This document shows positions 1-39,024 of a DNA stretch of 39,024 bases, one piece after another. Location of the stretch: assembly GCA_947259175.1 (NCBI GenBank), contig CAMYKW010000026.1, positions 1 through 39,024 of the forward strand. The letters run 5' to 3'. Origin of the DNA: an uncultured Gammaproteobacteria bacterium. Its GTDB lineage: Bacteria; Pseudomonadota; Gammaproteobacteria; Arenicellales; JAANXG01. Made by a program: the position numbers and the translations under genes. Position 1 is the first letter of the stretch; every line of letters starts with the position of its first letter. A model generated the notes under the pieces. That model searched no databases. It saw only the letters and a list, made by a program, of their open reading frames with translations, and was not told the origin of the DNA.

Positions 1-1344
1 CATCGAATATGGTCGAGCAGGATCAGGAGTTGATCGGGATCGATGCGGGCGTTTTCGGGCGAGGCGCCGATGAAGAAGTCCGGGTTGCGGATGATGTACT
101 GGTCCAGCGGGGTACTGGTCGCCACCATGACCCCCAGGGAAGGTCGCTGCGTGCGCCCGGCGCGGCCCAGGCGCTGCCAGGTGCCGGCAATAGTCCCGGG
201 GTAACCGTTCAATACACACACATCCAAAGACCCGATGTCGACACCCAGCTCCAACGCATTGGTGGCCACCACGCAGTCGAGCGCTCCGCTGCGCAGCTTG
301 CGTTCGGTCGCGCGACGCTCGGTGGGCAGATAACCGCCCCGGTAGGCCGCTACCCGCGGAGGTTTGCGCGGGTCCTTGTCGAATACGTCCTTGAGGTACT
401 TGGTCAACACCTCGACCGCGAGCCGGGTGCGGGCGAACAGAATGTTCTTGAGACCCATACGGGTCGCCATCCGTGCGATGCGGGTGCTCTGCGAACGCGC
501 CGAAGCGCGGATACCCAGATCGGGATTCACCACCGGACAACAGCAGGTGTTTCTCTCCCCGCGGGGCGCCGCTGTTTTCGATCAGCACCACGTCGTCCTC
601 GATCAGGCGCTTCGCCAGTTCCTTGGGATTGGCAATCGTCGCCGAGGTGAGGATGAATATCGGGTCGGCGCCATAAAAACGGCACACCCGTCGCAAGCGT
701 CGCAGCACGTTGGCCATGTGCGCGCCAAACACGCCGCGGTAGGTATGCATCTCATCGATCACCACGAAACGCAGGTTCTCGAAGAACTGCGCCCACTTGG
801 TGTGATGGGGGAGCACACCCTGGTGAAGCATGTCCGGGTTGGTCACCACAATGTCGCCGCGGGTACGCACGGCCTTGCGCGCGTCGCCGGGGGTGTCGCC
901 GTCGAAGGTAAACGCCTTGACCCCCAACTGTCCGGCGTGGTTGAGCTCATTGAGCTCCGTCACCTGATCCTGGGACAGGGCCTTGGTCGGAAACAGATAC
1001 ATGGCCTTGGCCTGCTCGCCGACCGCGGCCTGCAATACCGGCAGGTTGTAACACAAGGATTTGCCCGATGCGGTGGGCGTCACCACCACGATGTGCCGAC
1101 CTGCAACGGTTGCCTCCCAAGCCTGTGCCTGATGCGAGTAGAGTCTGCCGACACCACGCGCCCGCAAGGCCCCGCGCAGCCGTTCATCCAGGTCCTGGGG
1201 AAGTGAGGCATAGCTGCCGGTTCGTGCCGGAAACACCACATCCCCGGTGATGCGCTTGGCGTATTTGTGCCGCAGGTGTTGGGCGAGTCGCGTGACCGGG
1301 TCGGTCTCCACTGCATGATCGTGCTGTCGGGCTGGGGTGCTCAC
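1..1344 (-). pseudogene. MrfA/YprA-type DEAD/DEAH-box helicase, partial and frameshifted
   Basis: Reading leftward from a GTG at 1344, the protein starts [10 protein letters not shown] and shows helicase motif I ([12 protein letters not shown], near 1050-1085), motif II (DEMH, near 745-760) and motif III (TSATIANP). After KHLLL at about 540 the frame shifts by one. The next frame gives [10 protein letters not shown], then [25 protein letters not shown] and QRLGRAGR, and stays open to base 1. This motif set matches the superfamily 2 helicases with C-terminal DUF1998, such as B. subtilis MrfA (mitomycin lesion repair). Only one T lies between the two frames where relatives carry about three more residues, consistent with an 8-nt deletion. 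It could be a real mutation or an assembly error. The C terminus lies off the window. The gene diverges from lexA and shares its operator region, suggesting SOS control. Confidence 0.8.
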
Positions 1345-1349
1345 AATTT

Positions 1350-1396
1350 GTTTCCCATCTGTTCTATAATTCAATGGTATAGAACCGATAGAGAAC
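1350..1396. promoter_or_regulatory. Divergent lexA/helicase promoter with paired direct-repeat LexA boxes
   Basis: Bases 1382-1396 read GAACCGATAGAGAAC, i.e. GAAC-N7-GAAC, the reverse complement of the alphaproteobacterial LexA box GTTC-N7-GTTC. Bases 1350-1364 read GTTTCCCATCTGTTC (GTTT-N7-GTTC), a one-mismatch copy in opposite orientation. The inner halves extend to a perfect 7-bp inverted repeat, GTTCTAT (1361-1367) and ATAGAAC (1379-1385), so the 47-bp stretch is a dyad of two direct-repeat boxes. A TATAAT at 1365-1370 could be the -10 of lexA. The right-hand box ends 7 bases before the lexA start, so LexA binding would block transcription. Motif content is seen; repression is inferred. 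Confidence 0.6.
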
Positions 1397-1403
1397 GAGC
1401 AAG

Positions 1404-2021
1404 GTGCAGAACACACCCCCTGATCTGACGCGTCGCCAACGCGAGATTTATGAGTTTCTGCGGGATCACGCTGAACAGTTCGCTCACCCACCGACGCTGG
1501 ACGAACTGTGCGGGATGCTGGGACTAACCTCCCGCGGCTCGCTGCACAAACAGATCCGGGCTCTGATCGGCGCCGGGCTGGTGGAACCAATGCATAAGCA
1601 GCAGCGAGGCATCCGCCTGACGCAGCGTGCCGTGAACAACGAGTCGATGTTGCCACTGCTCGGTTACATCGCCGCGGGCAGGCCGATAGAAGCGATAAAG
1701 ACGCCGCAGACGATCGAGGTGCCGGCGCTGCTGCGCAGTCACCGTGCTTGTTACGTATTGCAGGTCAAAGGCGATTCGATGATCGAGGACGGCATCCTGG
1801 ACGGGGATTGGGTGGTGATCGAACAACGGGACAGCGCAAACAACGGGGAGATCGTGGTGGCTTTGATCGACAACGAAGAAGCCACGCTCAAGCGCATCGA
1901 GCAACATCCGCGCCGTGTCATTCTGCACCCGGCCAATGCCGACATGGAGCCGGTGACCTATCGCCCGGATCAGGTTCAGATCCAGGGTGTGCTGATCGCA
2001 CAGATGAGGAGGTACGGCTGA
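1404..2021 (+). CDS. lexA: LexA-type SOS repressor with self-cleavage protease domain
   Basis: A 205-residue protein, the usual LexA length. Residues 8-60 form the winged helix-turn-helix DNA-binding domain ([12 protein letters not shown] at its start, then [13 protein letters not shown]). The recognition part reads [13 protein letters not shown] instead of the E. coli type, matching the LexA2-like branch and the unusual operator. The S24 protease domain has the Ala-Gly cleavage site in GYIAAGRP, the catalytic Ser in GDSMIEDG and the catalytic Lys in EEATLKRIE. RecA filaments would trigger cleavage and derepress the SOS regulon. The start is a GTG just downstream of a GAAC-N7-GAAC box. The gene diverges from the MrfA-like helicase. 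Confidence 0.92.
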
Positions 2022-2154
2022 GTCGAACCGAGTTTGAGCCGGACTGCGTAGTTTGCATTTAGGGCCGTGAGCGGCGGTCTGCCGTGTTACGGTATACTGA
2101 TCGTGCTGTAAGTGAACCAACCCATTCCCCCGAACACCACAAAAAGATTTGATT

Positions 2155-3240
2155 ATGGCTTCAAGCGACTCCTTTATCCGCCAGCTGGCAGCTTCGCCGG
2201 GATCCATCGCCAAGCGCACCGCCAAGCTTTATGCGCCCTCGACGCTACGCGAGAAGGGGTGGTTGTGGACCATCGGGCTGGCCATCATCACGCTTTTGGT
2301 GGTGATCGCAGTGACGGGCTGGTACTGGGACAAGGAGGCGGAGCCGTTCGATGTCGCCGAGACTGCGTTACAGCGCAGCAAAGCCGAGGCGCAGTCCCCC
2401 CTGGTGACCGGGTTTACACTCACTGCCACGGTCATGGAGATTGCCGAGACGCTGCTCTACAAGCGCGGTGGCTATCTCTCCAACGACGTCCTGCCCCCGG
2501 GTGTGCTGATGGACAATGTGCCGAACTGGGAGTTTGGCGTCCTCGTCATGGTGCGAGATGTCTCGGCAGCTTTGCGCAATCACATATCCCGCTCTCAGTC
2601 GCAGTCCGTCGAGGATCCGGACCTTTCGCGGGCCGAGCCGCAGTTCAACTACCAGAACGATCGGTGGATCCTGCCTTCCACCGAGGGGGAGTACAAGAAA
2701 GGCTTGAAATCCCTCGAGCGGTATCTGCGTCGACTGGAGGATCCCGCCCAGCCGGACGCGCAGTTCTTCGCACGCGCGGACAATCTGCGCGTCTATCTGG
2801 AGATCGTTGAGAAACGGCTCGGAAGTCTCTCGCAACGTCTCAGCGCGAGCGTCGGACAGACTCGCGTGAACACCGATTTAGCGGGTGACCAGGCGGCGCA
2901 GCAGTCGACGGCCAGCGCTGACACAATGATCGTCAAGACGCCATGGCTGGAGATCGACGATGTGTTCTACGAGGCGCGTGGCGCGTGTTGGGCGCTGTTG
3001 CACATTCTGCAGTCAATAGAAATCGACTTCCAAGACATCCTGCGCAAAAAGAATGCGGTGGTGTCGTTGCGACAGATTATCCGCGAGCTTGCGGCGACCC
3101 AGGAATCGATGCTAAGCCCGGTGGTTCTCAATGGCAGCGGATTCGGCATTTTTGCCAATTACTCGCTTACCATGGCCAACTACATCGCGCGGGCCAACGC
3201 CGCGGTAATCGATTTGCGCGAGCTTCTTTCGCAAGGCTAG
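2155..3240 (+). CDS. DUF2333 family membrane-anchored protein
   Basis: A 361-residue protein of unknown function recognised by the DUF2333 pattern: an N-terminal transmembrane helix (WLWTIGLAIITLLVVIAVTG, residues about 38-57), then WYWDKEAEPFDV, then the conserved block PPGVLMDNVPNWEFGVLVM. The rest is probably a periplasmic helical domain with basic and acidic heptad-like stretches (LKSLERYLRRLED). The ATG at 2155 is preferred over a TTG at 2149 because the protein then begins MASSDSFIRQL. It follows lexA by 133 bases on the same strand, with a possible -10 TATACT at 2093-2098, so it probably has its own promoter. The family is widespread in gammaproteobacteria, but no molecular role is known to me. 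Confidence 0.85.
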   Translation: MASSDSFIRQLAASPGSIAKRTAKLYAPSTLREKGWLWTIGLAIITLLVVIAVTGWYWDKEAEPFDVAETALQRSKAEAQSPLVTGFTLTATVMEIAETLLYKRGGYLSNDVLPPGVLMDNVPNWEFGVLVMVRDVSAALRNHISRSQSQSVEDPDLSRAEPQFNYQNDRWILPSTEGEYKKGLKSLERYLRRLEDPAQPDAQFFARADNLRVYLEIVEKRLGSLSQRLSASVGQTRVNTDLAGDQAAQQSTASADTMIVKTPWLEIDDVFYEARGACWALLHILQSIEIDFQDILRKKNAVVSLRQIIRELAATQESMLSPVVLNGSGFGIFANYSLTMANYIARANAAVIDLRELLSQG

Positions 3241-3476
3241 CCCGAATACTGCACGAAGCGGCGAATAGCCAAGCTGACATTGCGAAGATTCATCGGGTCG
3301 ATTCCGCACTCACCGACCCCCTGGCAGACAGGACTCCCCAACTGCCCCACAGTGGCTGTCACTTGCGCCTCCTCTTTTTAGGTGCGAATGTCGTGTTTAT
3401 AAGGGACTGACGCCCGTGGCCCGGATGCCGGCCGTTCGATATCATTACGGCGTAATAACAGAATAAGCTTATTGCG
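3241..3476. promoter_or_regulatory. Intergenic region with two palindromes before the DEAH helicase
   Basis: The last 35 bases before the helicase ATG contain a 13-bp palindrome ATTACGGCGTAAT (3444-3456) and a 12-bp palindrome AATAAGCTTATT (3462-3473). The second occupies the place expected for a ribosome binding site, and no purine-rich site is visible. They may be operators or translation-control structures. The rest of the gap shows no gene or clear terminator. Confidence 0.3.
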
Positions 3477-5387
3477 ATGCTGACCCTGGCGCAGGAAATC
3501 ACGCAAGCGATCATTGAGCGTGGAGAGTTATCCAAGCAGGACATACAACACTTGTGGGGTTTGGATGACGATCGCTATGCCGAGCTGCAGGCGGAACTGG
3601 GTTCGGTTCGGGTATTGGCGCCGGGTTCTCGCGGCCGCGGCGGCTTTCAGGCCAAGTATGCCAAGCGTCCCAAACCGGCTGACGAGACCGCGCCCGTTCC
3701 CGAATTTGAGCACCACTGGCAGAACCAGGGCATCGAGCGTTTGGTGGATTTACTGTCCCATGCAGACCTGGAGGGCCTGCTCGGCGAGTTGATTTACACC
3801 GTGCGCCGGGCGCGTCACAAATTAACCGGCGAGGACCGGCGCGGTAACAAGCGCGAGCTCGCGTCCGCACTGGTCATCCAACACGGCATCGACCTGTTGC
3901 GACCGCCCAAGGTGCGCAAGCTCATCGGTCGCAAGTGCCGTTTGAAGCCGCCCGTCCGGTGGTACCCGGGGAAGGCGGCGGCGCTCGCCTTCACCCAGGC
4001 GGCCGGATTTCCGGACGAGTTTGCCGGCATCCCCACGCCGGAGTCGCCGCCGGATTTTGAGTACCTGGAGGGCCGTTTCGAACTCAAGGCGCTGCAGGAT
4101 TTTCAAATCGACGTGCAGGCGCAGATGCGCGAGATTTTGGATAAACAGAAAGGCCGCGCCATCGTGACCTTGCCCACGGGCGCCGGCAAGACGCGGGTGG
4201 CGGTGGACACGATCCGCGATTGGCTGACCGAATGGTGGCGAGACCAGGAAGAGGCCGGTCGTGTCGTGCTGTGGCTCGCGCATACCGAGGAGCTGTGCGA
4301 GCAGGCCTTCGTCTGTTTCAAGCAGGTGTGGCAAGCATCGAGCGATGTCTGTCCGCTGGCGTTGTTTCGTTTCTGGGGCCGTTATACGCAGGACCTGGTC
4401 GACCACCGCGACAATCTCGCGATGATGCACCGACGGCCCGCGGTGCTGATCTCTACCCCGCACCGCATGGTCAATCTTCTCGATGGGCGCACCCCGAACG
4501 CGCATATCGTGCTGCAGGATATCCTGAGTAGCACGGCGCTGATTGTGGTCGATGAGGCCCATCGTGCCGCGGCGCCGTCGTACCGGAGGATCCTCGATGG
4601 GTTTCACAAGGCCGGCAGCGAAGCCGGTGTCATCGGCCTGACCGCAACGCCGTTTCGCCAGGAATACGACCCCAACGATCCCATCGCCGGGACCCGCGAG
4701 CTAAAACAACTCTTTCACCACATCATCGAGCCGATCAGCACCCTGGGAGATGAGCCGCGCCTCGAGCTGCAAAGGCGGGCGTTTCTGGCACAACCCCAAT
4801 GGGACGAAGTGAAGACCAATACGCTGTTGCGCCCGCCGCCGCTGGAAGATTTTAACCATTTAACGGAAGAAGACATCGAGAAGATCGATTACGCGCTGAA
4901 AATCCGCGCCGATAATACGTCGCGCCGTCTGTTGCTCCTGGATTATCTGTTCTCAGTGTGCGCGGCGCCCGAGGCCAAGGTGCTGTACTTCGGGCCCACG
5001 GTGCTCGATGCCGAGTGTATGGCGTTCTTATTGCGCCAACGCGGCATCCACTCCGCGTTTGTCAGCGGGCAGACGCGCGACGTTACGCGTCGCCAGATTG
5101 TCGAAGAGTTCAAGAGCGGCGACGTCAAGGTGTTGTGTAATTGCGAGGTGTTGACCACCGGCTTCGACGCGCCCAAGGTCACGCACGTGGTGATGGCGCG
5201 CCCGACCGTCAGTCAGGTGCTCTACGAGCAGATGGTCGGCCGCGGACTGCGGGGTCCCAAGTTCGGCGGCACTGAACATTGTCTTATCATCGACTGCGAG
5301 GACAACTACCGGGCCGATCGGCCGGTGTTGGGATACCGGCGATTCCGTGAAATCTGGGGGAAGAAACCGCGCACGCGGGCGCGGTAA
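3477..5387 (+). CDS. DEAD/DEAH-box superfamily 2 helicase with uncharacterised N-terminal domain
   Basis: A 636-residue protein. Residues about 225-400 form the first RecA-like domain, with Walker A LPTGAGKTRVA (about 232), DEAH in LIVVDEAHRA (about 359) and motif III-like IGLTATPFR (about 389). The second domain includes VLYFGPTVLDAE, LTTGFDAPKVTHVVMARPT and the arginine-finger block QMVGRGLRGPKFGGT. This architecture resembles the XPB/RAD25-like or type I/III restriction-helicase group that tracks on duplex DNA. The first roughly 200 residues (LSHADLEGLLGELIYTVRRA and following) are not a domain I recognise. The gene stands alone between DUF2333 and a HIT gene. A role in repair or defence is possible but not shown; no nuclease or methylase partner is adjacent. 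Confidence 0.8.
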   Translation: MLTLAQEITQAIIERGELSKQDIQHLWGLDDDRYAELQAELGSVRVLAPGSRGRGGFQAKYAKRPKPADETAPVPEFEHHWQNQGIERLVDLLSHADLEGLLGELIYTVRRARHKLTGEDRRGNKRELASALVIQHGIDLLRPPKVRKLIGRKCRLKPPVRWYPGKAAALAFTQAAGFPDEFAGIPTPESPPDFEYLEGRFELKALQDFQIDVQAQMREILDKQKGRAIVTLPTGAGKTRVAVDTIRDWLTEWWRDQEEAGRVVLWLAHTEELCEQAFVCFKQVWQASSDVCPLALFRFWGRYTQDLVDHRDNLAMMHRRPAVLISTPHRMVNLLDGRTPNAHIVLQDILSSTALIVVDEAHRAAAPSYRRILDGFHKAGSEAGVIGLTATPFRQEYDPNDPIAGTRELKQLFHHIIEPISTLGDEPRLELQRRAFLAQPQWDEVKTNTLLRPPPLEDFNHLTEEDIEKIDYALKIRADNTSRRLLLLDYLFSVCAAPEAKVLYFGPTVLDAECMAFLLRQRGIHSAFVSGQTRDVTRRQIVEEFKSGDVKVLCNCEVLTTGFDAPKVTHVVMARPTVSQVLYEQMVGRGLRGPKFGGTEHCLIIDCEDNYRADRPVLGYRRFREIWGKKPRTRAR

Positions 5388-5515
5388 ACGAGAAACAATT
5401 AATAAGAAGGGTGCTGCGGGTGAATTCGATGAATGACTGTCCCTGGAGGGACTCTTATCTCATTCGAGGCTCTCATTATCCTTTCCGTTCCACCTCCACC
5501 ATACGGCATTGAAAC

Positions 5516-5893
5516 ATGGCATCGAAACAATGCAAATTCTGTAACTCACCCGAGGACACGATCGTGCTGCGCAACGACCTTTGCTATGCGCGCTGGGACA
5601 GTTATCCGGTCAACGAAGGCCACATGTTGATCGTGCCCTGGCGGCACGTGGCGGATTACTTCGAGGTCTCCGCGGAAGAGCGGGCGGCGCTGTGGGAGAC
5701 GGTGGATGCGGCCAAGCGCTTTCTCGCCGAAAACTACCGGCCGGACGGCTACAACGTCGGCATCAACATCGGCCAGGCCGCGGGCCAGTCGGTGTTTCAT
5801 CTGCACCTGCACCTCATCCCGCGCTACGCGGGTGACATGGCAGACCCGCGCGGCGGCGTGCGCGGGGTGATTCCGGAGAAACAGAAATACTAG
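5516..5893 (+). CDS. HIT family protein (histidine-triad nucleotide hydrolase/transferase)
   Basis: A 125-residue protein, the length of a single HIT domain. The histidine triad is HLHLHLIPRY (about residues 96-105), preceded by the conserved NEGHMLIVPWRHV block and GYNVGINIGQAAGQSV. The N-terminal CKFC with flanking residues resembles the metal-binding start seen in many bacterial HIT proteins. Members bind nucleotides and cleave phosphoramidate, pyrophosphate or AMP-linked bonds; the substrate here is unknown. The ATG at 5516 has no strong Shine-Dalgarno sequence. The protein stops 17 bases before a dispersed repeat copy, which separates it from the transporter operon. Confidence 0.88.
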   Translation: MASKQCKFCNSPEDTIVLRNDLCYARWDSYPVNEGHMLIVPWRHVADYFEVSAEERAALWETVDAAKRFLAENYRPDGYNVGINIGQAAGQSVFHLHLHLIPRYAGDMADPRGGVRGVIPEKQKY

Positions 5894-5909
5894 TGCGTCA
5901 GGATAAGCC

Positions 5910-6083
5910 GGGTCAGGTCTTTCACTGCCACATTTGGCCGTCAAGAAAAGTTTTCGCGAGCAATACCAAAGCAGGAAAGGCGATGAATTCGTATTTGGCA
6001 ACTCAATACCTGCAGCTGCTACTGTTCCGGCCACCGGCTTTCGCGAAGTCGCGCGTTGATGTGTCAATGAAAGACCTGACTCC
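5910..6083 (+). repeat. Dispersed repeat, full copy A (MITE-like)
   Basis: The left end GGGTCAGGTCTTTCACTGCC (from 5910) is nearly the reverse complement of the right end, which contains GTCAATGAAAGACCTGACTC (6062-6081), so the copy has terminal inverted repeats of about 22 bases. Internal landmarks shared with copies at 17094, 18535 and 21205 include TTTTCGCGAGCAATACC and the GGCAACTCAATACCTG block. It has no coding capacity. It lies between the HIT gene and the transporter operon. Confidence 0.75.
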
Positions 6084-6099
6084 GAATTCCCAGGAATTC
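6084..6099. promoter_or_regulatory. Perfect inverted repeat upstream of the transporter operon
   Basis: GAATTCC-CA-GGAATTC is a 7+7 perfect dyad, 117 bases before the solute-binding protein ATG and immediately after the repeat copy. It could be an operator for the amine transport operon, which has no regulator gene beside it, or simply a by-product of the repeat's insertion site. Confidence 0.3.
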
Positions 6100-6215
6100 C
6101 TACCGCTGAACCAGAAAATAGTCGCAGTCGTATCGCTGATATGCTAGGTTTATCGGGGCATAAAAAGTCGCGCCAATCGAGCGACATTTCCTCAACAACC
6201 AAAGGAGACATTGTG

Positions 6216-7253
6216 ATGAAAAAGACCGCGCTGCTTGGCGGCTGCTTCCTTATTGGGCTGAGCCTGTCTGCCGCCTCCATGGCGCAGCAGACCCTTTATT
6301 TTGGGGCTTACGGCGGTTCCACGGAGAAACTGATGAAGGAGAAGATCCTGCCGTCGTTCGAGCAGGCGAACAACGTCAAGGTGGTGTATGTGCCGGGTAA
6401 CTCCACGACCACGCTGGCAAAACTCCAAGCCCAGAAAGGAAACCAGGAACTGGATGTCGTTTTTCTGGATGACGGCCCGATGTACCAGGCGGTGGCGCTC
6501 GGGTTCTGTGACGACATCAAAGATGCCGCGATCTTCAACGACATCTATGACATCGCCAAGATGGGGACCACCAAGGCGGTCGGCGTCGGCTTCGTCGTCA
6601 CCGGCCTTGCCTACAACAAGGCCATGTTTGCCAAGAACGGATGGGCTACACCGAGCTCCTGGGAAGATCTCACCAATTCCAAGTTGAAGGGCAAGGTTGT
6701 GGTGCCGCCGATAACCAATACCTATGGCCTGCATGCCCTGGTGATGATGGCGCGGCTGCGCGGCGGCGGAGAGAAGGCGATCGATCCCGGCATTAAATCC
6801 TTTGTCGACGAGGTCGGCCCGAACGTGCTGACCTATGAACCGTCCTCCGGAAAGATGTCCGAGCTGTTTCAAAGCAACGAGATCGCGCTGTCGGTGTGGG
6901 GCAGTGGGCGCGTAAAGTCGCTGGCCGACACCGGTTTCCCGGTTGACTTTGTCTATCCAAAGGAAGGGGGCATTGCGTTGATGATCGGCACCTGTCCCGT
7001 GGTCGGCAGCGATGTGCCGGATCTCGCGCAGAAACTCATCCAGTACATGTTGTCGGCGGATGTGCAAAAACAGATCGCGGAAGTAAAGGGTTGGGGACCC
7101 ACCAACAAGAAGACGGTGCTCAGCAAGGAACTGGGTGACAAACTTCCGTACGGCCCGGAGAAGATCAACAACCTCGTTGCCGTAGACTGGAACACCATCA
7201 ACCCGAGTAGATCTGACTGGACCAAGATCTGGACCCGTAAGGTCGAACGATAA
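6216..7253 (+). CDS. ABC transporter periplasmic solute-binding protein (PotD-like)
   Basis: A 345-residue exported protein. The signal peptide (KKTALLGGCFLIGLSLSA, then ASMAQ) is cleaved near AQQTLYF, followed by the PotD-type opening YFGAYGGSTEKLMKEKILP. Blocks such as LDVVFLDDGPMYQA and GLAYNKAMF are typical of the extracellular solute-binding family 1/8 proteins for polyamines, opines, ferric iron or putrescine-like amines. The ATG at 6216 is chosen because AAAGGAGA (6201-6208) sits upstream and the signal peptide begins there. It is the first gene of an eight-gene operon. A strong hairpin follows at 7262-7294, likely raising its level over the downstream membrane genes. The ligand cannot be read from sequence; the linked dehydrogenase suggests an amine, imino acid or opine. 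Confidence 0.88.
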   Translation: MKKTALLGGCFLIGLSLSAASMAQQTLYFGAYGGSTEKLMKEKILPSFEQANNVKVVYVPGNSTTTLAKLQAQKGNQELDVVFLDDGPMYQAVALGFCDDIKDAAIFNDIYDIAKMGTTKAVGVGFVVTGLAYNKAMFAKNGWATPSSWEDLTNSKLKGKVVVPPITNTYGLHALVMMARLRGGGEKAIDPGIKSFVDEVGPNVLTYEPSSGKMSELFQSNEIALSVWGSGRVKSLADTGFPVDFVYPKEGGIALMIGTCPVVGSDVPDLAQKLIQYMLSADVQKQIAEVKGWGPTNKKTVLSKELGDKLPYGPEKINNLVAVDWNTINPSRSDWTKIWTRKVER

Positions 7254-7261
7254 ACACGCAT

Positions 7262-7294
7262 CGGGCGGAGCGCGGGATCCTCGCGCCCCGCCCG
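7262..7294 (+). terminator. GC-rich intercistronic hairpin after the solute-binding protein gene
   Basis: CGGGCGGAGCGCG (7262-7274) pairs with CGCGCCCCGCCCG (7282-7294), one mismatch in 13, around a 7-base loop. No T-tract follows, so it is more likely an mRNA-stabilising or attenuating structure between the binding protein and ATPase genes than a full terminator. Confidence 0.6.
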
Positions 7295-7319
7295 GTTGCC
7301 TGGTTTTCGGAGGTCAACC

Positions 7320-8387
7320 ATGTCATTTCTACGACTCGAGGGCCTGGTAAAGCGTTATGGAGACTTTACCGCCGTTGATAATGTCGAGCTCAGCGTAGAG
7401 AAAGGAGAATTCGTTTCGTTGCTGGGCCCTTCGGGGTGCGGCAAAACGACGACGCTGCAAATGATCGCCGGTTTCGAGGTTCCGACCCAAGGCCGGGTGA
7501 TCATCGACGGCAAGGACATGACCGATGTGAAGGCGAGCCAGCGGGGCATCGGCATCGTATTTCAAAGCTACGCTTTATTCCCGCACATGCCGGTGGCCGC
7601 CAACGTGAGCTTTGGGCTGGAGATGCGCAAAGTCTCCAAGGAGGAGCGCAAGCGGCGGGTGATGCAGACCTTGGAGTTGGTGCACCTGCAGGATTTCGCG
7701 CAGCGTTTCCCGCGGGAGCTGTCCGGCGGGCAGCGGCAGCGCGTGGCGCTGGCCCGGGCCCTGGTCATCGAGCCCGAGGTGCTGCTGCTCGATGAGCCGC
7801 TGTCGGCGCTGGATGCCAAGATTCGCGAGGACATGCAGATCGAGTTGCGGTCCATTCAGCAGAAGGTGGGGACCACCACGATCCTGGTGACCCACGACCA
7901 GTCGGAAGCGATGTCGATGAGCGACCGTGTGGCGGTCATGAACGAGGGCCGCCTGGTTCAGGTCGGAGCCCCGTACGACGCCTACGAGTTTCCGGAAGAT
8001 CTGTTTGTCTCCAATTTTCTCGGCAAGACGAATCTCCTCGAAGGTAAGGTCACCGCGCGCAACGGGGGCGAGGTCAAAGTGCGGATCGGGGAGGCGGAAC
8101 TGGAAGCGCGAGACGTGGATGGTTCGATCGATGGCCGCGTGAATGTCTCGGTGCGTCCCGAAAAACTGCATTTGACCACGCCGCAGGATGGCGCCTTGCA
8201 AGGTCGGGTGCTGACCAGAATTTTCCTCGGCAACCACTGGGTCTATCAGGTGCAAAGCCCGATCGGAAGATTGCTGGTCACCCAGCAAAACACCGGGCAG
8301 GACAGCGCAAGGGAGGGTGAGGAGGTCGGTATTTCCTGGTCGGTGGACGGCATCCGGGTGCTGGCGGCCGAGGCCGATCATGGCTGA
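7320..8387 (+). CDS. ABC transporter ATP-binding protein (PotA-like)
   Basis: A 355-residue ATPase. Walker A is GPSGCGKTT, the Q-loop region is IGIVFQSYALFPHM, the signature is LSGGQRQRVALARAL, Walker B is VLLLDEPLSALD, and the switch histidine is in VTHDQSEAMS. Residues about 240-355 form a TOBE regulatory domain (FLGKTNLLEG, VSVRPEKLHL). This is the CUT/spermidine-putrescine importer ATPase layout. The ATG at 7320 has an ideal GGAGG at 7309-7313. The 3' end overlaps the first permease gene by 8 bases, indicating translational coupling. It energises import of the substrate captured by the upstream binding protein. Confidence 0.93.
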   Translation: MSFLRLEGLVKRYGDFTAVDNVELSVEKGEFVSLLGPSGCGKTTTLQMIAGFEVPTQGRVIIDGKDMTDVKASQRGIGIVFQSYALFPHMPVAANVSFGLEMRKVSKEERKRRVMQTLELVHLQDFAQRFPRELSGGQRQRVALARALVIEPEVLLLDEPLSALDAKIREDMQIELRSIQQKVGTTTILVTHDQSEAMSMSDRVAVMNEGRLVQVGAPYDAYEFPEDLFVSNFLGKTNLLEGKVTARNGGEVKVRIGEAELEARDVDGSIDGRVNVSVRPEKLHLTTPQDGALQGRVLTRIFLGNHWVYQVQSPIGRLLVTQQNTGQDSAREGEEVGISWSVDGIRVLAAEADHG

Positions 8388-9252
8388 GATTTCCGCCCGA
8401 CGCCGATTACTGCCTCCCTACCTACTCAGCGCGCCGGCGCTGCTGTTGTATCTGGGGTTGTTCATGGCGCCGCTGGCGATGACGTTGATGCTGAGCTTCA
8501 ACAGCTTCGACTTTTATAAAGGCATCCTCCCGGGGTTCAGTTTCGTCAATTATCTGGAGGTCGTAACCGACGAGTACTTCCACGAAGTGTTCCTGCGAAC
8601 GTTCGGTATCTCCCTTGCCGTCACGGTGCTGTGTGCATTACTCGGTACGCCGGAGGCGTACATCCTTCATCGCATGCGCAATCCGTGGAAGTCGTTGTTC
8701 ATGCTGGCCATCCTCGGACCGTTGTTGATCTCGGTGGTGGTGCGCACGCTGGGCTGGGCGCTTTTGATCGGCGACAGCGGGGTCCTGAACGACGCCTTGA
8801 TCGGCGCCGGGCTCATCGACGAGCCGATTCGTCTGATATTCACCACCACCGGCGTCATTATCGCGCTGGTGCATGTGCTGATCCCATTCATGGTGCTGTC
8901 GGTTTGGGCCTCACTGCAGAAACTGGACCCCGCCGTCGAGCAGGCCGGATTGTCGTTGGGCGCATCGCAGTTCACGGTGTTGCGACGCATCGTGGTCCCC
9001 CAGGTGATGCCGGGTGTGTTGTCGGGGAGCTTGATCGTTTTCGCGCTGACGGCGAGTGCCTTTGCCACCCCGGCGATACTCGGCGGCCGGCGCCTCAAGG
9101 TGGTTGCGACCACCGCCTACGACGAATACCTCAATACGCTGAACTGGCCGCTCGGCGCGGCCATCGCGGTGCTGCTGCTGATCGCGAACGTGATCATCAT
9201 CGCCACTTACAACAAAGTGATTGAAAAGAAATATGCGCAGGCGTTCCAATGA
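8380..9252 (+). CDS. ABC transporter permease (PotB-like)
   Basis: A 290-residue inner-membrane protein with about six helices, beginning MAEISARRRLLPPYLLSAPA. The first helix contains ALLLYLGLFMAPLAMTLML. The EAA loop that docks on the ATPase is in EQAGLSLGASQFTVLRRIVV. It starts inside the ATPase gene (ATGGCTGA overlap) and its stop overlaps the next start as ATGA, so the two permeases are coupled and presumably form the heterodimeric channel. Confidence 0.92.
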   Translation: MAEISARRRLLPPYLLSAPALLLYLGLFMAPLAMTLMLSFNSFDFYKGILPGFSFVNYLEVVTDEYFHEVFLRTFGISLAVTVLCALLGTPEAYILHRMRNPWKSLFMLAILGPLLISVVVRTLGWALLIGDSGVLNDALIGAGLIDEPIRLIFTTTGVIIALVHVLIPFMVLSVWASLQKLDPAVEQAGLSLGASQFTVLRRIVVPQVMPGVLSGSLIVFALTASAFATPAILGGRRLKVVATTAYDEYLNTLNWPLGAAIAVLLLIANVIIIATYNKVIEKKYAQAFQ

Positions 9253-10046
9253 GTAAGAACGGGCCGATTGCGCTCGCGTTTCACACGGTGTTCATCATCT
9301 TCATCCTGGCGCCGCTGGTGATCGTGTGCCTGGTCGCGTTTACCTCCAAAGGCTATCTCTCGCTGCCCACCGATGGTTTTTCGCTGCGGTGGTTCCGCGC
9401 CATTCTGGACAATCCGGATTTCATCGATGCCTTCTGGCTCAGCATCTACCTGGGACTGGCTTCGGCGACGATTGCGCTCTGCCTCTCTGTTCCGGCGTCT
9501 CTGGCGGTGGCCCGACACCGCTTCCCGGGGCGCGAAGGGTTGACCGCATTTTTCCTGTCGCCGTTGATGGTGCCCCATATCGTACTCGGGGTGTCGTTCC
9601 TGCGCTTTCTCACCGCGGTGGGTTGGAACGGCACCTTCGTCGGACTGGTGCTGTGCCACACGATCATCATCATGCCCTACAGCCTGCGGCTGGTGCTCGC
9701 TTCGGTGACCGGCATGGACCGGTCTGCGGAGATGGCCGCCGTGTCGCTGGGCGCGTCGTCTTGGACCACCTTCCGGCGTATCACGCTGCCCTTGATCCTG
9801 CCCGGCATCGCCGGTGGTTGGGTGCTGGCTTTCATCACCAGCTTTGATGAACTGACGATGACGATTTTCGTCGCCTCGCCCAGTACGACGACCCTACCGG
9901 TGCGGATGTTTCAACACATTACCGAGACGATCGATCCCCTCATCTCTTCGTTGTCGGCGGTGATCATCTTTATCACCGTTATTTTCATGCTGTTGCTCGA
10001 TCGTCTCTACGGTCTGGATAAGATACTGGTTGGCCAGGGACGGTAA
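9249..10046 (+). CDS. ABC transporter permease (PotC-like)
   Basis: A 265-residue protein with six predicted helices and the second EAA loop in AEMAAVSLGASSWTTFRRIT. The PotC-type features FTSKGYLSLPTDGFSLRWF near the N terminus and AFITSFDELTMTIF near the C terminus support the spermidine/putrescine/opine importer class. It ends six bases before the first dehydrogenase gene, so uptake and oxidation of the substrate are genetically joined. Confidence 0.92.
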   Translation: MSKNGPIALAFHTVFIIFILAPLVIVCLVAFTSKGYLSLPTDGFSLRWFRAILDNPDFIDAFWLSIYLGLASATIALCLSVPASLAVARHRFPGREGLTAFFLSPLMVPHIVLGVSFLRFLTAVGWNGTFVGLVLCHTIIIMPYSLRLVLASVTGMDRSAEMAAVSLGASSWTTFRRITLPLILPGIAGGWVLAFITSFDELTMTIFVASPSTTTLPVRMFQHITETIDPLISSLSAVIIFITVIFMLLLDRLYGLDKILVGQGR

Positions 10047-10052
10047 CCGGTC

Positions 10053-11156
10053 ATGCTCACTTGCGACGCAGCGGTCGTTGGGGGCGGTGTGGTCGGCGCC
10101 GCGATTGCCTATGGTCTTGCCGGGCTGAAGCTAGATACGGTGCTTATCGACGAGGGAGATGTGGCGTTTCGCGCCGCGCGCGGGAACTTCGGATTGGTGT
10201 GGGTGCAGAGCAAGGGCATCGGTTGCCCGCCCTACGCAAACCTGACGCGGGGGTCCGCGGACCACTGGCTGAGCTTGGCCGAGGAGCTCAATGAGGTCGC
10301 CGGCGTTGATGTCGCTTACAGCCGTCAGGGCGGTGTGCACCTGTGTCTGGGCGAAGCCGAATTCAGCGAACGCGCGGCGCTGATGAAGCAACTCGAGGCG
10401 GAGACCCAGGGCGATTTCAAATATGAAATGCTAAATTACCGGGCGCTGGCGGAGATGTTGCCGGGATTGGGACCGGACGTCACCGGCGGCTCTTATTCCG
10501 TGTTGGACGGTCATGCCAATCCGCTTTTCCTTTTACGCGGACTCCACGCGGGGTTTCGCAAGCGCGCGGGACGCGCGCTGCTCAATGCGCCGGTGCGCAG
10601 CATTCGTCCGCATGCCGGGGTATTCAATGTCCAAGCCGGCAACGAAACGGTGCAAGCGCGAAAAGTCGTGCTCGCGGCGGGCCTGGCCAACGCGAAACTC
10701 GGACCCGAGGTAGGACTCGAGGTGCCGGTTCACCCATTGCGCGGGCAGATCCTGGTTTCCGAAAAGGTGCGTTCTTTTCTGCGCATCCCCACCCTCCACG
10801 TGCGCCAGACGGCCGAGGGCAGCGTGCTGATGGGCGATTCACACGAAGACGTCGGGTTCGATGACGGTACGCGACCGGACATCATGGCGGAGATCGCCCG
10901 CCGCGCCACGCGCGCGTTTCCGTTTCTGAGCAGCGCGCGGATCGTGCGGGCCTGGGGGGCGTTGCGGGTGATGACTCCCGACGGCATACCGATATACGCC
11001 CAGTCTGAATCCTGTCCCGGCGCCTTTTGCGTTGCCACGCACAGCGGCATCACCCTCGCCGCATCCCATGCGTTCGATTTGCCGCGCTCGATCGCCGCGG
11101 GCAGCTTGCCGGCGGAACTCGATGCATTCGGCACCGGGAGGTTTGATGTTCACTAA
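10053..11156 (+). CDS. FAD-dependent oxidoreductase, DAO family (first HcnC/OoxB-like subunit)
   Basis: A 367-residue protein with an N-terminal FAD-binding fold (AAVVGGGVVGAAIAYGLAG, and the acidic strand end LIDEGD) and C-terminal glycine-rich DAO segments (WGALRVMTPDGIPIYAQ, and VATHSGITLAASHAF). This is the amine-oxidising subunit type of HcnABC, octopine/nopaline oxidase OoxAB and D-hydroxyproline dehydrogenase, oxidising a C-N bond with FAD as acceptor. Its 3' end overlaps the 2Fe-2S gene by 11 bases. A second, divergent DAO-family subunit is encoded at 12893. Identity of the family is clear; the substrate is not. Confidence 0.88.
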   Translation: MLTCDAAVVGGGVVGAAIAYGLAGLKLDTVLIDEGDVAFRAARGNFGLVWVQSKGIGCPPYANLTRGSADHWLSLAEELNEVAGVDVAYSRQGGVHLCLGEAEFSERAALMKQLEAETQGDFKYEMLNYRALAEMLPGLGPDVTGGSYSVLDGHANPLFLLRGLHAGFRKRAGRALLNAPVRSIRPHAGVFNVQAGNETVQARKVVLAAGLANAKLGPEVGLEVPVHPLRGQILVSEKVRSFLRIPTLHVRQTAEGSVLMGDSHEDVGFDDGTRPDIMAEIARRATRAFPFLSSARIVRAWGALRVMTPDGIPIYAQSESCPGAFCVATHSGITLAASHAFDLPRSIAAGSLPAELDAFGTGRFDVH

Positions 11157-11472
11157 GGTCGGCGCGCGTGGCCGCGAGTTGGTTAAGGTGCGCTTCGAGG
11201 ATAAGGACATCATGGCGCCGGCGGGGCAAACCGTCGCCGCGGTGCTGCTCGCCGCGGGCATCGGGAGTTGCCGGGAGACACCGGTGTCCGGGGAAGCCCG
11301 CGGTCCCTATTGCATGATGGGCGTCTGTTTCGAGTGTCTGGTGGTGATCGACGGTGAGCCCAATCAGCAGGCGTGTATGACCTACGTGCGCGAGGGCATG
11401 TCGATCGAGCGCCAGCACGGTGCCGCCCAGATCGGCCCGGACGTGCGCCCGGCAACGGATGCAGCGGAATGA
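11146..11472 (+). CDS. (2Fe-2S)-binding subunit of amine dehydrogenase (HcnA-like)
   Basis: A 108-residue ferredoxin-like protein. The cluster ligands are in YCMMGVCFECLVV and the later QQACM, giving Cys-x4-Cys-x2-Cys-x12-Cys. This is the Fer2_4 arrangement of the small subunit of hydrogen cyanide synthase, opine oxidases and D-hydroxyproline dehydrogenases. The ATG at 11146 follows GGGAGG and overlaps the preceding DAO gene; the stop overlaps the next start (ATGA). It would carry electrons between the two flavoprotein subunits. Confidence 0.9.
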   Translation: MFTKVGARGRELVKVRFEDKDIMAPAGQTVAAVLLAAGIGSCRETPVSGEARGPYCMMGVCFECLVVIDGEPNQQACMTYVREGMSIERQHGAAQIGPDVRPATDAAE

Positions 11473-12863
11473 GAAGCCATTACCCATTGGCGATCATCGG
11501 TGCCGGTCCGGCGGGGATGGCGGCCGCGGTGGAAGCCGCCGCCTACGGCGCCACCTGTGTGGTGTTCGACGAGCAACCGGCGCCGGGGGGGCAGATCTAC
11601 CGTGGCATCGAGACGCCGGCGGCGGTGGACCGCGCCGTGTTCGGGCCGGACTACTGGCGGGGCGGGGAACTGGCGAGTGCGTTGCGGGACTGCAGCGCCG
11701 ATTATGTCCCGGAGGCGACCGTGTGGCAGGTGTCGGCGATCCGGGAGATCGGCGTCACCGTCGGCGGGGCCGCCAGCTTGATCACTGCGGATCAGGTCAT
11801 TGTGGCCACGGGCGCGCTGGAACGCCCGTTCCCGGTTCCCGGCTGGACACTGCCGTCGGTGATGACCGCCGGTGGCGCGCAGGTGCTGCTCAAATCGGCT
11901 GCGCTGGCGGCCGATGGCGCCGTGTTTGCCGGCACCGGACCGCTGCTGTATCTCATCGTGTGGCAGTATCTGCAAGCCGGTGTGTCGGTGAAGGCGGTGC
12001 TGGACACGACACCCGGGGCCAACTATTTACGCGCCGCGCGCTATCTTCCCGCTGCGCTGCGGGCGCCGGGGTATCTGGGGAAGGGCATCCAATTGTTGCG
12101 CGGCATCAAAAAGGCAGGTGTGCCGTTGGTCCGCGGCGTTACCGATTTGCGTCTATTGGGTGAAGATGCGGTGTCCGCGGTCGAGTACCGGCGGGGCGGC
12201 GGCTGGCGGCGCATCGAGACCGATCAGGTTTTTCTGCATCAAGGTGTGGTCCCCAACGTCAACCTGTCTTACTCGATCGGTTGCCGGCACGCCTGGAACG
12301 AGGCCCAACTCTGCTGGCAGGCGGTCACCGATTCGTGGGGCCGGTCCACGGTAGAAGGGATTGCAATCGCCGGGGATGGCGCCGGCATCAACGGCGCCGT
12401 GGCGGCGGAACATCAGGGCCGCATTGCGGCCCTCGCTGCCTTGTGCCGGCTCGGCACCATTGACGTCCAGGAACGGGAACGACGCGCCGCGCCGCTGCGC
12501 ACCGCGCTCGCCGCCGAACGGCGCATCCGGCCGTTTCTCGAGACCCTGTACCGGCCGCTGAAGCGTTTCCGGGTGCCTGGCGATGACGACACCGTCGTGT
12601 GCCGGTGCGAGGAGGTGAAAGTGGCCGAGATCCGCAACGCCGTCGCCGTGGGCTGTGTGGGTCCCAATCAGCTGAAGAGTTTCAGCCGCTGCGGCATGGG
12701 GCCTTGCCAGGGCCGCTTGTGCGGGTTGACGGTGTCGGAACTCATTGCCGATTTGACCGATCTGCCGGTATCGGAAGTCGGCTACTACCGTTTGCGGTCA
12801 CCGATCAAACCCCTGTTGCTGGAGGAGTTGGCTGAACTCCAGGTACCCGCAGCAGCGGAATAG
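11469..12863 (+). CDS. NAD(P)/FAD-dependent oxidoreductase with BFD-like [2Fe-2S] domain (HcnB/OoxA-like)
   Basis: A 464-residue protein. The first dinucleotide fold is LAIIGAGPAGMAAAVEAAAY; then come ATGALERPFPVPGWTLP and GVVPNVNLSYSIG, and the second FAD motif IAGDGAGINGAVAAEHQGR. The last roughly 85 residues are a BFD-like [2Fe-2S] domain with VCRCEEVKVAEI, then CGMGPCQGRLCG. This is the alpha subunit of heteromeric HcnABC/opine-oxidase-like dehydrogenases. It overlaps the 2Fe-2S gene by four bases and is followed after 29 bases by the second DAO subunit. Confidence 0.9.
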   Translation: MRSHYPLAIIGAGPAGMAAAVEAAAYGATCVVFDEQPAPGGQIYRGIETPAAVDRAVFGPDYWRGGELASALRDCSADYVPEATVWQVSAIREIGVTVGGAASLITADQVIVATGALERPFPVPGWTLPSVMTAGGAQVLLKSAALAADGAVFAGTGPLLYLIVWQYLQAGVSVKAVLDTTPGANYLRAARYLPAALRAPGYLGKGIQLLRGIKKAGVPLVRGVTDLRLLGEDAVSAVEYRRGGGWRRIETDQVFLHQGVVPNVNLSYSIGCRHAWNEAQLCWQAVTDSWGRSTVEGIAIAGDGAGINGAVAAEHQGRIAALAALCRLGTIDVQERERRAAPLRTALAAERRIRPFLETLYRPLKRFRVPGDDDTVVCRCEEVKVAEIRNAVAVGCVGPNQLKSFSRCGMGPCQGRLCGLTVSELIADLTDLPVSEVGYYRLRSPIKPLLLEELAELQVPAAAE

Positions 12864-12892
12864 GGCATGGATGATGTCGACAGGAGACGGAG

Positions 12893-13999
12893 ATGGTCCG
12901 CACCGCTGATGCCGTGGTCATCGGCGGCGGCATCCATGGGTGCTGTTGCGCGCTGCATTTGGCGCGCCGCGGACTCAGCGCCGTCGTCGTAGAAAAAGAC
13001 TACGTCGGTCGGCATGCGTCGGGCGTCAACGCCGGCGGTGTGCGCAGATTGGGACGAGCGCTGCCGGAGGTGCCGTTGTCGGTGGCGGCCATGGCGCTGT
13101 GGCACAACATTGAACAGCTGGTCGATGATGACTGCCAGTTCGTGCCGAGCGGCCAGGTTCGGGTCGCCGAAAATGAAGATGAGGTGCGCGGGATCGAGAA
13201 ACGGGCGCGCATGGTCAGTGACGCCGGCTTCGATCATGAAGTCGTGGTTGGACGAGAGGAGCTCCGCGAACTGCTGCCGACCGTATCCCCGCACTGCGTG
13301 GGCGGGATGGTGGTGTTGGACGATGGTCACGCCAACCCTTTCCGCACCACCATGGCGTTCAAGCGCAAGGCGGAATCTCTCGGTGCGCGCATTCTGGAGC
13401 AGGTGCGTGTGCTCGGGATTGAAAGGCGCCAGGGAACTTGGCGGGTGCAGACATCGACCGATCCACTGGAGGCGCCGGTGCTGATTAACTGCGCCGGCGC
13501 GTGGGGCGACAGCGTCGCGGCGATGCTCGGCGAGACGGTGCCGCTGGAGGCCCATGCCCCGATGCTGATGATCACCGCCCGCATGCCGCCTTTCGTGAAA
13601 CCGGTGGTCGGTGCGCAGGGGCGCACGCTGTCGCTCAAGCAGTTCGCGAACGGTACGGTGTTGATTGGCGGTGGCGTCCGAGGTAAGGCGGTTCGAACGA
13701 CCAACACCGCGAGCCTCGAGCTGGCGGGGCTCTCGGTGAACGCGCAAACGGCGGCGCAAGTCTTACCCGTCATGCGCGGCGCAAGGATTGTTCGCTGCTG
13801 GGGGGGGATCGAGGGCTACCTGCCGGATGGAATTCCAGTGATCGGGCCCAGCCGACAGGAAGGTGCATTTCACGCGTTTGGATTTTCCGCGCACGGATTT
13901 CAGTTGGGTCCGATTGTTGGAAGTATTATTGCCGACTTGGTGACGACCGGTGTGACTGAACATCCCATCAGTCCGTTTCGCATCGACCGCTTCAATTAG
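12893..13999 (+). CDS. FAD-dependent oxidoreductase, DAO family (second HcnC/OoxB-like subunit)
   Basis: A 368-residue flavoprotein with the FAD motif VVIGGGIHGCCCALHLARRG and the end segments CWGGIEGYLPDGIPVIGPS and AFGFSAHGFQLGPIVGS. It has an AGGAGACGGAG ribosome binding site. It differs clearly from the DAO protein at 10053, so the operon encodes two alternative or sequential beta-type subunits for one shared alpha/2Fe-2S pair. The triple Cys in GCCCAL near the FAD site is unusual. It ends the operon; the neighbour downstream is on the other strand. Confidence 0.88.
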   Translation: MVRTADAVVIGGGIHGCCCALHLARRGLSAVVVEKDYVGRHASGVNAGGVRRLGRALPEVPLSVAAMALWHNIEQLVDDDCQFVPSGQVRVAENEDEVRGIEKRARMVSDAGFDHEVVVGREELRELLPTVSPHCVGGMVVLDDGHANPFRTTMAFKRKAESLGARILEQVRVLGIERRQGTWRVQTSTDPLEAPVLINCAGAWGDSVAAMLGETVPLEAHAPMLMITARMPPFVKPVVGAQGRTLSLKQFANGTVLIGGGVRGKAVRTTNTASLELAGLSVNAQTAAQVLPVMRGARIVRCWGGIEGYLPDGIPVIGPSRQEGAFHAFGFSAHGFQLGPIVGSIIADLVTTGVTEHPISPFRIDRFN

Positions 14000-14024
14000 G
14001 TGCGCTAAAGCGGGGTCACCGTCT

Positions 14025-14303
14025 TCAGCGATTAGACGCGCGTTGTTTACGTCGGCCGGGTCGCATTCGCGGCTGTTGGTGCGCCAGCGTGTAGGCATCC
14101 AGCAAACGGCGAATCATCTTTTGATACTGGGTGTGGTTTTTTTTCGCTTCCTGTTTGAAAAAATCCACACTGGCCTTGCTGAGGGAAATCGTAACTTTTA
14201 CGGTTTCCTCCTTCAAGACAAGCTCATCGGGCGCCGGCAGAAAGTCGCGCACAAGCTTAACCGGCCCGAACGCCTCATCCGTGTATTTGATTTTCGTGCT
14301 CAT
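14025..14303 (-). CDS. CopG/BrnA-type antitoxin of a BrnT-like toxin
   Basis: A 92-residue protein with the block FLPAPDELVLKEETVKVTIS and the ribbon-helix-helix-like segment LSKASVDFFKQEAKKNHTQY, then KMIRRLLDAYT, typical of antitoxins encoded just after BrnT toxins. The basic C-terminal tail (PGRRKQRASNR) may aid DNA binding. Its start overlaps the end of the decayed brnT by 29 bases. Family-wise it should bind toxin and repress its own promoter, but here the toxin is broken and the upstream region has been replaced by an inserted element. Confidence 0.8.
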   Translation of the reverse strand: MSTKIKYTDEAFGPVKLVRDFLPAPDELVLKEETVKVTISLSKASVDFFKQEAKKNHTQYQKMIRRLLDAYTLAHQQPRMRPGRRKQRASNR

Positions 14304-14548
14304 AAATTCGTTTGCCCTTGCGCCAATAGCCAGCGCCGATTATCCGAATTAGACCACTACGATACGGAAATCGTACGGTCAGTACACCGTCGCCCACTTT
14401 CCCCAAACAGTAGTATCTTTTCTCATGGCTACTGTGGGACAGGTCTTGTGCAATGACACGGCAGGGATCCAAGAAAGCGACCTGAGCCTGCGCGAACGAT
14501 AGCGACATTGGCGAGTTCCTTGTCCGGATCCCAGACGAAGCTTTCCTT
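14275..14548 (-). pseudogene. Decayed BrnT-family toxin
   Basis: Reading leftward, one frame gives KESFVWDPDKELANVA (14548 to about 14503) and another gives LSFAQAQVAFLDPCRVIAQD, ending YWRKGKRIYEHENQIHG. Together they match BrnT ribonuclease-type toxins, where the junction should carry a conserved KHG just before the LSFxxAQ segment. Those residues are missing and the frame is shifted, consistent with a deletion of about 11 bases. The first segment has no start codon and is preceded by an in-frame TAG. A 300-base frame from 14574 could still produce the C-terminal part fused to unrelated residues encoded by the inserted element. Confidence 0.72.
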
Positions 14549-14563
14549 AGCCGTGGGAGAAGT

Positions 14564-14834
14564 CTAGCCCGCATTTCTCACCAGGCGCCCAGCGACTATT
14601 CCTGGCATGCACCGGAAAGACTCGATACGTAAACTCTATGAAGAGACAGCTTAAATACCTGATGTGGATTGCTGAGAATAGTCGCTGGGCTATCCCGGCC
14701 CTGGCTAGTCCTCGCACACCTGCGCTTGGCCTTCACTCGACCCATAGCTCGCTATGGATCTCGCTCCAGGCGCGGCGCGCAGCCGCACGAGCCCCGCGCC
14801 AGCATCCGGGATCCTGGTGAGAAATGCGGGCTAG
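14564..14834. mobile_element. 271-bp non-coding element with perfect 22-bp terminal inverted repeats
   Basis: Bases 14564-14585 are the exact reverse complement of 14813-14834 (22 of 22). A second, inner perfect pair exists: GCCCAGCGACTATTC (14587-14601) with GAATAGTCGCTGGGC (14676-14690). A short palindrome, CCATAGCTCGCTATGG, lies at 14742-14757. No transposase is encoded. The structure fits a miniature inverted-repeat element or a deleted insertion sequence. It ends 16 bases upstream of the surviving brnT homology, suggesting insertion into the toxin's 5' region. The element and flanks account for most of the 394-base gene-free stretch up to the SdrD-like gene; the remaining part (14835-14968) is AT-rich and may hold that gene's promoter. 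Confidence 0.65.
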
Positions 14835-14968
14835 CGTGCCTCGCACAGGAAAGCCATATATTTATATGTATTAAAATATGCAAATACGGAAAGACCCCGA
14901 TTTATTAGTTGAAATCGAGCGCAGTATCTGACCATGATACGTGGCACTGGACACCGTGGAGGAAAGCC

Positions 14969-17083
14969 ATGATCGTTCGATCTCTGCTCTTTGGCGTCGT
15001 TTACCTGTTATCGGTCTTCCCCGCCACGACGCTGGCGCAATTTGCCGATGTTGACCCGGCCTCCCTCAGTCTGACTCTCGACGCCGGTGATGTACACGAT
15101 CAGACGGTTTCGATCCGCATCAATCCGTTTTGCGTTCGACCCTTCGCGCTCGATGTGGTCGCTTCCCAACCCGATGCCATGGTCACGAACTTGACCGGTG
15201 TCGTGATTAATAATTGCGGCGGTGATGAGAGCAGCTTCGATACCAGAATCACCGGCACCGGCAGCCCCCAGAGTTTTGATCTACAGTTCGTCGACGCGGA
15301 ATTTGGCGGTGTCATCGCCGCGATTCCGGTAAGAGTCTCGCCCACCGGCACCGGCGCGCTACACGGAACCAAGTGGCTCGACAGCAACGGCAACGGTACG
15401 CGAGATTCTAGTGAACCGGGTCTGGCGGGGGTCACGATTTATCTCGACGTCAACAACAACCAGACGCTCGATGCAGACGAACCCGCCACGCTGACGATGG
15501 ACGACGATCCCAACACCGCCATCGACGAAACCGGCCGGTACTGGCTGCGGGATGTGGCGCCCGGCACTTACGTACTGCGGGAAGTTGTCCCCGCGGGACA
15601 CCAACAGACGTTTCCGCCCGGCGGCGGTCATGTCGTGGTACTGAACGACGGCGTCATCGAAGGCCTCGATTTCGGCAACCGGCCGCTGGCGTCGGGCTCG
15701 CTACACGGCCGCAAGTGGGTCGACCGCAACGGCGACGGTGACCGGGATTCGGACGAACCGGGATTGCCGGGTGTTACGATCTATATCGATCTGAACGTCA
15801 ATGGTCAGCTGGATGACGGTGAGCCGGTCACGCTGACCATGCGGGACGACCCGAACACGAACTTCGATGAAACCGGAAGGTATTGGATTATGGGCCTCGA
15901 ACCCGGCGTGCATGTCGTGCGCGAAATCGTGCCCGACGGATTCACGCAGACCTTCCCGCGATGCGATGGCAGCCACGTCGTCCACCTCGTTGAGAACGAC
16001 GCCATCGATGGCCTCGACTTTGGCAACCGGCCAAGCGCGCCAGAGCATTCCATCCACGGCGTCAAGTGGCTCGATCTTAATGGCGACGGCACGCGGGATC
16101 GCGGCGAGCCGGGATTGCCCGGGGTGACGATCTATGTCGATCGCAACGCAAACGGGGTGCTGGACGAGGGTGAGCCATCAACCGTGAGCATGGAAGATAA
16201 CAGCAGCACGGCTGTCGATGAATCGGGGCGCTACTGGTTGGCCGGACTGCAACCCGGTCAGCACATCATACGGGAAGTCGTGCCCGACGGCTTTGTGCAG
16301 ACCTTTCCCTCCGGGGACGGCAGCCACATAGTCACGCTCGCCGACGATAGCGTCGACGGCGTGGACTTCGGTAACCGGCGCAGACCCACCGGCACCATCG
16401 GCGGACGCAAGTGGCTGGACGTCAACGGCAACGGCCGGCGCAACGGCAACGAACCGGGGCTTCCCGGTGTGGTTATCTACGCCGACCTCAACGACAATCA
16501 GACGCTGGACGAGAATGAGCCGGCGACGCGAACGATGCGTGACGATTCCGCCACCCGCCGCGACGAGTCGGGACTCTACCGGCTGACGGGATTACCGCCC
16601 GGGCGGTATATCGTGCGCGAAGTCGTACCCGACGGCTTCGTGCAGACCTTCCCAGTGCGGGGTGGCGCCCACATCGTTGCGCTTCAAGGCGGCGTGGTGG
16701 AAGGCGTCGATTTTGGCAACCGGCGAAAACCGGCGGTCTCCGTTCACGGGACCAAGTGGCTGGATGCAAACGCCAACGGGCGCCGCGACGACAACGAGCC
16801 AGGGCTTGCGGGTGTCGTGATCTATTCCGATCTCAACCGCAACGACCGCCTGGATGACGGCGAACCGGCGGTGCGCACGCTGGGCGACGATCCGGATACC
16901 GCGATCGACGAGTCCGGGCGTTACCGGCTCACCGGCCTGCGCCGGGGGCCGAACGTGATACGGGAGGTCGTTCCCGAGGGCTTCATCCAAACGTTCCCCC
17001 GAGGGAACGGGCGTCATGTCGTCGTGATCAAAAAGCATCCAGTCCGAGGTGTCGATTTCGGCAACCGGCGCGCCGTTCGTTGA
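14969..17083 (+). CDS. Secreted protein with five tandem SdrD B-type repeats
   Basis: A 704-residue protein. A signal peptide (RSLLFGVVYLLSVFPATTLAQ) is followed by a roughly 100-residue N-terminal domain and five tandem modules of about 115 residues starting near 15353, 15695, 16046, 16391 and 16736. Each module has KWLDxNGNGxRDxxEPGLxGV, then DxNxNxxLDxxEPA, GRYWLxxLxPGxYxxREVVP, GFxQTFP and ends VDFGNR. The Asp/Asn-rich loops resemble EF-hand-like calcium sites of SdrD B domains, which form rigid stalks in staphylococcal adhesins. No sortase, PEP-CTERM or autotransporter signal is visible at the C terminus. The ATG at 14969 has GGAGG at 14958-14962; a TTG at 14909 would put 20 residues before the signal peptide. 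Probably an extracellular or surface structural protein. Confidence 0.82.
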   Translation: MIVRSLLFGVVYLLSVFPATTLAQFADVDPASLSLTLDAGDVHDQTVSIRINPFCVRPFALDVVASQPDAMVTNLTGVVINNCGGDESSFDTRITGTGSPQSFDLQFVDAEFGGVIAAIPVRVSPTGTGALHGTKWLDSNGNGTRDSSEPGLAGVTIYLDVNNNQTLDADEPATLTMDDDPNTAIDETGRYWLRDVAPGTYVLREVVPAGHQQTFPPGGGHVVVLNDGVIEGLDFGNRPLASGSLHGRKWVDRNGDGDRDSDEPGLPGVTIYIDLNVNGQLDDGEPVTLTMRDDPNTNFDETGRYWIMGLEPGVHVVREIVPDGFTQTFPRCDGSHVVHLVENDAIDGLDFGNRPSAPEHSIHGVKWLDLNGDGTRDRGEPGLPGVTIYVDRNANGVLDEGEPSTVSMEDNSSTAVDESGRYWLAGLQPGQHIIREVVPDGFVQTFPSGDGSHIVTLADDSVDGVDFGNRRRPTGTIGGRKWLDVNGNGRRNGNEPGLPGVVIYADLNDNQTLDENEPATRTMRDDSATRRDESGLYRLTGLPPGRYIVREVVPDGFVQTFPVRGGAHIVALQGGVVEGVDFGNRRKPAVSVHGTKWLDANANGRRDDNEPGLAGVVIYSDLNRNDRLDDGEPAVRTLGDDPDTAIDESGRYRLTGLRRGPNVIREVVPEGFIQTFPRGNGRHVVVIKKHPVRGVDFGNRRAVR

Positions 17084-17093
17084 GGGTGATAAG

Positions 17094-17256
17094 CGGGGTT
17101 ACCCCTTAGCCTGCCGCCAAGGAACTTTCGTGTGCAATACCGGAGCGCCAACTGCGGTGTACGCGAAGTTGGCGCCTGAGTAGGTGAACCCGCTCCTGTC
17201 GCCGCCACTGTTTTTGCACAGTCGCGCTTTAATGCGTCAATGAAAGACCTGACCCC
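17094..17256 (+). repeat. Dispersed repeat, full copy B
   Basis: It shares GCCGCCAAGGAACTTTCG, the GTGCAATACCGGAGCGCCAA segment and CAGTCGCGCTTTAATGCG with other copies, and ends GCGTCAATGAAAGACCTGAC plus CCC. Its left end is degenerate (GGGGTTACCCC). It lies between the SdrD-like and fasciclin genes, taking up half of that 312-base gap. Confidence 0.7.
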
Positions 17257-17395
17257 TTTTTTCTTTCCTATACCTAACCAATCGCCGAATAATTTATTGC
17301 TTTGACTCAATCTTCACATTGAATCGACGTGCTATTCACGCCCGATGAAGATAATGGCGACTCCAATATTTCATAACCCACTTGGAGTTACCTCG

Positions 17396-17944
17396 ATGAA
17401 ACTAGTAAGAACTTCTGCTTTGACTTCCTTTGTTGCAGCCCTGGCCATCGGCGCATCGGCTCTGGCCGGCGCCGCACACCATGGCGAGATGCGCGCCAAA
17501 GATAAGGAGATGGATATCGTCGACACCGCCGTCGCAGCGGGCTCGTTCAACACCTTGGTCACCGCGGTGAAGGCGGCGGGTTTGGTGGACACGCTCAAGG
17601 GCGATGGCCCATTCACCGTTTTTGCGCCGACGGACGAGGCGTTTGCCAAGATTCCTGCCGACAAGCTCCAGGCGCTGCTGCAGGACAAAGAAGCGTTAGC
17701 TAAGGTGCTCACCTACCACGTAGTGCCGGGCAAGGTGATGGCCAACGACGTCGTGAATATCGACTCTGCGAAGACCGTTCAGGGTCAGAGCATCAACATC
17801 AGCACGATGGACGGTGTTCGCGTCGACAACGCCAAGGTTCTCAAGACCGACATCGAGACGAGCAACGGTGTCATTCACGTGATCGACACGGTGATTCTCC
17901 CCAAGGAGAAAACGAGTTACTACTGGCCCGAGTATGTAAATTAA
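17396..17944 (+). CDS. Secreted fasciclin (FAS1) domain protein
   Basis: A 182-residue protein: a signal peptide ([20 protein letters not shown]) with likely cleavage after AGA-like residues near 25, then one FAS1 domain. The conserved H1 box is [13 protein letters not shown], the YH motif is [11 protein letters not shown], and the H2-like end is [16 protein letters not shown]1 proteins act in cell adhesion or matrix binding in the envelope or outside the cell. A TTGGAG at 17382-17387 serves the ATG at 17396. It follows the SdrD-like stalk protein on the same strand but is separated by a repeat copy. A strong hairpin terminator follows at 17963. Confidence 0.92.
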
Positions 17945-17962
17945 GTCGAAAATCGACAGCCT

Positions 17963-18016
17963 AAAAAGTGAACCGGGGTCAGACACCTATAATCCGTGTC
18001 TGGCCCCGGACTTTTT
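17963..18016. terminator. Bidirectional rho-independent terminator after the fasciclin gene
   Basis: AAAAAGT, then CCGGGGTCAGACAC (17973-17986), then a 9-base loop, GTGTCTGGCCCCGG (17996-18009) and ACTTTTT. The stem has one mismatch and the A- and T-tracts make it a terminator in both directions. The GGGGTCAGACAC arm resembles REP-type palindromes linked to Y1 (RAYT) transposases. Confidence 0.8.
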
Positions 18017-18028
18017 GTAACGCCGAAA

Positions 18029-18160
18029 GCGTTTAACGTGCGTGAAACCGTACCCGACGGCTTCGTTCAGACCGTACCAGGAGAGACGGTCGATACGCCC
18101 CAGTCGCTGTCTTTAATCGGTGTCCGCTTTCGACGTCGCGCGGCACGCCAAGGCCCATAA
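18029..18160 (+). pseudogene. Remnant of an SdrD B-type repeat module
   Basis: The frame reads AFNVRETVPDGFVQTVPGET, then VDTPQSLSLIGVRFRRR, and ends at a TAA at 18158-18160. It matches the module ends of the protein at 14969 (REVVPDGFVQTFP, then VDFGNRR). The start of the module and any start codon are absent. It begins right after the terminator, so it is probably a dead fragment of a duplicated or deleted SdrD-like gene. Confidence 0.65.
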
Positions 18161-18315
18161 ATGTAGAAGATTGACCGGGACAAATTTGGACGCGTATTAA
18201 CACACGCATCCAAATAGCGCCGAATTCAATCTGGAACTTCGTCGCCGTCAAGAAGTCTGAGTCAACGGCTTGCGTCATCTTGATGCTCGAAAGAGTTAGT
18301 TGGAGAGACCTCACA
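18161..18315 (+). other. Non-coding gap before the small exported protein
   Basis: No gene or recognisable repeat seen. The end holds TTGGAGAGACC, whose GGAGAG (18302-18307) is the ribosome binding site for the ATG at 18316. With the terminator and SdrD remnant it completes the 371-base stretch after the fasciclin gene. Confidence 0.4.
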
Positions 18316-18513
18316 ATGAAAAACCTGACCACTACAATCGCCGGCGTCGCTTTGACGGCTGCGATGCTCGTCACCGCCGTACCCGCCCAGGCGTCCGCGT
18401 CGCTGGATATTCTTGACGCGTGCCTTGCAAAGGCAGAGAAAGCATCGGATCCGAAGGCCGCGAAAAATCACTGCATGTGGCTCCACTGGGAGTATATGGC
18501 GGGATACGGCTGA
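18316..18513 (+). CDS. Small exported protein of unknown function
   Basis: A 65-residue protein with a clear Sec signal peptide (KNLTTTIAGVALTAAMLVTA, cleaved near AQA-SAS), leaving about 40 residues: SLDILDACLAKAEKASDPKA and NHCMWLHWEYMAGYG. The mature part has two cysteines (DACL and NHCM) that could form a disulphide, and an aromatic C terminus. GGAGAG precedes the ATG at a good distance. I do not recognise a family. Confidence 0.65.
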   Translation: MKNLTTTIAGVALTAAMLVTAVPAQASASLDILDACLAKAEKASDPKAAKNHCMWLHWEYMAGYG

Positions 18514-18534
18514 GCGCGTCACGCTCGGGTAAGT

Positions 18535-18700
18535 GGGGTCTTTAATTGCCACACTTATCGGCCAATAAAAGTTCGCGGGCAATACCCGGGCGCCAATGGC
18601 GGTGAACACGCAGTTGGCATCTCAACGGCTGAAGCTACTCCCGTCCCCGCCCCATCCTTAGCGCAGTCGCGCTTTAAAGTGGCAACGAAAGACCTGCCCC
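18535..18700 (+). repeat. Dispersed repeat, full copy C
   Basis: Left end GGGGTCTTTAATTGCCACA, right end GTGGCAACGAAAGACCTGCC plus CC, forming imperfect terminal inverted repeats. Internal AAGTTCGCGGGCAATACC, CGCCAATGGCGGTGAACACG and CAGTCGCGCTTTAAAG match copies B and D. It lies between the small exported protein and the EamA gene. Confidence 0.72.
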
Positions 18701-18790
18701 CGCTCTTGTCTCCGGCATTGCTTGCAGGGAAGGCCGTTTATGAGACAAGATGCCCCGCGTGAGGTGTAGCACGGGGCGCAGGATACGATT

Positions 18791-19696
18791 TTGGAGTTGT
18801 GGATTCCGCTGACGATCGCCGCGGCATTTTTTCAGAACATTCGCTCGGCGCTGCAAAAATTCCTGGCGGGCCGCCTGTCGACGCTCGGCGCCGCCTACGT
18901 GCGCTTTCTCTACGCCCTGCCCATCGCCGTGGTCTACTGGTTCCTGGTGTGGCGGTATTACCAGGCGCCGGAACTGGACCTGACCGCGGCGTTCGTTGCC
19001 CGGGTGGCCGCGGGCGGCGTTTGCCAGATACTGTTCACGGTGTTTCTGCTGTGGATGTTCTCGTTTCACAATTTCGCCGTGGGCACGACCTTCTCCAAGC
19101 TCGAGACGGTGATGGTGGCGATCTTCGGCTTGCTGCTGCTCGGCGACCCCATCAGTACCGCGGTCGCGGTCGCCATCGGCGTCAGCGCACTCGGTTTGGT
19201 GTTGATCAGCGCCGGGCAGGCGCGGTTGTCGCCGGCGGCGCTGCTGCGCGGCCTGTGGCGTTTGCCGACGCTCATCGGCCTGCTCTGTGCCGCTTCCCTC
19301 GGCGCCAGCGTCGTGTTCTTCCGCGCCGCCTCGTTGTCGCTGGGAATTGACGCCTTCGCGCTCGCCGCGGCGACAACGCTGCTGGCGGCGCTGACCATCC
19401 AGGTGCTGTGCATGGGTGTGCTGATCCTGTTATGGGAGCGGGGCGAAATGATGCGCGTGCTCTTTTGCTGGAAGCCCGCCAGCCTGGTCGGACTCAGCGG
19501 TGGACTCGCGTCGATCGGCTGGTTCAGCGCGTTCACGTTGCAGAACGCGTCCTATGTGCGTGCGCTGGGGCAGGTCGAGCTGATCTTCACCTATGTCGTC
19601 ACGCTGGTCTATTTCAGAGAAAAGGTGACAGCGGCGGAGCTTTTCGGCACGGCGCTGATCGGCGGCGGCATCCTGATCCTGCTGCTGGCCGGTTAG
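18791..19696 (+). CDS. EamA/DMT superfamily transporter
   Basis: A 301-residue membrane protein with about ten helices in two halves, the EamA plan. Typical features are the short N terminus (MELWIPLTIAAAFFQNIRSA), VGTTFSKLETVMVAIFGLLL in the first half and GQVELIFTYVVTLVYFREKV in the second, matching the conserved end-of-repeat helix. The start is a TTG at 18791 preceded by GCAGGA. Family members export or import metabolites such as amino acids, nucleotide sugars or riboflavin; the substrate is unknown. No obvious operon partner. Confidence 0.85.
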   Translation: MELWIPLTIAAAFFQNIRSALQKFLAGRLSTLGAAYVRFLYALPIAVVYWFLVWRYYQAPELDLTAAFVARVAAGGVCQILFTVFLLWMFSFHNFAVGTTFSKLETVMVAIFGLLLLGDPISTAVAVAIGVSALGLVLISAGQARLSPAALLRGLWRLPTLIGLLCAASLGASVVFFRAASLSLGIDAFALAAATTLLAALTIQVLCMGVLILLWERGEMMRVLFCWKPASLVGLSGGLASIGWFSAFTLQNASYVRALGQVELIFTYVVTLVYFREKVTAAELFGTALIGGGILILLLAG

Positions 19697-19728
19697 CGAC
19701 CCCGAATTTCGTAGGCACCCGCCGGCGG

Positions 19729-21159
19729 CTACATCTCAACCATCTGTTCGGTCACCTTTCCCGCGGTAATGGTGACTTCCATGGTCTTTTTTGGCCGGTC
19801 CTTCAGTTTCACCGCCTTGACGGTGACGCGGTATACGCCCGGAGCAATCTCCATAGTCTTGGGATTGGAGTTGCCCGAGGTGTAGGTGCGGCCGCGCGCC
19901 ACCTCGAGATTGTCATCGATGCGGCGGACGTTGACCACCGCATCCACCAGCTCGCCGCCGCGGCGCGCGCCGATGCGCAGCGTGCCGCTGTCAAAACGGA
20001 CTTCGTGCTCCAAGCTGTCTCCACCTTGGACCTGAATGCCGGTGATGCGTTGTTTGCCGGCGCCCTTCATCTCCACCGATCCGATTTCGATGTCGTAGGC
20101 GCCGGGTGTGAGGTTCAGGGTAATGGGATTGGATTTGGCATGTTGATAGGTGCGCCCGCCGCTGACGTTTCGCCGTGTGCCCGCCACATAGGCGTTCACG
20201 GTGGCGTCGGAAAGCCGGCCGTTGCGCGTCACCTTGACGCGTATCACGCCGGGGGTGAAATCCACGGTCCGCTCCACCAGCGCGCCTTCGATCTTGATGT
20301 CCTTGATTTCCCGCCGAATGTCGCCCCTCAGGGTCACGGCCTGCAATTGCACGTCGTAAACTCCGTCTGCCAAAAGGAACACGCGCGGGTTGGTCTGTGC
20401 GTTGGCGTAGGTGCGGTTGAAAGCGACCTCGTCGCCGGTTTTGGCATCGAATATGCGCACGCCGGTGTCGAGCAATTCGCCGTTGGACAGCGTCTTGATG
20501 GATAGGCGGCCATCCGGCAGCGGTTCGGTGGTCTTGTCGAGCGCGGCGCTCAATTCATCGGCGTTGTTGGCGGTGACGTAATGCCCGCCGCCGGCCTGTG
20601 CGGCGCATTCGAGCTGGGCGACGTTTTCTTTCTGCACGTCGAAGCCGACAACGTGTAGGATGAATTCGACACCGGACGATTTAGCGTCACGCACCGTCTG
20701 GCACGGATCACCGCCGCAGCTCTCGATGCCGTCGGTGACCAGTACGATGGTGCCGGGGCGCGCGCGCTCCTTGATTACACCGAAGGCCTGGGTTACCGAT
20801 CGGGTGATCGGTGTCTTACCCTTGGGATTCAACGCCTCCACGGTGTCGACAAAGCCGGCCTTGTCGATTGTACCCGGGGGCATGACCAACTCGATGTCGT
20901 CACAATCCCCCTTGCGACGGTGGCCGTAGGCCAGCAGGCCCACGCTCGCGTCGTCGGGCAGGCCGGTGACCATATCCTTAACCACCCGGCGCGCGATGCC
21001 GATCTTGGCTTCGCCCTGGATCTGGCCCCACATGGAACCGGAGGCGTCGAGGATCAACAACAGGTCCTTGTCGCCGCCGTCGGCGGTGGTGATCGAATGA
21101 ATACTCAGCCCCCATACAGCCAGTGCCCAGACGGCAATCGATTGAATTGTTCTGAACAT
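19729..21159 (-). CDS. Exported von Willebrand factor A domain protein with three C-terminal beta repeats
   Basis: A 476-residue protein with a signal peptide (MFRTIQSIAVWALAVWGLS). The VWA domain (about 30-210) has a complete MIDAS start, LILDASGSMWGQIQGE, a conserved Thr in KGKTPITRSV and VLVTDGIESCGGDPC. Three repeats of about 88 residues follow, each with GRTY or NRTY, SNP or TNP, LxPGxYDxxxxxVxxK and a beta-rich end, probably Ig-like or carboxypeptidase-regulatory-like folds. Metal-dependent binding to a protein or matrix ligand in the periplasm or outside is likely. A GGGGGAT ribosome site lies before the ATG. It converges with the EamA gene. Similar proteins occur in many proteobacteria with no assigned role. 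Confidence 0.85.
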   Translation of the reverse strand: MFRTIQSIAVWALAVWGLSIHSITTADGGDKDLLLILDASGSMWGQIQGEAKIGIARRVVKDMVTGLPDDASVGLLAYGHRRKGDCDDIELVMPPGTIDKAGFVDTVEALNPKGKTPITRSVTQAFGVIKERARPGTIVLVTDGIESCGGDPCQTVRDAKSSGVEFILHVVGFDVQKENVAQLECAAQAGGGHYVTANNADELSAALDKTTEPLPDGRLSIKTLSNGELLDTGVRIFDAKTGDEVAFNRTYANAQTNPRVFLLADGVYDVQLQAVTLRGDIRREIKDIKIEGALVERTVDFTPGVIRVKVTRNGRLSDATVNAYVAGTRRNVSGGRTYQHAKSNPITLNLTPGAYDIEIGSVEMKGAGKQRITGIQVQGGDSLEHEVRFDSGTLRIGARRGGELVDAVVNVRRIDDNLEVARGRTYTSGNSNPKTMEIAPGVYRVTVKAVKLKDRPKKTMEVTITAGKVTEQMVEM

Positions 21160-21204
21160 GATAATCCCCCATCATTTGGAGCGAACAGTGTACGCGAAAC
21201 CGGC

Positions 21205-22703
<1,499 letters not shown>

Positions 22704-22927
22704 ATGCAGGGGTTTCCCGGAACTTGACTGGAATTATCCAACTGCGCCGCGCCTGGTTGGCTGCCCCCGTGTGGCAATGAAACACCCGACACGTAAGTCA
22801 ACGAAAACACGGGAGAGTATTCGTTCTGGGTCTTATGCAGGCCGGGGGCACGTGATCGCGTAAATGTGGCTCGATGCTCCGCGCCGTGCGGCCGCCTTCG
22901 TGCACCACCGGGGCTGTAAACGGGCGG
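22704..22927 (+). other. Gap with a degenerate repeat end
   Basis: GTGTGGCAATGAAACACCCG (22770-22789) resembles the right end of the dispersed repeat (GTGTGGCAATGAAAGACCTG), with changed bases. No full copy, gene or terminator is recognised. Confidence 0.3.
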
Positions 22928-23335
22928 CTACGCGATGCCGTAGATCAGGAATAAAGCAAACACAAGCGCAAGCACGAGCCAGCTGCGGACAACCGGATCG
23001 GACAGTCGATTGAACCACGCAGCCAGTTGGCTGAGCCGGGCCTGGCCCATTATCAACAGCCCCACGGCGGCCGCGATCGTGAGCCAGCCGAGGACCTGAA
23101 ACGCGACGGGAAATCTGGAGCCCGGCGCGGCGAAGATCAATGCCAGGCCCAACAACAGCCGTACTGCGGCCGCGAAATAATAGCCCCAGGGTTGGTCCGT
23201 GATGACGCGCACCCAGTGGCGCAACCGGTCCGGCACGATCACCGCCCACACCGCGAGCACGCACATGAGGACACCAATCAGCAGTACAATGCTCTGGGCA
23301 GGGGTGTTGGCAGCCGTCATGTGCCATTGGAGCAT
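22928..23335 (-). CDS. Small integral membrane protein
   Basis: A 135-residue protein with about four hydrophobic helices: IVLLIGVLMCVLAVWAVIV, YYFAAAVRLLLGLALIFA, FQVLGWLTIAAAVGLLIMG and WLVLALVFALFLIYGIA. Charged residues lie in short loops (PDRLRHWVRV). An ATG at 23320, five codons in (MTAANTPAQS), is an equally good start; neither has a clear ribosome site. I do not recognise a named family. Confidence 0.65.
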   Translation of the reverse strand: MLQWHMTAANTPAQSIVLLIGVLMCVLAVWAVIVPDRLRHWVRVITDQPWGYYFAAAVRLLLGLALIFAAPGSRFPVAFQVLGWLTIAAAVGLLIMGQARLSQLAAWFNRLSDPVVRSWLVLALVFALFLIYGIA

Positions 23336-23703
23336 AAGGAGGCAGTACCCTTTTTCGAATTATGTGTAATGATTCTTACTTGACCCGACAAACAGTGTCG
23401 GGGCGAGTCGCGATTAGCCCAGCTCCCCTTCTTTCCGATTTGACTGTGATCGACCCTAACCATGTACGGACTTTCGCATTTGTGTCGCTAAAATCCACAT
23501 TCACACCGCGTTACGGTTTATCAAGCGCAGATAGCAGGCTCCCTATTTGATAGAATCACAATCGTAGACCGACTATTACTACTATCGGGTTAAATGAGGA
23601 CAATCTACAGGACCTACGCTAGTTTCAGTATTGATAAATAGGGCGATAACGTTCGTTCCGCATCCTGTTACGCCAACAAACATCCAAACAGACTAAGGAA
23701 GTA
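23336..23703 (+). other. AT-richer non-coding gap before the methyltransferase
   Basis: No gene seen. It contains a 7-bp perfect hairpin CCCGACA-AACAG-TGTCGGG (23384-23402). GTTCGTTCCGCATCCTGTTAC at 23651-23671 is echoed by TTCGTTCCGCTTTGCCTGTT after the gene, so related sequence flanks the methyltransferase on both sides. Composition becomes AT-rich from about 23.4 kb. Confidence 0.4.
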
Positions 23704-24483
23704 ATGAAGAAAAGGCATCGAATACAATTTCCAAAAGCCGAATTAACCAATCTCAACCAAGACGAAGCCTATTTCTATCTTCAAGGATCAGGCAGCAGGA
23801 GGAAAATAAGGTTCCACGACTACGATGAAATTTATCAGGTAGAAGGTTTGTATGAGCAAATCTTTTATGATCGCCTGAAATGCGCATCTCCAAGTAAAGT
23901 AGCCTCGATACTTGTATCAGCGGTAAAACAATATCAAGATAATTTTAGTGAGCTTCGAATCTTGGACCTAGGTGCAGGCAATGGCATGATGGGGGAGGAA
24001 CTAAAAAAACATGGAGTCTCGCGTTTAATAGGCGTAGACATCATTCCCGAGGCTTATGACGCCACAATCCGAGATAGGCCAGGGATATATGATGCATATT
24101 ACGTTGAAGACTTCACGAAGCTAGATGATGACAAGAAGGAAGAAATAAGGTCATGGCAATGTGATTGCATGGTAACAGTTGCCGCACTGGGTTTCGGTGA
24201 CATCCCGGCAAAGGCATTCTTAGAGGCATTCAATATAGTCAAAAGAGAGGCGTGGGTGGCGTTTAATATCAAGGACACCTTCTTTGATATTAGCGATGAG
24301 TCAGGGTTCTCAAAAATGATGCGGGAACTAATATTCTCGAAATACATTGATGTCTACTACATTGAACGTTATCGACACCGGTTATCAATTGAGGGTAAGC
24401 CGCTTTACTATTTTGCCATTACAGGTTGGAAAACTTCAGATGTTCCTGATGATTTTTTGGAGTCAAAAGGTATCATCGGCTAA
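23704..24483 (+). CDS. Class I SAM-dependent methyltransferase in an AT-rich insert
   Basis: A 259-residue protein. SAM-binding motif I is LRILDLGAGNGMMGEEL (about residue 80-96), followed by the acidic strand LIGVDIIPEA. The later MVTVAALGFGDIPAKAF is the motif IV region. The first 75 residues (YFYLQGSGSRRKIRFHDYDE) are not from a family I know. The gene is distinctly AT-rich, with many AAA, AAT and ATA codons, unlike every neighbour, so recent transfer is likely. Its TAA stop is the first part of an attC-like sequence. The methyl acceptor is unknown. Confidence 0.75.
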   Translation: MKKRHRIQFPKAELTNLNQDEAYFYLQGSGSRRKIRFHDYDEIYQVEGLYEQIFYDRLKCASPSKVASILVSAVKQYQDNFSELRILDLGAGNGMMGEELKKHGVSRLIGVDIIPEAYDATIRDRPGIYDAYYVEDFTKLDDDKKEEIRSWQCDCMVTVAALGFGDIPAKAFLEAFNIVKREAWVAFNIKDTFFDISDESGFSKMMRELIFSKYIDVYYIERYRHRLSIEGKPLYYFAITGWKTSDVPDDFLESKGIIG

Positions 24484-24568
24484 CAATCCCATGCAGCACA
24501 CGGCAAGAAGCGGCGCTCCACATTCGTTCCGCTTTGCCTGTTACTGAACATGATGTAAAGCGTTAACA
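24478..24568 (+). repeat. attC-like sequence after the methyltransferase
   Basis: Begins GGCTAACAATCCCATGCAGC, with the gene's TAA inside TAACAA, and ends AAAGCGTTAACAC. Between lie GGCAAGAAGCGG and CCGCTTTGCC, which can pair imperfectly. This is the TAACAA...GCGTTA layout and length (about 90 bases) of integron cassette recombination sites. The right core reads GTTAACA rather than a perfect GTTRRRY, and no integrase is in the window. Confidence 0.4.
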
Positions 24569-24689
24569 CGAACGTCCGCTTACTCACTCTCGATTGACTC
24601 CTTTTGGCCGTTGGACTCAGACATGGAGTCTTGATCAGATCGTAAACCGACTGATCGCTCAGGTACCGACCAATACAAATTATGGGTGT

Positions 24690-24712
24690 TTAAAGGGTTC
24701 TGCGACCTTTAA
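24690..24712 (-). terminator. Hairpin at the end of the HEAT-repeat gene
   Basis: TTAAAGG (24690-24696) pairs with CCTTTAA (24706-24712) around a 9-base loop; the stop codon lies inside the stem. No long T-tract follows, so it is a weak candidate. Confidence 0.35.
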
Positions 24713-26391
24713 CTTCTGAGACTTTCCAGGCGGCTCACGGCGTCGGCCCGCACCGCTTCGTCCGGGTCGCCGCGGGCGATCTTGTCCAAAATAACGTCGT
24801 CGGCCAGCCGGGCCACTGCAGCGCGGCGCACCCGCGTGTCTTGGTCCCACTGTGCGCGGTTTGCCAGCAAGAGCGGGTCGCTGAGCTTCTCCACCGCCAC
24901 CCGGCGCACGCCCCAGTCTTCGTCGTTTTTTGCGCGGTTGGCAATGACCGTCGGGTCGTCGAGCATCTTCAGGGCCGCCTTTCGCACCTGCCAGGTCTTG
25001 TCCCACTTGGCCCGATTGACCAGCGTATCACGATCATGGATGCGTACGACCGCCACCGCGCGGACCTGCCAGCTGTCATCGTTCTTCGCGTGCTCGCAGA
25101 GCTCTTCTGCGTTGTTCATCCGTTCCACCGCTGCACGCCGCACGCGCCAGTCTTCGTCGATGCGCGCGATCGAACACAGCAGTTCTTGCTTGTCGATCTT
25201 GCGCACCGCGGCCCTGCGAACTTCCGGGTCGGCGTCGCCCGTGGCGATGGAGGCCATGTGCGTCGTATCCTTCAGTTTGCGTACGGCGATGGCGCGGGCA
25301 TCCGCGTGGCGGCCGTTCTCGGCAATGTCGGTAAGCATCGCGCGATTACGGATTTTGTGGGCGGCGGTGCACCGGACCACCGCGTCCGCATCGGACTTCG
25401 CGACCTCCGTGAGCACACCACGGTCGTGGATGCGACGGACCGCGGCCAAGCGGGCGTCGTCATGTGCGCCGTCGGTCGCGAGTCGGGTCAGCGTCGCTTG
25501 TTGTGCGATGCGGTCCGTCGCCGTCAGGCGCAATTCGGACTCCGGGTCGTTTGCCGCCACCACGAGCAAAGCGTCATCGTCCGCGAGCCGCGCGAGGACC
25601 GCGCGCCGAATCTCGGGGTCCGTATTGGTCGCCGCAACCTTGGCCAGCGAAGCTTGATCGCGCAGCTTCGCGGCTGCATACCGCCGCACATCGATCGAAC
25701 TGTTGTGGTTCACGATATCGAACAGCGGACCATCATCGCGCAGCCCCTTTACCGCCGTGCGGCGGACGATCTCGTCGCCGGCCGAGCCGGCGATTTCGAC
25801 CAATAGCCGCTGCGTGGTGATCTTCTTGACCGCCGCCTTGGCCACGCCGCGATCGGCGGCGCCGATAGCGACATCCTTTAGCAGGTCCTGGTCCTTGATG
25901 GCGGCAACGGCCTGCTGGGCGACTGCGCGAAGGTTCGCGCCGCAGGCGACATCTTTCAGCATGTCCGTCGCCGAGAGGCGGCGCACCGCAGTTTTTCCTA
26001 AACCGGCGTCATCCGTGGTTGAAGCCACCGCAACCAGAGCCTTGGGGCTTTCAATGCATTTGACCGCGCGCTGGCGCACACCCAGGTCGGGATCGGAATC
26101 GGCGATGCGGACCAGGGTGTCGTCGTCGCGCAATCGGTCGATCGCCGCCTTCCTGACCGTTGCCAGGGCGGCGGTGACCGCGACGCGGGCGAGAGATTCC
26201 TGGTCGGCGACATCCGCGAGCGCTCTCAGCGCGCGTGTTGCGTCGCGCTCCACTGCCAGCCCATCGGCGGGCGTCGGTTCAGCGGCGGGCGCCGGAGAGG
26301 CGGGCGGGGCATCGTGCTGCTCCACTGCCGCCGGCGATTGTGCAGCATCCGCCACGCGTTGCCGTCGGCTCAACCAGTCTCGGATTCCCAT
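24709..26391 (-). CDS. HEAT-type protein with about nineteen 26-residue repeats
   Basis: A 560-residue protein. A short N-terminal segment (MGIRDWLSRRQRVADAAQ) and a proline/alanine-rich linker to about residue 65 precede a continuous array of roughly nineteen repeats, each almost exactly 26 residues. The repeat pattern is xxLxxVAxxDxDxxVRxxAVxxLxD. Examples are SLARVAVTAALATVRKAAID and HMASIATGDADPEVRRAAVR. No indels are seen across most of the array, which is rare for HEAT or leucine-rich-variant proteins. The product should be an all-helical solenoid for protein binding, soluble and cytoplasmic, as no signal peptide is visible. GGAGACGC precedes the ATG. No partner gene is obvious. Confidence 0.85.
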   Translation of the reverse strand: MGIRDWLSRRQRVADAAQSPAAVEQHDAPPASPAPAAEPTPADGLAVERDATRALRALADVADQESLARVAVTAALATVRKAAIDRLRDDDTLVRIADSDPDLGVRQRAVKCIESPKALVAVASTTDDAGLGKTAVRRLSATDMLKDVACGANLRAVAQQAVAAIKDQDLLKDVAIGAADRGVAKAAVKKITTQRLLVEIAGSAGDEIVRRTAVKGLRDDGPLFDIVNHNSSIDVRRYAAAKLRDQASLAKVAATNTDPEIRRAVLARLADDDALLVVAANDPESELRLTATDRIAQQATLTRLATDGAHDDARLAAVRRIHDRGVLTEVAKSDADAVVRCTAAHKIRNRAMLTDIAENGRHADARAIAVRKLKDTTHMASIATGDADPEVRRAAVRKIDKQELLCSIARIDEDWRVRRAAVERMNNAEELCEHAKNDDSWQVRAVAVVRIHDRDTLVNRAKWDKTWQVRKAALKMLDDPTVIANRAKNDEDWGVRRVAVEKLSDPLLLANRAQWDQDTRVRRAAVARLADDVILDKIARGDPDEAVRADAVSRLESLRS

Positions 26392-26580
26392 GCGTCTCCG
26401 TAAAACCTAACAGTCGGTGGTGGGTCTATTGTAAGCAAATCATCACACCCGTGAGGTGCTCATTGCTACAGTTTAGGTAATTCGATGTCGGTTAGGGGCG
26501 CGATACTTAAAACAAACAGATAACCGGCGATGGCCGCGATCCTCTGAGTCAAGCAGGTGTATGCGGACAGCGACATCGCA

Positions 26581-26604
26581 TGTGTCAATGAAAGAACCGA
26601 CCCC
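26581..26604 (+). repeat. Dispersed repeat, right end only (copy F)
   Basis: TGTGTCAATGAAAGAACCGA then CCCC matches the right end of the full copies with two changes. GACCCC-GTCG-GGGGTC (26599-26614) forms a 6-bp hairpin that can act at the 3' end of the leftward IclR gene. The rest of the 26392-26612 gap shows no feature. Confidence 0.5.
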
Positions 26605-26612
26605 GTCGGGGG

Positions 26613-27302
26613 TCAGCCGCCCAGGGCGCGGCTCAGTTCGCTGGCGTGCCGGACGACGATGTCGCGAAATCTTTTTGCCGCCTTGCGGGTGAATCGCTCG
26701 CGCAGTCCGGAGACGGCGATTGCGCCGACGCACGCGCCGTCGCGGCCGAACACCGGCGCGGCTACCGCAGCGGCGTAAGGATCGCGTTCGCCGGAAGAGT
26801 AGTAGCTGCCGCGCCGGCGGATGCCCCTGGCCTCGTCGGAGTCTTTTGCTGCGCCGTTATAAGCCGTCAACACCTTGCCCGCGGCGCCCCGGTTCAGCGG
26901 TAAACGCAGGCCCTCCTCGATCGCGTGGCGTATCGGTTGGCGGGAATTCTCACGGTACAGGCACACCCGATCCTTTTTGTCGCGGATGTAGAACGACGCG
27001 GTTTCATCGGTTTCGTCCACAATCGCACGCAGCACCGGCCGCACGTAGACCGCCATGTCGAAGCCGCTCTGGTATTGATTGCCGAGCTGCCACAGCTTGG
27101 GGCCGAGGCGGTAGGCGCCGTCGGCGCCGCGGCGCACATAACCGAACGCCTCCAGGGAACCGCACAGGCGCAGGATCGTGCTCTTGTACAGTCCGGTAGC
27201 ATCGGCGATCTCCTTCAAGCCCAAGGCGTCGCGGCCGGCGGCGAACACATCGAGAATGCTGAGTGCCCGGTCGACGGCGTCGACGCGGTTTCTTGTGGTC
27301 AC
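26613..27302 (-). CDS. IclR-family transcriptional regulator
   Basis: A 229-residue protein. The N-terminal winged helix-turn-helix is VDRALSILDVFAAGRDALGL, then KEIADATGLYKSTILRLCGS, GYVRRGADGAYRLGPKLWQL. The C-terminal effector domain has GRDGACVGAIAVSGLRERF. It diverges from the CoA-transferase gene 142 bases away, and that gap contains a palindrome over a promoter. The likely role is control of the CoA-transferase/lyase/Tct transporter operon by its substrate or a CoA ester. Confidence 0.9.
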   Translation of the reverse strand: MTTRNRVDAVDRALSILDVFAAGRDALGLKEIADATGLYKSTILRLCGSLEAFGYVRRGADGAYRLGPKLWQLGNQYQSGFDMAVYVRPVLRAIVDETDETASFYIRDKKDRVCLYRENSRQPIRHAIEEGLRLPLNRGAAGKVLTAYNGAAKDSDEARGIRRRGSYYSSGERDPYAAAVAAPVFGRDGACVGAIAVSGLRERFTRKAAKRFRDIVVRHASELSRALGG

Positions 27303-27346
27303 CGGTTCGCTCCAATCAGCGCTTGCAAGACACTATTTTCCATAAC

Positions 27347-27381
27347 TTGACATCCTGGCCGTGGTTCTGTTCAATAGAACA
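27347..27381 (+). promoter_or_regulatory. Promoter with overlapping palindromic operator for the tricarboxylate operon
   Basis: TTGACA (27347-27352) and TTCAAT (27370-27375), 17 bases apart, fit a sigma-70 promoter reading toward the CoA-transferase gene. The palindrome TGTTC-AATA-GAACA (27368-27381) overlaps the -10. It also reads as GTTCT-N7-AGAAC (27364-27380). This is the expected place for IclR repressor binding. The promoter match is seen; the binding is inferred. Confidence 0.55.
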
Positions 27382-27444
27382 ACATTCTATCTAACGTAAT
27401 AATGGCGATGCAATCCCCGCGCAGCAAAACCGAGCACGGGCAGC

Positions 27445-28650
27445 ATGGATAGGCCGCTTGCGGGCTACCGCGTGCTCGATCTGACCAATGTCCTGGCGGG
27501 GCCGTTCTGCTGCCACCAGCTCGCGCACATGGGCGCCGAGGTGATTAAGGTCGAGGTGCCCGGTTCGGGCGACCTTGCCCGCCAGCTCGGGGCCGATGCC
27601 GAGCTCAATCGCCGCTGCATGGGCGTGTCGTTTCTGGCCCAAAATGCCGGCAAGAAATCGATCACGCTGAATCTGAAAAAACCCAAGGGCAAGGAGTTGC
27701 TGCGGCAGTTGGTGCGCCGCGCCGATGTGCTGGTGGAGAATTTTCGCCCCGGGGTGATGGATCGCCTGGAGGTGGGCTACGACAACCTCAAGCAACACAA
27801 TCCCGGGCTGGTCTACTGCGCGGTATCGGGTTTCGGCCAGGACGGCCCGCTGCGGGATCTGCCGGCCTATGACCAGATCGTACAGGGCATGTCCGGCGTG
27901 ATGAGCATCACCGGTGACGCCGACAGCGCGCCGCTGCGCGTCGGCTATCCGGTGGCCGATACCATCGGCGGGCTTACCGCGGCGTTCGCGGTCGCGGCCT
28001 CCTTGGCCGGCCGGCGCGGCCAGTCCCAGGCGGGCTGCTTTATCGACGTGTCGATGCTGGAGGCGGTGCTCGCCACCATGGGCTGGGCGGTCTCCAATTT
28101 TCTCATCGCCGGGCGGGAGCCCACTCCGATGGGGAATCAGAATGTCACCGCGAGCCCGTCCGCGACCTTCGCCACCGGCGACGGCCTGCTCAATATCGCC
28201 GCCAACAAGCAACAGCAGTTCGAGTCGGTGTGCGACATCGTCGGCCGCCCGGAGCTGAAGACCGATCCACGATTCGCCGAGCGCCAGGCGCGCCTCGAAC
28301 ACCGGTCAGAGCTCACCGAGGAGCTGGAAGCGGCGCTGGCGCGCCACCCGGCGCGGGAATGGCAGAGCCGTCTGAATGCAGCCGGCGTGCCGGCGGGTTG
28401 CGTGCTGAGTGTGGCGCAATCGCTCGCGCAGCCGCAGATACGCGATCGCGGCATGATCGGCGAGTTCAAGGAGGTGCCCGGCGTGGGGCGCGACATCAGT
28501 GTGGTGCGCACCGGCATCAAGTTGAACCGGCGCGCGCTCAACGTCGACAGCCCGCCGCCGACACTGGGCCGTGACACCGTGGAGGTCCTGCAAGAATTGG
28601 GCATCGAAGACCGGGAGATCGATGTGCTGCGGCACGAGGAGGTGATATGA
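27445..28650 (+). CDS. CaiB/BaiF (class III) CoA-transferase
   Basis: A 401-residue protein, the usual family size. Family marks are PLAGYRVLDLTNVLAGPFCC, MGAEVIKVEVPGSGD, KKSITLNLKKPKGKELL, ADVLVENFRPGVMDRL, SGFGQDGP and the catalytic Asp in PAYDQIVQGMSGVMSITG (Asp143). These enzymes move CoA between organic acids through a covalent Asp-anhydride/thioester path. Its stop overlaps the lyase start (ATGA), and a TctCBA transporter follows. The context predicts activation of an imported tricarboxylate (citrate or related) using succinyl-CoA or acetyl-CoA, which is inference. Confidence 0.9.
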   Translation: MDRPLAGYRVLDLTNVLAGPFCCHQLAHMGAEVIKVEVPGSGDLARQLGADAELNRRCMGVSFLAQNAGKKSITLNLKKPKGKELLRQLVRRADVLVENFRPGVMDRLEVGYDNLKQHNPGLVYCAVSGFGQDGPLRDLPAYDQIVQGMSGVMSITGDADSAPLRVGYPVADTIGGLTAAFAVAASLAGRRGQSQAGCFIDVSMLEAVLATMGWAVSNFLIAGREPTPMGNQNVTASPSATFATGDGLLNIAANKQQQFESVCDIVGRPELKTDPRFAERQARLEHRSELTEELEAALARHPAREWQSRLNAAGVPAGCVLSVAQSLAQPQIRDRGMIGEFKEVPGVGRDISVVRTGIKLNRRALNVDSPPPTLGRDTVEVLQELGIEDREIDVLRHEEVI

Positions 28651-29483
28651 ACGATCGGGAGCGGCTCGAGAACGAGGTCGCCGACTGGTGGTCCACTGAC
28701 ATTATATATATGCGCCCGGGGGTGATTCGTTACCGGGGCTACGCGATCGAGGAGCTGATCGGCAACGTGGGTTTCGCCCATATGATCTGGCTGCTGACCC
28801 GGGGCGAGCTTCCGGATCAAGGCCAGGCGGAATTGCTCGATATCGCGCTGATGTCCGCGGTCGACCATGGACCGCAGGCGCCGAGTATCGCGGTGGCGCG
28901 GATGGCCGCGACCTGCGGCGTGGGTTTGAACAACGCCATCGCCTCGGCGGTGAACGTGCTCGGCGACGTTCACGGCGGCGCCGGCGAACAGGCCGTGGAG
29001 TTCTATATCTCGGTGGCAAAACGCATGGACGGCGACGTCTCGCTGGAGGACGCAGTGACGCAGAGCTACGATGCGTTCGTCGCCGGCGGCGGTCAATTCG
29101 TACCCGGGTTCGGCCACCGTTTCCACAAGCCGGTCGACCCGCGGGCGCCGCGGCTTCTGGAAATGGTCGACCGGTACGCGGCGCAAGGCACGGTTTCGGG
29201 TCGCTACGCAACAATCGCGCGCGAGACAGAAAGACAAATCGCGGCGCGCAAGGGCAAAGCGGTGCCGCTGAACATCGACGGCGCGACCGCGGTCATCTAC
29301 GCCGAGTTGGGTTTCCCGGCCCCGCTGGCCCGCGGTCTGTTCTGTCTGTCGCGATCCGTGGGCATCCTGGCGCACGCCTGGGAACAGACACAACAGGGCG
29401 GCCGCAACAAGGGGCCGATTCCCCGTGATATGACGTGGCGTTACACCGGGCCCAAGCAACGGCCGGTCGCGACCGATCCCTGA
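28647..29483 (+). CDS. Citryl-CoA lyase-like protein (short citrate synthase family)
   Basis: A 278-residue citrate synthase-fold protein, shorter than true citrate synthase (about 430) and similar in size to the lyase half of ATP citrate lyase and Hydrogenobacter citryl-CoA lyase. Probable catalytic residues are His in LGDVHGGAGEQAVEF, His in VPGFGHRFHKPVDPR and Asp in LNIDGATAVIYAELGFP. It begins RERLENEVADWWSTDIIYMR, the citryl-CoA lyase form, with the small-domain RYRGYAIEELIG. Translationally coupled to the CoA-transferase. Predicted reaction: cleavage of citryl-CoA, or a close analogue, to acetyl-CoA and an oxo acid. Confidence 0.82.
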   Translation: MNDRERLENEVADWWSTDIIYMRPGVIRYRGYAIEELIGNVGFAHMIWLLTRGELPDQGQAELLDIALMSAVDHGPQAPSIAVARMAATCGVGLNNAIASAVNVLGDVHGGAGEQAVEFYISVAKRMDGDVSLEDAVTQSYDAFVAGGGQFVPGFGHRFHKPVDPRAPRLLEMVDRYAAQGTVSGRYATIARETERQIAARKGKAVPLNIDGATAVIYAELGFPAPLARGLFCLSRSVGILAHAWEQTQQGGRNKGPIPRDMTWRYTGPKQRPVATDP

Positions 29484-29708
29484 GTCGGGCCCGTACGGCG
29501 ATAAAACAACGCGATGCCCTCGACAGCCGGACGCAACCACTCCACACTACGGCTGTCAAAGAAAGTTCCGCCGTTAACCCGTACTTCGAAAGTGGAAATT
29601 TCCGCATGTCGTCCGGTTGCCGAAAAGAGCGGAGCGAAATAATAACCGGCCGCCGGTTGGCGGTCGGCAACAAAGCATTAACAGCAAAGCACGAAGGAGG
29701 ATAAGCAA

Positions 29709-30695
29709 ATGTCGTTTACATCAATCACACGACGCGCCGTACTCGCGGTTCCGCTGGCAATGACCGTCTTCGCGGGCGGCATCGGCGCGGCGACCGCGGC
29801 CGACCTCGAATCGCTCCACTTCCTGATCCCCGGCGGCGCCGGCGGCGGTTGGGACGGCACCGCGCGCGGCACCGGTGAGGCCCTGACCAAGGCGGGCATC
29901 GTCGGCAAGGCCACCTACGAAAACATGTCCGGCGGCGGCGGCGGTAAGGCGATCGGTTACCTGATCGAGAACGCGGCGTCCAACCACGGCACCTTGATGG
30001 TCAATTCCACCCCCATTGTCATCCGTTCGCTGACCAAACGGTTTCCACAAAGCTTTCGCGATCTGACCATGATCGCCGGCACCATCGGTGACTACGCGGC
30101 CTTCGTAGTCGCCACGGACAGCCCGCTCAAATCCTTCAAGGACCTGGTGGCGGCCTACCAGAAGGATCCGCGCGGCGTCGCCATCGGCGGCGGATCGGTG
30201 CCGGGCGGCATGGATCACCTGGTAGCGGCCCTGGCCATGGAGGCGGCGGGTGCCGATCCGGTGAAAGTGAAGTACATTCCGTATGACGCCGGGGGCAAGG
30301 CGATGGCGGCGCTGCTGTCCGGCGAGATCAAGGCGCTGTCCACCGGTTTCTCCGAGGCCGTAGGCATGGCGAAGGCGGGCGAGGTGCGGATCATCGGCGT
30401 CACCTCACCCAAGCGGGTCAGCGCGTACGCCGATGCACCGACGCTCAAGGAGCAGGGCTTTGATACCGAATTCGTCAACTGGCGCGGCTTCTTTGCCGCC
30501 CCCGGCCTGCCGGATAGCCAGCGCAAGGTCTACATCTCGGCGCTGGAAAAGATGTACACCACCAAGGAATGGGAAGCAGTACGGGCGCGCAACGGCTGGG
30601 TCAATATCTTCAATCCGGGTGACGAGTTCACTGCGTTTCTGACCAAGCAGGAACAAGTGATCTCCACGCTGATGAAGAAGCTCGGCTTTCTATAA
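29709..30695 (+). CDS. tctC: Tripartite tricarboxylate transporter substrate-binding protein
   Basis: A 328-residue exported protein with a signal peptide (SITRRAVLAVPLAMTVFAGG, then AATA) that has a twin-arginine-like start. TctC/Bug family marks are HFLIPGGAGGGWDGTARGTG, YENMSGGGGGKAIGYLI, VAIGGGSVPGGMDHL and VNWRGFFAAPGLPD. GAAGGAGG lies 9 bases before the ATG. It binds the tricarboxylate in the periplasm and hands it to TctBA. A strong hairpin follows. The 225-base gap from the lyase gene (29484-29708) shows no other feature, so the transporter may share the upstream promoter. Confidence 0.9.
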   Translation: MSFTSITRRAVLAVPLAMTVFAGGIGAATAADLESLHFLIPGGAGGGWDGTARGTGEALTKAGIVGKATYENMSGGGGGKAIGYLIENAASNHGTLMVNSTPIVIRSLTKRFPQSFRDLTMIAGTIGDYAAFVVATDSPLKSFKDLVAAYQKDPRGVAIGGGSVPGGMDHLVAALAMEAAGADPVKVKYIPYDAGGKAMAALLSGEIKALSTGFSEAVGMAKAGEVRIIGVTSPKRVSAYADAPTLKEQGFDTEFVNWRGFFAAPGLPDSQRKVYISALEKMYTTKEWEAVRARNGWVNIFNPGDEFTAFLTKQEQVISTLMKKLGFL

Positions 30696-30700
30696 TTGTT

Positions 30701-30735
30701 TGACCGCGGGGCGCGGCACAAACCGCGCCCCGGTC
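30701..30735 (+). terminator. GC-rich intercistronic hairpin after tctC
   Basis: TGACCGCGGGGCGCGG pairs with CCGCGCCCCGGTCA, with one bulged C, around the loop CACAAA. No T-tract follows, so it probably stabilises the tctC message or limits read-through to tctBA. It mirrors the hairpin after the binding protein gene at 7262. Confidence 0.6.
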
Positions 30736-30766
30736 AGCACCACTGATAAAGTCACGGAGCGTTAGC

Positions 30767-31246
30767 ATGGCGCTGGACCGGTGGATCGCCTTAATCTTCC
30801 TGGTCATCTCCCTGATCTACGGCTACGCGGCCTTCAACTATCCGCTGTTGCCGTTCGAACGCGGCATGGCGTTTCTGCCCAACACCCAGCCGATGGCGCT
30901 CAGCGCGCTCGGCATGGTCGTGGCGCTGATTATTCTGTTCTCGCCCAAGGCGCGCAGCGATGATGAGGGTGGAGACGGCATCGATCTCGCCCAGCTGCGC
31001 CAGTTCAAGATCGGCCAGACCCTGGGGCTGGTGGCGGCGATGGTGCTTTATGCACTGCTGCTGCGTCCGATCGGGTTTCTTGCCGCGACCTCGCTGTTCA
31101 TCGCGGGGTGCAGCATGGTGCTCGGCGAGCGCAAGTTCCACGTGCTGATCCCGATTGCGCTGGTGACCGCGGTGGCCATCTGGTACCTGGTCCAGGAGAC
31201 GCTGGGCATTTATATGCGTCCCTGGCCGTGGTTCATTAACAACTGA
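30767..31246 (+). CDS. tctB: Tripartite tricarboxylate transporter small membrane subunit
   Basis: A 159-residue protein with four hydrophobic helices: IALIFLVISLIYGYAAF, MALSALGMVVALIILFS, LGLVAAMVLYALLLRPIGF and the C-terminal VAIWYLVQETLGIYMRPWPW. This is the TctB form with LLRPIGFLAAT. It lies between tctC and tctA and pairs with the large subunit. GGAG lies about 8 bases before the ATG. Confidence 0.85.
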   Translation: MALDRWIALIFLVISLIYGYAAFNYPLLPFERGMAFLPNTQPMALSALGMVVALIILFSPKARSDDEGGDGIDLAQLRQFKIGQTLGLVAAMVLYALLLRPIGFLAATSLFIAGCSMVLGERKFHVLIPIALVTAVAIWYLVQETLGIYMRPWPWFINN

Positions 31247-31266
31247 CCGATACCGGGGGACGCGCG

Positions 31267-32805
31267 ATGTTCGAAGGCATTGTTGCCGGACTTTCCACCG
31301 CCCTGTCGGTGCAGAATCTGATCATGGTGGTGGCGGGGTGTTTGATCGGCACCTTCATCGGCATGCTGCCCGGTCTCGGGCCGATGTCCATCATCGCCAT
31401 CATGATCCCGGTGGCGATCAGCATCGGCGACCCGGCGGCGGCGCTGATCATGCTCGCCGGCGTTTATTACGGCGCCATCTTCGGCGGCTCGACTTCGTCC
31501 ATACTCATCAACGCGCCCGGCGTCGCCGGCACCGTGGCGACCTCGTTCGACGGCTACCCGATGGCGCGCAAGGGCCAGGCCGGCAAGGCGCTGGCGGTCG
31601 CCGCGGTCTCCTCATTCGCCGGCGGCACGGTCGGCGCCGTCCTGTTGTTCGGATTTGCCCCGGCGCTGGCCACCGTCGCGCTGCTGTTCCACTCCGCCGA
31701 GTACTTCGCGCTGATGGTGGTGGGCCTGTCGGCCATTGCCGCCTTTGCGGGAACCGGCAAGGTCGCCAAGGCGCTGCTGATGACCGTCGTCGGGTTGATG
31801 ATGGCCACGGTGGGCGAGTCGGCGCTGTTCAACGCGCCGCGCTTCACCATGGGCATCCAGGACCTGCAATCCGGCTTCAGCTTCATCACCCTGGCAATGG
31901 CGATGTTCGCCTTGCCCGAGGCGTTTCACATGGTGCTCGATCCCAAACGCGGCGACCGCGGTCAGCAGAGCGGCGGCGAGATCAAGGATCTGATGATCAC
32001 CCGCAAGGAGGCGAAAGCCATCGCCCCGGTGATCGGGCGCCAGTCACTGCAGGGCTTTTTGATCGGCGTGATGCCGGGTGCGGGGGCCACCATCGCATCG
32101 TTCCTGGGTTATGCGGTGGAGCGCAACATCGCCAAAGGCGAAGACCAGGAACAATTCGGCAAGGGATCCATCAAAGGACTGGCGGCGCCGGAAACCGCCA
32201 ACAACGCCGCGTGTACCGGCTCCTTCGTGCCGCTGCTGACCCTGGGGATTCCCGGCTCCGGCACCACGGCGATCCTGCTGGGTGCGCTGATCGCGCTGAA
32301 CGTGGACCCGGGACCGCGGCTGATGATCGACCGTCCGGATATCTTTTGGGCGGTGATCGTCTCCATGTATCTGGGCAACGTGGTGCTGTTGATTCTCAAC
32401 CTGCCGCTGATTCCCTACATCGCCAAGGTGCTCGCGGTGCCGCGCAACTATCTCATCCCGTTCATTCTGTTCTTCACCTTGATGGGGTCTTACATCGGCC
32501 AGAACAACGCCACCGAGCTGTTGATTCTGGTCGGACTCGGAGTCTGTGCGACCATCATGCGCTTCGCCGACTACCCCCTCGCGCCCCTGCTCATCGGTTT
32601 CATCCTCGGCGGCATGCTGGAGGACAATTTCGCCCGCGCGGTGAACATCACCGACGGCGTGTCGTTCATGTGGCAACGGCCCGGGACGCTGATTCTGCTG
32701 CTCATCGGCGTGACCCTGATCTTTCTGCCGGCGTGGCGCCGGCGCCGCGCCTTCGCCCGCCAACGGGCGCAGGTGCGTAAAGAGGGAGTCGCTGATGGGG
32801 ATTAG
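31267..32805 (+). CDS. tctA: Tripartite tricarboxylate transporter large membrane subunit
   Basis: A 512-residue protein with about twelve helices, the TctA size. Signature regions are CLIGTFIGMLPGLGPMSIIA, YYGAIFGGSTSSILINAPG, GVMPGAGATIASFLGYAVE and LLTLGIPGSGTTAILLGALI, the paired glycine-rich motifs of the family. It carries the translocation path for tricarboxylates driven by the ion gradient. GGGGGACG precedes the ATG. It ends the operon; the next gene is 160 bases further on and preceded by a repeat end. Confidence 0.92.
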   Translation: MFEGIVAGLSTALSVQNLIMVVAGCLIGTFIGMLPGLGPMSIIAIMIPVAISIGDPAAALIMLAGVYYGAIFGGSTSSILINAPGVAGTVATSFDGYPMARKGQAGKALAVAAVSSFAGGTVGAVLLFGFAPALATVALLFHSAEYFALMVVGLSAIAAFAGTGKVAKALLMTVVGLMMATVGESALFNAPRFTMGIQDLQSGFSFITLAMAMFALPEAFHMVLDPKRGDRGQQSGGEIKDLMITRKEAKAIAPVIGRQSLQGFLIGVMPGAGATIASFLGYAVERNIAKGEDQEQFGKGSIKGLAAPETANNAACTGSFVPLLTLGIPGSGTTAILLGALIALNVDPGPRLMIDRPDIFWAVIVSMYLGNVVLLILNLPLIPYIAKVLAVPRNYLIPFILFFTLMGSYIGQNNATELLILVGLGVCATIMRFADYPLAPLLIGFILGGMLEDNFARAVNITDGVSFMWQRPGTLILLLIGVTLIFLPAWRRRRAFARQRAQVRKEGVADGD

Positions 32806-32956
32806 CCGAAGCTTCACATGAACATCGGTTCCGTGTTGAATGAACCCCGGGATCGGGTCGCTACGACCACGTAGAAACAGTCGGCTTCAAGCAGGCGGTC
32901 GCCGACGTGATTCGGATGAGCCGATTCGAGGCAGTAAGAAATAAACATCTACTATG

Positions 32957-32981
32957 CGTGTTGCAATGAAAGACCTGACCC
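32957..32981 (+). repeat. Dispersed repeat, right end only (copy G)
   Basis: GTTGCAATGAAAGACCTGAC and CCC match the right end of the repeat. A nearby echo, TGACCCCATCAAAGG, follows. The ATG inside this repeat is the first plausible start of the methyltransferase. No left end is recognised upstream. Confidence 0.6.
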
Positions 32982-33622
32982 CATCAAAGGTGACCCCATC
33001 AAAGGCAGCTAGATTTTGGGACCGGATTGCGACACGCTACGCGCGACAGCCGATCGCCGATGAGGCCGCCTACCAGAAGAAATTGGAGGTCACCCGCGAA
33101 TACTTGCGGCCGGATATGGAGGTATTGGAAATCGGCTGCGGGACCGGATCGACCGCCATCCTGCATGCGCCTTACGTGAAGCACATTCGTGCAATCGATA
33201 TCTCATCGAAAATGATCGAAATCGCGCAAGCCAAAGCGGATGCGCAAGGCATTACCAACGTGAGCTTCGAACAATCGGCCATCGATGCGCTCAGCCTTCC
33301 CGATCTAACGCTGGATGCGGTATTGGCGCTCAGTCTTCTGCATCTGCTGGAGAACAGGGAAGAGGTGATTGCCAGGGTCTACCGGGCGCTCAAGCCGGGC
33401 GGTATTTTCGTAACCAGTACGGCGTGTCTCGGCGACACGATATTGAAGTACATCAAGTTGATCGTGCCGATTGGAAAATTCCTGGGATTAATGCCGCAGG
33501 TCGAGGTGTTCACCACAAAGAAACTGGAAGGCGACTTGATCGATGCCGGTTTCCGGATTGATTACCAATGGCAACCGGGAAAAAACAAAGCAGTGTTTAT
33601 TGTCGCCAAGAAAGCGGAATAG
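32966..33622 (+). CDS. Class I SAM-dependent methyltransferase
   Basis: A 218-residue protein from the ATG at 32966. The SAM fold shows VLEIGCGTGSTAILHAPYVK, IRAIDISSKMIEIAQAKA, LDAVLALSLLHLLENREEVI and LKPGGIFVTSTACLGDTIL. It belongs to a well-conserved small methyltransferase group that normally starts near KAARFWDRIATRYARQPI. Here that segment is preceded by MKDLTPSKVTPS, encoded by the right end of the dispersed repeat, so the native start may have been replaced. An ATG at 32954 is an alternative; neither has a clear ribosome site. The substrate is unknown. The 234 bases after it hold a GC hairpin at 33624-33640 and a TATAAT at 33765-33770. Confidence 0.85.
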   Translation: MKDLTPSKVTPSKAARFWDRIATRYARQPIADEAAYQKKLEVTREYLRPDMEVLEIGCGTGSTAILHAPYVKHIRAIDISSKMIEIAQAKADAQGITNVSFEQSAIDALSLPDLTLDAVLALSLLHLLENREEVIARVYRALKPGGIFVTSTACLGDTILKYIKLIVPIGKFLGLMPQVEVFTTKKLEGDLIDAGFRIDYQWQPGKNKAVFIVAKKAE

Positions 33623-33856
33623 GCGCCGCGAGTCGCGGCGGCATGGCACTTGCACATAGAAATCTGGAAAAGCGGGTCGGTACCCTCAAGCGGACGAAAA
33701 AATATATTGCTTCGCTTTTTTCCTATAAAGGGTAGAGACGCCTTTTCGTTCTTTTCGTTGGCGATATAATCTGCGCCGGGTGCGGTTCCCGTGCGCTGCG
33801 AATCGGCGATTCCTCCCTTGTGGGAACCAAACGCCGTATCTACCATTCATAACCAT

Positions 33857-34807
33857 ATGTCGAAAAAAAAGCGAAAGTCCGGAAAACGGAAATCCGGGGT
33901 CAAGGCCCCGGAGGCAGGGCGTCGTGTCGAGGCGCGCGCGGCGAAGAGCGGGGGCGAGGCCGCCCCCAAGGGCGGCCGGCGACCGGTCGACAACCTGTTG
34001 TTCGGGCTTGTCCTGGCCGGCATCGCGCTGACCGCGTACCTGACGTTCGTCGCCTGGTTTGGCGAGTTTCCGGCCTACTGCGGGGCGGAATCCGATTGTG
34101 CGCTGGTGCAACAGAGTCGCTGGTCTGTGTTGCTGGGTGTTCCCGTAGCGTTGTGGGGTCTGTTGACTTACGCGCTGCTTGCGCGGCTCGTGTGGCGCCT
34201 GCGTTCCCGCCCGAGCGCCTGGCGCATGGCGCTGGCCGTCGCTATCGTCGGCGCCGCCGTGAGCTGGTATCTCACCGGCGTCTCGGTTTTCGTGATCGAA
34301 GCGGTGTGTGTCTACTGTCTCGCCTCTTTTGCAATTATCAACGCGCTGCTGGTGCTGTTGCTGGTGCGCAGGCCGGCGTATATGCCCGAACACGCATGGT
34401 CGAAATCGTTGCCGGGTCCGGTAGGGGCTGCCGTGGTGGTCGTGTTCGCTATGTTCCTGCACTTCAGCGGCCTGTTCGATCCTGCCGTGGGGCCGGAGAA
34501 GCCGTATCTGAAGGCGCTTGCCATGCACTTGCGCGATTCGGGCGCACGTTTTTACGGCACGTACTGGTGCCCATCCTGCCAGGAGCAGAAGGCCTTGTTC
34601 GAGGCCTCCGTTGACCGACTGCCCTATGTCGAGTGCACACCGAACGGGCGCGGGGGTGCGTACAACTTCGCCTGTATCGCGAACGACATCAGCGACTATC
34701 CGACCTGGATCATCGACGGCAGGCGCCTGACGGGTGTGGTCTCTGTCGCCGAGCTCGCCACCGCGACCGGCTTCAAGTGGTCCGGAGATAGAACACGGAA
34801 AGAATGA
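33857..34807 (+). CDS. Vitamin K epoxide reductase-thioredoxin fusion (VKOR homologue)
   Basis: A 316-residue protein. A lysine/arginine-rich cytoplasmic tail (SKKKRKSGKRKSG) is followed by four or five membrane helices of the VKOR domain: the loop cysteine pair in FPAYCGAESDCALV and the active-site CxxC in EAVCVYCLASF. A final periplasmic thioredoxin-like domain has RFYGTYWCPSCQEQKALF and a later cis-Pro region SDYPTWIIDG. Bacterial VKOR uses quinone to oxidise its thioredoxin partner for disulphide formation, replacing DsbB; the fusion supplies both. The ATG at 33857 is chosen because the upstream in-frame start at 33791 would add 22 unrelated residues. A TATAAT lies 87 bases upstream. Confidence 0.88.
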   Translation: MSKKKRKSGKRKSGVKAPEAGRRVEARAAKSGGEAAPKGGRRPVDNLLFGLVLAGIALTAYLTFVAWFGEFPAYCGAESDCALVQQSRWSVLLGVPVALWGLLTYALLARLVWRLRSRPSAWRMALAVAIVGAAVSWYLTGVSVFVIEAVCVYCLASFAIINALLVLLLVRRPAYMPEHAWSKSLPGPVGAAVVVVFAMFLHFSGLFDPAVGPEKPYLKALAMHLRDSGARFYGTYWCPSCQEQKALFEASVDRLPYVECTPNGRGGAYNFACIANDISDYPTWIIDGRRLTGVVSVAELATATGFKWSGDRTRKE

Positions 34808-34978
34808 ATGGCGGCATTTCGTCGCCTTGTACTACTTTGTTATACTTGCAGCATAATCCATCCACGCCCGCTGTTTATCTGTCTCTATCACCTGACTTCG
34901 TTCTACGGTTTCTCTGTTTCTCGCATAGTCCGGCTGGTTTGAGCACAATGCGGCGGCCCAACGACTAGAGGGAAATCG

Positions 34979-35407
34979 ATGAGTGAAGCAAAAGCAGGTG
35001 ACACCGTTCGCGTACATTACACCGGAACCCTCGACGACGACACCCAGTTTGACAGTTCGTCCGAAGGCACTCCCCTCGAGTTCGCCATCGGCGGCGGACA
35101 GGTGCTCCCCGGATTCGAAAACGCCGTAGAAGGGATGAGCGTCGGCGAGAGTAAGTCGGTAAGAATCGAGGCTGATGACGGTTACGGTCTTCGTCACGAG
35201 CAGCTGATTCAGGAAGTGCCCAAAAGCGCCCTTCCTGATGATTTGACGCCGGAGTTGGGCATGCAATTACAGGCCAGCGATCCCGAAGGCAGGGTCACCA
35301 ATCTGACGGTCACCGAAGTCGGCGACGAGTCCATTACCGTGGACGCCAATCATCCGCTCGCCGGCAAGGCGCTCAACTTCGATATCGAGCTGGTGGAGAT
35401 CGTATAG
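34979..35407 (+). CDS. FKBP-type peptidyl-prolyl isomerase, SlyD-like
   Basis: A 142-residue protein. The FKBP part starts VRVHYTGTLDDDTQFDSS with GGGQVLPGFENAVEGMSVGE. The inserted IF-type flap (DGYGLRHEQLIQEVPKSALP to ITVDANHPLAGKALNFDIEL) is characteristic of SlyD/SlpA proteins, which add chaperone activity. It lacks the long His-rich metal tail of E. coli SlyD. Cytoplasmic; no signal peptide. A TATACT lies at 34841-34846. A hairpin follows the stop. Confidence 0.92.
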   Translation: MSEAKAGDTVRVHYTGTLDDDTQFDSSSEGTPLEFAIGGGQVLPGFENAVEGMSVGESKSVRIEADDGYGLRHEQLIQEVPKSALPDDLTPELGMQLQASDPEGRVTNLTVTEVGDESITVDANHPLAGKALNFDIELVEIV

Positions 35408-35415
35408 CCCGGACG

Positions 35416-35431
35416 GGGGGAGAACTCCCCC
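35416..35431 (+). terminator. Hairpin after the FKBP gene
   Basis: GGGGGA-GAAC-TCCCCC, 9 bases after the stop, is a six-pair GC stem without a T-tract; a plausible weak terminator. Confidence 0.45.
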
Positions 35432-35454
35432 GGCTCAGCGTCGGCGGCATCTCG

Positions 35455-35478
35455 TGTGGCAATGAAAGACCTGACCCC
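35455..35478 (+). repeat. Dispersed repeat, right end only (copy H)
   Basis: GTGTGGCAATGAAAGACCTG and ACCCC exactly fit the repeat's right-end consensus. It lies 24 bases before the DUF454 gene start. Confidence 0.6.
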
Positions 35479-35501
35479 CCGAACGCGCAGATTGTTGAGC
35501 G

Positions 35502-35891
35502 TTGAATGCCGTGAGACCCGTTTACTTCGTGCTGGCGTGGTGTTTTTTCGGCTTGGGCGCTGTCGGAACCGTCGTGCCCGGACTGCCTACGACCCCGTTC
35601 ATGCTGCTCGCATTGTGGGCTTTCGCCAAGAGCTCGCAGCGCTTTCATGACTGGTTGTATACGCACAGAATCTTCGGTCCGCCGCTGCAACAATGGCGCG
35701 ACCATCGAATCATCCCGCGTAAGGCGAAGCTGCTGTCGGTGGCTACCATGGTGGCCAGCTTTGCGTTCTTGGCGTTGTTCACCGGGCTCGCGCTGTGGCT
35801 GAAGACCGTCATCGCCCTGGTGATGGTGTACGGCGCGTGGTATATCCTGACAAAGCCTTCCAGCTTACCTGGCGAAAACATCGACTATTAG
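35502..35891 (+). CDS. DUF454 (YbaN-like) inner membrane protein
   Basis: A 129-residue protein with helices in YFVLAWCFFGLGAVGTVVPG, TPFMLLALWAFAKSSQRFHD and SFAFLALFTGLALWLK. The family hallmark VVPGLPTTPFMLLALWAFA, then RFHDWLYTHRIFGPPLQQW and IIPRKAKLLSV, identifies DUF454/YbaN, whose role is unknown. The start is a TTG at 35502; a GTG at 35511 is the alternative, as no ATG lies in frame near the conserved segment. The upstream region is occupied by a repeat end. Confidence 0.85.
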   Translation: MNAVRPVYFVLAWCFFGLGAVGTVVPGLPTTPFMLLALWAFAKSSQRFHDWLYTHRIFGPPLQQWRDHRIIPRKAKLLSVATMVASFAFLALFTGLALWLKTVIALVMVYGAWYILTKPSSLPGENIDY

Positions 35892-35958
35892 CAAAGAAAA
35901 CAGTTCGTTCGATTCCGAGGGGTTCAGGCCCAAGATTGTCGATGGCGGATAGACTCAT

Positions 35959-35980
35959 TTGATGTTATACTAAGCATCAA
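35959..35980 (+). promoter_or_regulatory. Promoter and operator palindrome of the Xre-RES operon
   Basis: TTGATG-N10-CATCAA is a perfect dyad whose centre contains TATACT (35966-35971), a good -10 element. Antitoxins of this class bind such sites to repress their own operon, so the layout predicts autoregulation. Confidence 0.5.
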
Positions 35981-36005
35981 TTGAATTCTCCCGGTGTGTA
36001 CCCAG

Positions 36006-36443
36006 ATGGTCAGAGCCCAGGATATCGCGGAGGTGCTTGGCGGCGTCGAGGTGTTGGGTCGCCCGATCCAATCGATGATGGATCTCGACGACGCGGTGGC
36101 CAACGGTATCCCTCGTCCCGCTTTCGACGCCCTGGTGGAACGCCTTGCCGAGGAGCTGGACGAGATCACGCGGGTCAAGCTTCGTTATCGCATCATCCCG
36201 CGCGCCACCTATCAGCGCTCGCGCACCCTGAACACGCAACACAGCGAAACCGCGGAGCGCCTGGCGCGGATCTATGCCATGGTGCACGCCGCCTGGGAGG
36301 ATCCGGGCGCGGCGCGCCGATTCCTCATGACGCCGCATCCGGAACTCAAGGACAAGACGCCGCTCGACGCCGCGCTGACCGAGATCGGAGGGCGCCAGGT
36401 GGAGGAGATTCTTGAGCGCGCGAAAGCCGGCCTCCCGGTCTAA
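36006..36443 (+). CDS. Xre/MbcA/ParS-type antitoxin (DUF2384)
   Basis: A 145-residue protein with an N-terminal helical part (AQDIAEVLGGVEVLGRPIQS, DLDDAVANGIPRPAFDAL) and a C-terminal DUF2384/MbcA-like region (RVKLRYRIIPRATYQRSRTL, SETAERLARIYAMVHAAWED, LMTPHPELKDKTPLDAALTE, GGRQVEEILERAKAGL). This is the RES-partner antitoxin pattern. A GTG at 35994 is an alternative start; neither has a clear Shine-Dalgarno sequence. It overlaps the toxin gene by 32 bases, which couples their translation. Confidence 0.88.
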   Translation: MVRAQDIAEVLGGVEVLGRPIQSMMDLDDAVANGIPRPAFDALVERLAEELDEITRVKLRYRIIPRATYQRSRTLNTQHSETAERLARIYAMVHAAWEDPGAARRFLMTPHPELKDKTPLDAALTEIGGRQVEEILERAKAGLPV

Positions 36444-36915
36444 GGAAACGCTGACCGCGTTTCGCATCGCCCACGCCGGTCATCCCATATTTGACGGCGG
36501 CGGTGCGTACAAGTACGGCAGCCGCTGGTGTACACCGGGCCGCTACATCGTCCATGCCGCGTCGACGTATTCGTTGGCGGTGCTCGAGAATGTCGTGCAC
36601 TGGCGGTTGTCCGCGTTGCCCCCCGGTCAGCGCTACATTCAGATTACGATTCCCCCGTCGGTGTCGCGCATCACGCTGCGTGCGGAAGCGCTTCCCGGTT
36701 GGGACGACTATCCCTACGGGCCCAGCCAGGGGCACGGCGACGATTGGTACGATCGGTCGGCGAGCGCAGTGCTGTTTGTGCCCTCGGTAGTGTCGCCGTT
36801 CGAATGCAATGTATTGTTGAATCAACGCCACGAGGAGTTCGTTCGAATCAGGGCGACGGATCCGGAACCGGCGGTGCTGGACGAGCGCTTGTTCGCATCG
36901 GCGGAAAAGGACTAG
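36412..36915 (+). CDS. RES-domain toxin
   Basis: A 167-residue protein starting at a TTG preceded by GGAGGAG (36400-36406). RES-family residues are visible: the Arg in LTAFRIAH, GGGAYKYGSRWCTPGRYIVH with the conserved Gly-Arg-Trp block, YSLAVLENVVHW with the conserved Glu, and VLFVPSVVSPFECNVLLNQ with the conserved Ser and Asn-rich end. RES toxins (for example MbcT) degrade or phosphorolyse NAD+, halting growth until the antitoxin is restored. The reading frame is complete and all family blocks are present, so the pair is probably functional. Confidence 0.9.
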   Translation: MSARKPASRSKETLTAFRIAHAGHPIFDGGGAYKYGSRWCTPGRYIVHAASTYSLAVLENVVHWRLSALPPGQRYIQITIPPSVSRITLRAEALPGWDDYPYGPSQGHGDDWYDRSASAVLFVPSVVSPFECNVLLNQRHEEFVRIRATDPEPAVLDERLFASAEKD

Positions 36916-37109
36916 CCGCAGGTGAACATTCCGTGGTACACGGCGAACAATTTACTTAATTCCACACCCGGCAGAGTCCGGGAGAAAGCAGACAACGGTA
37001 TACTTTCGTTCGCTGTGCGTCCGCATTCGGGACCGCGCGGGTAGCGACTCCGGCTGTTGCGCACGCCACTTTAAACCCTCTACATGGAGCGAGTTATTCT
37101 CACCTGCCT

Positions 37110-38891
37110 ATGAACATCACCCTCGACCAGGGCATATTGTTTACCCTGATTATTCTCATTTTCGTGTTCCTGCTCTGGGGGCGGTTTCGCTACGACCTGG
37201 TGGCGTTCGCGGCGCTGGTGATTGCCTACCTGGTGGGCGTGGTGCCCAAGGACCAGGTGTTCACGGGGTTCGGCCATCCGGCGGTGGTAATTATCGCCCT
37301 GGTGTTGATCGTGAGCCGCGGCCTGTACCTCTCGGGCGCCATCGAGGTGCTGGCGCGGACGTTGATCGATGCGTCGCGCAGCGTGCAGGCGCACATCGGC
37401 ATCATGGCTTCGATCTCGTCGGCGCTGTCGGCGGTGATGAACAACGTCGCGGCGCTGGCCTTGCTCATGCCGATGGACCTGCAGGCCGCGCGCAAAGCCG
37501 AACGCAGCCCGGCCTTAACGCTGATGCCGCTGTCGTTCGCATCCATACTCGGCGGTATGGTGACCCTGATCGGTACGCCGCCCAACATCGTCATCGCCAC
37601 GTTCCGTGAAGACGTGCTCGGCGAGTCTTACCAGATGTTCGATTTCGCGCCGGTGGGTATCGTGGTGGCGATCGTGGGGGTGATTTTCATTGCCCTGATC
37701 GGCTGGCGGCTGATCCCGGTGGAGCGCAGCAAGAAGAGCACGGTGACGGAGCTCGAAGACCTCAAAGGCTATCTCGCGGAATTGCGGGTGCCCGAATCCT
37801 CACCCATCGCCGGCAAAGCGGTGCGCGAGTTGGATGACCTGGCCGAAGAAAACGACGTGCAGATCCTCGGGCTGGTGCGCCGCGGCAAGCGCCTGCCGGG
37901 CGCGGCGCGGCGCGAGGTGGTGCGCAAGAATGACCGCATCGTGGTGGAGGGCGGTCCCGATGCCATCGAGCAGTTCGCGGGCGCCGCCAAGCTCAAGTAC
38001 ACCGACTCGGACAAGTCGTCGAAGGCCACGTCGGGCACCACGACGATGATGGAGGTGGCGGTGCCGGAAGGGGCGCGCATCGCCAAGCGCTCGGCTATGG
38101 ACTTGCGCCTGTTGTACACCCGGGGGGTGATCCTGCTCGGCATCTCGCGCAAGGGGAGGCCGATTCACGAACGCCTGCGCAAGGCGCGCATCGAGCCGGG
38201 CGACCTGCTGTTGCTGCTCGGGCCGGAGGAGAGCCTGCCGGATGTGGTGGAGTGGCTGGGCTGTTTGCCTTTAGCGCCGCGCGGGCTCGAGGTAATCCAG
38301 CGTGGCAAGGCAGGCGTCGCGGTGGGTGTGTTCGCGGCCGCCATCGCTTTGGCCAGTTTGGGCTACGTCTACCTGCCGATGGCGCTGGCCGCGGTGGTGG
38401 TGATTTACATCCTGCTCGATATCGTGCCGCTGTCCCAGGTATACGAGGCGATAGAATGGCCGGTGATTGTGCTGCTGGGTTCGATGATCCCCCTAGGCGC
38501 AGCGCTGGAGGCCAGCGGCGGCACGCAACTGATCGCCCGCGCGGTGGTGGATTGGACGTCGGGCCTGCCGGTCATCGCGGTGCTGGCGATCCTGATGATC
38601 GTGACCATGACGTTGTCGGACGTGCTCAACAACGTCGCCACCGCGCTCATCGCCGCGCCCATCGGCGTAGACGTTGCCCAGCGGCTCGGCGCCAATCCCG
38701 ATGCGTTCCTGATGGCGGTGGCGGTGGCGGCATCGTGTGCCTTCCTGACGCCCATCGGGCACAAGAACAACACCATCATCATGGGCCCGGGCGGCTACAA
38801 GTTCGGCGACTACTGGCGCATGGGCCTGCCGTTGGAGATCCTGGTGGTGATAGTCGGTGTGCCGATGATCGCCTTTGTCTGGCCGTTGTGA
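37110..38891 (+). CDS. SLC13/DASS-type permease with two TrkA-C (RCK_C) domains
   Basis: A 593-residue membrane protein. The N-terminal transport half includes SALSAVMNNVAALALLMPMD and LPLSFASIL-type LMPLSFASILGGMVTLIGTP with PNIVIA, the SLC13 Asn-containing signature. Two soluble TrkA_C domains follow (about 210-300 and 305-400). The C-terminal half repeats the fold with LSDVLNNVATALIAAPIGVD and FLTPIGHKNNTIIMGPGGY. Members import sulfate, di- or tricarboxylates or related anions. A TATACT at 36999-37004 could be its -10; 36916-37109 holds nothing else recognisable. A short GC hairpin TGCGGG-TTAG-CCCGCA (38893-38908) follows the stop. Confidence 0.88.
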   Translation: MNITLDQGILFTLIILIFVFLLWGRFRYDLVAFAALVIAYLVGVVPKDQVFTGFGHPAVVIIALVLIVSRGLYLSGAIEVLARTLIDASRSVQAHIGIMASISSALSAVMNNVAALALLMPMDLQAARKAERSPALTLMPLSFASILGGMVTLIGTPPNIVIATFREDVLGESYQMFDFAPVGIVVAIVGVIFIALIGWRLIPVERSKKSTVTELEDLKGYLAELRVPESSPIAGKAVRELDDLAEENDVQILGLVRRGKRLPGAARREVVRKNDRIVVEGGPDAIEQFAGAAKLKYTDSDKSSKATSGTTTMMEVAVPEGARIAKRSAMDLRLLYTRGVILLGISRKGRPIHERLRKARIEPGDLLLLLGPEESLPDVVEWLGCLPLAPRGLEVIQRGKAGVAVGVFAAAIALASLGYVYLPMALAAVVVIYILLDIVPLSQVYEAIEWPVIVLLGSMIPLGAALEASGGTQLIARAVVDWTSGLPVIAVLAILMIVTMTLSDVLNNVATALIAAPIGVDVAQRLGANPDAFLMAVAVAASCAFLTPIGHKNNTIIMGPGGYKFGDYWRMGLPLEILVVIVGVPMIAFVWPL

Positions 38892-38949
38892 GTGCGGGTT
38901 AGCCCGCATATTGCATCAGCTTCCCGGAACACTGCTGTCCCGTTAACTT

Positions 38950-39024
38950 TCACAGTAGGGCTATTTGGTTGTGGGCGTTTTGATAGTCGGGTGGAGGTTT
39001 ACCCTGTAGCAAGGCCATCAGGTC
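38950..39024 (-). CDS. C-terminal fragment of an unidentified protein at the right edge
   Basis: Reading leftward from the edge, 24 codons are open (DLMALLQGKPPPDYQNAHNQ then IALL) before a TGA at 38950-38952. The short distance to the ATGCGGGCTAA sequence after it, which resembles the end of the 14564 element, suggests an insertion-sequence transposase tail, but this is a guess from 24 residues. Confidence 0.3.
   Translation of the reverse strand, partial: DLMALLQGKPPPDYQNAHNQIALL

Follow-up and report, generated by a model that had tools for sequence, protein, structure and literature searches.

A second LexA lineage with paired direct-repeat operators in Gammaproteobacteria and its proposed control of an MrfA-like helicase gene

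The stretch of DNA analysed here (39,024 nucleotides from an uncultured gammaproteobacterium, hereafter the window) encodes at position 1404 a second LexA, LexA2, which is not the main LexA of its genome. We propose, with a probability of roughly 0.8, that LexA2 belongs to a distinct lineage and represses both its own gene and a divergent mrfA-like helicase gene through paired direct repeats, with a RecA-triggered release after DNA damage; the binding of LexA2, the placement of one dimer per repeat, the promoter positions, the dependence on RecA and the induction are those parts of the proposal that we infer from sequence. The evidence suggests a distinct circuit of the DNA-damage response that has been little described so far.

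The divergent gap and its two operator arms

The start codons of the helicase gene (GTG 1344, minus strand) and of lexA2 (GTG 1404, plus strand) are separated by 59 bp (1345-1403), within which two inverted operator arms and the -10-like elements adjoining them are found (Table 1). An earlier, sequence-only reading of this DNA had described GAAC-N7-GAAC and a mirrored GTTT-N7-GTTC in a divergent gap of this size, and its letters and coordinates were confirmed, while the dyad formed by the inner halves, which it gave as 7 bp, in fact measures 8 bp. Together, the two arms match 15 of 16 half-site letters, a score that no dinucleotide shuffle reached, whether of the gap itself (0/4000) or of the 180 bp around it (0/4000). 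The sole other pair in the 39-kb window with a score of at least 14 makes use of the same right arm. Single boxes with at most one mismatch are not above chance in the window (26; shuffled mean: 31.9), and the signal is thus carried by the pair and its position. No CTGT-N8-ACAG site with at most one mismatch occurs in the gap, and a scan of positions 1250-1500 returned no consensus sigma-70 promoter with a -35 element.

Table 1. Features of the lexA2-mrfA region of the window
Feature	Position	Strand	Remarks
mrfA-like DEAD-box helicase gene	1-1344	-	Start GTG 1344; divergent from lexA2; contig end at 1
Operator arm 1	1350-1364	+	GTTT-N7-GTTC, GTTTCCCATCTGTTC; 7/8 half-site letters; exact GTTC-N7-GTTC in G004
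Inner dyad	1361-1385	.	GTTCTATA (1361-1368)-N9-TATAGAAC (1378-1385); arms 8 bp, perfect
TATAAT, proposed -10 of lexA promoter	1365-1370	+	Directly after arm 1
TATACC, proposed -10 of helicase promoter	1376-1381	-	Directly after arm 2
Operator arm 2	1382-1396	-	GTTC-N7-GTTC on minus strand (GAAC-N7-GAAC on plus), GAACCGATAGAGAAC; 8/8; same arm in G004
lexA2, LexA repressor of SRGSLHK type	1404-2021	+	Start GTG; LexA models over cut-off

LexA2 and the canonical LexA1 of the same genome

The translated product of lexA2 combines an N-terminal LexA DNA-binding domain (PF01726; 43.9 bits, cut-off 23.7) with a C-terminal S24 peptidase domain (PF00717; 97.8 bits, cut-off 23.3), and scores 171 bits against TIGR00498 (cut-off 110.95). 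The Ala91-Gly92 cleavage bond, Ser125 and Lys163 are invariant in all seven aligned proteins and also align to E. coli LexA. The recognition helix, SRGSLHK, is unlike that of E. coli LexA, as had been noted from the sequence alone: His48 and Lys49 align with Glu44 and Glu45 of the E. coli protein, two residues that contact DNA there. Three S24-peptidase matches are present in the genome, one of which, on contig 7, is a canonical LexA1 with the helix region SPNAADDH and a CTGT-N8-ACAG site just before its start. LexA2 and this LexA1 share 34% identity.

The closest relative found with a LexA of the window type is genome G004, the LexA of which is 88% identical, and in which both boxes are perfect and the divergent helicase is likewise present. 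Downstream of lexA2 in the window lies a DUF2333 gene, downstream of which is a gene (3477-5387) for a second protein with DEAD, ResIII and Helicase_C domains (636 amino acids). Elsewhere in the window (14909-17083), a 724 amino acid protein with five SdrD_B-like stretches is encoded, possibly a repeat protein that is secreted or located at the surface.

The MrfA-like helicase

The helicase encoded in the window is MrfA-like. Its domain matches are restricted to PF00270 (DEAD) and PF04851 (ResIII), with the contig edge falling before the region of the MZB domain. The gene matches its G004 counterpart in two tblastn-type pieces (538-1341 and 3-578; 90%), and alignment of the DNA, in which the locus is 88-92% similar, shows that 8 bases present in G004 are missing near position 538, which shifts the reading frame. 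The difference could be genuine or stem from an error in the assembly. The full helicase of locus L076 comprises DEAD, Helicase_C and MrfA Zn-binding (MZB) domains (MZB: 49.2 bits, cut-off 24.2), with an RNase_H_2 gene next to it, while no NCBIfam model matched this protein over its cut-off (best: TIGR03817, 631 versus 874). In both L076 and G004 mrfB follows mrfA, in the MrfAB arrangement; no MrfB was found in the genome of the window, whose contig ends within mrfA. Contig 114 of G004 (L327) furthermore carries a second 3' part of mrfA together with mrfB, which would represent either a second copy or a strain mixture.

Phylogenetic placement and distribution of the lineage

A tree was constructed from 119 LexA rows, eighteen of which are of the window type (helix SRGSLHK; group A). 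Group A forms one clade (100/99) within a clade of 66 rows (99/88) that it shares with groups B and C plus a single further row; the named rows of this larger clade are gamma- or betaproteobacterial. The alphaproteobacterial LexAs neighbour this larger clade (90/88, not starred), with the LexA of the window falling outside the alphaproteobacterial clade, while the canonical LexA1 proteins group far away in a clade of their own (100/100). In a faster tree of an enlarged set, six planctomycete LexAs were placed within the larger clade, so that the deep branching order is unsure.

Group A was enlarged to 42 loci, namely 44 helix matches minus L261 and L278, which were excluded by the tree; L264, whose exclusion hung on the same branch with its weak support (0.48), was retained on its helix and adjacent mrfA. 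Members of the lineage, at an E-value of 1e-55 or better, are present in 102 of 369 sampled Gammaproteobacteria genomes. Among the 41 genomes with a group A LexA, fifteen also encode a LexA1 (at least 59% identical to the LexA1 of the window genome), while none was found in 26; several of these are incomplete assemblies, but they also include Methylomicrobium sp. wino1 with a complete chromosome. A LexA with 63% identity is encoded on a Methylobacter plasmid (NZ_CP091426.1, 23981-24586), showing that the gene can be plasmid-borne. Genome G371 harbors three group A lexA genes (L269, L270 and L289), one of which is divergent from a umuD-like gene.

Conservation of the operator upstream of lexA genes

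The 180 bp around each lexA start were scanned for the operator, one of the 32 LexA1 loci being dropped as it has too little upstream sequence. The sequence-only reading had called GTTC-N7-GTTC an alphaproteobacterial type of box, distinct from that of E. coli, and had suggested a search for it before the lexA genes of relatives. Exact copies are found in 18/20 alphaproteobacterial loci, in 14/18 group A loci and in 29/40 loci of the sister-type group B, as well as in 1/7 group C and 1/10 other loci, as compared to 0/31 LexA1, 0/6 planctomycete and 0/16 CPR/acidobacterial loci; the exact box arises in at most 1.8% of the shuffles in any group. Both the assignment to the alphaproteobacterial type and the conservation among relatives are thereby borne out. 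Inverted pairs scoring at least 15/16 occur in 11/18 group A, 19/40 group B and 3/20 alphaproteobacterial loci, whereas the seven group C loci, the 31 LexA1 loci and the shuffles contain none. In 30 pairs the spacer letters of the arms agree more within a locus than between loci (4.50 versus 3.64 of 7; 0/5000 permutations). The arms of the 30 best pairs are offset by 22-37 bp, a variation for which no single helical phase is claimed.

In many group B loci TTGAAA is followed by GTTCTC-N5-GTTCTC and then by TATGCT or similar, a layout that would fit an operator between the -35 and -10 elements. The lexA gene of group B often precedes one for a Y-family polymerase (L008, L009, L013, L079, L090, L095, L098 and others), and a match to this polymerase is present in the fetched stretches of 50 of the 97 members outside group A, an operon of lexA and polymerase that carries a box of this type. 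Most group C loci (L006, L007, L149, L150, L151 and L153) contain this half-site in a compact palindrome, TGTTCTC-N6-GAGAACA or similar, rather than in a direct repeat.

The exact GTTC box accompanies 90 of 130 members with a His in the recognition helix, versus 3 of 11 without (Fisher p 0.008, a value that ignores shared ancestry). In some members in which the His is replaced, other half-sites appear, such as GTAC with Phe in L008 and GTCC with Tyr in L013. Over L008, L013, L263, L268 and L300, the His gives way to Phe, Tyr, Ser or Gln, and the half-sites are GTAC, GTCC, GTTG and GTTA/GTCA-like. A strict rule of covariation between helix and half-site was considered and rejected, since both Arg members and one of the four Ser members retain GTTC, and the covariation is therefore a tendency.

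Linkage and co-occurrence of lexA2 and mrfA

In 17/42 group A loci an MrfA match lies no more than 350 bp from the start of lexA, and it is divergent in all seventeen. Pairs scoring at least 14/16 are present in 12/17 of these helicase loci and in 14/25 group A loci without the helicase. A -10-like hexamer directed towards the helicase follows arm 2 in 13/17 helicase loci versus 7/25 of the others, three of these seven hexamers arising from a TATAATA core that can be read both ways. Further genes found divergent from group A lexA, as named from their sequences, include a uvrA-like gene (L075) and umuD-like genes (L249 and L269).

Within the 369 genomes of the class sample, mrfA is found in 17 and a group A LexA in 25, the latter counted from helix sequences; genomes G454 and G458, which have only mrfA paralogues of 42-45% identity, were left out of the 17. 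Group A LexA is encoded in 13 of the 17 mrfA genomes versus 12 of the 352 others (Fisher p 3.6e-14, calculated without regard to ancestry), and in eleven of the thirteen joint genomes the two genes lie side by side.

A better test of the link between LexA2 and mrfA is provided by unlinked mrfA genes. In G207, where mrfA and lexA2 are on separate contigs, a perfect pair (score 16), which none of 4000 shuffles matched, stands just before the ATG of mrfA, while a 7/8 box lies just upstream of the unlinked mrfA of G257. No box lies near the promoter of the G115 copy, the best match (7/8) being 417 bp ahead of the protein match. In sampled genomes that lack a group A LexA, three mrfA genes have a readable upstream region and reach at most 6/8 within 180 bp; one of these three (L315) has an 8/8 match 286 bp ahead of the protein match.

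Extent of the regulon

Single GTTC-N7-GTTC matches were discarded as a genome-wide regulon marker, given that the 121 matches in the window genome, compared to 89 for a reversed control pattern, show the single box to be too unspecific; a 23-position sequence model built on the group A arms was used instead. Of 613 initial candidates in the window genome it was applied to 150, which leaves room for overlooked weaker sites. The best two model matches, both in the window genome (15.8 and 15.2 bits) and in G004 (19.9 and 16.1 bits), are the two arms. The third match in the window genome (12.9 bits) is below a match of 14.6 bits in G003, in which no group A LexA was found, so that the targets of LexA2 here appear to be its own gene and mrfA. 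By the scores of these sites, the circuit detectable in this genome appears to consist of two genes rather than a broad SOS network. A wide regulon in G264 was likewise rejected, as five sites away from lexA have near-identical flanks when judged by eye; these sites (L359-L363) are apparently copies of a repeated element with a LexA2-like box.

Upstream of recA, a box of at least 7/8 is present in 8/17 genomes with only the window-type LexA, 2/6 with both window-type and sister-type LexAs and 2/13 that have LexA1 in addition. The resulting comparison between genomes without LexA1 (10/23) and with it (2/13) is not significant (p 0.14). The recA of the window genome has neither box type, and recA was not found in 5 of the 41 group A genomes.

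Proposed regulation and alternative explanations

Under the regulation we propose, one LexA2 dimer would bind each GTTC-N7-GTTC direct repeat. Each arm would immediately precede the -10-like element of one of the divergent promoters while falling within the leader of the second, an arrangement through which LexA2 would shut off lexA2 and the mrfA-like helicase gene together. On DNA damage, RecA filaments would trigger self-cleavage of LexA2 at Ala91-Gly92, by which both genes would be released. Counted against such a switch are the lack of a sigma-70 consensus, the missing box in G115, pairs without mrfA, the frameshift and contig-end truncation of the window mrfA, the absence of any MrfB match in the window genome and the five of seventeen helicase loci without a pair of at least 14/16.

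Several of these points would be expected if LexA2 regulated only itself, with both arms serving lexA2 and mrfA a divergent bystander. Pairs are indeed found without mrfA in 14/25 group A loci and in group B, no box lies near the promoter of mrfA in G115, and the mrfA of the window is frameshifted. Such self-regulation alone is, however, unlikely given the perfect pair and the 7/8 box at the unlinked mrfA genes of G207 and G257, the bias of the helicase-facing hexamer towards helicase loci (13/17 versus 7/25) and the co-occurrence of mrfA with group A lexA. The perfect 8-bp dyad, and the compact palindrome that this half-site forms in group C, could further be taken to mean that a single dimer has the inner palindrome, GTTCTATA-N9-TATAGAAC, as its operator, and that the N7 repeats are incidental. 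Inside the arms, however, the N7 spacing is found repeatedly, while the distance between arms varies (22-37 bp in 30 pairs), and several loci have one exact arm only, which makes this reading highly improbable. Binding of the gap by LexA1 or another factor instead of LexA2 is scarcely credible: LexA1 is present in the genome, but the gap lacks its CTGT-N8-ACAG site even when one mismatch is allowed, and the box type tracks the LexA2 lineage and not LexA1.

Repression of both lexA2 and mrfA by LexA2 is thus the preferred reading. The sequence-only reading had pictured an SOS circuit with its own operator type that directly controls the helicase. Conservation of the box, co-occurrence with mrfA and the G207 pair are in favor of this picture, which nevertheless needs amending, as the repressor would be a second LexA beside LexA1, the circuit would comprise two detectable genes and the mrfA copy of the window is frameshifted.

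On a broader scale, we see an even chance that a second LexA lineage with operators of the alphaproteobacterial direct-repeat type, often as inverted pairs, runs through the Gammaproteobacteria, being the sole LexA found in some (such as Sedimenticola and methanotrophs, where some recA promoters carry the box) and elsewhere, as here, persisting beside LexA1, reduced to a switch that controls just two genes, its own and that of the MrfAB helicase, so that the lineage records a rewiring of the SOS operator. By the present results, a sizeable part of the class possesses another LexA lineage with a different operator, in some members as the only LexA found, and SOS regulons would be overlooked or misinterpreted in these genomes if predicted from the motif of E. 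coli. It can further be predicted that the MrfAB mitomycin-repair pathway is under direct damage control in these bacteria, while the natural variants of helix and half-site provide material for testing the joint change of repressor and operator.

Comparison with known LexA and MrfAB systems

GTTC-N7-GTTC is given as the alphaproteobacterial LexA motif, and duplication of lexA with a change in motif as a theme, in PMC3323433 and PMC8565304. LexA2 resembles the alphaproteobacterial LexAs, its neighbouring clade, in half-site, spacing and direct-repeat layout (18/20 alphaproteobacterial loci) and in a His at the same position of the recognition helix (SKSGIHR). It differs in its placement in a separate clade, in a genome that also encodes LexA1, while the inverted pair is rare in the alphaproteobacterial loci (3/20) and common in groups A and B (11/18 and 19/40). 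For most beta- and gammaproteobacteria, PMC3323433 reports CTGT-N8-ACAG as the LexA site. The canonical LexAs of these classes share the domain order, cleavage site and Ser-Lys residues of LexA2, but have the helix SPNAAEE in place of SRGSLHK and the exact direct-repeat box in 0/31 loci.

Second LexA proteins are also known from Pseudomonas and Xanthomonas. The LexA2 of Pseudomonas putida recognizes an operator of its own and governs a narrow regulon that includes lexA2 itself. By description, the two systems are alike in possessing a second LexA beside LexA1 and a small gene set that includes its own gene. The P. putida gene is co-transcribed with imuA-imuB-imuC (PMC5261740), whereas the lexA2 of the window is divergent from mrfA, has DUF2333 downstream and does not share an operon with imuA, imuB and imuC.

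In Bacillus subtilis, MrfA and MrfB (YprA and YprB) are described as mitomycin repair proteins (PMC11194089; PMC12458937). By term counts, neither LexA nor SOS appears in the main texts of these two papers, and neither this LexA lineage nor LexA control of mrfAB is described in the titles and abstracts listed by searches of an open-licence library; MrfA or YprA and LexA do occur as words within the same paper (e.g. PMC12345164 and PMC6051672). The L076 locus, with its helicase of DEAD, Helicase_C and MZB domains followed by an RNase_H_2 exonuclease gene, is like the B. subtilis system, while the window differs from it in that mrfA shares its operator region with lexA2.
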